Assembly (NCBI GenBank): GCA_958450365.1
Contig: CAUEEP010000893.1
Span: 831,501 to 895,500, forward strand
Origin: Mesorhabditis belari
Lineage: Eukaryota > Nematoda > Chromadorea > Rhabditida > Rhabditidae
DNA: 64,000 bases
Direction: 5' to 3'
Under the pieces are notes generated by a model, which ran no database searches, was not told where the DNA came from, and saw nothing but the letters and a program-made list of their open reading frames with translations. How positions within the stretch are numbered: the stretch's first letter is position 1; the number at the start of each line of letters is the position of its first letter. Below are positions 1-64,000 of this stretch, in pieces. Both the position numbers and the translations under genes were made by a program.

Positions 1-3000
1 CTTTGCCTCGTTGAGCTCATCAATGAGATTCTGAAAATTTCTTCAAGAAAAATCTGTTAGATCTTACAAACCTGCAAATTTGTGTTGAACAAACGGAGAT
101 TGGGTAAATAATCCTCGGAAATTCGCTCGAATCGGTCACCGTAGTCTCTAAACTTTTTTCTTTCACTTACAAGCTACAATTATTGTTTCGTTCAAGCGTT
201 TTCTAGGACCTAAAAGAATCGAAAACTGCCGTAATCTTGCTTTATTTTCGTCCAATTAATCTATTCTTTTAATGATCCCATAATGATTAATGATCCCAAA
301 AGGTAACGGTATTTTTCAGAAGTTCCCATATTTTAGAAAATACATTCGCCAAGCGGATAACTATAAAAACCCACTTGCACTTGTCAATTTCGTTCTTTGT
401 TTTCTCGAAGTTTTCCAGCTTTTCGATTTTTTCGGCTTTCCCACTGAGGGCCTAAAAAATTTTGTTTCACTAACTATAAGTTTTACCTAAAAGTAAACTC
501 AAATAAAGCGTACTTCAGGAATTTTAGATTTAATTAAGAACATTTCTCTAGCTCACCTTCTCAAATGAAGCTATTTTCTCGATAAGTTCTTGGTGTAATT
601 CTGGGAAAATCTTCTTGTATCCATTGATTTGAATCGAAACCATTTGTTTCATTTCTCCCGAGATTCGACAAGTCTGAAAGTTTGCAGAATTCAAAAGAAA
701 ATTTGGAAGAAGTTGGGCCCTCATTTGCCTTCTTAGCAGATTCCCATTGTAAAAACACTTAAATCACCTCTTCAACAAACAAATCAGTCAGCTTATGGCT
801 GCGGTGTCGTCTCGTAACACAACTTCCGCAAATCTGAAAGTGTTTGGGTAACGAAAAATTGTGTTTCCAACCTTTTTCGAGCAATCCGAGCATGAGAACA
901 TGTCTTCGATCGGGAACTGAAAAAAACAGATCATAACGAAATTGCTACAACAGACTTCTCTCTCACATTCCGAGCAATCAAAATGATCGATGACCTCGAT
1001 TGTCGGAGAAATTTTTGTTATTGTTTCCTCGGTGTTTTCAACTTGTTTGATCATTTCAGGCAGTTCTTTCAAAAATTCTGAAATTATTACCTAATCGATA
1101 CTTGTATTTCTTTTGATAAACTATAGCACCTTTCGCTTAAATTATTCAAAGTTCATCGTCTAGCCGAAATGGCAAAAAAGTCAGAAAATTCAGAACCGGG
1201 AAAGCTTTTACCACCAACTTATCGCCGTCAACAAAACTTTTTCTGATTGGTCAAATTTGGTTTCTTTGTTTGACTTGGCTGACTACCGAGCTTGGCAAAT
1301 TTCGTTTTGACTATCCCTGATAAAAAGATTAAAAACTGACAAAAAGACTAACAAAGATTGGCAACTTTAAAAAAAACTGACCTACAAATGAATTTGTTCT
1401 AATTACTTTGGGGTATATTACTGCATCAAGCGCAGATGACGTCTCAAAACAAGTCGGACATCGAAGAGAACGTCCTCTACTAAATGCATCGCATGGGGTT
1501 CTAGATTCAACACATCCGAAGCAAATTGTGTGATTGCACGCCAGATCACACGGTTCTCGATCTTCCGTTTCAATTGAATCTAAATTTCAAATAAACTTGA
1601 GAACTAGCAATACCACAAACATTCCTTATGACAAATCATGCATTTCGGGATCTCGATTGGCTGAATATTTTGATAGATCTAATTAAAAAGGAGTTTAAAC
1701 CTTTGTCAGGTAATAGCCACTTCCATATGAGGTTTCAGCAAGAGCGGGGCTGTTGAGTAACTCTAAAGTGTATTGTTTTACTAAGCTGCACTTTTTGCTT
1801 ATAAGTTATTCCAAATCTAGAACTGAAGAATTTAATTATGTTCGACTTGTCCGACACTGAGACAGGCTCGATCGCGTGTCGCTCAATTTTTACCACTGAT
1901 TTTAATATCCTATTGTTGATCAATCAATACTCACAAGATAAGATCCTTTAACTTTTGAAAGGCTACGGTGAGCCTTTTCTTAATTACAAGGGAAAGCCAC
2001 AAGGGTGATGTGGCCAAATGACATGAGCCATATACTCACCGACGACGTAGAATTTTGCGTTGATTCCGAATCTGCTTTGCGTTTTTACAAAATGGCACTC
2101 TATCAAAAGTTATAAGGCTGCAAAGTTTTGTATTTGTAATTTTAAAAATCATCCCTCGCATATCCTTAGGGAGTTTTTTTGTGGTGTTTTTGGTGTTTTG
2201 GATTTTAATGATTGCTGTTTGATGATGCTAATGATTTAATGATTTTAATGATTGCTGTCAAGGTACTGAGCCGGTTGGGGGGGCACTTCTTTTTTTTTTC
2301 AAAACACCATTTCTTGGCGACATTGATGACATTCGTGAAATGGGCGAGTTTCATTCAATACTTCAAACGATGCTTGTTTCAAATTTGATGCTTTGCTCTG
2401 TGAGGATACAAATTGTCTTGCTTTTATGTCTCGTGCCTATCATAGCTGTAGTTAAATTAGAATCGACAAATGTCATCCATGTCGCGAAGACTCAATGTTT
2501 TGGATTTTAATGATTATTGTTTGATGTTAATAGTTAAAACTAAACATTTTTATGAGAAGCAGTTTGAAAAAGACTTGTATTTGAAATGGAGATCAATTAC
2601 CTCTAAAGAAAGCCAGAAAAAGAAGACTCCGGATTCGAACCCGAGAGGATTGGGCTTGTATCCTAGCCGATTGACACTCGGCCACCACTGCTACTTAATG
2701 ACCCTAGGAATACTGGCTATAGACGCGAAGAATGATTTTTGAAATTCCATACAAAACTTTGCAGGCTTATAACTTTTGATATAGTGCCATTTTGCAAAAA
2801 CGGAAAGCAGATTCGGAATCAACGCAAAATTATACGTCGGTGAGTATACGGCTCCATCACCCTTGTGACCTTCCCTTGTTAGTTTACAAATAGATATCCT
2901 GAAAAAGCTACAGTATGATTATTAACTAACAGAGCTCACCAATCAAAAAATAAGCAGGTCTCTGATCGAGAAAGCAGTTGCTGAAATGGCCTGCAGAGCA

Positions 3001-3271
3001 TCCAACGTGTTCCCCGGGCGTTATTGCTTTCTCAGCGCACTGTTTGCAAACTGTCACGCCACAAGTTGGGTATTTCCGTGGTCCATTTGTGCCATCCGCG
3101 CTTTTGGAAACTAGAATGTATCTGTTGTACAAAAATGTCTACAAAACATCAAAAGTTGCAATTCTCAGCCTACATTTCTAGCTATCTTATCCGGTACTGC
3201 ATTGAAAACTCACACGGTGCTCCACATTTTGAGCAGCTCAGCGATTTGAAAACTTTCAGCTGGAGATCCAT
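1..3271 (-). CDS. RING-RING-B-box-coiled-coil (TRIM-like) protein, 3' end off the window
   Basis: A probable zinc-binding E3 ubiquitin-ligase-type protein. I read 12 exons on the minus strand: 3271-3214, 3110-2940, 1762-1701, 1678-1621, 1579-1422, 1090-956, 916-872, 833-768, 673-557, 451-375, 147-72 and 30-1. They join in one frame for 351 residues up to the window edge. The first zinc module begins CSKCGAPF and continues YPTCGVTVCKQC, where the usual CGH is CGV. The second is a classical RING: CMICHKE, then CNHTICFGC, then RCPTC. A B-box follows (CSECERE, CSDCSKK, CGSC, RRHRSH), then charged helical segments (KIFPELHQELIEKIASFEK, KAEKIEKLENFEKTKNEID) that look like a coiled coil. Start is the ATG at 3271. 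The 1763-2939 intron holds a foldback element. A copy of the last exons at 14.8 kb suggests the protein ends about nine residues beyond the edge. The substrate is unknown. Confidence 0.8.
1986..2879. mobile_element. Foldback/TIR element carrying a tRNA-like module
   Basis: Inverted termini of well over 100 bases: the left end reads ACAAGGGAAAGCCACAAGGG and the right end is its approximate reverse complement (CCCTTGTGACCTTCCCTTGT). Both arms continue through matching blocks (ACTCACCGACG, GATTCCGAATCTGC, AACTTTTGAT). The centre holds a tRNA-like sequence and short GATTTTAATGATTG repeats. The element lies wholly inside an intron of the RING/B-box gene. A second family member is at 20787-21377 and a broken one at 8836-8925. 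No transposase is encoded, so it is probably non-autonomous. Confidence 0.75.
2626..2694 (-). pseudogene. tRNA-like sequence (Leu/Ser-type) inside foldback element
   Basis: Read on the minus strand it has an A-box-like GTGGCCGAGTG and a perfect B-box/T-arm GGGTTCGAATCC. The anticodon arm does not fold cleanly and the acceptor stem is not paired. It is best described as a degenerate tRNA or a tRNA-derived Pol III promoter module, not a working tRNA gene. Confidence 0.5.
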
Positions 3272-3960
3272 TGCAAAATAGAATGATGATATATAGTTGT
3301 TGGCTTAAAACAATAAGTTGGCAAGTAAACCGTCTTCGAAATTCAATCAAGATAATCTCTTGGATCAGATAACCAAATGGAAAATGAAACAAAGCATAGT
3401 GGATGGTTTATTGACAAAAATGAAATAGTTCGACAGTTCTTGATTTTTATTTTGGAGCCGCCGAAAATTGACTTCACCGCCTTCTTCACGCCACTCACAC
3501 CGGCACAGAACCTTCTGAAATTCATGATTGATTGGCAATTTTCTGGTATTCATATTTACGATATGTTCCTCGTGAATAGTGTGTTTTCTAGGTGGATAAC
3601 TTGGTGGATAACTTGTAAAGCTACCGTGTCTTTTTTTAGATTTGGTCCGATTTACTTAATTTTGATCACATTTGATGAGGAGCCAAATCGTGAAGCTCAT
3701 GGGATCAAAATTAAGTGGAAAGGACAAAATTTGAAGGAAAGGTAACGGTAGTTCTTCTCAAATTGTCCACCTTTTAGAAAACTAATCACACGGAGCACTC
3801 TTAATTCATAGCGAAGCGATGCAAAAGTTGCCATTTTGCAATTTTTGGATTCACAAGAGCTGAATCGATGTAAATTGGCTGTTTTTCTCATCGTTAATCG
3901 AATGGTTCGGGCAGCTAGACTAAAAAAGTACATTAGATAGATGCAGGTATATTCGAAAAT
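3272..3960. other. Intergenic region without a recognisable gene
   Basis: A plus-strand open stretch at 3377-3745 shows no recognised domain. Its block at about 3595-3690 (GGTGGATAACTTGG, GATTTACTTAATT) is also found near 31480-31560, so it is probably a dispersed repeat. Upstream elements of the RING/B-box gene should lie near 3272-3400. Confidence 0.4.
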
Positions 3961-4290
3961 TAAAATAGCTTGCTTCATTTGCTTCATCGAATAGCACACA
4001 TATCAGCGTCATCGTGATTTTTGAATTTGAAGCGGGAATTCTCGAACATCCATTGATCGTACACCAAAAGCACAACTCAGCCATAGTAGAGCCCATTGAA
4101 AAAAACGTTAGCCACCTAAAGAGACATAGTTGGGCGAAAATTGACCACTTACCACAATTTATACCAGATTGTGATGCTTCCAATAACAGAGCCGACGATA
4201 TTTGGAAGATAGAAAAGACCATTTCTAAGAATAAAATACGCAAAAGGTTCAAGGATCTGACTGACCTGACGACCAAAGCAAAGATTTTCT
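3960..4290 (-). CDS. Possible multi-span membrane protein fragment
   Basis: On the minus strand two hydrophobic exons are joined by a candidate 37-base intron with a GTAAGT donor and a CTCTTTAG acceptor. The first reads LFYLPNIVGSVIGSITIWYK. After the junction comes WLTFFSMGSTMAELCFW. I see no start, no stop context and no family signature. It could be a remnant of a nematode receptor or of another membrane protein. Confidence 0.25.
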
Positions 4291-4599
4291 CAAATCTGCG
4301 TCATATTTCTGCTTAAGTACTGGTTTGCTTTAAACACAATGGACAACCTCTAATGAAATGATAGCTCCACCTTTTTGGTTGTTGTCGTGACCCATTGAAG
4401 TAGACATCGGTTGTGAATGTAGGCGACGGATTCCTTGCAGTTGCACGGCCGAATTAGCTTCGGGTTGACGTCCTCATTTTGCGCACAGATCCGGCCCGCG
4501 GGGCTTGGTGGGAGTTGCGAACGGTGACTAAAAGAAAAATGTTGATAAGTACGAGGAACGTTACGGGACAGTCAAAACAGCGCTCTATAAGTCGATCTT

Positions 4600-5560
4600 G
4601 TACAAAAATAGTGTTTGGCATTCTTCCTGGCACCTTTTACAAGACAAAACCACCTTTTTTGCCACCACTTTTATTCCGCATGGAGAACTCAACTCGATTC
4701 CTTTCTTTTGCAATTTTTGATGGCTAACTCAAGGAATTTTATAACGCTGAGATTTCTAATGCTGCGAAACACCATTCCAAAGTGCTTTAAACGCTCTAAA
4801 GCTATTACCATTCAACTCGCTCGGAAAGAACACTTGCTAGAAGTAGCACAATGCTGTTGGAGATCGAGATAGTGCCATTTGAAGTTAAAAAATCCTCACC
4901 TTTGCTAAGTTGAAAACGTTTTGAAGGATTCACATTAGAAGAAGGCGGTGTAGTGAATCAACCAGTCATCCGAAAGAAGTAAAAATGATTAGAAATGACG
5001 TTAGTTTAACTCAAAAACACTTTTAACACTGTGAAGTCAAAAAGATATTCAGTTGAAGAACTAAGTAATTTGCTATCAAATGATATTATATTATATCGAG
5101 TCTTTTACTCGTTTTCAAACCTCCATTTTCTCTTCTGTTTTCGTTTGTTTTGTGATCTGTCGTCATTCTCTCTTGGAAGGTTACTGATCTAGCTTTTATT
5201 TTTTTCAGAAATGTTGCCTTGTCTACGACCTTCGACCTAAAATGTAAGCTTGGTCGGCAGAAGGACGGTTTCATCGTGGAGGCTTGGTTAGGATAATTTT
5301 GGTGATCCGGTGAAGGTAAACAGAGTTTTTCATAATGGATAATGATCGTGTAAATGTTTAGAGTGCTTAACAATCTGATCTTCTTGTTATAAAGAATATT
5401 GAACTGCTTTGCAATTTTTATGAAACATGCAAGTTTAGACGATTCTTCTCCAGCACTATGACCTACCAAAGAAACTTGAGGACAAATCGGTGCACGTAGA
5501 GTTGTTTGGCGCTCCTATTAACCCTGCCGACATAAACCAGATTCATTTTTATTTTGTTAG
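4600..5560. repeat. Segmental duplication A, copy 1
   Basis: Matches 9040-10010 in the same orientation. Shared blocks include CTTGTACAAAAATAGT, TTTTGATGGCTAAC and the whole MECR-like N-terminal segment. Substitutions and small indels are scattered throughout, so the copies are not recent. Confidence 0.75.
5209..5543 (+). pseudogene. MECR (mitochondrial trans-2-enoyl-CoA reductase) N-terminal relic, copy 1
   Basis: Three short exon-like pieces follow good acceptors. A candidate first piece starts at 5209. A 24-base piece at 5292-5315 encodes NFGDPVK. A third at 5454-5543 encodes DLPKKLEDKSVHVELFGAPI followed by NPADINQI. This pattern is the N-terminal GroES-like part of MECR, the NADPH-dependent enoyl reductase of mitochondrial fatty-acid synthesis, whose family motif is APINP(A/S)DIN. 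Residues expected between the second and third pieces are missing. The frame runs on past ADINQI with no donor, and no catalytic domain follows. I call it a dead partial copy. A second copy is at 9.7 kb and a downstream-domain relic at 15.2 kb. Confidence 0.6.
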
Positions 5561-5926
5561 AGCTTTCTTTTCTTTTCTTCTCGCGATTTTCATCAAAGTG
5601 ATTTCTTTTTGTCTCAGGCCTTACGCATTCGTTGAAAGCTTCGTTGAAACATTTGACACACTTTGCTCTACGTGTATTGAATAAAGTTAGTTTTGTTATT
5701 TCTTCAAGTAAAAGCGTACAGGTCTAGCCACATTTCGCAAATTCATGGGAAAGTACACTAATAATTCGTAATACAGAGGAAATTAGTTTTGATCAAACTG
5801 AGTTGGAGCGGAACTGGATTGGAGCATTTCATCATTAGTTTAGTTTGAGTACTCGAAAACTACATACAAATTTTTGAAAATGAAAATAAGTACAAACAAA
5901 TATGTTTTCACAAAAATCATAAAGCA

Positions 5927-6070
5927 TCACAATGAGGCGATTTGCTCGATAAGTTCTTCAATGTTATAGCTCCATCCCTCAACTGGACACTCGATTTTAA
6001 AGAAATCCGTGAAGTACTGGTTCAAACAGCTAAAAATGTATTCCGATTCACTTGTTGGTCCTTTCACAAT
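5927..6070 (-). other. Candidate additional C-terminal exon of the F-box unit
   Basis: A minus-strand reading frame containing GPTSESEYIFSCLN, then VEGWSYNIEELIEQIASL and a stop. The copy at about 12180-12320 keeps the frame despite substitutions. It could be a last exon reached by splicing from a GTAATG donor four codons before the stop at 6423, jumping the MITE. The simple junction I tried is out of phase, so the link is unproven. Confidence 0.35.
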
Positions 6071-6422
6071 CCCACTGCTTGAAAACTGCAAGCATTCTTT
6101 TGACTACTTGTTGAGTTCGCTAATGAGTCGGTGCAGTCCATTAAATCGACAAATTAGTCGGTTTTTGGAGTACGCTAGCTTTTTCTTAAGCACACTGAGA
6201 AAACTCGATTACCGTAAATGCTGTATTAGAATGATATGTCATCCTATATTTCAACCTGTCAAAATTGGCCGATCCAAAAAGTCGGTAAGGGTAAGGCCAG
6301 AGAAATATTAGTAGATTTTAGGCCTAGATCTCTACATTGAACCCTCACAAGGGGGGTCTAAAGTCAAGATTTCGTGGGGTCAGCGCGTGATTCTATTAGA
6401 GGGTGTCATTGTAGTACAGTAT

Positions 6423-7919
6423 TTACGGTAAGTCCATTACCAACCAAGCCACATCCGTTTTGTAACGAAGGAAGAAATCCGGTGAATTGGCGTTGAGCAA
6501 GATTTTGTGGATTTCCCGTAGAATCTGTGGCAAGTCTTCGCGACTATTCGTGGAAATCTGAAATGAAATCTTGTAATGAAAATGTAATGAAAATTCTGCA
6601 CAAACTTCAGTTTAAAAACCCACCTTTATCCGGGAATCTTCGTCATCTGAATCATCGAAAACCTTTAACGAGATCACGATGAGCTTATTTGTCGGAATTT
6701 CGCCGCTGTTGAAAGCTGCAATAGAGTGAATTTTCCAAAAGGCACGTATTTTAGAAAATTGCCAAAGCCAGACAGCCAATTTTCGTTCAATCAGCCATTT
6801 TTATTGGTATCATTCGATGAGGAATCACAAGGATTAGTCAATGATTTGAAAATTAGGCTGATTAAATGTAAACTAGCGATTTGATTATAGTAAAATAACC
6901 TAACAATTAACCTCTTGCTAAAATCAAAAACACTTTTGTCAACTCTTCGTGTCGTTTTTTTTTTCCATGGAAAAAGCGGAGAATCAACGAGCCTCCTTCT
7001 TCACCTAAGAGATTCAATGTGCTAAAGCTCAAGCTTTGAACTAACCCGTATCTTTTCCAAGCCTTTTCTGTCCCTCCACAGTTTTCAGATCCGGGTACTC
7101 TTCCTGAAAATCTTACAATGAAAGCTATTAACCCTTCCTTTACCTGATGTTTTTCATACCAATCCATGATCTTCTTGAAGCGAATTCTTTCATCAATGAC
7201 ACATCTGATATTCCATTATTGTTATAAAATAGCTTAAAAGGCATGATTTTGTTTTGTTAAAAGTTTAAGCAATATTAATTCAATAATTTCACTCAGTCAA
7301 ATGAACCTTCTTGGATCAAAAAGCGGCGTTCTCGACGGAGTCCATTTGGGGTCCCAACTTGCGGGAATCGGTTTGAGGCGAAGCTTTCTGGAGTGAAAAA
7401 AAGAAACTAGTATAGGTATTTTGATTTTGCTAACTATTTTGTTTTACTATTCTTAAAAGCATTAGTAAATTTGCATTTGGTAAGACTTATTGGAAACAAG
7501 ATGTCTTAAACGTGTTGTTTAAGTTTAAATGCTTAAAATGTTAAAACCAAGCTGGTACATGGTTTGTCGCTCAGCTCAGGTTTGACTAGTTCAAAGCCAG
7601 GATTGATCTGGTGGCCAGGTCAAGTTCAAAATATCAAAAATTTGCCTGGTAGGCCAAGATCAAACCTGGCTTATTCCGGAAAAGGAAATTTTTAGCCTCA
7701 GCTGTCTAGAGTAAAACTGAAACTGGTAGACAAAAACGCAACTTACAAGTAGAATTTACGTGCAAATCAGTACTAAAATAACACAGCTCACCGCACAACA
7801 AGCCGATTTCCTGGATGACAGATCAAATAAATCTCTTTAAGATCTTTCAACTCATCGATTGAAGTTTGTGAAAAGAATTTGAAGATGATTTCTGTGGAAA
7901 ATATATTATCAATTTCCAT
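6423..7919 (-). CDS. F-box protein, tandem paralogue 1
   Basis: Seven exons (7919-7792, 7387-7307, 7204-7144, 7103-7046, 7004-6912, 6715-6624, 6557-6423) join without a frame break into 215 residues. The N-terminal 40 residues are a nematode-type F-box: STEIIFKFF, SIDELKDLKEIYLICHPGNR. F-boxes dock SKP1 in SCF ubiquitin ligases, and the remainder would bind substrate. Downstream comes a conserved linker (KPIPASWDPKWTP) and a C-terminal region of unknown fold (GEIPTNKLIVISLKVF, LPQILREIHKILLNANSPDF). The start is the first ATG preceding the F-box. The last codons and stop (DLP-stop) lie at a MITE end (ACCGTAAATACTG), so the original C-terminus may have been truncated by insertion. Paralogue 2 is at 12924-14375 and a diverged fragment at 11.4-11.9 kb. 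A small hydrophobic protein gene lies head-to-head, 465 bases from its start. Confidence 0.85.
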
Positions 7920-8029
7920 GGTAGTTTTAGAAAAGTGAATATAAATTTTTTTTTTTGAATCTCCAATGATTTTATTTTGCAGAGATTGGCGACAAAGATA
8001 TCCCGTTTCCATATGTTATACACAAAAAT

Positions 8030-8320
8030 TGATATGACTCATCAAAAAAGAAAGGCTTATAGACAAAAGAGCTGTGTCTTTGTGTCTATTCTGTCAACTT
8101 CTCCGCGCCCAGTGGGCCATTTTAAATGACTTATGGTTAGTTTGGCTTAGAATTCCATCGAGTTATGCAAGTTTTTAAATAGAAGTTTTTAAATTTTCAA
8201 AAAACCAAAAGTGCCGAGACGGGCGGGAGTCAAACTCGGGTCATGTGGGCTAAAGACAAGTGCGATATATAAAAGAGCAGTGTCTCTCTGTTTGTCTGTC
8301 TTTTAATAAAACTGAAAGCT
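8030..8320. repeat. SINE-like repeat with tRNA-like B-box, copy 1
   Basis: Begins near AAAGGCTTATAGACAAAAGA and ends in a TATATAAAAGAGCAGTG / TCTGTTTGTCTG tract. On the minus strand it contains CCCGAGTTTGACTCCCG, close to a Pol III B-box. Near-identical to 19985-20275; related copies are at 15005-15165 and 19810-19985. tRNA-derived SINE ancestry is my inference. Confidence 0.55.
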
Positions 8321-8384
8321 TAACTGAATCACTAACCAAGTAAATATTCTTTACTAAATCCTTTACAGCAAGTTTTTCCTTCAG

Positions 8385-8677
8385 ATGCTCTCATATTCGG
8401 TGATCACCTTTGCAGCCTGGATTTTCTACGATATCATCCGCATTTTCATAAACGCCTTTTTCGATATTTTTTTGTTATTTCTATTCATTGAAATTCTCAA
8501 TACATTGCAACATTTTTGCTTTTATTTTGTTACCAGGTATGGTTGGAAACTTTTCTTTCCAATGAAATTATTTACAGCTTAATCACGGCTATCTGCTTGC
8601 GAAAGCCAAGAGAGGGCAAAATAAAGAGAAAAACAACGAATTCGATTCAATCGATACCTCTAACAACTGTGAATTGA
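8385..8677 (+). CDS. Small two-exon hydrophobic protein, member 1 of a new-looking family
   Basis: Exon 1 (8385-8536) begins at an ATG directly after a TTTTTCCTTCAG acceptor, which suggests spliced-leader trans-splicing or an upstream untranslated exon. It encodes about 50 residues that are almost all hydrophobic or aromatic (ITFAAWIFYDIIRIFINAFF, LLFLFIEILNTLQHF), enough for two membrane segments. A CAG/GTATGG donor and a TTTACAG acceptor bound a 41-base intron. Exon 2 (8578-8677) adds a basic tail (LITAICLRKPREGKIKRKTT) and stops. The total is 83 residues in frame. The copy at 20336 keeps both exons and the frame. Ungapped similarity to the ORFs at 16040 and 63362 covers residues 1-51. Function unknown. 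It is divergent to F-box paralogue 1. Confidence 0.6.
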
Positions 8678-8835
8678 ATGAATTTTGGCTTTAATTGGCT
8701 GAATCACAAAATTCACAATCTCAACTGATGCTTTGAACTTCTGTATTTCAAATCCTTATACACTGAATTTTAGGCATTCAAATGATATTAAACTGGGCTA
8801 GAACGAAATTGCTGGACAGATCACACTCATGGCTA

Positions 8836-8925
8836 ACAAGGAAAGGTCATAGGGTTGAGGTAGCCAAATTGAAATGAACCATAAACCATACGATGCAGAA
8901 TTTTATGGGCATTTTCCCGTCCGTT
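8836..8925. mobile_element. Truncated left end of the tRNA-carrying foldback element
   Basis: Starts ACAAGGAAAGGTCATAGGG and follows the 20787 element through ATACGATGCAGAATTTTA, then diverges into ATGGGCATTTTCCCG. There is no right arm. Confidence 0.65.
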
Positions 8926-9039
8926 TAAAAACGGACATTTTTCCATGACTAACTTGCCTTAAAAATAACTTCGTGATCAGCGTCATCAATTACCCTAGGA
9001 AAAATGGTTTTGGTGAAAAAAGTACCCCCCCCCCCAAAG

Positions 9040-10010
9040 CCTATAGTACTCAATCTTGTACAAAAATAGTCTTTAGCTTTCAATCTTTTAAAAAAGCAAT
9101 TTTCAGCATTCTTTCCACATTCCACATCCCAAAACAGCCTTTCCTGCCACCACTTTTTATTCTAAAGACGGGAAATTTCTCAACGTTTTACCACCTTTCA
9201 TGTCATAGTTTTTTAAGCTAAACATGCCGAACTCAACTCGATTTCTTTATTTTGCAACTTTTGATGGCTAACCCAACAAATTTTATAACCCTGAGGCTTC
9301 TAATGCTGCAAAGGTGTTTTAAATGTTCTAAAGCTATACCATTGATTCAACTAGCTCGGAAACAACATTGGCTAAAAGTAGTACAAAGCTACGTTTTCCG
9401 GGATTCGCATTAGAAGAAGACGGTGAAGTGAGTAGACCAATCATTCGAAAGCAATTAAGAATGAGAAATGTCATTGGTTAAAGATATTTATAGTACTGTG
9501 AAGTCAGAAGATATTCAGTTGAAGAACTAAACAATTTGGCTATCAAAGGATGATATATAACCAATGCTTTGCCCTTTTCAAAGCTCCCCATCTTTTTATT
9601 TTCATTTGCTTTGTGATCTGTCGTCATTATCTCTTTGAAGGCTACTGGTCTAGCTTTTATTTTTATCAGAGATGTTGCCTTGTCTACGACCTTGGGCTCA
9701 AAATGTAAACTCATTCGGCAGAAGGACGGTTTCGTCGTGAAGGCTTGTTTAGGAGAATTTTGGTGATCCGGTGAAGGTAAACAGAGTTTTTCATTATGGA
9801 TAATGATCGCGTAAATGTTTAGAGTGCTTAGCAATCTGACCTTCTTGTTATAAAGAATATTGAACTGCTTTGCAATTTTTATGAAATATGCAAGTTTAGA
9901 CGATTCTTCTCCAGCAAAACGACTTACCAAAGAAACTTGAGGACAAATCGGTGCACGTAAAGTTGTTGGGCACTCCTATTAACCCTGCCGACATAAACCA
10001 GATTTAAGTA
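9040..10010. repeat. Segmental duplication A, copy 2
   Basis: Direct copy of 4600-5560 (see the MECR relics). It contains a C-run at about 9026-9035 and several indels relative to copy 1. Confidence 0.75.
9670..10005 (+). pseudogene. MECR N-terminal relic, copy 2
   Basis: Parallel to the 5.2 kb relic. A first piece from 9670 can be read from an ATG as MLPCLRPWAQN, with a GTAAAC donor and an open phase-0 junction, and could be a mitochondrial presequence. A 24-base exon at 9753-9776 encodes ENFGDPVK. A piece from 9915 encodes DLPKKLEDKSVHVKLLGTPI then NPADINQI, followed at once by TAA. The rest of the GroES-like fold and the nucleotide-binding domain are absent at this position. Matching downstream-domain sequence exists 5 kb away at 15.2 kb, so this may be the 5' part of a gene since split by duplications and insertions. 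Confidence 0.55.
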
Positions 10011-10176
10011 AGGTATGATTTTTTGAAACTAGTAAAGCTCGAGGGTCATCTTCTGACTTCTGACTGAAGTTCGACGAGAGGTTAGTGTTTAAATTTTGAA
10101 ATATTACGGTATTTTTGTATAACAGAGCTTGGAGAGAATTTCACTAATAGCAAGTCTTGTTTTGTAATTTTTTTAG

Positions 10177-10338
10177 GTTTTCCTGAATGGTCAATGGACG
10201 CCTACCACCGCCACTTATTATGAACTTCTATTCCGCAACCTAATTCGGATTTTTCGTGCATGCCATACTAGGAATGCCAATGGGACTTCAGCTTCAGGAT
10301 TACTGATGTTGGTTTTATTTTTCCTTATCTTTGCCTAG
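10177..10338 (+). other. Unidentified exon with hydrophobic C-terminus
   Basis: After a TTTTTTTAG acceptor a 53-residue frame opens (VFLNGQWTPTTATYYELLFR...), contains a glycosylation sequon (NGT) and ends in a hydrophobic run (GLLMLVLFFLIFA) before TAG. This is the layout of a GPI-anchored or secreted protein's last exon. I found no convincing upstream exon and do not recognise the family. Confidence 0.25.
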
Positions 10339-10463
10339 AAAACTGTATTTTTGTCAATAATTTTTTATTTCTCGGCCATATTGCAGCGGAATAAATATTT
10401 TAGTTCTGATTGTGTTTGTGGCATTTTACTTTTTTCTTTGTTACTTTGTACTATTTACATTAT

Positions 10464-10685
10464 TACCGTGTTTTCTCTAGTAGTAATGCACCCCGGCGAG
10501 CCGAGTTAGTGGTGATTTTACGGTTTCCAAGCTTTGGCAGAAGCTCAACGCTCTAATCCCCCACTAGATCTCATCGTCGGCTAAATTTTCCGACCCCACA
10601 TCGATAGGTTCTGATAAGCAGTTCTCGAGACTTCGAGCAATTTAGGCGGCGCTCACGGTGCACTACTATTAGAGAAAATACGGTA
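10464..10685. mobile_element. MITE with TACCGTRTTTTCTCTA termini
   Basis: About 220 bases with inverted ends (TACCGTGTTTTCTCTAGTAG on the left; CTATTAGAGAAAATACGGTA on the right) and a GTGCACC/GGTGCAC subterminal pair. A half copy in reverse orientation is at 50136-50254. It has no coding capacity. Confidence 0.75.
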
Positions 10686-10929
10686 TTAATATTTACATGT
10701 ATTATTTATTATTGTATTATCGATTATGTATTTAGTAAGACCAGTATTGCAGTAAAACCTTGTTAGGAGAAAACTCTTTAGCAAATAGCTTTTCTAACAC
10801 CCCTTTGACGAAAAAACATTCAATTTAACCTCGATATTTAATAGATTTTTCGATCTCCCTTGAGTTATTTACTAACGAGGTTTACCTGTACATTATTTAC
10901 AGTTAAAATCTCGAAAATTTTCAAAGGAA

Positions 10930-11430
10930 GGACTCATTTTTTATGGCTAACACAGACAACTTCTTTGTTTGTACAGATCTTGTAACGCTATATCTCAAAA
11001 GTGATCCAGTTTCATTAATCTAACAAAAAAAGTTGGGGTAATTTTGATTTTTGAACTTTTTTTTGTGAGCAACCAAAGCTTTTTGATCTCTACACTATTT
11101 TCAGCCAATTTTCAACTCAAATCCATGCGAAATTCCCTCAAATTCAACTCAAAAGACTGATGTAATTTTTCAAATTTCTTTGAATTCAATTCACCGCATT
11201 CCACAAATAAAATCTTTCTTTAGACTCATAATTAGGGGAAATTTGTTAAGATTCAAAGAAACATGGTCCAACTTTGTGATCTTTACCGATTTTTTATGGC
11301 TAACACAGACAACTTCTTTGTTTGTACAGATCTTGTAAAGCTATATCTCAAAAGTGATCCAGTTTCATTAATCTTCCAAGAAAAAGCTGGGGTAAGTTCG
11401 ATTTTTGAACTTTTTTTTGTGATCTACTAA
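10930..11430. repeat. Two copies of a short exon-like repeat (third copy at 16.98 kb)
   Basis: Units at about 10935-11165 and 11290-11430, with a third at 16975-17220. All contain ATGGCTAACACAGACAACTT and GTACAGAT(C/T)TTGTAA. The coding sense would be MANTDNFxVCTDxVxLYLKS followed by a GTAAG donor. The middle copy is frame-disrupted. It is probably a duplicated gene fragment. Family unknown. Confidence 0.5.
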
Positions 11431-11439
11431 AGCTTTTTG

Positions 11440-11880
11440 ATCTCTGTTGCTTTCGAAAACGTCGCGAATCTTCTCCAACAGCTCACCATCAAGCCGCTGA
11501 TTCGTGTTAATCTGAAAGCAAGTAATATTTAAGGCTACTTGTTGAAAACGAAAAAAAATACGATTCTTTAACTAAACCTCGATCCTGGAAGCATGTATGG
11601 GTGATTCAATTCTAAGCGAGAGCGCCACAAAGTCATTCGTCTCAAAGCATTCATGATTCATCGCTAAAGAATGATTTTAAAAATTCAAAAGGCGGATTTT
11701 TGATTTTGAAAAGGTTTTTCGATGACCTTTTTTTCATTACTACATGATTACTTGTCGGAAAAATGACTAACAATTAAAAACTTCTAGCCAAAGCTCTGCA
11801 CGGAAAGCTAACGAAACGTGAAAACAGCCATTTTTTGGCTCTGCCGCCCTTTACTAATATAGCTGTAAAACCTTTTAGAA
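11440..11880 (-). pseudogene. Diverged third F-box-family gene fragment
   Basis: Minus-strand pieces align with the last three exons of the two F-box genes. A block at about 11800-11860 ends CRALAR, like the exon ending ILAR. A piece at about 11575-11660 (FETNDFVALSLRIES, SRIE) parallels IPTNKLIVISLKVF...SRIK. A piece at about 11450-11515 (INTNQRLDGELLEKIRDVFE) parallels ISTNSREDLPQILREIHKIL. No F-box exon is found upstream, so it is a fragment or a very diverged gene. Confidence 0.5.
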
Positions 11881-12129
11881 AAGAGATATCTCAAAACAGT
11901 TTTTACCAATCGATCCGTCTTGCATTCAGCTTTAGGATGAGCTATAAAACGTCAAAATTGAACAAATGTAAGGTACTCTCCCAAAAAATCGGAAAGGACT
12001 TTTCCGTCAACCCAATACATACAAATTTGTTTTTCAGTTGAAGTTGCATTTTGAAACATGATGCTGAAAAGCTACAAACCCATCTTTTTATCATTTATGA
12101 ATGAATTAAGAGCCTCGATCAAAAACAGA

Positions 12130-14490
12130 AAAATGAAAATAAGTACAAACAAATATGTTTTCACAAAAATCACAAAGCATCACAATGAAGCAATTTGATT
12201 GATAAGTTTTTCAATGTTATAGCTCCATCCCTCAACTGGAGACTCGATTTTAAAGTAACCCTTGTAGTACCGGTTCAAACAGCTAAAAATGTATTCCGAT
12301 TCACTTGTTGGTCCTTTCAGTTAATAATCCCACTGCTTGAAAACTGCAAGCTTTCTTTTGACTACTTTTTGAGTTCGCTAATGAGTCGGCGCAGTCTATT
12401 AAATAGACAAATTAGTCGGTTTTTGGAGTACGCTGGCTTTTTCTTAAGGACACTGAGAAAACTCGATTACCCTAAATGCTGTATTAGAATGATATGTCAT
12501 TCTATATTTCAACCCCTCAAAATTGGACGATCCAAAAGTCGGTAAGGGTAAAGCCAGAGGCATCAAAAATTTCGAATTCGTTAAAAACTATTTTAAACGA
12601 TGGCTTTTTGTTCAAAGCGTACAAAAAACCACGTTTAAAAGTGAAATTATTTTCTTACCCGCGATACCCCTTTGAATCTCCAAAAAAAATCCATGTGGAG
12701 GACCCTTATAATTTTTTCAAAAAATTCTTTTTCTATTTTTTCAAAAATAGCGTTTTAAATCCTACTGCCGATAAAATATTATTAGGTTTTAGGCCTAGAT
12801 CTATACATTGAACCCCCAAAAGGGGGATCTAAAATCAAGATTTCGTTGGGGTCAGTGGGTGATTCTATTAGAGGGTGTCATTCTAGGATTCAGTATTTAC
12901 GTTAAGTATTTATCATTCAGTATTTACGGTAAGTCCATTACCAACCAAGCCACATCCGTTTTGTAACGAATGAAGAAATCCGGTGAATTGGCGTTGAGCA
13001 AGATTTTGTGGATTTCCCGTAGAATCTGTGGCAATTCTTCGCGACTATTTGTGGAAATCTGAAATGAAATCTTGTAATGAAAATTCTGCACAAACTTTAG
13101 TTTAAAAACCCACCTTTATCCGGGAATCTCTGTATTCTAAATCATCGAAAAACTTTAACGAGATCATGATGAGGTTATTTGTCGGAATTTCACCGCTGTT
13201 GAAAGCTGCAATAGAGTGAATTTTCCAAAAGACACTGATTTTAGAAAATTACCAAAGCCAAACGGCCAATTTTCGTTCAATCAGCCATTTTTTTTGGTAG
13301 CATTCGTTGAGGAATCACAAGGATTAGTCAATGATTTAAAAAATTAGGCTGATTAAACGTTAATTAGCGATTTGATTACGGTAAAAAAACCAAACAATTA
13401 ACCTCTTGCTAAAATCAAAAACGCTTTTGTCAACTTTTCGTGCAAATTCGCCGTTCCATGGAAAATCAACGAGCCTCCTTCTTCACCTAAGAGATTCAAT
13501 GTGCTAAAGCTCAGGCTTTGAACTAACCCGTATCTTTTCCAAGCCTTTTCTTTCCATCCACAGTTTTCAGATCCGGGTACTCTTCCTGAAAATCTTACAA
13601 TGAAAGCTATTAACCCTTTCTTTACCTGATGTTTTTCATACCAATCCCTGATCTTTTTGAAGCGAATTTCTTGATTAATGACATATCTGAAGTTCCATTA
13701 TTTCTATAAAATAGCTTAAAAAATGGCATGATTTTGTTTTGTTAAAAGTTTAAGCAATCTTAATGCAATAATTTTACTCAGTCAAATGAACCTTCTTGGA
13801 TCAAAAAGCGGCGTTCTCGACGGAGTCCATTTGGGGTCCCAACTCGCGGGAATCGGTTTGAGGCGAAGCTTTCTGGAACGAAAAAAAGAAACTAGTATAG
13901 GTATTTTGATTTTGCTAACTATTTTGTTTTACTATTCTTAAAAGCATTAGTAAATTTGCATTTAGTAAAACTTATTGGAAACAAGATGTCATAAACCTTA
14001 GACACACCCAAGCTGGTACTTTGTCGCTCAGCTCAGGTTTGGCTAGTTCAAAGCCCGGATTGATCTGGTGGCCAAGCTAGGTCCAGTTGAAAATATCAGA
14101 AATTTGCCTGGTAGGCCAAGATCAAATCGATTCCAGAAAATGAAATTTTTAGCCTGAACTGTCTAGAGTAAAACTGAAACTGGTAGAAAAAACTCAACTT
14201 ACAAGTAGAATTTATGTGCAAATCAGTTCTAAAATAACACAACCCACCGCACAACAAGCCGATTCCCTGGATGACAGATCAAATAAATCTCTTTGAGATC
14301 TTTCAACTCATCGATTGAAGTTTTTGAAAAGAATTTGAAGATGATTTCTGTGGAAAATATATTATCAATTTCCATGGTAGTTTCAGAAAAGTAAATATAA
14401 ATTTTTATTTTTGATTCTCCAAGGCTTTTTTTTTGCAGAGATCGGCGGCAAAGATATCCCGTTTCCAGTTGTATTACACAAAAAGTGATG
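12130..14490. repeat. Segmental duplication B, copy 2 (F-box unit)
   Basis: Direct copy of 5890-8040. It carries an extra partial repeat of the MITE end around 12895-12930 (AGTATTTACG twice) and small indels in introns. Confidence 0.85.
12924..14375 (-). CDS. F-box protein, tandem paralogue 2
   Basis: Same seven-exon layout as the gene at 6423-7919: F-box exon 14375-14248, second exon 13872-13792, stop at 12924. Every exon I checked keeps phase. The F-box (STEIIFKFF, SIDELKDLKEIYLICHPGNR) is nearly unchanged. The most divergent parts are the fifth exon (IFHGTANLHEKLTKAF versus LRFFHGKKKRHEELTKVF) and an acidic stretch (FFDDLEYRDSR versus VFDDSDDEDSR). F-box proteins recruit substrates to SCF ligases, and in nematodes the substrate part evolves quickly. 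The same MITE end supplies the stop codon, so that insertion predates the duplication. It is likely functional, with substrate unknown. Confidence 0.85.
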
Positions 14491-14781
14491 TGACTCATCA
14501 AGTAATGGGTCTCTCACAAACTTTTTTCGTTGTGCTTTACGAAAAAAACATGGACGTTGCAAAAATTTGCTGTAATGATTTTTTCCCGAGAATGGTACAA
14601 AAATTAGATTGAGTGGATAAAAACTAAGCTTATTTTTCTTTCAATTTTTCTCACATTTTGTTTTTACATACGTTTGCTTTTGGCTCAAAGAAGATTTCTT
14701 TGAGCACGTGAAATCTTTATTATCAAAAAGACTTCCTAAAAATTGAACGTTAGATATTAAAACAGTTATCATAAAGTTATC

Positions 14782-14992
14782 TCATTTCTTTACAGTTTCC
14801 GTTTTCGAAATCTTTGCTTCGTTGAGCTCATCGATGAGATTCGGAAAATTTCTTTATCTTTATCTAAGAGCTAAAAGAGAAAAATCTTTTAGCTCTTACG
14901 AACCTGCAAATTTGTGTTGAACGAACGGTGATTGGGTAAATAATCCTCGGAAATTCGCTCGAATCGGTCACCGTAGTCTCTAAACTTTTTTT
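14782..14992 (-). pseudogene. Duplicated 3' end of the RING/B-box gene
   Basis: Close copy of the last exons at 1-147. An exon ending in a CAG/GTTCG junction is followed by one reading NLIDELNEAK, continuing ISKTETVKK and a stop at 14782. It has no RING or B-box exons upstream. It shows how the main gene probably ends beyond the left edge. Confidence 0.6.
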
Positions 14993-15004
14993 GCCCCTGC
15001 CTCC

Positions 15005-15165
15005 AAAGAAAAAAAAGGCTTATAGACAAAAGAGCTGTGTCTGTCTGTCTGTCTGTGCGCACTACTCAGCCCCCAGAGGACCATTTCAAATGACTTATGG
15101 TTAGCTTAGAATTCCATGGAGTTATGCAACATATTTTTAAATTTTAAAAAACCAAACGTGCTGAA
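15005..15165. repeat. SINE-like repeat, truncated copy
   Basis: Shares AAGGCTTATAGACAAAAGAG, a TGTCTGTCTGTCTGT tract, CTCAGCCCCCAGAGGACCAT and AATTCCATGGAGTTATGCAA with the copies at 8.0, 19.8 and 20.0 kb. It ends directly against a MECR-like relic, so it may have inserted into it. Confidence 0.55.
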
Positions 15166-15169
15166 TCTT

Positions 15170-15537
15170 GGAATCAAGAGTGTGAACATTATGGGCAAAC
15201 GAGAAACACCAGATGCACAAAAGAAACTCGAAGATCACATGAAAAGTTTGGGCGCGGATTTGGTGATCACAGAAGAATGATTAAGATTTGTGAAATTTTC
15301 GTGATCTAATCAATTAGAAGTGCTTAATTAGAAGTGTAATCCATGCTTAAATTTCTCTCGCTTAGGCACGACTTGGGGAGTGGGTTAAACCGGGGAACTC
15401 TCATTCACCGCAACTTGTCGCATGGAAACTTGAAGAAGTGGGTGTTTGGTACTTGCGGGGTCACTAAAAGGATCAGTATTAATTTCTGGATAAGTTTATT
15501 TTTAGTTGAGGCTATAGAACTACCTCATTTACGATGA
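15170..15537 (+). pseudogene. MECR downstream-domain relic
   Basis: At 15170-15280 the frame reads GIKSVNIMGKRETPDAQKKL, then EDHMKSLGADLVITEE and a stop. This matches the conserved stretch after the Rossmann strand in MECR (GxKTxNxxRxRPD...LKxLGAxxVxTEE). At about 15450-15537 a second piece (FGTCGVTKRISINFW) resembles the later YGGMxK-like motif. The first piece is stopped after the TEE motif and the two are not in one frame, so this is a broken copy. It may be the 3' part of the relic that starts at 9.7 kb. Confidence 0.55.
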
Positions 15538-15549
15538 GAAGAACTCAGT

Positions 15550-16035
15550 GTGTTGTTACAAGAAACAACGATTCTTTTTCAATATCGGGTGTAGTAGGGT
15601 TTGGAGAGGTCAACAACAGGACGACAGCATCAAAGCTGAAATTATCAAGTTTGTGGATTTTTAATTTCTAACTAAAATGGTTTTTTCATGATTAATCTTG
15701 TTTTTCTCACTTTTCGAAAGCTTCGAAAAGTTGGTGATTTCAATTAGACAATGTTAGATGGGATTTAGAGGAAAAATGGAAAGATCCCATTGGTTGAGAG
15801 ACGGCTCATGAAACAGGTAAAGCTCAATTTGACTTTAGAATTAGCTGTTTTACTTTAGCCGTCAAAAATGGCCAAAGAAAGAGATTGAACTTAGCTTTAT
15901 AGAACGATCTTGTTCTTGAAGTTTCTGGCAAAATGACAAGCTATTCAGCTGAGAAACGTTCAAAAGAGATAATTAGAAACTCAAGCCAAAGACTTCGTTG
16001 CAAAAGCACAAACTCCATTATATTTGTTTTAAACT
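15550..16035. other. Non-coding stretch
   Basis: AT-rich sequence with no persuasive exon. It precedes the small hydrophobic ORF at 16040 and may hold its upstream signals. Confidence 0.4.
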
Positions 16036-16039
16036 TTAG

Positions 16040-16207
16040 ATGGTCTGCAGCTCTATCATCGACTTTATCAACTATGTAGTCACGAACATATTGTTCATCG
16101 TTTTAAATTCTTTCATAGGACCCCTTTTGGAAAGTCTTTTCCTGCAAGTTGTCAGCAAATTGCAAATGGCTCTCTACACGTTTGGCCTCAGATTAGTGAA
16201 GGAGTGA
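16040..16207 (+). CDS. Small hydrophobic protein, family member 3
   Basis: The ATG follows an AACTTTAG acceptor directly, as in the other members. The 55-residue frame (MVCSSIIDFINYVVTNILFI... ending FGLRLVKE) aligns without gaps to the members at 8385 and 63362. Shared positions are Ser5, Val/Ile6, Ile7, Asn23, Leu30, Leu33, Gln42 and Arg51. Unlike members 1 and 2 there is no donor at codon 51 and the frame closes four residues later, so the basic second exon is lost or never existed. Two hydrophobic segments are likely. Function unknown. Confidence 0.5.
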   Translation: MVCSSIIDFINYVVTNILFIVLNSFIGPLLESLFLQVVSKLQMALYTFGLRLVKE

Positions 16208-16974
16208 TCGGTTAAGTTCACCTAAATACTATCTCTTTGCTAATTTCTAAAAACTTTGCCATGTCTAGAGTTTCTTGGCTCTCCAAACAAAAGTGTTCGG
16301 ACCTCTTTTTCTTAGTTAGGAAGAGTTTTTGGTCAATGCGATGGTCCTCTTTAACTTAACACTTTTAGTTTTGTGAAATTCGATCGTTGAATGCATCAAA
16401 AGCGGCTCCAAAGGGAAACGAATCAAAAAGCGTGCTTTTCAAATAAATGAATATAATATTTGCTCCAAATGACTCATCTTTGAGTAGACCGTTTCAAATC
16501 TTCAAAAATTCCTTCGTTTCAGAATTTCGAATGCGATTTTCTTGAAAAAAGCAACAAGAAGAAAAAACGAGAAAAGCACATCACCTCAATCGACAAACGT
16601 TTCATTAATTTCCTCTAGTCAAATGCATCAACCGATCACTTCTAAGTGTATTCGTTGATTTATAATGTGAAGATTGGTAGTCAGTTTTGTCACTCAATAA
16701 CGCAATTCCAATAAGTTGAAGTTCATAATTTCGATCAAACGAATCACAATTCAATTGCAGCTTTCCAGCATTCATCTGTTTTGAGCAAAAAATCTTTGTT
16801 CTTTGTCTTTTCAGCCTCGAAAACAGAGTTTATTCTCCTGATTGCCAATTATTGGATTGAAGCAAGCGTTTGTAAAGGGAAACGCAATTCGCCGCATTCC
16901 ACAAATAGAATCTTTCTTTAGACTCATAATTAGGGCGAAGTTGTTAAAGTTCAAAGAAATATATGGTTCAACTT

Positions 16975-17220
16975 TGTGATCTTTTCCGATTTTTTTATGG
17001 CTAACACAGACAACTTCCTTGTTTGTACAGATTTTGTAAAGCTATATCTCAAAAGTTATCCAGTTTCATTAATCTTCCAAGAAAAAGCTGTGGTAAGTTC
17101 GATTTTTGAACTTTTTTGTGATCTACTAAAGCTTTTTGATCTCTACACTATTTTCTGCCAATTTTCAACTCAAATCCATGCGAAATTCCCTCAAATTCAA
17201 CTCAAAAGACTGATGTAATT
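16975..17220 (+). repeat. Third copy of the MANTDN exon-like repeat
   Basis: Open copy: ATGGCTAACACAGACAACTT leads into VCTDFVKLYLKSYPVSLIF and a GTAAGTTCG donor. See 10930-11430. Confidence 0.4.
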
Positions 17221-17366
17221 TTTCAAATTTCTATGAATCAGCTCAGGTTAGTTTTTGAAAATTGACCTATTTTAGAAACTTCATTCAGAAAATTGGTATT
17301 GGAATAAAGTTGAAGAAAAAAAGAATTGAAACATTCAGATTTCACATTCAAATACATCTAAAAATC

Positions 17367-17500
17367 ATGTCTTTCATTGAATCAACAATCCAACAAATCA
17401 AACGAAATCCTTTCTGGCAATTCCGCGATCTCTATATTGTCATCTTGCTCACCACAATTTTAATGAGTTTGTTAATTGTTTTATTTTCAGAAAATTTAGG
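17367..17500 (+). CDS. Possible small membrane-protein exon
   Basis: From the ATG at 17367 the frame encodes MSFIESTIQQIKRNPFWQF and then a strong single membrane segment (YIVILLTTILMSLLIVLF), running into a MITE cluster at 17511. It could be an isolated short protein or a first exon of the receptor-like gene at 18.4 kb, but the direct junction is out of phase. Confidence 0.3.
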
Positions 17501-17510
17501 GTACCTACCT

Positions 17511-18351
17511 ACCGTAAATAATCTAATTGGACCCCACCCGCCTCGTACAGTCGCGTAGTCGCAAAAGTTTTTTTAGTATTTCATTTTTTTCAAAGCGCCC
17601 TTACTTTCAAAAAATGCGTCTTTGGTATCAAAAAAATAGCGCCCACTGTAGCATAAAGCAGCGCGGAGAACGAAGGGTTCAAAGTTAGACTACGCGACGA
17701 TACGCCGTAACTATTGGGGGTGACGTTCTATTACAGTATTTACGGTAGGTGAAGTTTTGTACTAATATAAACTTACCGCAAATACTGTAATAGTACCCCA
17801 CCCCCCTCGTACAGTCGCGTAGTCGCAAAAGTTTTTTTAGTATTTCATTTTTTTAAAAGCGCCCTTACTTTCAAAAAATGCGTCTTTGGTATCAAAAAAT
17901 AGCTGAAATTCAGGGCAATTTTTTGATACTTAAGCGCGCATTGTAGCATAAACCAGTGTCGAGAAAAACTCTTTCAAAGCTAGACTACCCAACACTCCGC
18001 ACCGTCATTGTGGGGGTGGGGTACTCTTACAGTATTTACGGTAGGTTAACTTGGCTCTCCCCTAGCTCTGATTTAGCTTATAAGCACTGAGATCTAGCTG
18101 AATATACCTGCTCACAAGCCAGCCTTCTCCTGGCTTAATTTGGCCCACACCACAAAAGCACTGGATCGGCGTTGGCTCTCTGGCCTAGACCTCTGACCTG
18201 CTTTAGAGCTGGCCTCGCTTACAGACTCTGTTGTATTGTAGCGGAGTGCGCATTGTAGCATAAACCAGTGTCGAGAAAAACTCTTTCAAAGCTAGACTAC
18301 CCAACACTACGCACCGTCATTATGGGGATGGGGTATTCAAGTATTTACGGT
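17511..18351. mobile_element. Cluster of ACCGTAAATA-type MITEs (two full, one partial)
   Basis: Units at 17511-17746 and 17774-18042 start ACCGTAAATA / ACCGCAAATACTGTAATAGT and end ACAGTATTTACGGT. Inside both: CGTACAGTCGCGTAGTCGCAA, GCGCCCTTACTTTC and a C-rich/G-rich subterminal pair. A right-half copy occupies 18247-18351 and closely repeats 17947-18042. The same terminal motif ends the F-box genes. Confidence 0.8.
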
Positions 18352-18402
18352 ATGATTTTTCCCGCAAATTTACATAGCTGAAATGTAAAAGAAAAAAAAA
18401 CT

Positions 18403-19278
18403 TTGCAAATACCAAATTCAGTTATCCATTGGTATTTGTGGAATTTCTCGATGACAAATTGGCAACTCTTGAATCAACCAATCGAAATCGATTGGGATTT
18501 TTCCTCCAAAGTTCAAGATATAATGAAGATTAGCGCTTTTTTGGTAAGATTTTTACTATTAGAAGAGTTCCGTGAAAGATCTCTCTTGTTCAGATTCTCT
18601 TTGTAAGTATTTTTGTGAACGCATTCGCAATCACAGCACCATTATTGAATACTTTGTTGGCTTTTCAAGTTCGGTAAGCGATTTTGCTAGATCAGCTAAA
18701 ATCAAATTCCAGAATACTGGCCACAAGTGAATCCTTTTTTCAAAATTCTTTTCGCGATTTGCTACTTGATCGACAATATTTGCCAGCTTCCAAACATGAT
18801 CGATGTCTTTCAGTTAGTTGTGTCATTTGTTTTCCGATCTCTAAACATCGATCGATGTTCTAGTTGTCATCAATCGCTCACCAAAACACTCAAAAGTCTT
18901 GTCAATGACTATGTTTGGTACGGAGCTTTTCGGGAGATCGCTCAAACCACTCAGCTACTCATCTCATTGGGGTAGGTGAGAAAGCTGGACTTGTGAATCT
19001 CTTAGTGGCCAGTTAAATGTAAATTTCAATAATACAAATACCCATTCAGCCGCTTCTTTGCCGTTTCTTTTGACGGTCAATACTTTTGGTTGGTCTCGAA
19101 ATGGCCATTTGCTCAAATGTTGTTCCCATGGTTCATTCAAATTGGCATCGATCAGATCAATCTTCACGCATACAATGATATATTTTATGGCTATTGGCAA
19201 TATTTTGGAATCTATATTCCATATTTTCTCATGTGCTCGTTAGATTTCATGACGAATCGGAGAATGAAAATTGTATGA
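18403..19278 (+). pseudogene. Nematode seven-transmembrane receptor-like gene, truncated
   Basis: Several hydrophobic exons on the plus strand: ILFVSIFVNAFAITAPLLNT; then from about 18727 FFKILFAICYLIDNICQL, a Cys-rich loop, and YGAFREIAQTTQLLISLG. That last piece is spliced in phase (GG/GTAGGT; CATTCAG/C) to RFFAVSFDGQYFWLV and WFIQIGIDQI. The REIAQ...LISLxRFFAVSF pattern resembles the end of TM3 and loop 2 of nematode chemoreceptors (usually NRF; here GRF). The frame stops after FMTNRRMKIV, before TM6-7, and an upstream junction is out of phase. It is probably a truncated receptor. The subfamily cannot be named. Confidence 0.4.
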
Positions 19279-19809
19279 GGAAAAGGCTGGCTTGAAAAGT
19301 TCAAAGAACTTTTTTTTTCAGTAACAATACTATAAAGTTAAAGCTAAAGTATTTATCTAATGATTTTAGTTGAAAAAAGACGGGACAATGAATGTGAATC
19401 GAGTGGAAAGTTTGCTGATGATACAGGCGAGTCGATACTAATTTGAATAAACGTTCCAAAAAGTGCCCTTGCCAGCATAATTTACCGTAATCCGGATGGT
19501 GCGGTAAACGGATAGTAAATTAAAGTTAAAGTAATACGGATAGTACCGTAAAATCGACTAGTTAAGAAACAGTCTACAAAAAGGAGTCTTGACTTGTCGC
19601 AGAAATGTCTTGGTTGGGTTACTTTAGCTCCAGTGGCAGTCAGTTACCATAATCCGGATGGTACGGTCACCATAAAGAATACCGTAACATCAATCAGCTT
19701 TATGTAAAACCCTACAAAGACGAGGCTTGGCTTGATAGAAGGATCTGGATTGGGTTACGGTAGCCAGGGCAGGCTTTGGAGTGCTCGACTGAAACAGTTT
19801 CATGCAAAC

Positions 19810-20275
19810 TATTATATATAAAAGACTGTCTGTCTGTACGCACTACTCAGCCCCCAGAGGACCATTTTAAATGATTTATGGTTAGTTTGGCTTAGAATTC
19901 CATGGAGTTATGCAACATGTTTTTAAATTTTTAAAAACCCAAACGTGCTGATGCTGGCTGGAGTCGAACCCGAGTCGTATGTTATACACAAAAATTGATA
20001 TGACTCATCAAAAAAGAAAGGCTTATAGACAAAAGAGCTGTGTCTTTGTGTCTATTCTGTCAACTTCTCCGCGCCCAGTGGGCGATTTCAAATGACTTAT
20101 GGTTAGTTTGGCTTAGAATTCCATCGAGTTATGCAAGTTTTTAAATTTCAAAAAACCAAAAGTGCCGAGACGGGCGGGAGTCAAACTCGGGTCATGTGGG
20201 CTAAAGACAAGTGCGATATATAAAAGAGCAGTGTCTCTCTGTCTGTCTGTCTTTTAATAAAACTGAAAGCTTAAC
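19810..20275. repeat. Two adjacent SINE-like repeats
   Basis: The unit at about 19810-19985 carries, on the minus strand, a perfect B-box (GGGTTCGACTCC). The unit at 19985-20275 is a near-identical copy of 8030-8320. They are fused head to tail at GTTATACACAAAAATTG. Confidence 0.55.
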
Positions 20276-20895
20276 TGAATCACTGACCAAGTAAATATCC
20301 TTTACTAAATCCTTTACAGCAAGTTTTTCCTTCAGATGCTCTCAAATTCGGTGATCACCTTTGCAGCCTCGATTTTCTACGATATCATCCGCATTTTCAT
20401 AAACGCCTTTTTCGATATGTTTTCGTTATTTCTATTCATTGAAATTCTCAATACATTGCAAAATTTTTACTTTTATTTTGTTACCAGGTATGGTTGGAAA
20501 CTTTTCTTTTCAATGAAATTATTCACAGCTTGATCACGGCTATCTGCTTGCGAAAGCCAAAAGAGCGCAAAATCAAGAGAAAAACAACGAATTCGATTCA
20601 ATCAATACCTCTAACAAATGTGAATTGAATGAATTTTGGCTTTATTTGGCTGAATCACAAAATTCACAATCTCAACTGATGCTTTGAACTTCTGTATTTT
20701 GAAACCTTATACACTGAATTTTAGGCATTCAAATGATATTAAACTGGGCTAGAACGAAATTGCTGGACAGATCACACTCATGGCTAACAAGGAAAGGTCA
20801 CAGGGCTGAGGTGGCCTAATTGAAATGAACCATAAACCATACGATGCAGAATTTTACGCGTATTCCGATGCTGCTTTCTGTGTTTGGCAAAATGA
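19975..20895. repeat. Segmental duplication C, copy 2
   Basis: Direct, highly similar copy of 8015-8945. Here the foldback element is complete (to 21377), so this copy probably reflects the ancestral arrangement. Confidence 0.85.
20336..20628 (+). CDS. Small two-exon hydrophobic protein, family member 2
   Basis: Same structure as member 1: exon 1 at 20336-20487 begins with ATG directly after TTTTTCCTTCAG, a 41-base intron runs from GTATGG to CACAG, and exon 2 at 20529-20628 carries the basic tail. The total is 83 residues in frame. Replacements relative to member 1 are few (for example MLSN versus MLSY, DMFSLFL versus DIFLLFL, KPKERKIK versus KPREGKIK), and no stop or frameshift has accumulated in either exon. 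Confidence 0.6.
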
Positions 20896-21377
20896 TTCGA
20901 AAACGCGAGGAATCAAACAAGTTTGAGGTCAAATTGGAGGTCAAAAAGCAGTCCCTATATAAGGCTTCTTTCACCGTGTGAGACGATGGTGTAGTGGATA
21001 AGAGTCCTGTTTTCGAAACAAGCCATCAAGTCTTGCCCAGGTTCGATCCCTTCCTTTTGTTTTCATTTTATTTTGATGTTTAACCGCTCGAATTCGCTAT
21101 TTTAACTTTACAATAAATATTATGACATCTTTTAATTGATAAAAAACAAAATAACAAAAAAATGAGCTCACGTGACAGCAATCTATAAGTGAATGAATGA
21201 AATGAAAATGTTATCAATTAAAAGATATCATAATCCTTATTGTGCGGTTAAAATAAAGCAAATTCGAGCAATTAAACATCAAGCGGATAGTAGTATCGGA
21301 ATCAGCGTAAAATTCTGCGTCGTCTGATCTCACGGCTCATATCATTTGGCCACCTCAGCCTTGTGACCTTCCCTTGT
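20787..21377. mobile_element. Foldback/TIR element carrying a tRNA-like module, copy 2
   Basis: Ends ACAAGGAAAGGTCACAGGGC and CAGCCTTGTGACCTTCCCTTGT are inverted repeats, with matching inner blocks (GATGCAGAATTTTACGCG / CGTAAAATTCTGCGTCGT). A second nested inverted pair lies at about 21115-21240 (ATGACATCTTTTAATTGATA / TATCAATTAAAAGATATCAT). It contains a tRNA-like sequence and no transposase. Same family as 1986-2879. Confidence 0.75.
20980..21056 (+). pseudogene. tRNA-like sequence inside foldback element
   Basis: It shows an A-box (TGGTGTAGTGG), an anticodon-like hairpin with the seven-base loop TTTCGAA, and a B-box (GGTTCGATCCC), all in the right order and spacing. The acceptor stem does not pair and the anticodon stem has a mismatch. 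It may be a Pol III promoter module, not a functional tRNA. Confidence 0.5.
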
Positions 21378-21379
21378 AA

Positions 21380-22470
21380 ATCAAAGCCATATTAGGTTGT
21401 AAAATAAGTCTTGACTCTTTCTTTAATCGCTAATATCTCGGCGTAGAATCAATAGCTTTTAAATGAAATTTTAAACGGAAAATCCTCAAAATCTTACAAA
21501 CTTAATGCCAGATTTGTAAAGTTATTTGGCGATTAGCGATCAAGTTATCGCAAATCCACGCCTCTGACTTGGTTGGCCATGTCCTTTAGGGCTAATTTCA
21601 TCAACGCAAATCTGATTTCAACTTTCTTTTGCTCTAAATATTTTCTTGAGATTGTTTTCCTTCAAAAAGTTTACTTCGAAACACGTATTGCTTGAAAATC
21701 TCATTTGGCAGCGATTATTGCGCTAACGCAATACTTGAAAACTCAAGATGAAAATTTAATCAGAAAAAAAAGCACAAATTTCGCTTTATTTGCTTTGCTA
21801 CCATTGCTTGCCATCAATCTTCGATTATTGAAATTCTCAGCAGTTGCCTTTTATCAGCATTTGCTCGAGTTCAAGAGTATTCCCTGGAAGCTGTTGACTG
21901 AGGTGAGCATATTAAAAATGGATAAATCCCGTAAAAGTCTACCGAATTTTCATGAATTCTATCTGAAATTAAAAATTTTTTTTATAAGCATAAGAAAAAG
22001 AAAGGAAAATGAAAGGAAAATGAAAGCTTTCACCTAAAATTGTCAATGCGCAATTATAATGGAATGTCAAGCCAACACAAAAATTGATTTCTGAAAAGGA
22101 AAAATAAATTCCTCTCAAAATCTTGGATTGCAATTACTTTCCAACAAATTTCTTGGTAAACTTTAAAAGATTTCACAAGCGAAACGCTGTGAATTTTTTC
22201 TCTAAACGAAAACGTCTCGAAAATATCGTAAATTAGCGTCGTAAATTGAGTATTTAGCCGATTTTTTGGAGAAATCTACCCAATTTTAATATGAAAATCT
22301 TATTTTTCGATAAATTCATTGAATTTTCTTGAATTTTTGAGTTAAATTTTACGTATCTTTCATCGACGGGCCGATTAGGTCTAACAATTTTAAACTCTGG
22401 CATAAGCTTATAACAATTTTTGATTCAACATGTTTCATTTCATTTCATTTCCAGCTTAATTTCGTCATTT
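21380..22470. other. Upstream region of the calmodulin-like gene
   Basis: One exon-like frame at about 21725-21900 (STNFALFALLPLLAINLRLL...WKLLTE, then a GTGAGC donor) could belong to a membrane protein, but I cannot extend it. The rest is AT-rich. A TTTCATTTCATTTCCAG acceptor just before 22456 is a likely trans- or cis-splice site for the downstream gene. Confidence 0.35.
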
Positions 22471-22474
22471 CGAG

Positions 22475-23542
22475 ATGGCTGACGAGCTTTCCGCTGAGCA
22501 AATCGCTGAATTTCGAGAAGTTTTCTCTCTTTTTGATAAAGATCAGAGTGGAACGATCACAGCCGGTGAATTGGGAACAGTGATGAGATCTTTGGGACAA
22601 AACCCCACTGAAGCTGAGCTACAATTGATGATAAATGATGGGGATTCGGATGGGAATCGAACCGTTGATTTCCCGGAGTTTCTCCAAATGATGGCACAAA
22701 AGATGAAAGCACCAGCCGGGGAGGACGATTTACGAAAAGCGTTTCAGGTCTGATACAAATGAAAAGTTTCTTATTAGTCAAGTTTTCTAGCTCAAAACTA
22801 TGAAGCTTTTTCAGTTCTATAGCACTTAAAGTATCTAATGAATTCCGTAATTTAACGAAGGGTTTCCTTGTTAGTTATTGTACCTTGTCTAAAGGTTTTT
22901 AAAATCAACCAAATGACCAAAAGTGGCACTAACACCTCAAGCTCTCATAGTCAGATTTGTTAAATCTTCTAAACTCAAAAATTGTAATAAATGTTAAGAT
23001 CTTTGGTACAATTCGGTTAACTAAACGATCATATCGCTAAAAAATTTGAATTTAAAAACTAATATAACAATTCGGATGGTGGTAAAACCGCATGCTGGCC
23101 AAAAAAGCGCCACTAAAACCATTTCTCATTAACAATGCCATAAATGCAAATTTACTTTCATTAAATTTTCATAAGTGCAAATGTAACATGATATGTTTCT
23201 TTGATCACCTAGATAACCGCATTGCAAATTTATAAGATCTTCTACTATCTACTATGTATAAGATCTTCTACTATATTTTTGTAAATTCAAGTTAAATCTT
23301 CAAGTATCCAAGTACTTTTCACAGCAAAAGCACAAAAAGTCGCAAAATGTAATCTCTTGTTTCAGGTTTTCGATAAAGATCAGAATGGTTTCATCTCTGC
23401 TGAAGAATTACGTCACGTACTGACATCTTTGGGTGACGCTTTAACGGAACAAGAAGTCGAAGAAATGATCGAAGAAGCTGATGTGAATGGAGATGGACAA
23501 GTCAACTATGAGGAGTTCGTCAAAATGATGGCTCAACGCTGA
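22475..23542 (+). CDS. Divergent calmodulin-like EF-hand protein
   Basis: Two exons (22475-22747 and 23366-23542) join in frame to 149 codons, exactly calmodulin length, opening [20 protein letters not shown]. There are four EF-hands in two lobes with the usual [15 protein letters not shown] linker. Loops: [48 protein letters not shown]. Loop 2 has Arg in place of the near-invariant Gly at position 6 and the preceding helix reads MINDGD instead of MINEVD, so that site may bind Ca2+ weakly. Lobe sequences differ from canonical calmodulin at many otherwise invariant sites, so this is a calmodulin-like paralogue and not the main calmodulin gene. The 618-base intron has a weak GTCTGA donor and a TTGTTTCAG acceptor. 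Confidence 0.9.
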
Positions 23543-24070
23543 TTTTGAGGCCAATTTGCAAGGCTTGAGTTTAAATTTTCTACATTCAATGAATAAATCT
23601 GCATCCAGTATAAGCGTCCTTTGCAGTGAACGCAGTCTAAACTTTAACACAATCTTTGTACACAAAAAAAGTGCCATTAAATGTTTTATGATTTAAAAAA
23701 GAATTTTATTAAGATTTTGAGACATATTTGAAGTAAGCTTGAACGTTTAACAAATCGTCGACCTTGAGAATCTGAATTTTTCGTTTTGATGCCGTTCAAA
23801 TGGAGATTTGGTTTTGGTTCGTTCCTATTTTGAAGAGCCTATTTTGAATTTTTCTCGACTCTTTGCTCTTCAACTTCTTCATTTTGCTTTAGCAATTCGA
23901 CAAACGATCTCTTTTTGTCCTTCAGATCAATCAATCAATCCATTAAATCTCCAAAAATGTCTGTAAATTTTTAATTATTCAACAAAAAAACTGTGAACTC
24001 TTTTGGTTTTTGAGGGAATCATCCTTTTTTAGAGCGCAATACTATATTTCAAATTACTAACCGTAATCAA
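23543..24070. other. 3' flank of the calmodulin-like gene
   Basis: AT-rich with no exon-like features. AATAAA at about 23591 is a plausible polyadenylation signal. Confidence 0.4.
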
Positions 24071-24077
24071 ATCACCA

Positions 24078-24318
24078 GTTTTGGGGTAGGCTAATTAGGT
24101 AGGCATTTTTTTTGCGCAACTGGGTCGTTTCTTCTAAGTCGGCCAATCTTTATGATTTTGGTTCCATTTTGTAGATCTCAATAAGTGCAACAAAATGAAA
24201 CCAATCATAAAGATTGGCCCACTTAGAAAAAAGTTATGGCGAGTTGCGCAAACGACCCAGTTGCGCAAATAACCCTGTTGCGCAAAAAAAGTTGCGGAAA
24301 CTAGCCTACCCCCCAGTT
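24078..24318. mobile_element. MITE with GGGGTAGGCTA termini
   Basis: Imperfect inverted repeat: CAGTTTTGGGGTAGGCTA on the left and TAGCCTACCCCCCAGTTTTC on the right. Arms include TTGCGCAACTGGGTCGTTT / AACGACCCAGTTGCGCAA and CCAATCTTTATGATT / AATCATAAAGATTGG. It forms a near-complete hairpin of about 240 bases. Confidence 0.7.
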
Positions 24319-24679
24319 TTCATTCAAGACAAATTTTAAACTGAATTTCAATTTATCATTGACTAAATCGTGTGCTTTTTCATCAATGATTTCAAATTTT
24401 GAATAATCAAATGTAAACTGACAGTTTGATTACAGTTTAAAAAAATGGATGACTTTTAGAAAGCGCAGAGAATTACGCTCTAGTTATTTTGTGACCAAAT
24501 TTCTTTATTTCATTACTAGTTTTGAAACAAGCCTTGTTGTTTTGATTGCATTGATAATCCAGAAAGGATATTTTTTAAATTTCAAGCAGAAAGTACATTT
24601 GCGAGAATTGAATTAGAATTGTTCGAATTTCATTCGATTAAAATACTACGAACACTACGAACAAAGCACTTTAGCGCAC

Positions 24680-24960
24680 TACTTTTCAAAGCCGTTTTTC
24701 TCTACGTTCTTACAGGTGCGTGTACAAAACAAATAGCACTTTTCTCTAGTCAAATTTGATGAGGGTTCTTTTAAAACCAACCGCAAGTCGATCGAATACC
24801 TGTATCTCGAGTTATAAACTGTCAAAGTTGATCGGCTTCTGTAGGTAAGTAGGTCAACTCTGACGCAATTTTTCTCTATGTTCTTACAGGTTGGTGTACA
24901 AAACAAATTCAACTTTTCTTAAGTCAAATTTAATGAGGATTCTTTTAAAGTGCTAAAAGA
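24680..24960. repeat. Direct repeat pair
   Basis: Two units of about 110 bases (near 24690-24775 and 24865-24955) share TTTTTCTCTA.GTTCTTACAGGT, TGTACAAAACAAAT and AGTCAAATTT.ATGAGG.TTCTTTTAAA. No coding role seen. Confidence 0.6.
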
Positions 24961-25009
24961 ATTGTTCTTTATCATTGAAATTGTGCAATTTTCAATCCAG
25001 ATTTATTAT

Positions 25010-25220
25010 CTTCCAAAATGTCAAAACTTTACTACACTCTGCGAGAATTGTTTTGTCTCTTTGTTCGATCGCTGAAAAGCGCTCGTCGTTTCCGATACTT
25101 TTCCACCATTTCTTTTCTTCCCAAAAAGCATGGCGAACAATTTTTGGCGCAGTGTTCGATTCAACGCCAATCCAATGTACGCTTCGCTCAATGTGAACAA
25201 ATCAATCACAACACTTAGCT
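25010..25220 (+). CDS. Possible small basic protein
   Basis: ATG at 25018 opens a 66-residue frame (MSKLYYTLRELFCLFVRSLK...), Arg- and Cys-containing, with no family match I recognise. It lies just downstream of the SRG gene's 3' end on the opposite strand. Could be chance. Confidence 0.2.
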
Positions 25221-25315
25221 GAAAGCATTGTTTTCAAATCAAAAACTAAATAGCCTCAATCAAAAACTGTCTTCTCTATTTTCAAAACTAATTTCTTTTC
25301 ATTTTCTGTTCCCAT

Positions 25316-27160
25316 TCAATTACTCAAATACAAAAATGTACCCAGACAACCCACCATTAAAAGCGACATCTCTGGGGTATTCCAAAGGCTGAAAGCACGA
25401 TCAAAGTACAACATTAATGTCAGTTGAACGACGAAAGTGCTGAGGCAAATCAAGAACAAGTTGATCTCCACCAAAACTCCGTTTGTTCTAAAAAACCTTT
25501 TAACTCACTTTGTGGAAACATTTGCAAGGATTCTAACGAATTCACCAGATGCAAACACAGCGTATGCAGATAGAGCTGGCCCTCGAGATCAGGTCCATGG
25601 TCTGACTCTGACTGGCTGGCCTGACTAGTGAGACTGACTGACTTTTTTTTTAGTTGGCTGATCTGAGACTAAGACAAGTTACTTTGTAAGACTCACTGTC
25701 TCCCCATAATCCTCAAATAGAGAATCTTTCCGAGTGTCAACAGATCCAACGCGAGCGCAATCCATGGGAACGTGTGCCCAAGCGGGCCCATCAACGCAGC
25801 GGATAGCCAGAATTCCTGAAAAATATTTACAGGGTTTTTTAAATGTAATCCTACTGGCATTAGTGCTGGATTGTCTACAGCTAGCCCATTCACTTCTACA
25901 TAAAGCGGACCAATATAGAAATCGGAATAGCAAATCGAGAAACCAATCAGATAAATGAGAATTCCTGCATAGGCTATGTTTCGCAGATTCCAAATCTAAG
26001 TTTTATGCAAATCTAAAATGTTTTCAAAGCTCGAAAAACACCTTACTTTGATATGCTTGATTGGCAGCCAAATCGCAGTGAATCGATTCAAATGCAGCAA
26101 GATCAGTGCTCCATTTTCTATGTAAAACGAGGCAAATTGGTACGCGTAGCAAAGGCGATACGGCGGGAAATAGTTCTGGATTCCCATATAGATCCAAGTC
26201 ATCGAGTGGAGACCGCGAAGCTTTACGGCTATCCACGTATTCAGATAGGTCGTGATGTACTGAATTTGACAAATGACATTTCTATGGCCTGTAAGCCAAG
26301 ACAGGGTACAATCAGACTGGACCAAAACCTAGTCTGACCAGGCCAGATCATTCTAGAACCTGGTTAAGACCTAGGTTGAGACCTGGTCTCCTTAATCGGG
26401 TCAAAGAAGGTTAGGCTAGTTCAAGACCTGGGTTCTGAGTTTTACATTTATTCAGGGATTCAGATAGATTATTCTAAAGAGGGTTTATAGTCAGGGATAG
26501 TGAGAGACGAATCTTATAGTCTGTAAGCCAGGGCAAGACTTACGAACCCTAGAACCAGGCCGGGTCAGTTCAAGACCTGAGTTCTGACCTGCCCTTGGTT
26601 ACCCCTGGTTTAGCATAACCTTTGGAACAACCCTACTCACAATCAATTGACAAATAATTTGACTTTGTCCACTTTTGGGATCTATTTTTTGCTCAAGGAG
26701 TTCAATTTTTAAACGCAATGTTTGACGAATTGCTTTCTGCCAGTGATATGCGCTGTACTTATGCGCAAAAAGTAAACACACTCCTTCGGATTTCCTAAAC
26801 TTTATACTATCTTTTTCTGTACTAATCTTTACTATCTTTCGGCCATGAAAGACCTGATGATGTCTTCAACTTGTTTGGATTAGAAACGCTCGTGTTCTGG
26901 TGTACCAAATTGCTTCTTAGTTTATTAAATTATTAAATTAAATAAAAATTAATGAAACCGAGTGCGCCAGGTGTGTGCATTTGCATTTTAGTACAAGTAA
27001 ATTCAGAAAATTTCCTTACCACAAACAACACAAATAAATAACAACGATAAAAAGATCCTTCCATCAGTGATCGATCTCTTAGAATACAAATCATAACAAG
27101 TATTGTTAGAATTGCAGACGGAATACCGTAAGCCATGTAGATATAGATAACATCAATCAT
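25316..27160 (-). CDS. SRG-type serpentine chemoreceptor (7TM)
   Basis: Four exons (27160-27020, 26259-26047, 25995-25697, 25487-25316) join in phase to about 274 residues. TM1: YGIPSAILTILVMICIL. After the junction, YITTYLNTWIAVKLRGL. TM3 region: FASFYIENGALILLHLNRFT, followed by AIWLPIKHIK. This N-R-[FM]...LPIxHxK signature fits the nematode Srg chemoreceptor family. TM4: YAGILIYLIGFSICYSDFYI. Then LYLRIMGRQ, TM6 INLFLICLSTFVVQLTLML and TM7 MSLLMVGCLGTFLYLSN-stop. It is slightly short for the family. The first intron (about 760 bases) is swollen by a CTGGTC/GACCAG-rich dispersed repeat. Likely expressed in sensory neurons, ligand unknown. No broken frame, so probably functional. Confidence 0.8.
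26285..26620. repeat. CTGG-rich dispersed repeat inside SRG intron 1
   Basis: Runs of CCTGGTCAGA / AGGCCAG / TAAGACCTAGGTTGAGACC. Similar low-complexity tracts occur at about 7540-7690, 14000-14165, 37905-38050, 41395-41545, 42960-43020 and 63130-63190, always in introns or between genes. Confidence 0.5.
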
Positions 27161-27199
27161 TTTTATGAGAAATCTAGGTTTTTGAGAAATCGATCGAAA

Positions 27200-28060
27200 C
27201 TTTGAAACTTGAGGAAGTGGCGGAAAATTTTAATTGCGAAAACTGTCACCTTTGCTAATTTTTACTCCCCATAGACTTAATTTGAACAAAGATTTTTATG
27301 CAATATTTGATAGTGTACCAGGGAAAACAAAAAGTTTCCAGATTTCTTGTAAATAGAATTTAGAATGAAACGGAATGAAACGGAAAATTGTTGGAAACGG
27401 TAGTGTACTCTTGAAAATGCCTAATTTTTGATTGATTTTATAATATTAAAGACCTATTCTTCCAATGGATCAAATTGTGGCTAATTTTGACCTTTTTAAG
27501 TTTAGGATCATTTTCGTGCTCTAATTTCTGCCAATAAGTTTAGTGAAATTCTTCCAAAACATTTATTTTATCAGTGCTAAACGAATCAAATCCACATCTA
27601 TGGAAGTTTGGGTAAAACTTTCTGTATCTGTTAGCCTGTTAAACTTTAGCGTATCTCAAATTTATCAAAGATTTTCAATGCAAGGCTTCTGCAAAAAAAC
27701 AATTTACTTTTTAAAAACCCCAATCGGAACTATCAAGGGTTTTCTAGTTGGTCGTTGTGAAAATAATCGAAATGTTTTAAGTCACCTCCTTATTGTTCGG
27801 ACTGATACTTTTATTCCAAAGTTTCTTTTGATGTAATTTTGTCCATCAACAGCGAATCGGTGTCGAAAAATGATAATTCTTCAAGCTTTGATCCTGTTGA
27901 GACGTTGCTTTTCGCGATCGGCCACTTTTCGCTTTTCGATAAACATTCTCGATCACCTTTTGGCGCTTGCAAAGTCTATTGATTGTTCGCTCGGATTCTT
28001 TTTGTCGATTCTAGATTCTAGATTCTTTTTGTTTAAGTACTTGACATTTGATTCAGTGCA
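27200..28060. other. Intergenic region
   Basis: No supported gene. The open frame around 27543-27836 (plus) lacks domains and splice context. Contains CGATTCTAGATTCTAGATTC short repeats near 28005-28030. Confidence 0.35.
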
Positions 28061-28089
28061 GTTCACTGGGTTGATCCAGTCGGACTGAA

Positions 28090-28885
28090 ACGTCGAAAGT
28101 TTAACCTATGGGTAGAGTGGGCTGGACTGAAAAGTCGAAAATTGCACCGATACAACCTGGTGCCATGCATCAATGATCGCTGCTTTGAGTTCATCAATGT
28201 TCTGATATGTCTTTTTCCCTTCGTAGCTTTTGCGAACCATAAAAGCCCAAACATTTTCTATCACATTCAAATCGGGTGAACAGACCGGCCAAGAAAGACG
28301 AGGAATCCTTTTGCGTTGTAAACAAGCCTGAGTGGCACGGTTTTGGATGAATTGAATCGACGGATCACAGTTAATTTTCTTTTCACCGGAAAAGACAATC
28401 TAAAAGAAAAATTCTTATGATGTAGAACTGTAAGTTTGCTTACCGTTTTCCAATCGATTTTGTTGTTTCTTTTGGTGAATTCGACCCGAGAATCTCGATG
28501 ATGTCGTTATAAACGTGGAACTTTTCTCATTTTTCTCCATTTGATAAACTTTTCTTTGAAATAACGCATCCATCGCATCGTTTCGAAAAAAACGTTTAGA
28601 TACGTCTCCGCCTTGTTTTTGCTGCAAGTCGCTACATTGTTGGAGGCTTCTTGGAGAATCCTTCTTTTTTCAGACGCGGAAACTAGCGAAGTCTGACCAG
28701 CATGAATTGCTCTTCCCATATCCTTTTGGGTTCTTGACAAAATAATTGATAACCTATAGATCACGACCCAAATCTCGAGCAACTTGGCGTTTCGATAAGC
28801 CTTACACCTTCTTTTTCACAATTTGCCCCTTCTCAAAATCGGAGAGCGGTTTCCCTCGTGGTATTTCCTGGAAAAATGAAAATGA
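28090..28885 (-). pseudogene. Inactive Tc1-like DDE transposase (copy 1)
   Basis: On the minus strand the N-terminus reads PRGKPLSDFEKGQIVKKKV, then a stop, then LSKRQVARDLGRD: a paired-like helix-turn-helix with in-frame stops. Further on, IVFSGEKKINCDPS is the first catalytic motif with the Asp replaced by Gly. The end is intact: CSPDLNVIENVWAFMVRKSY, holding the catalytic Glu. Tc1 transposases need all three acidic residues, so this copy is dead. Possible termini: TATAATTATG boxes near 28955 and 29133. Confidence 0.75.
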
Positions 28886-29299
28886 ATCATAACTTTATAC
28901 AAAATGCAATAGAAAGAACAAAAATGCGATTATAACGGATAAAATAAAACGAGGGTATAATTATGTGGATTGGCCGAAGACAGTTTTTTGGAAAATTGCA
29001 AAATAAAATTTTTGCCTTTTTGCTATTCGAATTCCATGTTAATGGTAAATTTAGTAGTCAAATGTTTTACATATTCTTATTGACAACCTTTTACAAAATC
29101 TCTTAAAAACCTTTTTTTTTAAATATAAGGCAGGGTATAATTATGTGGAGCAGCGTGGATTTAACAGGTTTTCAGCAACTATCCCAAACATCGATGCAAA
29201 ACAGAGTTTTTTTTCTTTTACAATTTACAACTCATTTTTTTTATTAGCAGCTTTTAATTTTGATAGTTTATTTAAAAATAACATGACAAATTAAACGAT

Positions 29300-30510
29300 G
29301 CATAAAAAACATCAAAATAGCATCAAATTAACAGTCCAAGTCCCGGTATAAATCAGACAAGTTCTTTTTCTAAAACACAATCGTATTAACTTTTTATAAT
29401 TAAAAACCTGAATAGCTCCACAAGCGCTCTTGAAAAAATGAAAAGTACAATAGTGCACTTTCGTTGCAGAATGGGGATAGGCAAGATTGAAACCACAGTA
29501 CAACGCCAGCTCCATATCTGAAAAAAATTATAAATCTAAAATATATTTAAATTCAACCCATTTTTAATTTGTGCGGAGGTGGTATGCCAGCTGCTTGAAA
29601 ATAGCCAAAGACTTCCTTGTAGGTGTTAGCATCCTTTCGATCCAAAAGTGCATACACGCACGGAACAAACATATGTTCATGCCTAAAATTTCTTAAATTT
29701 GGGCTTTTTTAAAAATAAGCCAACCTCAATGCCAATAATGAAGACTTGGTTAAATCCTGCAGGCGCGGAAGCAAATGTCCCGTCACAGGACCAAATGGCA
29801 TTCTGAAGTACAATAAAAAAATTTTACAAATATATAGCTAACCTGCAATATGCAATATAATTGTTGTTTTCCCCAATCGGTCCAGAAGACTTTCATTGCC
29901 TTTTCATTCCAAGATGTGTACGCATCGCAAGTGTCGAAACGTAGAAACCTTGTACCTTTATTTTAAATTCTATATAAATCATTTAAAAAGCGTACGAAAT
30001 TTTCCATCATTGATCGGAATTGGCCACATTTTTGCGCCAGGAATTACTCGCTGTCGCCTCGCCATTTTTTGCAAACCGGAAACATTGAGTAGGCGTGTCA
30101 CGTCGGGTGGACTGTTTTTTATCGTCTGCCATACAATCTTTGACGGGGACACCCGCTTGCTTGGTGTTTAACATCTTCGAACACAATTCGAATCTAAAAA
30201 AGCATTTATTACACAAGCAACAATGTCTTAACCATCTACCTGTTTTTTGGCTTTCTGGTGGCAAGTGGTCGTGATTTTTCGTGACCGTAAGAATGCCGGT
30301 TGCTTTGTTTTGATAGGCTCGGCCATAGCATTTCGCCTTTGAACACCTAAAAGGAAACAGAACTGGGTATTACAAGATCAATTATACTTCCCTTACCTAT
30401 AACTCAAAAGTACACCGCATTTAAGTGCTTTGTCCTTTCGATATTCGAATCCATCTGAATCGTAAATCAGTGACCGTCCTTTTTGGCTTGTCATTCTGCC
30501 TAGAAAAATA
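29300..30510 (-). mobile_element. MULE transposase with FLYWCH zinc finger
   Basis: Minus-strand exons: 30500-30403 (MTSQKGRSLIYDSDGFEYRK) and 30350-30240 (CSKAKCYGRAYQ, then TVTKNHDHLPP), together a FLYWCH-type DNA-binding finger. Next come LNVSGLQKMARRQRV and FRTRFLRFDTCDAYTSWNEK, then WSCDGTFASAPAGFNQVFII with the first catalytic Asp of the MULE core, then HEHMFVPCVYALLDRKDANT, YKEVFGYFQAAGI, and MELALYCGFNLAYP with HYCTFHFFKS. This order is that of Mutator-like transposases fused to FLYWCH. The last exon I see ends near 29405. No clear terminal inverted repeats found. Some junctions are uncertain, so activity is unknown. Confidence 0.75.
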
Positions 30511-30599
30511 AATTAATAACTAACAAACCATAAAACATGTTAACAAACCATAAATCATAAACCAATCAACCATATACCACAAAGCTAATAAAATATACC

Positions 30600-30845
30600 T
30601 TAACCGCCACGTTTGTCCTTTTGAAACACGCAGCAACGCCTCGCTCGATTTCTGATTCTGGCTGACTGATTAACTGCAAAATAAAAATGCTAAATGGCTA
30701 GGCGAACCAAATATTAAGTCACACATCCATAAAGCTGATAAAATATACCTCAAAATTTCACGTCGGTTCGTGATGATAAGACGACGATGATGAGTATGCA
30801 GCAAGCCTCGTTCAGTTTCAGATTGCTTTGTTATCTACAAAAATA
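30600..30845. repeat. Tandem duplicated exon-like units
   Basis: Two related minus-strand blocks (about 30600-30685 and 30750-30840), each preceded by ATAAAGCTRATAAAATATACC on the plus strand and reading SETERG / ESEIERG. They might be 5' exons of the MULE gene, duplicated once. Confidence 0.35.
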
Positions 30846-31184
30846 AAAAGTTAGTGAAAACGTTACAAAACAGGCCGTAAAAGAAAAAAAATTTGTTATT
30901 TTTGGTCAAAATCACTTTAATAAACGCTATCGTAGGTTTCTATGCGTAAAGCTTAAAAAAAATCGGATTCTCCGCCTTTTTTACCCTAAAAACACAAAAA
31001 GTGGACAGAAAAATTTAAAAACAGCAAAGAAAAAGCAAAAACAAAAATCTAGAAAATAATTTTTTTGCTCGTCGCTGTTTTGGGTACGGCATTGTTTTGG
31101 CGGAGCTTTTTGGTGTTTTGGGATGGACCCGGTTTTCATGCTTTGCAATCTATTTTAGTCCATTTTAGGTGAGAACACGTTCCT

Positions 31185-31815
31185 GAAGAACAAAGATCCT
31201 TGGTTGACAGTGAAACTCAAAGAATTTCATATTTCATGTCGAGCATTTTTACCAATTCTCCGTATCCATTTAAAAAATTTTACTAATGACAGTGGCAAAA
31301 ATCTTACTTACCAATGGAGAAATGACTCCTCTAAAAACTCCTCTGCATATTGCAATAAATCTTTAATTCAAGAACATCCACCGCCGTCTGATCACTGAAC
31401 AAATTGTGGATTGTAATTCGAGTGCGTTTTAGGACTAAGCAAAATCTAATTTCCTTCGCGAGCACTGCGTTTGCAAAAAGGTGGATAACTTGGAAAACCA
31501 TTGTATCCTTCCTTTCAGATTTTGTCCGATTTACTTCATTAGAATCTCTTTCGATGAAGAACCAAACTGAAAATCGAATGAAATCATGATTAAGTAAAAT
31601 GAACGGAATCCAGAACTGTTTGAACTGTTATTGTCGGATAAATTGCACAGACATTTAAAGCACACTTTTTTGGTCGGTCCAGAACAATTCTCGCAAATAT
31701 TTTTGCCTCCTAGGACAGCTATTTGTACGATAATTAAGACCTTTTTCTTAATCTTTTAGAATCACATTCGAATGAAATTCTTTGAGTTTCACTGTCAACC
31801 AAGGAACTTTGTTCG
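31185..31815. repeat. Inverted repeat pair (~45-base arms)
   Basis: GAACAAAGATCCTTGGTTGACAGTGAAACTC-type arm at about 31188-31232 is the near reverse complement of about 31766-31813. It encloses about 530 bases with no recognised gene. A MITE or a foldback is possible. Confidence 0.6.
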
Positions 31816-31819
31816 ACCA

Positions 31820-32460
31820 CATTTTAGAATCACATTCTTAACCTTTTAGAATCAAAATTTTTGATTTTTATATAAAGCTCACACCGGTAAGCATGAGTAT
31901 CCAATGTTTTTTTAAATCATTCCCTTCAATTCTTTTGTTCAATGGCGATAAAGCTGACTAAAAACTAGACTCAACAAAACGCAAGATTACATTCAAAATG
32001 CAGTACAAATTTGCGTGGATAAGAGCCACAAATATTTATTGTTTTCAGAAAACGAAAATGGAATTTAAGCAACGTGGCAAACACAGAAAAAAAAAACTCT
32101 TTTTATGATTTTTCTTGCCAAAGAGTTTTCCCCTTATCAGAAGATTGTCCATCAATCCTTCTTTCGCAACTTCACGGCTGCAAGCCACGAGCCTTTCATC
32201 ATTTGAACAATACCTTATTTGAAAAATCCCTCACCTTTTTGAACCTTGAACTTTCAAAGAAATTTATGAGTATTACTTTATTAATTGATTATCCTCGTGT
32301 CTTCTACTTCTCAGTCATCTTTTCTTTTCCAAACCCTTTTTCCTTATCAGTAAATTTAGTTCTCAATCGATTTTTCGTTTATTTTCTTTCTGTCGTAGCT
32401 TTCTCACCAATTCCGCTTACATACAAACACAGAATTACCAAAAATTAGTATTTGTTGGAG
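31820..32460. other. Region upstream of the kinase gene
   Basis: No supported gene. A long plus-strand open stretch at 32074-32448 lacks an ATG start and domains. The kinase promoter is expected here. Confidence 0.35.
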
Positions 32461-32461
32461 T

Positions 32462-35131
32462 ATGGAAATCGTTCAACGTTGGATTGGACGAGGATCGTTT
32501 GGGGATGTCTATGAATTGGTTGGACATAATCCGTGAGTTGTTCAATAGTTGGTGGGAGTAGAAACGTTACTATTGAAGTATTTAGCTTATTTACTCAATT
32601 GAATCATTTCCAGCTGTTCGCAAAATTGTTCACTGTGGAACAAAGGCTCAACAAGATGCCTTCAAAAAAGAATACGAAACGTTGCAAGAAATGGAACATC
32701 CAAATATTGTGGAATTTCTTCGGACTGAACAACTTGATGATGACCGATTTGGAATTGTTATGGAATATTGTCGATTGGGAGATTTGAAAAAAGGTAGCTT
32801 GATTGATGGATAAGATTATTAATATCTATTCAGTAATCCTTGATTCATCCGTTATCTACACAATGAACACAGTTGTCTGTTGGGGAGAACAATTATTTGG
32901 AGCTGTTGATTATATGTATCGAGAAAAGAAATTGGTACATCGAGACATCCAACCAGAGAAGTAAAAGTTCTGTGCAATAGAATTCAGTAAAAGTTTAGCA
33001 TTCTTGTCACTGATGAATGGATTCTGAAGATTGGGGATTTCGGATTGACGCGAATGATTGAAAAAACCTGTACTGTGGGTACGGTTGTTGGAACAGAACG
33101 ATATATTAGTCCGCCACAATTGGATGAAACGCAAGATCCATGGGAACAACGGAAAACTCAACAAGTAACATTTCATTAAGTTTTCGAATAAAGGATTACC
33201 TATTTCCAGGATTCCCATCGAAATGACGTGTACAGTCTTGGGCTCACAATGTGGGAAATCATTGAGAGAAGGTGAGTTTTCCTAAATTGATTCGCCTTAT
33301 TGAAACGTTTTAGGAATGTATTCTCTGAATATGGAAATCGTTGTTTCGATCGTAATGGCTTTTTGGATGACATTATTCTGAAAAGATTCAAAGAATTGAG
33401 CAGGCCCGAATGTCAAGATAAACTGGGGGAAATTGTTCAAAAGTTGGTGAACAAATGTTGAAAATTTCCATAAAGATTGGATAAAAAATTCTAGATGCAC
33501 AAACTTCAATCGTTCATTACGGCCAAATGCTCAAGAAGTTGTCAAGAGTTTGGAAAATTTCAGAAAGGTGTGTGATTAGATCATCTAAACAAATGGCGAT
33601 TTAGGAACAAGAATTGATCGATAATTTAAATTTTTTGCCTTTAAAAGAAACAAAACAAAAAGAATTAATCAGGCCAATTGGATTTAATGGATCAGAAGAA
33701 AAAATTCCAGTAGTTGAACCCTTTGATCTCGCAAAGAATTTTGGGGAATCTTTAACGGATAAAGTGGTGACATTTGAAAAACTCCTTTACATTGAAAGTG
33801 CCCTTGACACCGATATTCCTTTAATAAAAGAACTAAAAAGGAGATTTTCTGAGTTTGAAACCAAAGAAATGAAGGAAACATTTCTTCAAGAAATTCCATC
33901 ACTTATTCGAGAAATGACAGAAAAGGATTGGCATATTGATGAATGGGAAGATTTCGAGGAGGAATTGGAACTGATTGATTCCAAAGAGCAACAATTTTCA
34001 AATATAAAAAGCATTCACGAGCTTTTTCGTCTCCTAATTTCGAATGACATTGGTCGACAGCATCGGCTATTCAGCTTGGTTTGCGACCATGGTGCAATAC
34101 CATATAACGACAAAATTCTGGGTTGGTTTTGTCCATGGGTTCAGTCTCCAATCATTCAATTCCTCGTTGAGGATTTGCAGAAACAGAAACAAAATCGATA
34201 CACAACGCGTTTCATCGTCGACATTTATATCTCATTATCAAGTGGTGAAGAGTTTTTTGCCATTGGTGGGAAACTTTACAAAAAAGACTTTATAACACAA
34301 CTGAACTCCTACCGAAATATCAGTAATGGCAGTCAATCGGTAATAGAATCGGGAAACAAAGCAAGAAATTCTAATGCTTTGAAAGATTATGATGAACTGC
34401 ATTTTTCTCATCAAGAATTAATCGATATAAATCAAATGAGTCAACTTGCAACTAAGGTTTTGCGTAGAGTCCAGAAAATTGCGGAAATATTCTCCGATCG
34501 GTTTATTCCGATAGAAAATGCTGATAAAAATGAAATACCAATAATCCCAAAATTTCCTGAACAACAATCAGAATTTCCTTCAATCATTCCCAATTATCTA
34601 TTCCAAATTCGAAATCCACCACGAGAACTTTGCAAACACGAACCAAAATGTGAATTAGAGCACTTACAGGGTTTTTTTTTAGTTGATTTATATGAATGTA
34701 CTACGGACGATTATCGTAAATATCTGGACAGCTTTTGCAAATTTCTGGCACTTTTAGAACTGACTTATCTAGGTGCAGAAGTTGAACAAGAAAGCCGTTT
34801 TTCCCAAATCCTCACAAACTGCCCGTGGAAGAGGGACAAAGTGGGTTTTCTGATATTACTCGATCATCCAAATAATTATGAAGACAATGAAAAGATTCCA
34901 TGTATGACAGTTGATCGGACATTTCTAATGATACCTGTTCAAGAAATTGTGAAAGCACTGCAAAAGACACCTCCCAACCGTCGAACTTATACTCGAGTTA
35001 ATGGTGATTTCACGGTCCAGCTTTTAGACTCAGAATTCTATCCCATAGAAAATAAATGGATTGATCTAAAAAACATAGGTGCTGTTAAGCCTCGTTTACG
35101 ACATTTGTATCGCAGAATTCGAAGATGGTGA
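32462..35131 (+). CDS. Protein kinase homologue with atypical catalytic loop and long C-terminal extension
   Basis: Exons: 32462-32532 (glycine loop IGRGSFGDVYEL), about 32614-32792 (VRKIV with the ATP-anchoring Lys; FKKEYETLQEMEHPNIVEF with the helix-C Glu; IVMEYCRLGDLKK), about 32838-32960 (LVHRDIQPEN), then ILVTDEWILKIGDFGLTRMI (DFG present), DVYSLGLTMWEII and PNAQEVVKSLENF. A final exon at 33605-35131 adds about 508 residues with no domain I recognise. HRDIQPEN has Gln where active kinases have Lys, and the APE motif is replaced by SPPQ. The exon 1/exon 2 junction is off by one base with the obvious GT-AG sites, while later junctions are in phase. It is a likely pseudokinase or a gene damaged at its 5' end; the 1.5 kb open last exon argues for recent or present function. 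Confidence 0.7.
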
Positions 35132-36035
35132 GCTGGAGAACGTCAGAGCAAAACATAGGATGTTTGTGAAAAGTCTTATGCACACTTCTTTCTATCAACA
35201 TTTCTTGGTTTATGAAATAAATTGTTTTATCTCTATTCGTTCACCCGAAAATGTCAATGTTGAAAATTTTGGTAGAAAATTTTGATAGGCAAAAAAGTCA
35301 CACAAATGGTAACAAAGCTAATTGAAACTTTCACTAAAGTTAAGCACGAGCATTGATCAGCAATTTTTATTCCTAATCGCTAATTGTTCTTTGTTTTAAT
35401 CAATCATCTTTTTCTTTGCAAAGAGTTTTCTCATTCTTTCTTTCATCCAAAAAGCATGTTCATGCTCAATGAAATTGCAATTTCCTAAGCTGAAATTCAG
35501 CTTAAAGTTAGTTTGGATACCTTAAAATTGAGCTATCCATTCAAAACTTTGTCCTTTTATTCTCAAGGTGTCTTCTCTGAAAATCTGAAAACATCTTCAA
35601 CGCTTTTCATTGCAAATAGAGCTGTAAATTCATTTTTATTTGTTAAAAATTTGGAATTTTGAGTTTCTCATGCCTAAGTTGAATGCGAACAAAGGTTTAT
35701 TCATCACCAAACACAGTACACAAAAAAAGAATATTAATGAGATTAATGAGGACGTTAATCTTTTGTAGTGCACCGTTTTGAGTTTAAAAAGTCCAAAAAA
35801 AAAGAAACAAACAGCTAACGATTTTCAGCACCAACAGCTATTCACTATCGATTTCAGCTTACTGAAATCTAGTTTACAATCTCGACAGTACTCGTTAAAA
35901 ATTAATCTGTATTTCAAAGTTCAAAGGGGACTTAGAAAACCGGTACATCACCATCACAAATACCATCATAAACACATATCGAAACAAATTGCGGGGAAAA
36001 AAACATAGCTATAAGTAATTCTTAGTATCTCAAAA
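35132..36035. other. Intergenic, kinase 3' flank
   Basis: AATAAATTG at about 35216 may serve polyadenylation. The remaining sequence is AT-rich with no exon evidence. Confidence 0.35.
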
Positions 36036-37464
36036 TTTTCCGGTTTCTATTTGAGAAATTTGCGGAGTGAAATCAGGCAAATCCACAGCTTCCTTTGCAC
36101 TTTTGCCCCAGCAACAGCCACGAATGAAATTTCCAGTCTCAAAAATCGGATCGAAGATCGAAATGAGACGATAATCTTCTCCAAGAGCCATTTTTTCTTT
36201 AACTCTCCACCAGATTGCTCCCGAGTAAAGCTGGATTGGGACAAGGAGAACGAGACCTAAAACTAGACAAAAATGTTCTTGTTCGTTCTTGTTCGTCTTC
36301 CATTTTGAACTAGACACTTTAGAGTAAGAAGTAGAGTTCAGAGGATCCACTAGCCGTATCGACTCAGGAGTATTACAGTAACTCATACCTTTTTTAAAAT
36401 TCAATATTCTACTTTTGCTAGAGTTCACTAGAACACCTGGAACGCGAACAAGAGCTAAAAAACTTTAAAAAATTGACTAAAAATGAAATTGCAGTACTTT
36501 GGAAGGGTTGACCGCCATCAAATGCTCAAGACTCAAGACCATTTACAGAATCGATTCAACTAATGCCTATTTCAGAAAAATACCATGCTATTTAAAACAT
36601 TCAAGTATTTTTACTTTAGTAAACTCTTTTTCATAATAAACTTAAATATTATACATTTTTTTCTAGGCAGAAAAACAAAGTAAAAACCAAAAGTTTGTCC
36701 TTGAAAAGTTCGGGAACTTTTTGGGACATCATGTAGTAGCATTTTTTGATTAAAACTAGAGACGAATTCTTAGCTACGACCACACGAAAAGTTAGTTGTT
36801 GCACTATAAAATACATTTTATATCCAATCTATAAAATCCAATAATACTATTGGATCTTTCTGTATCTCTTAGATACGCAAAATTACCGAGACTGACGGGC
36901 TGATTGAAGAAGTAGTCCCCATAGGCACATAGAGCGAAAATAATGACGGTTGTCAGAGCGGTGATCGACATCTAAAGCATATTCCGATCATTTCTTTATC
37001 AAAAATTAGCTGGTAACAGAAATGTTTCTAACCACAGAGTTGTATTTGAATGTCGCGTGTCGACTCTTCTTGGTCCTGAAGTAAGCGCAAAGAGCTGGGG
37101 TATTTACGGTGATGAAAAGGATCACTCCAATCACCGAAGTAAGCGCTATCATATAGCCATGATGATCACTAATGAATCCGTCAGGGTAACTAAATTTTGA
37201 ACTAATAATAACTCCTGTAATAGCTTGATTACTTCACGACCATGATGATGAACATTCCAAGAGTTGCAAGGTCGGCGAAGATGGTGAGCTTGAAAAGAAG
37301 AACCTGGATAAGAGGAAATTGAAATTTCGAAAAAATAAAGTAACCCCATTGATTAGAACACGTCTATGGTATTGATTTATTTGTTGATTTGGAATCGGAG
37401 CTTCGGTTTCGGTCTGAAAAGGTTTACTGTTCGAAAAAACAAAACAATTGTTAGTATTTGACAA
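36033..37464 (-). CDS. Four-span membrane protein, tandem copy 2
   Basis: Minus-strand exons: TETEAPIPNQQINQYHRR (about 37411-37345), first membrane segment VLLFKLTIFADLATLGMFII (about 37315-37244), second LTSVIGVILFITVNTPALCA ending in KKSRHATFKYNSV (about 37170-37030), third MSITALTTVIIFALCAYGDY (from about 36971), fourth LVLLVPIQLYSGAIWWRVKE followed by KMALGEDYRLISIFDP and a stop at 36033. Layout and the motif L-x-L-V-P-[IL]-Q-x-Y...EKM-x-x-GED-[YH]-R are shared with the next gene upstream, so the two are tandem duplicates. It is probably a nematode-restricted four-TM family. I cannot name the function. Exon ends approximate. Confidence 0.55.
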
Positions 37465-37528
37465 GTTTCGGCTTCAATTTATATCAAGAAACCTAATGTA
37501 ATCATTCCAATATAGAGCTATTATATTA

Positions 37529-38490
37529 CAGTACCCCTGGCTCGATTGTCCAAAGTTCCACGTAAAGTTGTTGTTTCCATTTGTTTGCTTGATCGTAGAA
37601 TGCGATGCTTCGATGATCTTCACCAGCGATCATTTTCTTTTCAGTGTTTCGCCAGACAACAATCGCGTACGCTTGAAGAGGGACCAACATCGGAAGACCT
37701 AGGGAATTCAGGAATCCTTGAATCAATCTTGAATTTAACAATTTCACTCTAATAGTTATCCTTTCAAGCTTTTTGTACAACTCACCAAGCATTACAAGTG
37801 GTGCCGGATCCCATTCGATGAACTCATCAAAACCGACTGTCCAGATAAGAATGATGATTGGGATGTTTAAGCCCAGGAGAAGCATCTAAATTAGGAGTAT
37901 TTCAGTCAGGCTCTGGAATTTTTAAGTCAGGCTATAAGCTAGGGCAAACCAGGCTTGGCAAGGCTAGCCAGCTCCAAGCCTGGCTGGCTTCTGGCGAGTT
38001 TGCAGTAGATTTAGGCCAAGCTGGACTAGGCCAGTTTTCTGAATTACTGTAGCACTTTCTAAAGAGAATTGTTTAAAAATGCTTGAGTACGATATTTTTT
38101 TTGTCTGTTGATTGTGTTTGATCAATTTGATGGGTTAAGAAGTATGCTTTGTTTAGATTTCCAAAAATTTGCGTAATAAAAACTGGTACCGTAGCTTTAG
38201 CCTTGACTAAATCAACTCACCAAAACCATGTACTGCATCCGAATCAAGCGGCTTTCATTTGTTTTGTAGTAAGCACGTTTAGCCAAAGTGTTTGAGTATC
38301 CCAAAACGATTACACCAAGAATCGAGAAAACCAGTCCCAAAAGGTGACGAACGTAATGGAATGACCACACGCTTTAAATTCTTAGTCTTTATTTCTCAAT
38401 TTCTCATTTTACCAGTAAATGAGCCGAATGAACAAAGCGAGAGTGGCCACTTGGATGAAGATCGTTGTACGGAAAATTGTGCCCTGAACT
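37529..38490 (-). CDS. Four-span membrane protein, tandem copy 1
   Basis: Minus-strand exons: FRTTIFIQVATLALFIRLIY (about 38485-38412), HLLGLVFSILGVIVLGYSNT with KRAYYKTNESRLIRMQYMV (about 38345-38222), MLLLGLNIPIIILIWTVGFD EFIEWDP (37885-37785), and PMLVPLQAYAIVVWRNTEKK MIAGEDHRSIAFYD to a stop near 37529. Four hydrophobic segments alternate with basic loops, matching copy 2 in exon order and in the GED-[YH]-R motif. The N-terminal exon is not secure; a piece near 38590-38530 (SPAIEKPPILQLYE) is possible. A CTGG-rich repeat lies in the intron at 37905-38050. Confidence 0.55.
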
Positions 38491-38619
38491 TTGTTTGTTT
38501 TAGTTAATAGTTTAAATCAACTCCATTCTCGCTGCATGTTTCGTAAAGCTGAAGAATTGGTGGCTTTTCAATTGCCGGACTTGGCGGTGAAAGCTGAAAT
38601 TAGAAGTCAATGAATAATT

Positions 38620-40070
38620 TTTTGAAACTGGAGCTTTGCTAAGCTGATAGGCTAGCGCTCAGTTTTTTTTAACTGGCTATCAACTGGAGCATTGTATCCT
38701 AAGTTTTCCAAACAAAGACTCGGCTAGTCCTCTAACACATACCGTAACCCCAGTCCAGTTACGGCACGATAGCTGTGAAGCTTGTACTAGCAATTAAAAG
38801 TAAAGATTAAAACTAGAGACGTTTTAGTTACAATAGCCAGAAAATGCGCTTAAACGAGGTAATGTTTCAAAGGACAGAGCTCTGTCTGTACTCTGCAGAG
38901 TACACAGTATACAATGTACTGCAGTACTCCAGTTGGTAGCTCGATTTCTCTGTCTGCAATCCGACGACTAAACGCTTTGGTTACGGTCGTCAGAACATGC
39001 TTTGGAAGAACAGCTACCTGAGTCGATGTTCGGAAAAACCTTGCAAGGATACAGTACCCCAGTTGACAGCTGTTCTCCATATCAAATCAAATCCATATCA
39101 AATCTTCTCCTTACCTTTTCTTGTGGTGGTTTTTCTTTCTTCGCCGAGTCACCCAGGTTAATCGCAACCATTCTGAATTTACTCAATTCAAAATTAAAAA
39201 GTTGAAAACTTTAAGCCAGAAAACTTTAAGCCAGAAAAGTTTTCTTGTGAAGTTTTCTGAAACCATACCCCTTCAATTATCAGTTATTTTTACCCAAATC
39301 ACTACATCTCTCTTTTCTGTTGTCATGGTGAAGAAATCTCAAGCGTTTTTTTTTCTTTTACTCGATCTCTCTTCGGGAATAATGACCGGTGAACTTGTTG
39401 CCCGGCACGCAATTTATAAATTACTTATTAGATAAAAAAACCTTCGCTTGTCAAAGATTAGAAAAGTTTTCTGTTTGTACTTGGTATATCCTGGTTTTTG
39501 AAGTGAAAAAATGAATAATAAGCACAGGGTTTATTCTTGAAATCGACTTTACCTGTTCTCTTCAGCGCTCTTTTCAATCCCAGGGATGGGCCAGGGTCAA
39601 TTGTAACTTTGTAATGACTGTTGAAAATTGAAGTCCACACATTTCCGATTCATTCTTCAAAAAGTAAGATCACAAAACCTTTAAAGCGCAAACTCAAAAC
39701 GCCCAAACTTTTAACAAATCAAGCCTTCAAACAGTAGTTCGCTCAAATTTCTTTTTCTTTGCTTAAACTCGGCTCTTCGATAAGTACACGGGCGATCGCA
39801 AGAATCATACAGGTCTCGTTACGTCAAAAACAAATACTCAAGAGTTCAAACAATCGCCGGTAATCAGTTCAATTGACCAACAGAGGACCATTTTGCGGAA
39901 AAGAGGCCATTTTGAGGGCAGAGTTTTCGATATGAACCTGGCTTTATCTGACGCTAAGTGGAGTTTTAGACCTGGTTATGTGTACTGTGATGTATTGGAC
40001 TTGTACTAGACTAAGTACTAGACTTGGCCACTGAATATCTAACGAATATCGGTCCATGTTACACTTTGTG
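38620..40070. other. Intergenic region
   Basis: Holds a TGCAGAGTAC/GTACTGCAGTAC-rich patch (38890-38930) and a pair of related blocks around CAGAACATGCTTTGGAAGAA. No gene supported. ORFs here lack start context and domains. Confidence 0.35.
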
Positions 40071-40071
40071 A

Positions 40072-40521
40072 GTGTCCAAAGTTATGCTGTGTCAGTTAAG
40101 GATTGGGTTATCAATTGATATCAGGGTTGTTTCAGAAATCGAGCTGATCAAGCCAAGTCAAGCTAAAGTTAAGTCGGGTTCAAGTCAAGCCAAACCAAAG
40201 TTTAACCAGAAGAATGCTAAGGCCAAGCAAGCCAATGCCAAGCAAGCCAATGCCAAGCAAGCCAATGCCAAGCAAGTCAAGACCAAGCAAGCCAATGCCA
40301 AACAAGCTAAGGCCAAGCAAGCCAATGCCAAACAAGCCAATGCCAAACAAGCTAAGGCCAAGCAAGCCGATGCCAAGCAAGCCAATGCCAAGCAAGTCAA
40401 GGCCAAGCAAGCCAAGGCCAAGCAAGAAGTTTCTATCTTCTCTGTATCAAGCAAAACAATCAAGATTCAAAACTTGAAAATCAATCTATCATTAGAAACG
40501 GGTTTCCCCAGAGATCAATGA
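40072..40521 (+). other. ORF through the minisatellite (KQANA repeat)
   Basis: A 149-residue plus-strand frame consists of a short unique N-part, about fifteen KQANA/KQAKA pentapeptides and an unremarkable C-part ending at 40521. Open frames on the other strand and in another frame are equally long, as expected of an in-phase repeat. I see no initiation or splice context and doubt it is a gene. Confidence 0.2.
40195..40430. repeat. 15-base minisatellite (AATGCCAAGCAAGCC)
   Basis: About fifteen tandem units of 15 bases, varying mainly at AATG/AAGG and GCC/GTC. The unit length is a multiple of three, so open frames persist on both strands. The plus frame gives (N/K)AKQA repeats. Confidence 0.9.
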
Positions 40522-40825
40522 CCCAATCATCAAAGAGTCATGTTTTCATTTCTGATTACAATTGATTCGATTTGCTCTATTTGCTTGAACTCAGTTGATT
40601 TTACGGTAAAAGCATCAAAGCGCACAAATTTCGATAATAAAAGAGCTCTTCTTGAGTGGTTTTGGGTCATTTACATCAAAATTTGTATGGAACAATCAAA
40701 ACTGCCCACTTTTCTATTACCTGGCTATGATTTGAACGGTAAACGTGAAACTTTACCGTTTTAAACTCTTTGCAAATAAAATTGATGAGCTATCTGATTA
40801 ATTGATTCATTTTAGTAATGTACGC

Positions 40826-42865
40826 ATGAAAACCCACGAAAACGACAATTTTATCAAACTATTATGTGTTCTAGATTGCAAATCCCCGGATCGCTGGAGT
40901 CTTGACAGTGGCTTTACCGCCTCATCCTCAACCCTTGCCTCACTTCCAAAATGTCGGACAACAGCCGCGAGATTGGTGGGAAAAGATGGCCAAGTGATGC
41001 CCAGTCCGCAACAATTGCCACAGAAATTGCAAATTTGCTTTAGGTAATCTGAATTCTAAAAATGTGAAAATTTGTTTTTTGAGAAATTGGTTCCTCTTGG
41101 CAATTGAGCGAAAATGGAAAACGATTTTGCTCATTTTCTTTACGGCTTTCTTCGTCTCTTGGTCGATTTTTGCTTTTCTTTATTTTTTGATCTCCGAATG
41201 GGGTGTAAGTTTTCGGAAAAGCTTTCATTTTAAAGTCATGATCAATTTCAGAGACCAAAACAGTGCATCTCAAATGTAAATTCATTCATCGAGGCTTTTC
41301 TGTTCAGTGTGGAAAGTCAGCACACGATTGGTTACGGTTACAGGTGGGATTTGATCACGAGTTAGTAACAATGATATAGCCGAGTTCTAAGGTAAGACTT
41401 GTAAACTAAATCAAGGTAGTCCAGCCCAGATCTAAGTCTGGCTTCCGGCAAGTTCAGGGGATTTTTGTGGATCAAGACAGACCGGGCAAGACCAGTGTCT
41501 GCTTCTGATCGAACCCTTTGTCTTGGCCTGTTTTGTGTACTTTTAAATCAGCTTTTTTTCATACCAATAAACTCTAGATACATCACAAATGAATGCCCCT
41601 CAGCTTACTTTTTGTGGATGTTCCAATTGGTATTTGGCAGTTTTCTCTACACAATCATCGCCGGCATGATTCTTGCGAAAATGTTGAAACCAAAGAAGAG
41701 AAGACAGGTTAAATGGTAGAATGGCGATGGAAATTGATAGATCAGGATATTCGTTTCTCAATGTTTGCTGTCATTGGGCACGTGGACGAGAATGATCATC
41801 GCCCAGCGCTGATGATTCGTTTAGCTGATATCCAACAAAAGCTCTTCTTAGCGGAAAGTCATGCCAAAATGTACTTTGTTTCATCAAGGATTAACAAAGT
41901 AAGGTTTATGCGCTCAAATATCCATAGATAATGCAAAGTGCTTACAAAGTATTTCTCAAATAAGAAGCCATTTACATAATGTAACTTTACATCACAAAAT
42001 TACCGCAATTCTTGTGTAGCTATTGTAACTTACAGTACTCTAAAAGGTTAGCAAGCTTACCGTAGCCTACCATTCCTCCATAGCTCATAGTTCCTTTTTT
42101 GATTCTGATGTAAGAGCCGTTTTAATTCAGCATGGACACCGTGAATTGATCGGCATCAAGGATATGAATGTCGGCTACGATCATGGATGGGATCGAGTGT
42201 TGCTCTTGTGGTTTGCATTGGATAAGTTGATCTATCGCTTTATCTACTTTAGGCCAGTGATCATTCGACATATCATCGATGAACAAAGCCCACTTTTTGG
42301 AGTCACCAAAGAAACTTTAGGGGTTCGTTTGATCGAGATTAACAAAATGCATTTAATTTCAGAGTTTGGAGTTCGAAATCATTGTGACAGTTGAGGGAAA
42401 TGTGGAGTCAACAGGCATGACTTTTCAGCGAAGAACCTCATTTCGACCGGATGAGATCAAATGGGGATACAGGTATCCCTAGAAGTACCGTAATGCCGCT
42501 CTGTTTCATCACAGTAGCCCAAATGAAGGTACACAGCTTACAAGGGTAAATATTTTTTCAAGTTTTCAATTGTTCCGACGTACCGTTTTCAGAAAGAGAT
42601 TGAAGAATAAAAGTTTGCATAAATTTTACCTCATTTTCAATCAATTTCAACTACCAGATCACTTTCAGATTTTCTCCAATGATCACCATGAATGAAACAA
42701 AGCAAAAATGGGAAATGCACTATGAGCTTTTTGATATGGCAAATCATGTAATTGATCAATATAAGTTCAAATATTTTTCAGCTAGATTCTTGTGGCCAAA
42801 TTCTTGCCAAAGAGGACGATCAACAATTAATCGGAATGAAAAGAAACGCTTCCGGATTTTTGTGA
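40826..42865 (+). CDS. Inward-rectifier K+ channel (Kir/IRK type)
   Basis: Ten exons (40826-41043, 41084-41204, 41252-41343, 41578-41707, 41746-41898, 42131-42210, 42253-42322, 42363-42472, 42669-42747, 42782-42865) join in phase to about 378 residues. M1: [20 protein letters not shown]. Pore: [19 protein letters not shown] followed by the filter TIGYGYR. M2: [20 protein letters not shown]. Cytoplasmic domain: [78 protein letters not shown], and [16 protein letters not shown], all in Kir order. The family forms tetramers that set resting potential. The start ATG is tentative. Introns are as short as 33-43 bases. If the 42748 intron is retained, the frame instead ends at 42891. A crippled partial duplicate is at 62.2 kb. 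Confidence 0.9.
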
Positions 42866-43174
42866 GAATAATAAATGAAGTCCCAATTTGACAAAACAAG
42901 CAAACTCTATGTATTTTCCGGACAGGATAATTTTTGGAAAAGGCAATTTTCCGGGCAGAACAGATCAGGCCAAGCCAGAACTAGCCAGAAGCCTGGTCTG
43001 ACCCATCTGAATCAACCGTACTGGTTAGTTGGAAGCTAAAAGAAGCTAGGAACCAAAACATTGATTTTAGATTACTTTATGAAGAAGCTTATTGCTAGAC
43101 TAGGCACAAATGCAAAAAAAAACGCTTGTTTTGCGGATAAAAATTGCTGATTCATTGACTCTATCCTTTTCCAG

Positions 43175-43320
43175 ATGATCTCCAACTCAGTGATCGCTGG
43201 TCGATTCTCACTTACCTCAATCAATTCGTTTCCAATTTGCTTTTCGGCTTTAATCTACAGATTCTTTGCGACCAATTTTTCCTTATGAATCCATATTTTC
43301 TTTTCTGCTTGGTGAGCTGA
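43175..43320 (+). pseudogene. Small hydrophobic protein family, frameshifted member 4
   Basis: ATG directly after CCTTTTCCAG, as in other members, then ISNSVIAG. Compared with the copy at 63362 it has lost several bases after codon 8 (GCTGGTCGATTC versus GCTCTTTTGGACACGATTC), so the original frame (LNQF, FFLMNPYFLFCLV) is displaced. It sits just downstream of the K+ channel gene. Confidence 0.5.
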
Positions 43321-43364
43321 GTAAAAACGGCTACAAAAGCTACTTTTGGCTTGTTAAAAAGATT

Positions 43365-43800
43365 AAAAGGGTAGAGTAGGCTCTCAGAATAAGTTAGTAA
43401 ATAAAAAATATGACACAATGATGTTTTAAATAGAATTTTCACTTTTACAGTGGTCAAAAAAAGTATTGGCACCCTCTCGAAAATCTCTCATATTGATTAA
43501 AAATTTTCTTTCTATTCATAGATTTTAATCGGATTCAAATTTTTGGATATGAAAAGAACTAAACTTTTTATAAATAGAAAGCTGTTAAATTTAACATTTT
43601 ATTCAATTCCATGAATGCGAAGATTGTAAAAAACATATTGTGCGTCCACAATTTAACAGTTTATTTCTTCGCGGGTTTCTGGCAGATATATCCTGCCATC
43701 TGTCGATTTTTTTTCTGTTGTATGGTAGAAAATGGATGTCTGGTTGATCTTTGTCGACTCATAGCAGATTTAAAGGAAAGAAATCGCTCATTTACATCTT
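43365..43800 (-). pseudogene. Relic of a C-type lectin last exon plus Tc1-like end
   Basis: On the minus strand about 43790-43655 encodes YESTKINQTSIFYHTTE, then shifts frame where intact genes read ARYICQKPANK. The region at 43365-43560 includes a Tc1-like terminus (CAGTGGTCAAAAAAAGTATT) and is repeated at 57855-58130 and partly at 63553-63633. Confidence 0.6.
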
Positions 43801-43929
43801 AAAAATATGCAAATTTTGTGTTAACTAGACTTTGAACATTCTCTAAACTAAACTATTTTGTTCTCTTGTCGACAGATCACATATGCTATCACTTGGTCCA
43901 AAATGAAAGAGTGTGTGCTTATATATATT

Positions 43930-44506
43930 GAGTTGTCCAGTTTTGAATGCGCGTTTTTTACTATTTTGTAAATTTCTCAAGATACCGAAATCAAAAAAAA
44001 GATATATATAAGTATTATTCGAAAGCTGAAGCTCTCCTCTACATTTTGATATAAAAAGTTTTTGAATTTGTTCAGCTTTTGGGCAAATTGACTGCACAGA
44101 AGAAGAGGTGGCCAAAAAATGGAATGGTGCCTTTGGATCAAGTTTTGGCTCCGCTCAAATTGAGTTAACCGTTTGATGTTTGGCCAATAGATATATCAAT
44201 ACAACTTTTTTAAAAATATAACAATTTCAGAGCATCTTTACTTTTCTTTTCTTTTCTGGGCGGTTATTTTACACCATAAAACTTGAGGAATAACTAAGCT
44301 GAAATGAGTTTTTTTCGAAAACGACCTCTCCCTTTGTGCAGTAAATTTCCCAAAAAGTTGAATGAATTCAAAAACATTTTTATTCCAGAATGTAGAGGAG
44401 ATATTCAGCTTTCGAATGATATATAACACTCATATACATCTGTTCGATATCTTGAGAAATTTACAAAATAGTAAAAACGCGCATTCATAACTGGACAACC
44501 CAATAT
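43930..44506. mobile_element. Foldback MITE with ~170-base arms
   Basis: Left arm: GAGTTGTCCAGTTTTGAATG, CGCGTTTTTTACTATTTTGT, AAATTTCTCAAGATA. Right arm is its reverse complement near 44335-44506 (TATCTTGAGAAATTTACAAA, CATTCATAACTGGACAACCC). The centre also pairs partly (CTGTGCAGTC / TTGTGCAGTA). No coding sequence. Confidence 0.75.
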
Positions 44507-44509
44507 ATT

Positions 44510-45022
44510 AGGTTGATGCATAAGTCTTTTCATTTTTTCGTACTTCTGTTAAAAAGTAACAAATTCACCAATTAATCTATAGTTTGCTCTATAAAAAAAG
44601 TGTTTTTTTGTTGAATTTGCATCTTTTTAAATGAATTTCGGTTGACTTTCAAGCAAATTCGAGAGTGAAAAACGCCTTTTTCGTAAAAATCTATAAAAAA
44701 CTCTACGGAAAAATTGGCTCAATGAATTTCTCTGAAATTTTGGCGAAATATCAAACTTTTTTTCTCTATCTTTTATCTATTGACACGAAGATAGGTTTTC
44801 TTTAGCTAAGGTGTCTAAACCGCATCATCGAGTTAGCCCTTTTTGACTACCCGACTTCATACTCTCAAGAAAATCCAGGCATAAAATATTTTTAAACCCG
44901 TTTTAATGTTATTTTGCAGAAAAATAATTGGTTTTTCTAATGAAATCAACCGTAGTTTAATTGGTGCATTTGTTGGCTTGAAACGGCAGACGAAAAGGAA
45001 CGAAAAGACTTATGCATCGGCT
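44510..45022. mobile_element. Non-autonomous mariner-like element
   Basis: Terminal inverted repeats: GTTGATGCATAAGTCTTTTC on the left and GAAAAGACTTATGCATCGGC on the right, next to TA. The interior keeps short degenerate transposase-like words (AFFVKIYKKLYGKI) but no open frame. It abuts the foldback MITE ending at 44506. Confidence 0.75.
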
Positions 45023-45784
45023 AGCCGATGGTGATTGAAAGTTTTTTTTAATGAAACATTTGAAATACAATGCAGATTTATCTCACATGCAAATAAAAAA
45101 GTTGGGTTAATAGGACCAAATATTTTAACACCTCGGGAGGTAACTTCTGTTGCCAGATTCGAAAAATTAGGTCATCTAAATGAAAGTGAATTTTGCTTAA
45201 TATTTTTGCTTTATTAATTGCAAGTTTTATTCACTTTTCAACAATTTATTGCAAACATGTAATAAGCAAACAGGCTTAACAAGAAAAAATTAGTTAACAA
45301 CTTCCCGAAGGTGCAACACAACAAAATGCTAGAACAAAATCTAGAAGCTAGAACAAAATAAAGTGGGCTAAATTTCAGATTAAAACGCATCAATTCATAC
45401 ATATAACACGAAAAGGGCCGATAAAAAGCAACACGATATAATACATGTATAAAGAAAATAAAAAGAACATATAAGAAAATAAAGAAAATTTGTTAACAAG
45501 ATCAAATAAACCAGAAAAAAAAATCATTTGCAGGGCTGTTCCTGGAGCTGATTCTCCAAGCCAAGCCAAGCCAAACCCAAGGTTTTCGACAAAAATGTTG
45601 AATGTGGAAATTCGAGGCCAGGGCCATTGACTTTAGCTTGGCTTTTTGGTTTTTGATTTTTGGCTTTTGTGACATTTTCAAAGAGGAAACGAACCGAAAA
45701 ATAAAGATTTCTTTCTTTTTCACTATTCCCAACAAAATCATCCAAATCATCAAAAAACGTATTGTGCTTCCACAATTAAATAGT

Positions 45785-48281
45785 TTATTTGTTTGCTGGT
45801 TTCTGGCAGATATATCGTGCATTCCCCTGTCGTGCCACTTCTTCTGTTGCATGGTAGAAAATGATTTTCTGGTTGATATTTGTCGACTCATAGCACATCT
45901 AAAGAAATAAGTTCTAAAGAAAAGACACAAAATATCTAACCTGCCATGGAAATTATCTCCCCTAAAGTTCATTTTAAGAAAAATGATCCTCTAGATCCCG
46001 ATCCTCAAAGTGTAACCTTACGGTCAATACGGTAAAATGAATGAGACCCTGTGTGTCGATATTTTTTCCAAATCAAGGGGCGGGGCTATTCCTAGAACCG
46101 ATTCTCCAAAGCAAATCAAACAAAAGTCAGATTTCAGGCGAAAATCGGGATAGACTTAAAATTCGAGACCAAAGCTTTTTGGAACAGCCCTGCAAAAACA
46201 TTTGTAAGGAAGAAACGAACCGAATAATAGCGATTTTCGGTGTCCCTATTTGGCTTAAAGAAATCATCCGGAGTTCCATCACTGTATGTCCTCTTCCCAT
46301 CCACAAGCCGCAATCCGAACCAAACGTAGAAATCGGTGTCGTTGCATCCATTTTCTGGAGTCGCTTCTGGGTTATTTTTCGGAAACTCGAGCTGATCATT
46401 TCTAAAATTATTTTCGATTGAAGTCTAAATCAGATGGTCTAACAGGGCACCCAACAAACAAATCCTACGGGCTCTTCGAATCTCCTTCCCTTCAGTTAAT
46501 CGCCTGTCTCCCCGCTCCCTCCAAACACCAACCTTTGTTCCCTTGCCCTGTACATCATTTCTCTTTCTTTGCTCTCTTGAAAAACTTCTATTCTATACAC
46601 TTTTGAGGTCCGCGTCAGATTCTCCATTCTCAAAAGTTGTTGGAAAGTTTATACCTTTCTCTTAATAGTTTTATGCACTTTCCCAAAAAAAGCAATAGTC
46701 AAAATCGACTTTACTTCTAATGTCAAAATGGCTTTTTCTCAATTTCTTGAATTTGGCTGGATGCCATAGTAAATCTTTACTTTTCATAAATTCCAGCTCA
46801 ACTTTTGAATGGATCGACGCCAAGTGGGCATCGCTTCTTGTACAGTCCTCCTCGGCTGTTTCCCACTTATACTTGTTCAACTCTCCCTCGTCATTGTAAG
46901 TGAATTCCTCAAAAAATACAATAACATGACTGTAATTTTTGTTGCTTACATAATAGAAGTAGCAGGAGTCAGTTTCCTTTAAATACATCCACCCAAGACG
47001 GCATTTCCCTTTGAATGATCGAGGGACTGGACAAGCGGAGGGCTTTTTATCGGAGTTTCTGGAAATTTTACTTCATGAACGTTGAAAGAAAATTTTATTA
47101 GTCTTATCTAATTAAAAAATTTTTTAAGAATAAGTTTAATTCCTCACTTTTCCGACTCCAGGAGCACAACTTTTTTCTTTGTTTCGACAAGTTGAGCTTC
47201 TGTTGTACTTCTAAAGTTTACAAATAAATAAAAAAGTTACATTTGGATGAGAAATAACTAAACTGTGACCAAATTCGCAATTGAACTTCTCACTTTTCTG
47301 TTTCCAATCTCTCAATAAGTGTTATTGCTTTTTTGTGCTCAGCATCGACTGTGAGTCTAAATTCGATTTTCATTTTCTTTTTCTTCTCCACCCACTTCTC
47401 CTCCTTTAGCGCCTTGTTATTGGCCACACAGATGGTCAGATTTTGTTTGAAGACTTCACAATCACTTCTAAACAAAAGAAAAACTGATTTGATGAATCAC
47501 TTTTTTTAATCTCTAATGGGCTTTCCAACTATCATTTTTTTAATCTCAAAAGAGCTCATTGTCATGGCTTTATGGACATTTTACATATGTAAGAAAGGGA
47601 CTGAAAGGAAAATAAAGGAAAAAAGAAATTTCAAAAACCGACTTGCTGTCGATGAGAAGCGTCAACCTCTCCCTAAAAAGTTGATTTTTGATTTCATTGT
47701 TCAAAATCTTCACCCACGCATTAGCCCGGCAAATCTTCAACAGGTCAACTGCTTGTTTTTCATCATCTTGTGAAGCAGCCCTCAATTTTGGATTTTTTAA
47801 GAAACTCTAACAAAAACTTACAAATTTCGAGCCTTTCGTGACAATGGACTGTGAAATGGTGTCGAGTTGAAGCTGGAATTTTGGCTTTCACAAGTGATTT
47901 GATGGAAATTCGGCTAAGTTTGATCAAATCTTCAATTTTCTTGGACTTTTTAATCAGACTTTAATAAGACTAGTTTTCTGATTCAAATTAAAAATTCAAA
48001 TCGAAATCTTACTCGAAATTATAAGACTTTAATAAGACTATTCCCTGGTTCAAATTAAATTTTTAAATCGAAACCTTCCCAAAAATGACTCACCTCTTTT
48101 CAACAAGTAAGGTACCAATAATTCCGAGAAAAATTCCAATGAATGTAGCAAACAAAAGACTTTTGGTGTTATACGTTTTTCGAGTGTGGGTTTTTGATCT
48201 AGAATTTACGAAAAAGTGAAAAAGTGAAACTGATTCAACTTACGGTGATTGGGCCGGCAATTCGAATTGTTCAAAACCCAT
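45785..48281 (-). CDS. Type II transmembrane C-type lectin, tandem copy A
   Basis: In-phase N-terminal exons: 48281-48244, 48198-48094, 47467-47294, 47210-47148, then from 47058. A cytoplasmic tail (MGFEQFELPAQSP) and signal anchor (SLLFATFIGIFLGIIGTLLV) lead to a stalk (SDCEVFKQNLTICVANNK, WVEKKKKMKIEF, HKKAITLIERLETEK) of coiled-coil character, then a C-type lectin domain: CPVPRSFKGKCRLGWMYL, DSCYFYYVSN, WETAEEDCTRSDAHLASIHS, FYVWFGLRLVDGKRTYSDGT PDD. The last exon (45898-45785) reads CYESTNINQKIIFYHATE and GNARYICQKPANK-stop. The domain's middle splice junctions are unresolved. No EPN/QPD sugar motif seen. Such lectins are often immune or surface proteins, ligand unknown. A BTB-like ORF sits in one intron. 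Confidence 0.75.
47570..47850 (-). other. Intronic BTB/BACK-like ORF fragment, copy A
   Basis: In the lectin's second intron the minus frame encodes DEKQAVDLLKICRANAWVKI, then LNNEIKNQLFRERLTLLIDS. The spacing resembles the end of a BTB domain (LLxxAxxxxVxxL...KLxLLxDxx). Conserved in the third lectin unit (59498-59812), absent from the second. Could be an exon of another gene or an alternative exon; the direct lectin exons splice in phase without it. Confidence 0.35.
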
Positions 48282-48479
48282 TTTCAAGATCGAAATGAAT
48301 CCATGGGAAATCGAGGGTTTAAGATCGAAAAAATATTGTTACAAAACGAATTGCTTTTGTTTGTTTTTGTTTTACCAGAGAATGCTTTGGGAGAAATGCT
48401 GGGGGAGATTGTTGCCGAAAAGAAAAAAACCTCGGAGGGTATCTCGGCTAACTGATTGATTGTCTTTGGCTTTTCGATC

Positions 48480-49300
48480 GAAGATCAGATTTGCCATAAA
48501 ATCCTATGAAAATTACCTTATCAAAAAATTCTCAAAGAGAAAAGTTTACATTTGTTTTGTCTTGCTCCTACGAAAATCTTGCCTAAAAATCTAAAATCAT
48601 GATGGTAATATTACAAGATTGAAGCTTTCTGAGGTGATAGTAACACATTGATGATTGCCAAAGATGGAGAAACTGATCGAACATTTATTTTTATATAAAC
48701 CTTTTTCGCATTTCACGATTCGGATTCGAGATATTCAATTGCATATGTCAGTAACAAGACTTACCCTGAGTATAGCCTGGCTTGAGCCGCCTACAAAAAT
48801 TTTCTAAGCTTCTGATGCCATGAAAACTATTGATATCTTTCTCGTTTTTCTAGTTGATTTTCATTGAATCTCTTCGGGGAGAATTTCTATTGTTCCAAAG
48901 TCGTTTTGTTATGGGTAATTTTGTCACTTATTTTAAGTCAGTCTTGAAAGTTTTAGATTTTTAAGCAAGATTTTAGTAAGAGCAAGACAAAACAAATGGA
49001 AACTCTCTTCTCTTTGAGAATTATGTCTTTTAGTTGTAAAAGCATTAATTGTACTCTTGAAAATTCATTACCATTGGAGACTCCGGAAAAGAGAGTACAA
49101 GCCGACCCATAAAAACACTAGGAAATTGAAAATTAAGTACATACGATTCAAATCTATTAGAGATTAGGCAAATAATGTAAAGTACTTTATTTTAGTATAG
49201 TTGTTGTTATCGTTATTGTTGTTGTTGTTTAGTTTTTCGATTGTAAGCCATTCTGCAGGTAATTTTCTTGTCACTTATTTAACTCAGGTCTGGCCCCGGG
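48480..49300. repeat. Lectin-unit flanking repeat
   Basis: Shared in direct orientation with 54130-54410 and 60300-61090 (AAAGTTTACATTTGTTTTGTCTTGC, CACATTGATGATTG, TTTTTCGCATTTCACGA). Its distal part (48784-49240) reappears inverted at the right edge of the window. Confidence 0.7.
49200..49235. repeat. GTT trinucleotide tract
   Basis: TTGTTGTTATCGTTATTGTTGTTGTTGTT. Its inverted counterpart at 63720-63755 is an AAC tract. Confidence 0.85.
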
Positions 49301-50030
49301 CAGGCATGAAGATTTGGCTTTAGGAACAGCCTTGTTTCGGTTTTTGTGTCAATCATTTCCGTATTTGTACTATACGGGTGGTCAAGTTAATGAAGAAAGG
49401 ACCGGTTGATATTGATCGAAATTTACGACTTAACTTGTCTCAAATCGTTACAGCAGTTCAGGTTGGGGTAAATTGAATAAAAATTAGCTTCAAATTCAAT
49501 TTCCAGATAATCAGATCCCTTTCAGTTGATTGAGCGGAGCCGAGAATTTGAATAAAGTTGTTTATGGAATCTTTTATGGAATCGATTTCTTCATTTGTCA
49601 ACAAGATTCAACGTTTGTTTTCCTAAACAGAAACCGTGGAATTTGACTAATTTTTGGCCTTCTAGATCTAAAGATTTAAAGTTTATGTACCTGTACATTT
49701 AATTTTTTCTTTTAATTTCTTTTACGACCCTACTCAAGCTGTGTACTTGGCTTCATATTTGAAATGAAACCCGGGAAAACAATCCGAACAAATGGCCCTT
49801 ATTAAGGGCTCTTGAATGTTCAAATAACCTTTTTGTGAATTCAGGCGACACTTTAAAGCCTGATTTTTTCTTGGAACATTCTCCTGAATAAATAGGACCC
49901 AGGCAAGTTGGGTAATTGAGCCGGCTCAAAAAAAACCGTTGTTCTACCTAAAGATCTTGTTCTATCCGCCACGAACTTCTTACATTTCAACAACTAAAAA
50001 TTTGTGAGAATACAAGCTTGTTGGAATTTA
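49300..50030. other. Non-coding stretch
   Basis: No exons supported. Part of it (about 49690-49750, TTTCTTTTACGACCCTACTC) recurs at 54545-54610. Confidence 0.35.
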
Positions 50031-50031
50031 G

Positions 50032-50120
50032 AATAATACTGTTTTAGAATAATAGAATTTAGAATAATAGAATTTAGAATAATAGAATTTAGAATAATAG
50101 AATTTAGAATAATACTGTTT
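50032..50120. repeat. Short tandem repeat (AATTTAGAATAATAG)
   Basis: About five units of 14-15 bases ending in a diverged AATACTGTTT unit. Directly precedes a MITE fragment. Confidence 0.85.
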
Positions 50121-50135
50121 CTCTAGCGTTTAAAA

Positions 50136-50254
50136 TACCGTATTTTCTCTAATAGTAGTGCACCCTGTGCGTTGCCTAAATTACTCGAAATCTCGAAAAC
50201 CGCTCATCGATGTAGGGAAGAACCTATCGATGTGGGATCGGAAAATTTTCAAGA
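50136..50254. mobile_element. Half MITE (TACCGTATTTTCTCTA family)
   Basis: Reverse-orientation match to the right half of 10464-10685, including AACCTATCGATGTGGGATCG. It interrupts the Tc1-like copy that follows. Confidence 0.7.
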
Positions 50255-51265
50255 TGGTTTTCAGGATGTTTTCATAAGCAGCTGCACCCATAATACCATT
50301 GATTCTGACAAGTGGACCGACACCGTATCGTGAAAAACAACCTAAATTCAAATAAGCGCAGTTGATAATAGAGGTAACCAACTCCAAACGAGAACTGATC
50401 CATCGCCGTGTTTGACTGTTGGAATTTGATACTTTGGATTGTTTCTTTGATTAATTGGACGTCTAATGTATCGAATTTCATTGGTGAAAAAGGGCTCATA
50501 TTTGCTTTCGTCACTCCACAATACATCACTCCAATCATCAGCCGACCAGTCTTTGTACTTCTTGGCAAACTCGAGCCGAGCCTTTACGTTCTTGTCAGAA
50601 ATCAACGGCTTTCGAGATGGACAAATTCCTTTGAGTTCTTGTCTCCTAAATAGCAACATTTTATTGCTTTCTAAACCAGCAAATTACTTTAAGATACGCT
50701 TAGCTGTCGCTTTGGAAAGCGAAACTCCATAGCTTGACTCGGCATCGCGACGTAGATCAGCTGAATTGAGGATTCTTCTTAAATGGTCGCACAAGTGTCC
50801 TCTCATCACGTTCATCCAGTTTAGCTCGTCTCCCCTTTGTTGATGCTCGTTTCACATTTCCGGAAAACTTACATTTGTTATAAATCTTGGTTACTGTTGA
50901 ATGGGTGACACCGAATGTTGTGGCAACTTCTTGACGGCTCTTTCCTCGATTTACTTCAGCCACAATTAGTTCTTTATCATACTCGGTCAAATTCGAACGA
51001 TTTGGCATCATAAAATTAAAAATGTATTGTTATTTTTGGAATTGTACCAAACCTTTGGACCCCTAAAAAGGGTGTTCCAAAAAAAAGTGCAAGACAAAAA
51101 AAGATCAAATATCAAATAAAATCAAGTAGATATTCAGAAAGTTCACAAAAAATGCGACCAAAAATAGTTTTTAAAGTAAAAAAAATTGGATGTATTTAAC
51201 GCTAGTTACATCGAGTTGAAGTTGCCGGAAGGTGATTGTTCAAAACTTTTCGACTCTACTGTATA
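50255..51265 (-). pseudogene. Inactive Tc1-like transposase (copy 2)
   Basis: The minus-strand start at 51009 reads PNRSNLTEYDKELIVAEVN, then SRQEVATTFGVTHSTVTKIY: the first helix-turn-helix. A second DNA-binding part (KATAKRIL) follows after a frameshift. The first catalytic motif is present (SDVLWSDESKYEPF), as is KYQIPTVKHGDGSVLVW. The frame then shifts, GVGPLVRINGIMG can be read, and the rest, including the second Asp and the Glu, is replaced by a MITE half. The upstream end (TACAGTAGAGTCGAAAAGTT on the minus strand, at about 51262) abuts a lectin-exon relic at TA. Confidence 0.75.
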
Positions 51266-51737
51266 GCACATCTAAAGGAAAGAAATCGCTCATTTATATC
51301 TTAAAAATATGCAAATTTTGTGTTAACTAGACTTTGAACATTCTCTAAACTAAACTGTTTTGCTCTCTTGTCGACAGATCACCTATGCCATCACTTCGTC
51401 CAAATGAAACAGCGTGTGTGCTTATAAAGAAAATTTGTTAAAAAGATCAAATAAACCAGAAAAATTTTTTTTTTGCAGGGCTGTTACTGGAGCTGATTCT
51501 TCAAGCCAAGCCCAGCCAAACTCAAGGTTTTCAACAAAAATGTTGAATGTTGAAATTCTAGGTCAAAGCCATTGACTCTAGCTTGGCTTTTTGGTTTTTG
51601 GTTTTTGGCTTTTGTGACACTCGTAAAGAGGAAACGAACCGAAAAATAAAGATTTCTTTCTTTTCCACTATTCCCAACAAAATCATCCGGTGTCCAAATC
51701 ATCAAAAAAACATATTGTGCTTCCACAATTAAACAGT

Positions 51738-53941
51738 TTATTTGTTCGCGGGTTTCTGGCAGATATATCGTGCATTCCCTCGTCGCGCCACTTCTTCTGT
51801 TGCATGGTAGAAAATGGCTTTTCGGTTGATGTTTGTCGACTCATAGCACATCTAAAGAAATAAGTTCCAAAGAAAAGACATAAAATATATAACCCTGTCA
51901 TGGAAATTATCTCCCCTAAAGTTCATTTTAAGAAAAATGAATTATGGTTCTCTAGATCCCGATCCTCAAAGTGTAACCTTGCGGTCAATATGGTAAAATG
52001 AGATCCTGTGTGTCGATAATTTTTCCGAATAAACAAAAAAGATGTTATTTGCGGGGCTGTTCCTTGCGGAGCCGATTCTCCAGAGCAAACCAAGCAAAAG
52101 TCAGATTTCTGCCGAAATCGGGAATAAACTTAAAATTCGGGACCAAAGCTCTTTGGAACAGCCTTGCAAGAACATTTGTAAGGAAGAAACGAACCGAATA
52201 ATAGCGATTTCCGACGTCCCTACTTGTCCCAACGAAATCATCCGGAGTTCCATCACTGTACGTCCTCTTCCCATCCACACGCCGCAATCCGAACCAAACG
52301 TAGAAATTGGTGCCGGCGCATCCATCTGCTGGAGTCGCTTGTGGGTTATTTTTTCGGAAACTCGAGCTGATCATTTCTAAAATTATTTTCGATTGAAGTC
52401 CAAATCAGATGGTATAACAAGCACCCAACAAACAAATCCTACGCGCTCTTCGAATAATCTTTTCTTCAGTTAAGCCTGTCTCCCCTCTTTCTCCAAACGC
52501 CAACCTTTGTCCCCTTGCTTCCCCTAAACCCTGTCCAATTGTCCAATTGTCCATTCTCAAAAGTTGATGAAAGTTGATACCTTTCTCTTGTTAGTTTCAT
52601 GCACTTTCCCCAAAAAAGCAATTGTCAAAATCGACTTTACTTCCGATGTCAAGATGGCTTTTTCTCAATTTCTTGAATTCAATTCGGCTGGATGCCATAG
52701 TAAAGCTTTACTTTTCATAAATTCCTGCTCAACATTTGAATGGATGGACGCCAAGTGGGCACCGCTTCTTGTGCAGTCTTTCTCGGCTGTTTCCCACTTA
52801 TACTTGTTCAACTGTCCCTCATCATTGTAAGTGGAAATGTTAAAATGGTTTTTTCTCAATTTTTTGAATTCGGCTGGATGCCATAGTAAATCTTTACTTC
52901 TCATAAATTTCCGCTCAACATTTGAATGGATCGACGCCAAGTGGGCACCGCTTCTTGTACAGTCCTCCTCGGCTGTTTCCCACTTATACGTGTTCAACTC
53001 TCCCTCGTCATTGTAAGTGATTTCCTCAAAAAATACAATAATATAACTGTAATTTTTGTTGCTTACATGATAAAAGTAACAGGAGTCAGTTGCCTCTAAA
53101 TACGTCCACCCAAGACGGCATTTCCCTTCAAATGATGGAGGAACTGGACAAGCCGAGGACTTTTTGTCGGAGTTTCTGGAAATTTTACTTCCTGAACATT
53201 TCAAGTTTAATTCCTCACTTTTCCGACTCCAAGAGCACAACTTTTTTCTTGGTTTCGACAAGTTGAGCTTCTGTTGTACCTCTAAAGTTTACAAATAAAT
53301 AAAAAAGTTGCATTTGAATTAAAAAAAAGATTATGACCAAATCCTCAATTGAACTTCTCACTTTTCTGTTTCCAATCTCTGAATAAGTGTCTGTGCTTTT
53401 TTGTGCTCAGCATCGGCTGTGAGCCTAAATTGGATTTTCATTTTCTTTTTCTTCTCCACCCACTTCTCCTCCTTTAACACCTTGTTATTGGCCGCACAGA
53501 TGGTCAGATTTTGTTTGAAAACTTCACAATCACTTCTAAACAAAAGAAAAATTGATTTGACGAATCATTTTTAAAAATCTCTAATGGACTTTCCAACTAC
53601 CATTTATTTTATTCTCATTCTCCAAAGAGCTCATTGTCATGTTCTTTATGAACATTTTACATTTTTCTTGGACTTTTATAATAAGATTTTAATAAGACTA
53701 TTCTCTGGTTCAAATTCAAAATTCAGATTGAAACCTTCCCAAAAATTACTCACCGCTTTTCAACAAGTAAGTTGCCAATAATTCCGAGAAAAATTCCAAT
53801 AAATATACCAAACAAAAGACTTTTGATGTTATACGGCTTTGGAGTGAGGGTTTTTGATCTAGAATTTAAGAAAAAGTGAAAAAGTTAAACTGATTAAACT
53901 CACGGTGATTGGGGCGGCAATTCGCATTGTTCAAAACCCAT
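51738..53941 (-). CDS. Type II transmembrane C-type lectin, tandem copy B
   Basis: Same architecture as copy A: tail MGFEQCELPPQSP, signal anchor, stalk (SDCEVFKQNLTICAANNK), then the lectin domain (CPVPPSFEGKCRLGWTYLEA, FYHVSNKNYSYIIVFFEE, WETAEEDCTRSGAHLASIHS), the WFGLRRVDGKRTYSDGTPDD exon near 52200-52320, and the last exon CYESTNINRKAIFYHATEEV...ICQKPANK-stop at 51738. About 180 bases coding for TYNDEGxLNxYKWETAExDC to WHPAE are duplicated in tandem (52653-52832 and 52842-53016) in an open frame, a possible internal repeat or a broken exon. The intronic BTB-like ORF of copies A and C is missing. Probably functional or recently so. Confidence 0.7.
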
Positions 53942-54425
53942 TTTCCAGATCGAAATCAATCCATGGAAAATCGAGGCTTTAAGATCGAAACTATTGTTAC
54001 AAAACAAATTGTTTTTGTTTGTTTTTGTTTTGCCAGAAAAGAAATTGTTTTGCCAGAAAATGCTTTTGGAGAAATGTTGGGAAATCTCTGAGGGTATCTC
54101 TGCTAACTGATTGTTTTTGGCTTTTCGATTGTCAAAGATAAGATTTCGCCATAAAATTACCTTATCAAGAAATTCTCAAAGAGAAAAGTTTACATTTGTT
54201 TTGTCTTGCTCCTACGAAAATCTTGCCTAAAAATCTGAAACCATGATGGTAAAATTACAAGATTGAAGCTTTCTGAGGTGATAGTAACACATTGATGATT
54301 GCCAAAGGTGAAGAAACTGGTCGAACATTTATTTTTAATAAGCCTTTTTCGCATTTCACGACTGGGATTCGAGATATTCGATTGCATATGTCAGCAACAA
54401 GACCTACCGGAAACGTTATTTTTTG

Positions 54426-54503
54426 GGTTCGGTTTCGGTTTCGGTTAACCGAGCCGAACCGAAAAACTAATCTTTTCGGTTCAACCGAACCGAACCGAAG
54501 CGA
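54426..54503. repeat. TTCGGT-rich palindromic tract
   Basis: Runs of TTCGGT / TCGGTTAACCGA / ACCGAACCGAA make a strong imperfect hairpin. Confined to the second lectin unit; the same position in units 1 and 3 lacks it. Confidence 0.8.
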
Positions 54504-54679
54504 AATTCGATGACGTGCGACAAAGTGAACCAATGCAATTTGTGTAGTTTATGTAGTTTATGTACATTTAATTTTTTTCTTTTAGTTTCTTTTACGACCC
54601 TACTCAAGCTGTGTAATTGGCTTTGTAATTCGAAAAAAGTACTAACACTGTACTTCCTAATTTCTAAATGATGACTAAC

Positions 54680-54795
54680 TTGTCCCTCTCGATCATTCGC
54701 CACCACATTAAACGTGTAATTGCCCGAGATGAGCGAGATTTTCGAGAAAATATCCCCATGCAATGGGGAGACATCAAAATGCGATGACTCGGGAT
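54680..54795 (-). pseudogene. Isolated cadherin-repeat exon fragment
   Basis: The minus strand reads SSHFDVSPLHGDIFSKISLI then SGNYTFNVVANDREGQ with a GTTAGT donor. The pattern F-x-V...G-x-I...L-x-x-x-Y-x-F-x-V-x-A-x-D is the end of a cadherin domain. Nothing else of a cadherin is visible nearby, so it is a translocated exon or relic. Confidence 0.5.
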
Positions 54796-54953
54796 AAATT
54801 TAATGTAAATTACGCCAAACTCTGTTTTTTTTTATTTTTGCACTGAATATTCAGTTGGTTAGGCTGAATAACTTGACAGTAAATATATAAAAAGCATTTT
54901 GCAACAAAGTTCATTTTATATTTCCTCGATTTTTTTTCTTTGCAATCGCGCAA

Positions 54954-55154
54954 TTGTTTTTCAAAAGAAAAGCATTCTGGATTTTGTCTGTCTTTGCTTG
55001 CACCATTTTGTTTGTTTACTTTCATTTGTTTTGCTATAGGGATAAACTGTTTCAACTTAAGTTCGAACTTACGTACTCCAGCATCTTTTTTAGAAAATGG
55101 GACGCAATGTGGAATCTGAGTATCGGCATCATTGGCAAAAATGGCAAAATGTAA
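54954..55154 (+). other. Possible signal-anchor exon
   Basis: The frame reads FFKRKAFWILSVFACTILFV then YFHLFCYRDKL: basic residues then a hydrophobic segment, as in type II membrane protein N-termini. No ATG at the start of the frame and no extension found. Confidence 0.2.
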
Positions 55155-55379
55155 ATACTGCGAAACGACGTACAAATATCGACCAGCAATCGAAAGAGAC
55201 ACTTGGAGAGATAGCATGCAAATAAATTGGGAACATTAGTATCTTGTTGTTGACTAGTGTTATTAACAACGCTGTTTTTTAGCTTACTTCTAACAAAGAG
55301 GTCGCAATAAAACATATCCCGGTTGTGTGATTTCCAAAGCTGAGCGAAAACTCGAAGAATCTATCTAAGATATATTGAA

Positions 55380-56198
55380 TATACAGTGGTCCACAAAAGT
55401 ATTGTCCCATTGCCATCCAAAAGTTTCTTTCGGACGAGAATCTTGCAAAAAAACGATATTCCCAAAAAGTGTAGGGTATTTTGCTTACCCACAATACTTT
55501 ACTTTTCAAGATTATAAGACTTATCCGTATACATTGCATAAAAATTAAAGTATAAAACTTTGACTTTGCACGGACATATCGAAGTTGGACGACACGTGAT
55601 TGGGCGAAAGTGTTATTTACCGATGAGACAAAAATCAATCTATTTCACGCGGATGGAAACCATCTTATTCGGCGACCGACTGGAAAGCGATACGCATTCA
55701 AGTACATTCGGCCTACCGTGAAATTCAACGGCGGAAACATAATGTAAGAACTTTTTTAGTATTTTGTTATCTAAATTTTTTTCTATAGGAGCGATGTCTC
55801 GAACTCCAGTAGGTCCGTTAGTGAACGTGAACTCGACGATGGATGCTGTGACTTACAAGAATATTATGGAGACCCAAATGCTTCCCTTTGCCAATCAAAC
55901 GATGGGACGGTTGGTGACACTTCAAAATGGTACCAGAGCTCGGATGGTTTGCGGCAAATCGTGTTAAATTGATCAATCCACCTCCCTACTCACCGGATCT
56001 CAATCCAATTGAACATTTGTGGTCATTTGTGAAGTCGCGCCTCAAGGGAAAGAAATTCGATTCGAAGGCCGCCTTATGGGTTCACATTCAACGTCTTTGG
56101 GCCACCATCCGCCCAAGTCTTTTGAAAAATCTCGTGGATTCCATGCCGAATCGACTCAATGAAGTAATGAAAGCAAAAGGAGGACCAACCAAGTATTG
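55380..56198 (+). pseudogene. Inactive Tc1-like transposase (copy 3)
   Basis: Starts with a Tc1-type terminus (ACAGTGGTCCACAAAAGTAT). The DNA-binding N-terminus is absent. The core begins DWAKVLFTDETKINLFHADG (first catalytic Asp), an intron-like gap follows, then SRTPVGPLVNVNSTMDAVTY. The stretch that should hold the second Asp (DNDPKHTS-like) is deleted to GDTSK, and the frame shifts into WFAANRVKLINPPPYSPDLN and PIEHLWSFVKSRLKG (catalytic Glu). It ends MKAKGGPTKY-stop. Clearly dead. Different subfamily from copies 1 and 2. Confidence 0.8.
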
Positions 56199-56274
56199 AT
56201 TTTAAAAAGTTGCTTTAAAGCAAGGAAATTGCAATTCCAAACGAAAATGTAAGAATACTTTTTTACTTGTAATC

Positions 56275-57118
56275 TATGAGTTTAGGTTTTTGGCAAATGA
56301 AGAAGCTTTATCAAAAGTTTTGGAAGATTTTACTGAAGGGATGGATAAACACTTCACTAACATTTACAAGATGCTTTTTCTTCAGTATGCTTTATTTATT
56401 GACCCCCGATTCAATGGTTGTTCATTCTACGATGATACTAAATGGAATGATATTGAAACGGACTTTGCCCAAAAGTAGGGTAGATATTTACTAATTAAAC
56501 TAGTGCATTTCTCTTTTTTAGATTCATCATGCTCAACGAATCTTCACGAGAACGTTACACGAGAATTGGCCACAAAAGATGTTATTAAAACTGATGATTT
56601 CTCCATCTTCTTCAAACTGTAAAACGAAGCAAACCAATTACAGGTTTTTTTTTCGAATTTTTATGTATTTATAGAATTGTTGAAGCAAGAATTGACCCGT
56701 TTTCTTGAATCAATCGACACGACCCGACCACCCCCAAACGCGAACATTTACGAATGGTGGAAAAATCATCAAATGCATTTTGAACTCTTATACCGGATAG
56801 CACAAGAACTACTGACGGCGCCTTCTAAAAGCGTCACCTCTGAAAGAGTGTTTTCGTAAATTTTACTTGTTTAATTTTTATTTATTTTGTTCTAGTATTG
56901 CCAGTGTTTATCTAAATAATCCTCGTCGTCAACGGATTTTTGAAGACACGGCTATTCAACTTCTCAATATTTCATGTAACCAGGATCATGTGAGGTATCT
57001 GTGGCGTATAGCCACTAACAAGTTACCTAACTCTGGCAGCCTAAAAATTGGAAAAGTATTGAGGAAATCGGTGCGCCTTAATTTTATTTCGCGCCCCAAA
57101 TCATTTATTGTTTTGTAG
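56275..57118 (+). pseudogene. hAT-family transposase C-terminal remnant
   Basis: Pieces: ALSKVLEDFTEGMDKHFTN, YALFIDPRFNG, then about 56677-56860 LLKQELTRFLESIDTTRP and NIYEWWKNHQMHFELLYRIA, ending TAPSKSVTSERVFS; then IASVYLNNPRRQ. The YxWWxxxxxxFxxLxxxAxxxLxxPxxSxxSERxFS pattern is the hAT dimerisation domain. Frameshifts and stops separate the pieces and no N-terminal BED finger or RNase H half is present. It is fused directly to the Tc1 copy upstream. Confidence 0.75.
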
Positions 57119-57450
57119 CTTGTTAGCTGAGTATCTTGTGTTAAAGCCTATATAAAGCAACTGTTGTTCATTTGATTTTGTTATCTTTATTTTTCTGTTT
57201 TCCTTTCATCGTGTGAAAGTTGTGTTCTAATTAGGACGAAATTGTTTCTGTTTTTCTCTTTGCTTTTAATTTAATTGTCGATTTTGTGTGAAAATTGCTC
57301 AAGTGAGAGCCCAAAGATTCCGAGTCAGTCGGCTATTGAGTAAAGTGTTTTAGTTCAAGTGAGATCAGATATCTCGAAACAAGAAATAATGTGTCTTGAG
57401 TGAAGAGTACCAAGCACGCAAAGAATATTTCTTATACAAAGAATATACAG

Positions 57451-57641
57451 TACCGTATTTCCTCTAATAAACGCCCCCTTGGCCAACTTTGGCGCTTCGT
57501 TTTTGAGGTATTTTTAATATATCAAAAGATAGCCCTTAATGTCTTCTATCTTTTGATATATTAAACATAAAAATATCTCCAAATGGGGCGGGGAAACAAA
57601 AGAAAGTTGCCAAGGGGGCGTTTATTAGAGGAAATACGGTA
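57451..57641. mobile_element. Near-perfect palindromic MITE
   Basis: 191 bases from TACCGTATTTCCTCTAATAA to TTATTAGAGGAAATACGGTA. Arms include CGCCCCCTTGGCCAACTTT / AAGTTGCCAAGGGGGCG and ATATCAAAAGATAG / CTATCTTTTGATAT. Very little sequence divergence between arms suggests recent insertion or gene conversion. Confidence 0.9.
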
Positions 57642-57854
57642 TCACCTTTTTTCTAAACATGATTAAATGCTATTGGATTTAGGCGAAACACATAACCATC
57701 AAGTAAAGCAACACGTTACGGTTCGAGAACCGCTTATTCCCGCTATGCAGATCTATCACAAAATGAATGCTCCGAGGAGGAAAGCGATAATGAATGGTTT
57801 ACAATTGATTCGAAAGATAATTCTGAATAGATATACTGTTATATACGTTTATAA

Positions 57855-58137
57855 GATAAAAAGGGTAGAGTAGGCTGTCAGACTAAGTCAGTAAATAAAA
57901 TATATGACACAATAATGTTTTAAATAGAATTTTCACTTTTATAGTGATCAAAAAAGTATTGGCCCTTCTCGAAAATTCCATTGATTAAAATACATAGATT
58001 TTAATCGGATTTAAATTTTTAGATTTGACAAGAACTAAACCCTTTATAAGTAGAAAACTTTTAAATTGAACATTTTATTCAATTCAATGAATGCGAAGAT
58101 TGTAAGAAAACATATTGTGCTTCCACAAGTAAACAGT
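57855..58137. repeat. Tc1-like end and lectin-unit flank
   Basis: Repeats 43365-43640: GGGTAGAGTAGGCTGTCAGA, ATGACACAATAATGTTTTAA, and the terminus TAGTGATCAAAAAAGTATTG. Confidence 0.65.
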
Positions 58138-60098
58138 TTATTTGTTCGCGGGTTTCTGGCAGATATATCGAGCCATCCCTCGATTATTTTCTGGTTGATA
58201 GTAGTAAATGGATGTCTGGTTGATGTTTGTCGACTCATAGCACATCTAAGGAAATAACATCTTAAAAACATAAAATATGGAACCCTGCCATGGAAATTAT
58301 CTCCCCTAAAGTTCATTTTAAGAAAAATGATTTATGATCCTCTGGATTCCGATCCTCAAAGTGTAACCTTGCGGTCAATACGGTAAAATGAATGAAACCG
58401 TGGGTGTCGATAATTTTTCCAAATAAACAAAACAGATGTTATTTGAGGGGCTGTTCCTAGAGCCGATTCTCCAGAGCAAACCAAGCAAAAGTCAGATTTC
58501 AGGTGAAAATCGGGGATAGACTTAAATTCGAGACCAAAGCTTTTTAGAACAGCCCTGCAAAAACATTTGCAAGGAAGAAACGCACCGAATAATAGAGATT
58601 TCCGGTCATACTTGGTACTTCCGTCCCAACGTAATCATCTGGAGTTCCATCACTGTACGTCCTCTTCCCATCCACACGCCGCAATCCGAACCAAACGTAG
58701 AAATCGCTACCGTTGCATCCATTTTTTGAAGTCGCTTTTGGGTTATTTTTTCGGAAACTCGAGCTGATCATTTCTAAAATCATTTTCGATTGAAGTCCAA
58801 ATCAGATGGTACAACAGGGCACCCAACAAACAAACCCTACGGGCTCTTCGAATCTTGTTCTCTTCAGTTAGGCCTGTCTCCCCTCTCTCTCCAAACACCA
58901 ACCTTTGTCCCCTTGCTTCCCATAAACCCTGTGCAACATCTCTCTTTCTTCGCTCTCATGAAAAACTTCCATTCTATACACTTTCGAGGTCTGCCTCGAA
59001 TTGTCCATTCTCAAAAGTCCATGGAAAGTTTATGCCTTTCTCTAGTTAGCTTTATGCACTTTCCCCAAATAAAAACAATTGTCAAAATCGACTTTACTTC
59101 CGATGTCAATATGGCTTTTTCTCAATTTCTTGAATTCAATTCGGCTGGATGCCATAGTAAAGCTTTACTTTTCATAAATTCCTGCTCAACATTTGAATGG
59201 ATGGACGCCAAGTGGGCACCGCTTCTTGTACAGTCTTTCTCGGCTGTTTCCCACTTATACTTGTTCAACTGTCCCTCATCATTGTAAGTGGATTCCTGAG
59301 AAAATACAATAATGTGACTGTAATTTTTGTTGCTTACATGATAGAAGTAGCAGGAGTCAGTTTCCTTTAAATACGCCGACCCGAGACGGCATTTCCCTTC
59401 GAATGATTGAGGGACTGGACAAGCGGAGGACTTTTTATCGGAGTTTCTGGAAATTTTACTTCGTGAACGTTGAAAGAATATTATATTAATCTTCTAATTA
59501 AAAAAATTTTAGAAAAGGGAAAAGGAAAATAGAAATTGCAAAAACCGACTTGCTGTCGATGAGAAGCGTCAACTTCGCCCTGAAAGGTTGATTTTTGATT
59601 TCATTGCTTAAAATTTTCACCCACTCATTAGCCCGGCAAATCTTCAACAGGTCAACTGCTTGTTTTTCTTCATCTTGTGAAGCAGGCCTCAATTTTGAAT
59701 TTTTAAAGGATTCTAACAAGAACTGACAAATTTCGAGCCTTTCGTGACAATGGTCTGTGGAATGGTGTCGAGTTGAAGCTGAAATTTTGGCTTTTGTTTT
59801 TGATTTGATCAAATCTCCAGTTTTCTTGTACTTTCTTATAAGACTTTAATAAGACTATTCACTGGTTCAAATTAAAAATCCAAATCGAAACCTTCCCAAA
59901 AATTACTCACCTCTTTTCAACAAGTAAGCTACCAATAATTCCGAGAAAAATTCCAATGAATATACCAAACAAAAGACCTTTGGTGTTATACGGTTTTGGA
60001 GTCAGGGTTTTTGATCTAGAATTTACGAAAAAGTGATAAAGTTAAACTGATTAAACTTACGGTGATTGGGGCAGCAATTCGAATTGTTCAAGACCCAT
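58138..60098 (-). CDS. Type II transmembrane C-type lectin, tandem copy C
   Basis: The third unit. MGLEQFELLPQSP is followed by the anchor exon (GIFLGIIGSLLVEKR, about 59912-60016). The two short stalk exons seen in A and B (SDCEVFKQ...; STTEAQLVE...) are not present; in their place the intronic BTB-like ORF remains. The lectin domain is present (CPVPQSFEGKCRLGSAYLKE, DSCYFYHVSNKNYSHIIVF, WETAEKDCTRSGAHLASIHS, then FYVWFGLRRVDGKRTYSDGT PDDYVG), as is the last exon CYESTNINQTSIYYYQPE... RYICQKPANK-stop. The lost stalk means either a shorter protein or a decayed gene. Exon phases around the gap were not resolved. Confidence 0.6.
59498..59812 (-). other. BTB/BACK-like ORF fragment, copy C
   Basis: Intact minus frame: ASTRHHSTDHCHERLEICQF, then DEEKQAVDLLKICRANEWVK, then ILSNEIKNQPFRAKLTLLID. 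Several replacements relative to copy A leave the frame open, which hints at past selection. Family assignment is tentative. Confidence 0.35.
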
Positions 60099-60299
60099 TT
60101 TCAAGATCGAAATGGCAAATCCATGGGAAGTCGAGGGTTTAAGAGCGAGAAAAATATGATAAAACAAATTGGTTGAAATTGTTTCGCCAGAAAATCTGGA
60201 AAAGAAAATTTTATGTTGGGAGAAATTATTGCGCAACTTTTCAAAAATCTCTGGGAGTATCTCTGCAAACTGATTGATTGCCTGGACTTTCGGAGACTT

Positions 60300-61090
60300 T
60301 CGATCATCGAAGATAAGATTTTGCCATAAAATTTCATTATCAAGAAATTCTCAAATAGAAAAGTTTACATTTGTTTTGTCTTGCTCTTACTAAAATCTTG
60401 CCTAAAAACCTAAAACCATGATGATAGGACAAATTGGTTGAAATTCTTCGCCTTTTAGTTGGGAGAAATTATTACGCCACTTTTCAAAAATCTGAGAGTA
60501 TCTCTGCAAACTGATTGATTGCCTTGACTTTTCGATCATCGAAGATAAAATTTCTCCATAAAATTTCCTTACCAAGGAATTCACAAAGGGAAAAGTTTAC
60601 ATTTGTTTTGTCTTGCTCTTGCAAAAATCTTGCTTAAAAATTTAAAACCAATCATGGTAAAATGACAAGATTGAAGTGATTTTCTGATTGAAGTGACAGG
60701 ATTGAAGTGGCTTTCTGAGGTGATAGGAACACATTGATGATTGTCAAAGATGAAGAAACTGATCGAACATTTACTTTTACATAAACCTTTTTCGCATTTC
60801 ACGATTCGGATTCGAGATATTCGATTGCATATGTCAGTAACAAGACCTACCCTGAGTATAACCTGGCTTGAGCCGCCTAAAAAAATTTTCTAAGCTCTTG
60901 ACGCTATGAAAACTATTGATATCTTTCGCTTTTTTCTAGTTGATTTCATTGAATCTTTTCGGGAAGCATTTCTAGTGTTCGAAAGTCGTTTTGTTATGGG
61001 TAATTTTGTTGTCACTTCTTTTAATTCAGGCCCAGGCTTGAAGGTTTAACTTTAGGAACAGCCTTATTTCGTTTTTTGTGTCGATCATTT
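60300..61090. repeat. Lectin-unit flanking repeat, copy with internal duplication
   Basis: Matches 48480-49300. The block ATCATCGAAGATAA...CTTGCTCTTRC...AAAATCTTGC is itself repeated (60300-60415 and 60535-60640). Confidence 0.7.
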
Positions 61091-61110
61091 CCTTTTAAAG
61101 GTGTGCTATT

Positions 61111-61645
61111 CTAATATTAGGTTCGCGGGAAAATAATGCGAATTTTTAACTTGTGCTCTTGGGAAAGCAACAAAGCCAATCATAATATTATTCGAAACAT
61201 TTGTTCATTTGTTATCAAAAAATGACGGAACAAAAATTCCTTATTCGAGCTGTTTTACTCTATGACTTTAAGCTTGGAAAATCTGCCCGAGAATCGCATA
61301 ATTCTATTTCAAAGGCCTATGGCGAAGGTAGTAGTAGCAAAAGCCAATGTTATTGATGGTTTGAGCGATTTCGAAGTGGAAATGAGAGCCTAGAAGATGA
61401 GCAGCACGAAGCACATCCTCGAAAGCTGGATGAGTCTCAACTTTTGCAAGTTATCGAAGAAGATCCCACTTGCACCACTCGGGAGTTGTTGGAAATGTTC
61501 AATGTTCATCCTAGTATCATCATTATATTAATTCTAATATCCTTATAATCCATTATATTAATCATCCTAGTATCATCATTATATTTATTGTTTTTTTGAA
61601 ATCAAAATTCGCGTCAAAAAAATGCCCATTATTTTCCCGAAAGTC
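61111..61645 (+). mobile_element. Internally deleted mariner element
   Basis: Termini: GGTTCGCGGGAAAATAATGC on the left, and ATGCCCATTATTTTCCCGAA on the right in inverse orientation. The frame from 61222 reads TEQKFLIRAVLLYDFKLGKS, a stop after SQCY, then WFERFRSGNESLEDEQHEAH and LLQVIEEDPTCTTRELLEMF: the two helix-turn-helix halves of a mariner transposase. The whole catalytic domain is missing. A fragment of the inner sequence (AATGTTATTGATGGTTTGAG) is repeated just outside the right end. Confidence 0.75.
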
Positions 61646-61649
61646 AATG

Positions 61650-62190
61650 TTATTGATGGTTTGAGCGTTTAGAATGATCACGGTAAAATGTGCTATTTCT
61701 TGGTTTCAAGTAAAATCGTCAATGTTCTTTGCGATCTTTTTGCAGATAGTTCTTGCCAGTGATGTGGCCGGGAAGTCATACCATATCCCATTTACGTTAA
61801 TCAGCTGAATTTGTTCAGATGGCTCCTAAGATTGGTCCCAAGGTATTACCTGTACTCGATCCTTAATCGAAACCTGATTATTCGGCTGTCCCTTGTTCTA
61901 ATTTGTGTACCCCAACGTCTTCTGATCATTCCATGACCATCGCTGCCATTAGCTGCAAGATTTGGGCTCAGATTTTGATCTAAATTTCATATCCACACCC
62001 ACCGATAGAACAATCCAGATGTTACCACCAATGTTACCACCCAAATAAATATTCATTTTCTTCTTTGCTATGAGCCGAAGCGCTGTAAGCGTTTTCGGTT
62101 TGACGAGTTTTTTCTGCTTGCGAATGTTTGACGGCTGTATTCGACGAGCAATAAAAATTAAATTTACGCTTTTGATACGGTACAATTTAC
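61650..62190. other. Unassigned repeat-like sequence
   Basis: A minus-strand frame at 61949-62185 lacks recognised domains. Contains a short repeat (TGTTACCACC twice). Possibly another decayed transposon. Confidence 0.3.
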
Positions 62191-62193
62191 TAC

Positions 62194-62816
62194 GATCTAA
62201 AAAGCTTTCATTTTAAAGTCATGGTGAATTTTCAGAGACCAAGACAGTGCATCTCAAATGTAAGCTCATTTGTCGGGGCTTTTATGTTCAGTGTGGAAAG
62301 TCAGCACACGATTACAGGTAGGATTTGATGACGAGTTAGTAACAATAATTTTTTTTTTGTTTTTGTGGATCAAGAAAGACCAGGAAAGACGAAGCCAAAG
62401 TCTGGTTCTGATCGAGTCTTGTCTTGACCTTTTTGTAAAAATTCTTTTTGGATCAGTACCAATAAGCTAAACTCTAGATACATCACAAATGAATGCCCGT
62501 CAGCTTACTTTTTGTGGATGTTCCAATTGGTATTTGGTAGTTTTCTCTACACAATCATTGCCGGCATGATTCTTTCGAAAATGTTGAGACCAAAGAAGAG
62601 AAGATAGGTTAAATGGTAGGATTGCGATGGAAATTGATAGTTCAGGATATTCGTTTCTCAATGTTTGCTGTCATTGGGCACGTTGACGAGAATGATCACC
62701 GCCCAGCGCTGATGATTCGTTTAGCTGATATCCAACAAAAGCTCTTCTTGGCGGAAAGTCATGTCAAAATGTACTTCGTTTCATCAAGGATTAACGAAGT
62801 AAGGTTTATGCGCTAA
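62194..62816 (+). pseudogene. Inward-rectifier K+ channel pseudogene (partial duplicate)
   Basis: Direct copy of the channel exons at 41205-41930. The pore-helix exon (CISNVSSFVGAFMFSVESQ) reaches HTI and then lacks the ten bases coding for most of the GYGY filter. The M2 exon is kept ([20 protein letters not shown]) but its last Gln codon is TAG. The following exon ([20 protein letters not shown]) is present, while all later cytoplasmic exons and M1 are missing. It cannot make a conducting subunit. Confidence 0.9.
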
Positions 62817-63361
62817 AATATTCATGGATATTGCAATGTATCTACAAAGTATTTCTCAAATATGAAGCAATTTTCATAATGTAACTAAACCTGGCTCAAG
62901 AACCCGAGATATTACGATTTTGTAGAATGGCGAGTCATTATTGAGTTTTAAGACCTGGCTCGTTCCATAGAACTAGATAGATTTCTAATTTGTAAAAAAT
63001 TGTCTGCAGAATGGCTTACAATCGTAAAATATCTAACCTAAATTCTTTTAGCATACATCTTCAAGGCTTGTACACGGTTCCCTAGACGTAGTGAGTACTG
63101 CAGAGTGAGCACGTTTATGGCCCGGTTCAAATTCACTCTCGAATTTGACAGGTCAGGTAAAGCCAGAGCCCGCCAGAAGCCTGGTCTGATTCGTTTGAAA
63201 CAACGGTACTGGTTAGTTGAAAGCTAAAAGAAGCTAGGAACCAAAACATTGATTTTAAATTACTTTATGAAGAAATTTATTGCTAGACTAGGCACAAATG
63301 CAAAAAAACGCTTTGTTTTGAGGATATAAATTGTTGATTCATTGACTCTTTCCCTTTCCAG

Positions 63362-63517
63362 ATGATCTTCAACTCTGTGATCGCTCTTTTGGACACGATT
63401 CTCATTTACCTCAATCAATTCGTTTACAATTTGCTTTTCGGCTCTAATCTACCAATTCTTTGCGTTCAATTCTTCCTTATGAATCAATATCTTCTTTTCT
63501 GCTTGGTGATTAGGTGA
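63362..63517 (+). CDS. Small hydrophobic protein, family member 5
   Basis: The ATG lies directly after CCCTTTCCAG. A 51-residue hydrophobic frame (MIFNSVIALLDTILIYLNQF, VYNLLFGSNLPILCVQFFLM, NQYLLFCLVIR-stop). The final Arg codon and stop coincide with an AG/GTGAGC donor at exactly the position where members 1 and 2 splice to their basic tail, so a second exon may exist, though I could not find one. Ungapped match to members 1-3 at Ser5, Val6, Ile7, Asn23, Leu30, Leu33, Gln42 and Arg51. The frame is intact, unlike its neighbour copy at 43175. Confidence 0.5.
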   Translation: MIFNSVIALLDTILIYLNQFVYNLLFGSNLPILCVQFFLMNQYLLFCLVIR

Positions 63518-63699
63518 GCTGGGTAAAAACGGCTACTTTGGCTTGTTAAAAAGATAAAAAGGGTGGAGTAGGCTGTCAGAATAAGTCAGTAAATAAAAAA
63601 TATGACACAATAATGTTTTAAATAGAATTTTAGCGTGATCAGCGGATTTGCGTTGCGGAAGAGATCACCATGGAAAGCCAAGCGAACCGTCACGGTAAC

Positions 63700-64000
63700 A
63701 GCCACGCCGAGAAACTAAACAACAACAACAACAACAACAATAACAATAACAACAGCTACAGTAAAATAACGTAATTTACATTATTTGCCTAATCTCTCAT
63801 AGATTTGGATTGTATGTACTTAGTTTGTATCGAAATTTTCAATTTCCTAGCGTTTTTATGGGTCGGCTTGTACTCTCATTTCCGAACGACTTTCGAACAA
63901 TAGAAATACTCCCCGAAGAGATTCAATAAAAATTGACTAGAAAAAGCGAAAGATATCAATAGTTTTCATAGCATCAAGAGCTTAGAAAATTTTGTAGGCA
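63700..64000. repeat. Inverted copy of 48784-49240
   Basis: The reverse complement of this end (TACAAAATTTTCTAAGCTCT, GAAAACTATTGATATCTTTC, AGAGTACAAGCCGACCCATA, TTAGGCAAATAATGTAAA, then the GTT tract) follows the sequence at 48784-49240, which carries a ~150-base insertion. A third, direct copy of its first part is at 60880-61010. Confidence 0.8.

What the first reader, a model, noticed from the sequence alone, without database searches (positions are those of the whole stretch)
8385..8677. A family of tiny hydrophobic proteins that begin exactly at a splice acceptor
Five ORFs in this window (8385, 16040, 20336, 43175 frameshifted, 63362) start with ATG immediately after a pyrimidine-rich AG. 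They align without gaps over about 51 residues: Met1, Ser5, Val/Ile6, Ile7, Asn23, Leu30, Leu33, Gln42, Arg51. Members 1, 2 and 5 have a splice donor at codon 51. Members 1 and 2 splice in phase to a basic tail of 33 codons including stop. I know of no named family with this layout. Either these are secreted or membrane micro-proteins made from trans-spliced mRNAs, or an exon family of a gene I cannot see.
Basis: partly seen in the sequence, partly recalled or inferred. Interest (0 to 1): 0.85.

Follow-up and report, generated by a model that had tools for sequence, protein, structure and literature searches.

The report
Last membrane exons of worm receptors
The "tiny hydrophobic proteins" are most likely the final membrane-spanning exons of a large family of receptor-like genes in a free-living roundworm, several of them broken-off fragments, rather than a new kind of micro-protein.

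Summary
The sequence observation is real: five aligned 51-codon blocks, each starting ATG right after a pyrimidine-rich AG, from a family with 103 genome matches at E<=0.01. The micro-protein reading fails. Same-strand exons lie upstream: an RFxA(V/I)SFDG exon in 55 of 89 fetched loci, a short exon ending ExLLMxQ in 61, either in 65; the two antisense controls gave 0 of 89. Public Mesorhabditis belari model P0001 splices such exons in phase into the block's "Met1". In L075 the short exon runs into the block without an intron, Val replacing Met. The block is an internal exon, probably helices 6-7 of a divergent seven-helix, chemoreceptor-like gene; a small intron and last exon give the basic tail. 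Pfam and PDB searches found no receptor match, and the likeness to Srx is weak.

In the window, 20336 keeps several upstream exons (frame changes in one). 16040 is decayed. 8385, 43175 and 63362 lack upstream exons; 8385 lies in a 902-bp copy of the 20336 gene's 3' end. Contig lengths indicate M. belari. Interest: low to moderate.

The parts
8385..8536 (+). Block 1 (m1): TM6-7-type exon, orphan copy
   Evidence: hmmsearch 62 bits, own sequence in the profile; donor GTATGG at 8537; no upstream receptor exon found in 4 kb; the only TM4-5 exon with E<0.1 in the window is at 19045
8578..8677 (+). m1 last exon, basic tail, after a 41-nt intron
   Evidence: TTACAG acceptor, in-phase tail LITAICLRKPREGKIKRK...; exon-2 score 26.2, own tail in the matrix; 0 of 281 control sites reach 18
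8012..8913 (+). Segment duplicated at 19978-20864 (95% identity); carries only the 3' end of the gene
15682..15726 (+). m2: possible remnant of the end of the TM4-5 exon (FMINLVFLTFRKLRK)
   Evidence: weak HMM match, E 0.11; translation
15769..15816 (+). m2: short IL3 exon ...PLVERRLMKQ
   Evidence: HMM E 1.4e-4 in the window; this sequence was not in the training set
16040..16191 (+). Block 2 (m2): TM6-7-type exon; donor position reads AT, not GT, in both haplotypes
16523..16658 (+). m2 probable last exon (ISNAIFLKKATRRK...)
   Evidence: score 13.0; 2 of 281 controls reach 13; shares NAIFLKK with L027
18588..18674 (+). m3 gene: hydrophobic exon (ILFVSIFVNAFAITAPLLNTLLAFQVR)
   Evidence: HMM E 2.5e-16, but this sequence is one of five that trained the HMM
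18713..18972 (+). m3 gene: further hydrophobic stretches; the reading frame changes inside this exon
   Evidence: boundaries by eye
19045..19269 (+). m3 gene: TM4-5 exon (RFFAVSFDGQYF...CSLDFMTNRRMK)
   Evidence: HMM 92.5 bits, E 3.8e-27, sequence in the training set; next best in the window E 0.11
19370..19426 (+). m3 gene: short IL3 exon (LKKDGTMNVNRVESLLMIQ)
   Evidence: HMM E 8.8e-8, sequence in the training set; the bases after CAG read GCGAGT, so a GC donor or a lost one
20336..20487 (+). Block 3 (m3): TM6-7 exon of the same gene
20529..20628 (+). m3 last exon, basic tail
43175..43314 (+). Block 4 (m4): frame-shifted relic; no good last exon seen within 3 kb
63362..63513 (+). Block 5 (m5): TM6-7-type exon, orphan copy
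   Evidence: hmmsearch E 6.3e-11; no upstream receptor exon found in 4 kb
63634..63718 (+). m5 last exon (SVISGFALRKRSPWKAK...), after a 120-nt intron
   Evidence: score 18.8; 0 of 281 controls reach 18

Best explanation
Each block is the penultimate coding exon (about two membrane helices) of a multi-exon serpentine, seven-helix, chemoreceptor-like gene. Shown from sequence: the order [hydrophobic exons]-[exon RFxA(V/I)SFDG...LDFxT]-[short basic exon ending ExLLMxQ]-(phase-0 intron)-[51-codon block]-(phase-2 intron, mostly 37-55 nt)-[last exon SxI(S/N)xxxLRK + basic Ser/Thr-rich tail], on one strand. 'Met1' is a residue at a phase-0 exon junction and the AG before it is an ordinary cis-splice acceptor. 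Inferred: the protein sits in the membrane as a seven-helix receptor with a cytosolic basic tail and senses chemicals in neurons like other nematode serpentine receptors. Inferred: the family grew by local duplication; duplications that carried only the 3' end left orphan blocks such as 8385, 43175 and 63362.
For: Upstream TM4-5 exon at E<=1e-10 in 55 of 89 loci, short exon at E<=1e-3 in 61 of 89, either in 65 of 89, within the 1.0-2.5 kb held. The same tests gave 0 of 89 antisense upstream, 0 of 89 antisense downstream and 1 of 89 sense downstream. Divergent members without nucleotide-level flank similarity have it too, e.g. L020 and L040. In L075 the short exon and the block are one open frame (...RVDRRLAKQ-V-ICSSSVYF...), no intron and no Met. 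Six loci have AG followed by another codon in place of ATG (L014 AGG, L027 and L064 ACG, L028 and L029 ACA, L081 ATT). P0001, a public M. belari model, joins MDFFTFLKLRK + LNKSKVSMAERRLMVQ + block. P0002, a public 82-aa 'partial' model that begins at the block, also has the TM4-5 exon 1.0-1.2 kb upstream (L099, E 7e-26). Joined TM4-TM7 pieces of 11 members share invariant R,G,Q,D,L,Q,M,S. Codon positions vary 3>1>2. pN/pS is 0.12 (L041/L046), 0.19 (L021 group) and 0.48 (24 large-clade loci). The profile aligns in the expected register with an Srx gene of this genome, E 0.011, 0 of 100 block shuffles and 0 of 60 residue shuffles as high. The residue before RF, after splicing, is Asn in 9, Ser in 21, Cys in 4, Tyr in 1 and unclear in 1 of 36 loci (my count); NR is the Srx/Srxa mark in PMC2576165.
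Against: No Pfam receptor family matches joined pieces of 12 members (3 sequences at E<=1, 2 and 8 at E<=10; L032 twice). No PDB receptor matches the TM4-7 profile (one chance hit, E 1.8). Against the window's own Srg gene only 27 columns align, and 1 of 100 block shuffles scores as high. Seven helices were not shown by a structure; the AlphaFold model covers only the last 82 residues. 24 of 89 loci show neither upstream exon in the 1.0-1.5 kb held. P0002 starts at the block, as the micro-protein reading would have it, and P0003 joins an unrelated upstream stretch to the middle of a block. AATAAA is not enriched after the stop (10 of 54 against 12.4 shuffled). No transcript data.
Confidence: 0.86

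Rival explanations
1. The blocks are stand-alone 78-97 residue two-helix membrane micro-proteins made from SL1-trans-spliced two-exon mRNAs; the upstream exons belong to another gene.
For: YAG|ATG in 78 of 89 loci and GT at the phase-2 position in 72 of those 78; public model P0002 starts exactly at the block; SL1 22-mer (up to 1 mismatch) at 655 places against 0 for the reversed pattern; AlphaFold helices 2-26 and 28-58, pLDDT 69.
Against: Upstream exons on the same strand in 65 of 89 loci; the short exon is fused to the block in L075; P0001 splices them together; P0002 is labelled partial and has the upstream exon.
Confidence: 0.05
2. Orphan copies only (8385, 63362 and similar 3' fragments) have been re-used as short trans-spliced genes, while the parent family is a receptor family. 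This does not exclude the best explanation.
For: 8385 and 63362 keep both exons and splice sites, and their alleles on C677 (L002, L012) encode the same proteins. Eight large-clade copies with neither upstream exon found in about 1 kb still have pN/pS 0.60, against 0.48 with the exon, though L050 there is the allele-like partner of L087, which has it.
Against: 8385/20336 differ by 0 synonymous and 6 non-synonymous changes in the first 50 codons, and the 63362 clade has pN/pS 1.18, as expected of drifting fragments. The four other clade copies scored apart from the allele L012 (L013, L015, L016, L017) have no last exon scoring above 4 within 600 nt.
Confidence: 0.06
3. The parent gene is a multi-pass membrane protein that is not a chemoreceptor (for example a transporter).
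For: No Pfam or PDB receptor match.
Against: (N/S)RFxA(V/I) after a hydrophobic stretch, LDxxT..K, ExxLxxQ before the next helix, family size, clusters and fragments fit nematode serpentine receptors (layout partly recalled); in-register match to an Srx gene.
Confidence: 0.12

Closest known systems
Nematode Srg superfamily of serpentine chemoreceptors, Srx family (Pfam PF10328)
   Same: R-F-x-A-[IV] after the third hydrophobic stretch, LD...K, then E....Q before the next one (alignment); N before R after splicing in 9 of 36 loci; clustered multigene family with broken copies (PMC2576165, passages).
   Different: No PF10328 hit on joined pieces of 12 members, and none of the 36 PF10328 places listed for this genome coincides with a family place. 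The NR that PMC2576165 calls nearly invariant in SRX/SRXA is not so here: Ser in 21 of 36.
Srg-type receptor on the minus strand of this window (about 27.2-25.0 kb; PF02118)
   Same: Same general layout and an LDLLT..K motif.
   Different: Profile comparison aligns only 27 columns, at E 0.018.

Membership tests
Stand-alone trans-spliced micro-protein | No coding exon upstream of the ATG | tested here: not met
   Upstream exon(s) in 65 of 89 loci; antisense 0 of 89; continuous frame in L075
Stand-alone trans-spliced micro-protein | SL reads at the acceptor | not testable with these tools
   No RNA data held; SL1 exists in the genome
Nematode serpentine receptor (broad sense) | Multi-exon gene with several hydrophobic stretches, the block being the last two | tested here: met
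   Exon order; the number seven was not established
Nematode serpentine receptor (broad sense) | Significant sequence match to a named receptor family | tested here: inconclusive
   Pfam none; PDB none; hhalign to one Srx gene E 0.011, 0 of 160 controls as high; to one Srg gene E 0.018 over 27 columns, 1 of 160 as high
Srx (PF10328) | Match to PF10328 | tested here: not met
Srx (PF10328) | Nearly invariant NR motif in helix 3 | tested here: inconclusive
   After splicing Asn in 9, Ser in 21, Cys in 4, Tyr in 1, unclear in 1 of 36 loci; criterion from PMC2576165 (passage)
Nematode serpentine receptor (broad sense) | Expression in chemosensory neurons / GPCR signalling | not testable with these tools
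   none

The most novel reading that the evidence does not exclude
A large serpentine-receptor family outside the Pfam-modelled ones, whose 3'-end fragments have in a few cases become short trans-spliced two-helix membrane proteins that could pair with and modulate the full receptors.
Probability: 0.04. Interest if true: 0.6.

Novelty: new member of a known kind. Interest (0 to 1): 0.22.

Why it matters
It corrects a tempting micro-protein reading: an exon that starts with a conserved Met after a phase-0 intron looks exactly like a trans-spliced start. It also points to a sizeable receptor-like family in Mesorhabditis belari that Pfam does not recognise in the 12 members tried. Three protein-database searches found three M. 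belari entries, all 'partial'; those searches admit only proteins of about 45-170 residues, so longer, full receptor models in this or other worms would have been missed.

Tried and rejected
I held the micro-protein view until; the evidence up to there (conserved donor, conserved last exon, purifying selection, P0002) seemed to favour it, and I had set P0001 aside as a faulty model. The upstream conservation scan and the translation of that stretch overturned this.

A link to the inward-rectifier K channel genes beside m4 and m5: rejected, the other PF01007 places (26 listed in all) are not near family members. Transposon origin: of 163 flank ORFs of 17 loci, 104 were scanned; hits were DDE_3 (2), RVT_1, HTH_23, HTH_29, Utp25_C and UT (1 each). 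Solved structures: nothing convincing for the two-exon profile or the TM4-7 profile. Rfam in the window: none. SL1 by Rfam model: inconclusive, the control rang nowhere; the pattern search settled it. Positive selection on the window copies: not claimed (Fisher p about 0.7). Upstream divergence (0.33) mixes loci with and without homologous upstream DNA, so I do not use it. Paper searches: 'nematode/small transmembrane proteins/gene family' 0 papers; 'nematode/microprotein/trans-splic/transmembrane' 1 unrelated; 'Mesorhabditis/gene family/lineage-specific' 1, on parthenogenetic genomes.

Full report
Where it is. The window is C672:831501-895500 of a 207.6-Mb, 714-contig assembly. The nematode SL1 22-mer occurs at 655 places with at most one mismatch, and its reversed control at 0. 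Three database proteins, all of Mesorhabditis belari, match the family. The longest contigs given for two of them, 47,189 and 904,679 bases, equal the lengths of C362 and C671, where the same sequences lie (L041, L049), so I take the genome to be M. belari. The assembly carries both haplotypes here: C677 mirrors C672, and 8385 and 63362 encode the same proteins on both.

The observation. All five blocks are there, with the hydrophobic 51-codon frame and the YAG directly before ATG; a phase-2 GT donor is in three. Beyond the window, (query 16040) gave 92 places at E<=10 and (a distant relative as query) 103 at E<=0.01. I analysed 89 fetched loci, about 71 after joining alleles; of the fetched loci I left out L019 (the 43175 block, a partial match) and L036 (a chance match), and not every place listed was fetched. 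Of the 89, 78 have AG|ATG at the block start, all YAG, and 72 of the 78 have GT at the exact phase-2 position. The AG before the ATG and the T of the GT were not part of the protein queries; the G is the third base of codon 51.

The last exon. A scoring matrix for the first 11 residues of exon 2 reaches >=18 in 61 of 78 loci (my count from the listing) and in 0 of 281 control AGGT sites in the window. Among 37 loci whose tails are not identical to those used in the matrix, 20 reach 18. Of 67 loci scoring above 8, 57 have an intron of 37-55 nt. In the window, 8385, 20336 and 63362 have a convincing last exon. 16040 has a probable one (13.0; 2 of 281 controls reach 13), but its donor reads AT in both haplotypes. 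43175 has a frame-shifted block.

The turn. In nine loci of the largest clade, the stretch from about -530 to -150 upstream of the block is roughly as conserved as the block itself. Translated, it reads ...RFMAVSFDGMFYKYTTKHTLLQF...MDFFTFLKLRK, then a splice donor, then ...SKAASRAERRLMIQ, then a donor, then the block in phase 0. P0001, which I had dismissed as a faulty model, joins exactly such pieces. An HMM of the RFxA(V/I)SFDG exon, iterated on the loci, finds it upstream in 55 of 89 loci at E<=1e-10. The short exon is found in 61 of 89 at E<=1e-3, both in 51, either in 65. Antisense upstream and antisense downstream: 0 of 89 each; downstream sense: 1 of 89 for each exon, presumably a neighbouring copy. 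Some of these sequences trained the HMMs, so the antisense and downstream controls carry the specificity. In 15 loci translated the order is the same. In one of them, L075, there is no intron: the short exon and the block are one open frame, with Val where Met stands elsewhere. Six loci without ATG have AG followed by another codon at that place (AGG, ACG, ACA or ATT). Where enough flank was held, further hydrophobic exons come before these.

What it is. The order of hydrophobic exons, RFxA(V/I) after the third stretch, LDFxT..K before a short basic loop, ExLLMxQ before the next helix, and a basic tail is the layout I know of nematode serpentine receptors (recalled, apart from the NR and PF10328 notes, read as passages of PMC2576165). 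Pfam gave no receptor match for joined pieces of 12 members and the PDB none for the profile. A comparison with one Srx gene of the same genome (L098) aligns 96 columns in the expected register at E 0.011, with 0 of 100 block shuffles and 0 of 60 residue shuffles as high. With the window's Srg gene only 27 columns align (E 0.018), and 1 of 100 block shuffles and 0 of 60 residue shuffles do as well. The residue before RF sits on a splice junction; after splicing it is Asn in 9, Ser in 21, Cys in 4, Tyr in 1 and unclear in 1 of 36 loci, so the NR of Srx/Srxa occurs but is not the rule. The receptor class is likely but not proven, and the family is not Srx by the Pfam test.

The five copies in the window. 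20336 has at least four upstream exons (about 18588-19426), but the frame changes inside one of them and the short exon is followed by GC, so it may be a pseudogene or the assembly may err there. 16040 keeps the short exon and perhaps a remnant of the one before it, and has lost its donor. 8385, 43175 and 63362 have no upstream exon within 4 kb; the only TM4-5 exon with E<0.1 in the window is that of 20336. 8385 lies in a 902-bp, 95% copy that stops about 370 bases upstream of the block. The copies in the window show no sign of constraint: 0 synonymous and 6 non-synonymous changes between 8385 and 20336 in the first 50 codons (3 and 9 over the whole frame, Fisher p 0.72), and pN/pS 1.18 in the 63362 clade. 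Members elsewhere do: 0.12, 0.19, and 0.48 in the large clade; eight large-clade copies with no upstream exon found in about 1 kb have 0.60.

Structure. AlphaFold2 on P0002, with five sequences in the alignment, gives helices 2-26 and 28-58 and a loose tail (mean pLDDT 69, pTM 0.34). That fits two membrane helices but cannot tell a micro-protein from the end of a receptor.

Papers: PMC10456839 (one section and passages), PMC2576165, PMC11347140, PMC13370393, PMC9169325, PMC10506718 and PMC7953838 (passages); the others only as search listings with the start of the abstract.

Noticed in passing
window 45.5-60.9 kb, minus strand: Threefold array of about 6-kb repeats; three ORFs (46674-47072, 52668-53288, 59125-59493) match C-type lectin PF00059, the first just under cut-off; at 52681-53019 a 186-bp piece is tandemly doubled.
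   Followed up: partly
window 41.0-42.4 kb and 62.2-62.6 kb, plus strand: Two inward-rectifier K channel genes (PF01007/PF17655), each about 0.8 kb before a block (43175, 63362); the pair looks like one tandem duplication.
   Followed up: yes
window 25.0-27.2 kb, minus strand: Srg-type chemoreceptor gene (PF02118 22.2 bits, cut-off 22).
   Followed up: partly
window 33605-35131, plus strand: 508-codon open frame without Pfam match; similar DNA at C677:963817-965363, 86%.
   Followed up: no
window 40222-40426: 13.7 copies of a 15-bp unit inside a 149-codon open frame, pentapeptide-repeat match below cut-off.
   Followed up: no
L027, L028, L029 (C692): Three family copies have ACG or ACA where the block otherwise has ATG, with a last-exon match; tolerable if Met1 is no start codon.
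   Followed up: partly
L048, L049, L051, L054, L057, L058 (C671 about 511-639 kb, C685 1.07 Mb): Large-clade copies whose flank similarity to other copies ends some 55-150 bases upstream of the block and that show neither upstream exon in about 1 kb: more 3'-end fragments; L058 has a stop in the block.
   Followed up: partly
L075 (C659): Short exon fused to the block without the phase-0 intron, Val in place of Met1.
   Followed up: yes
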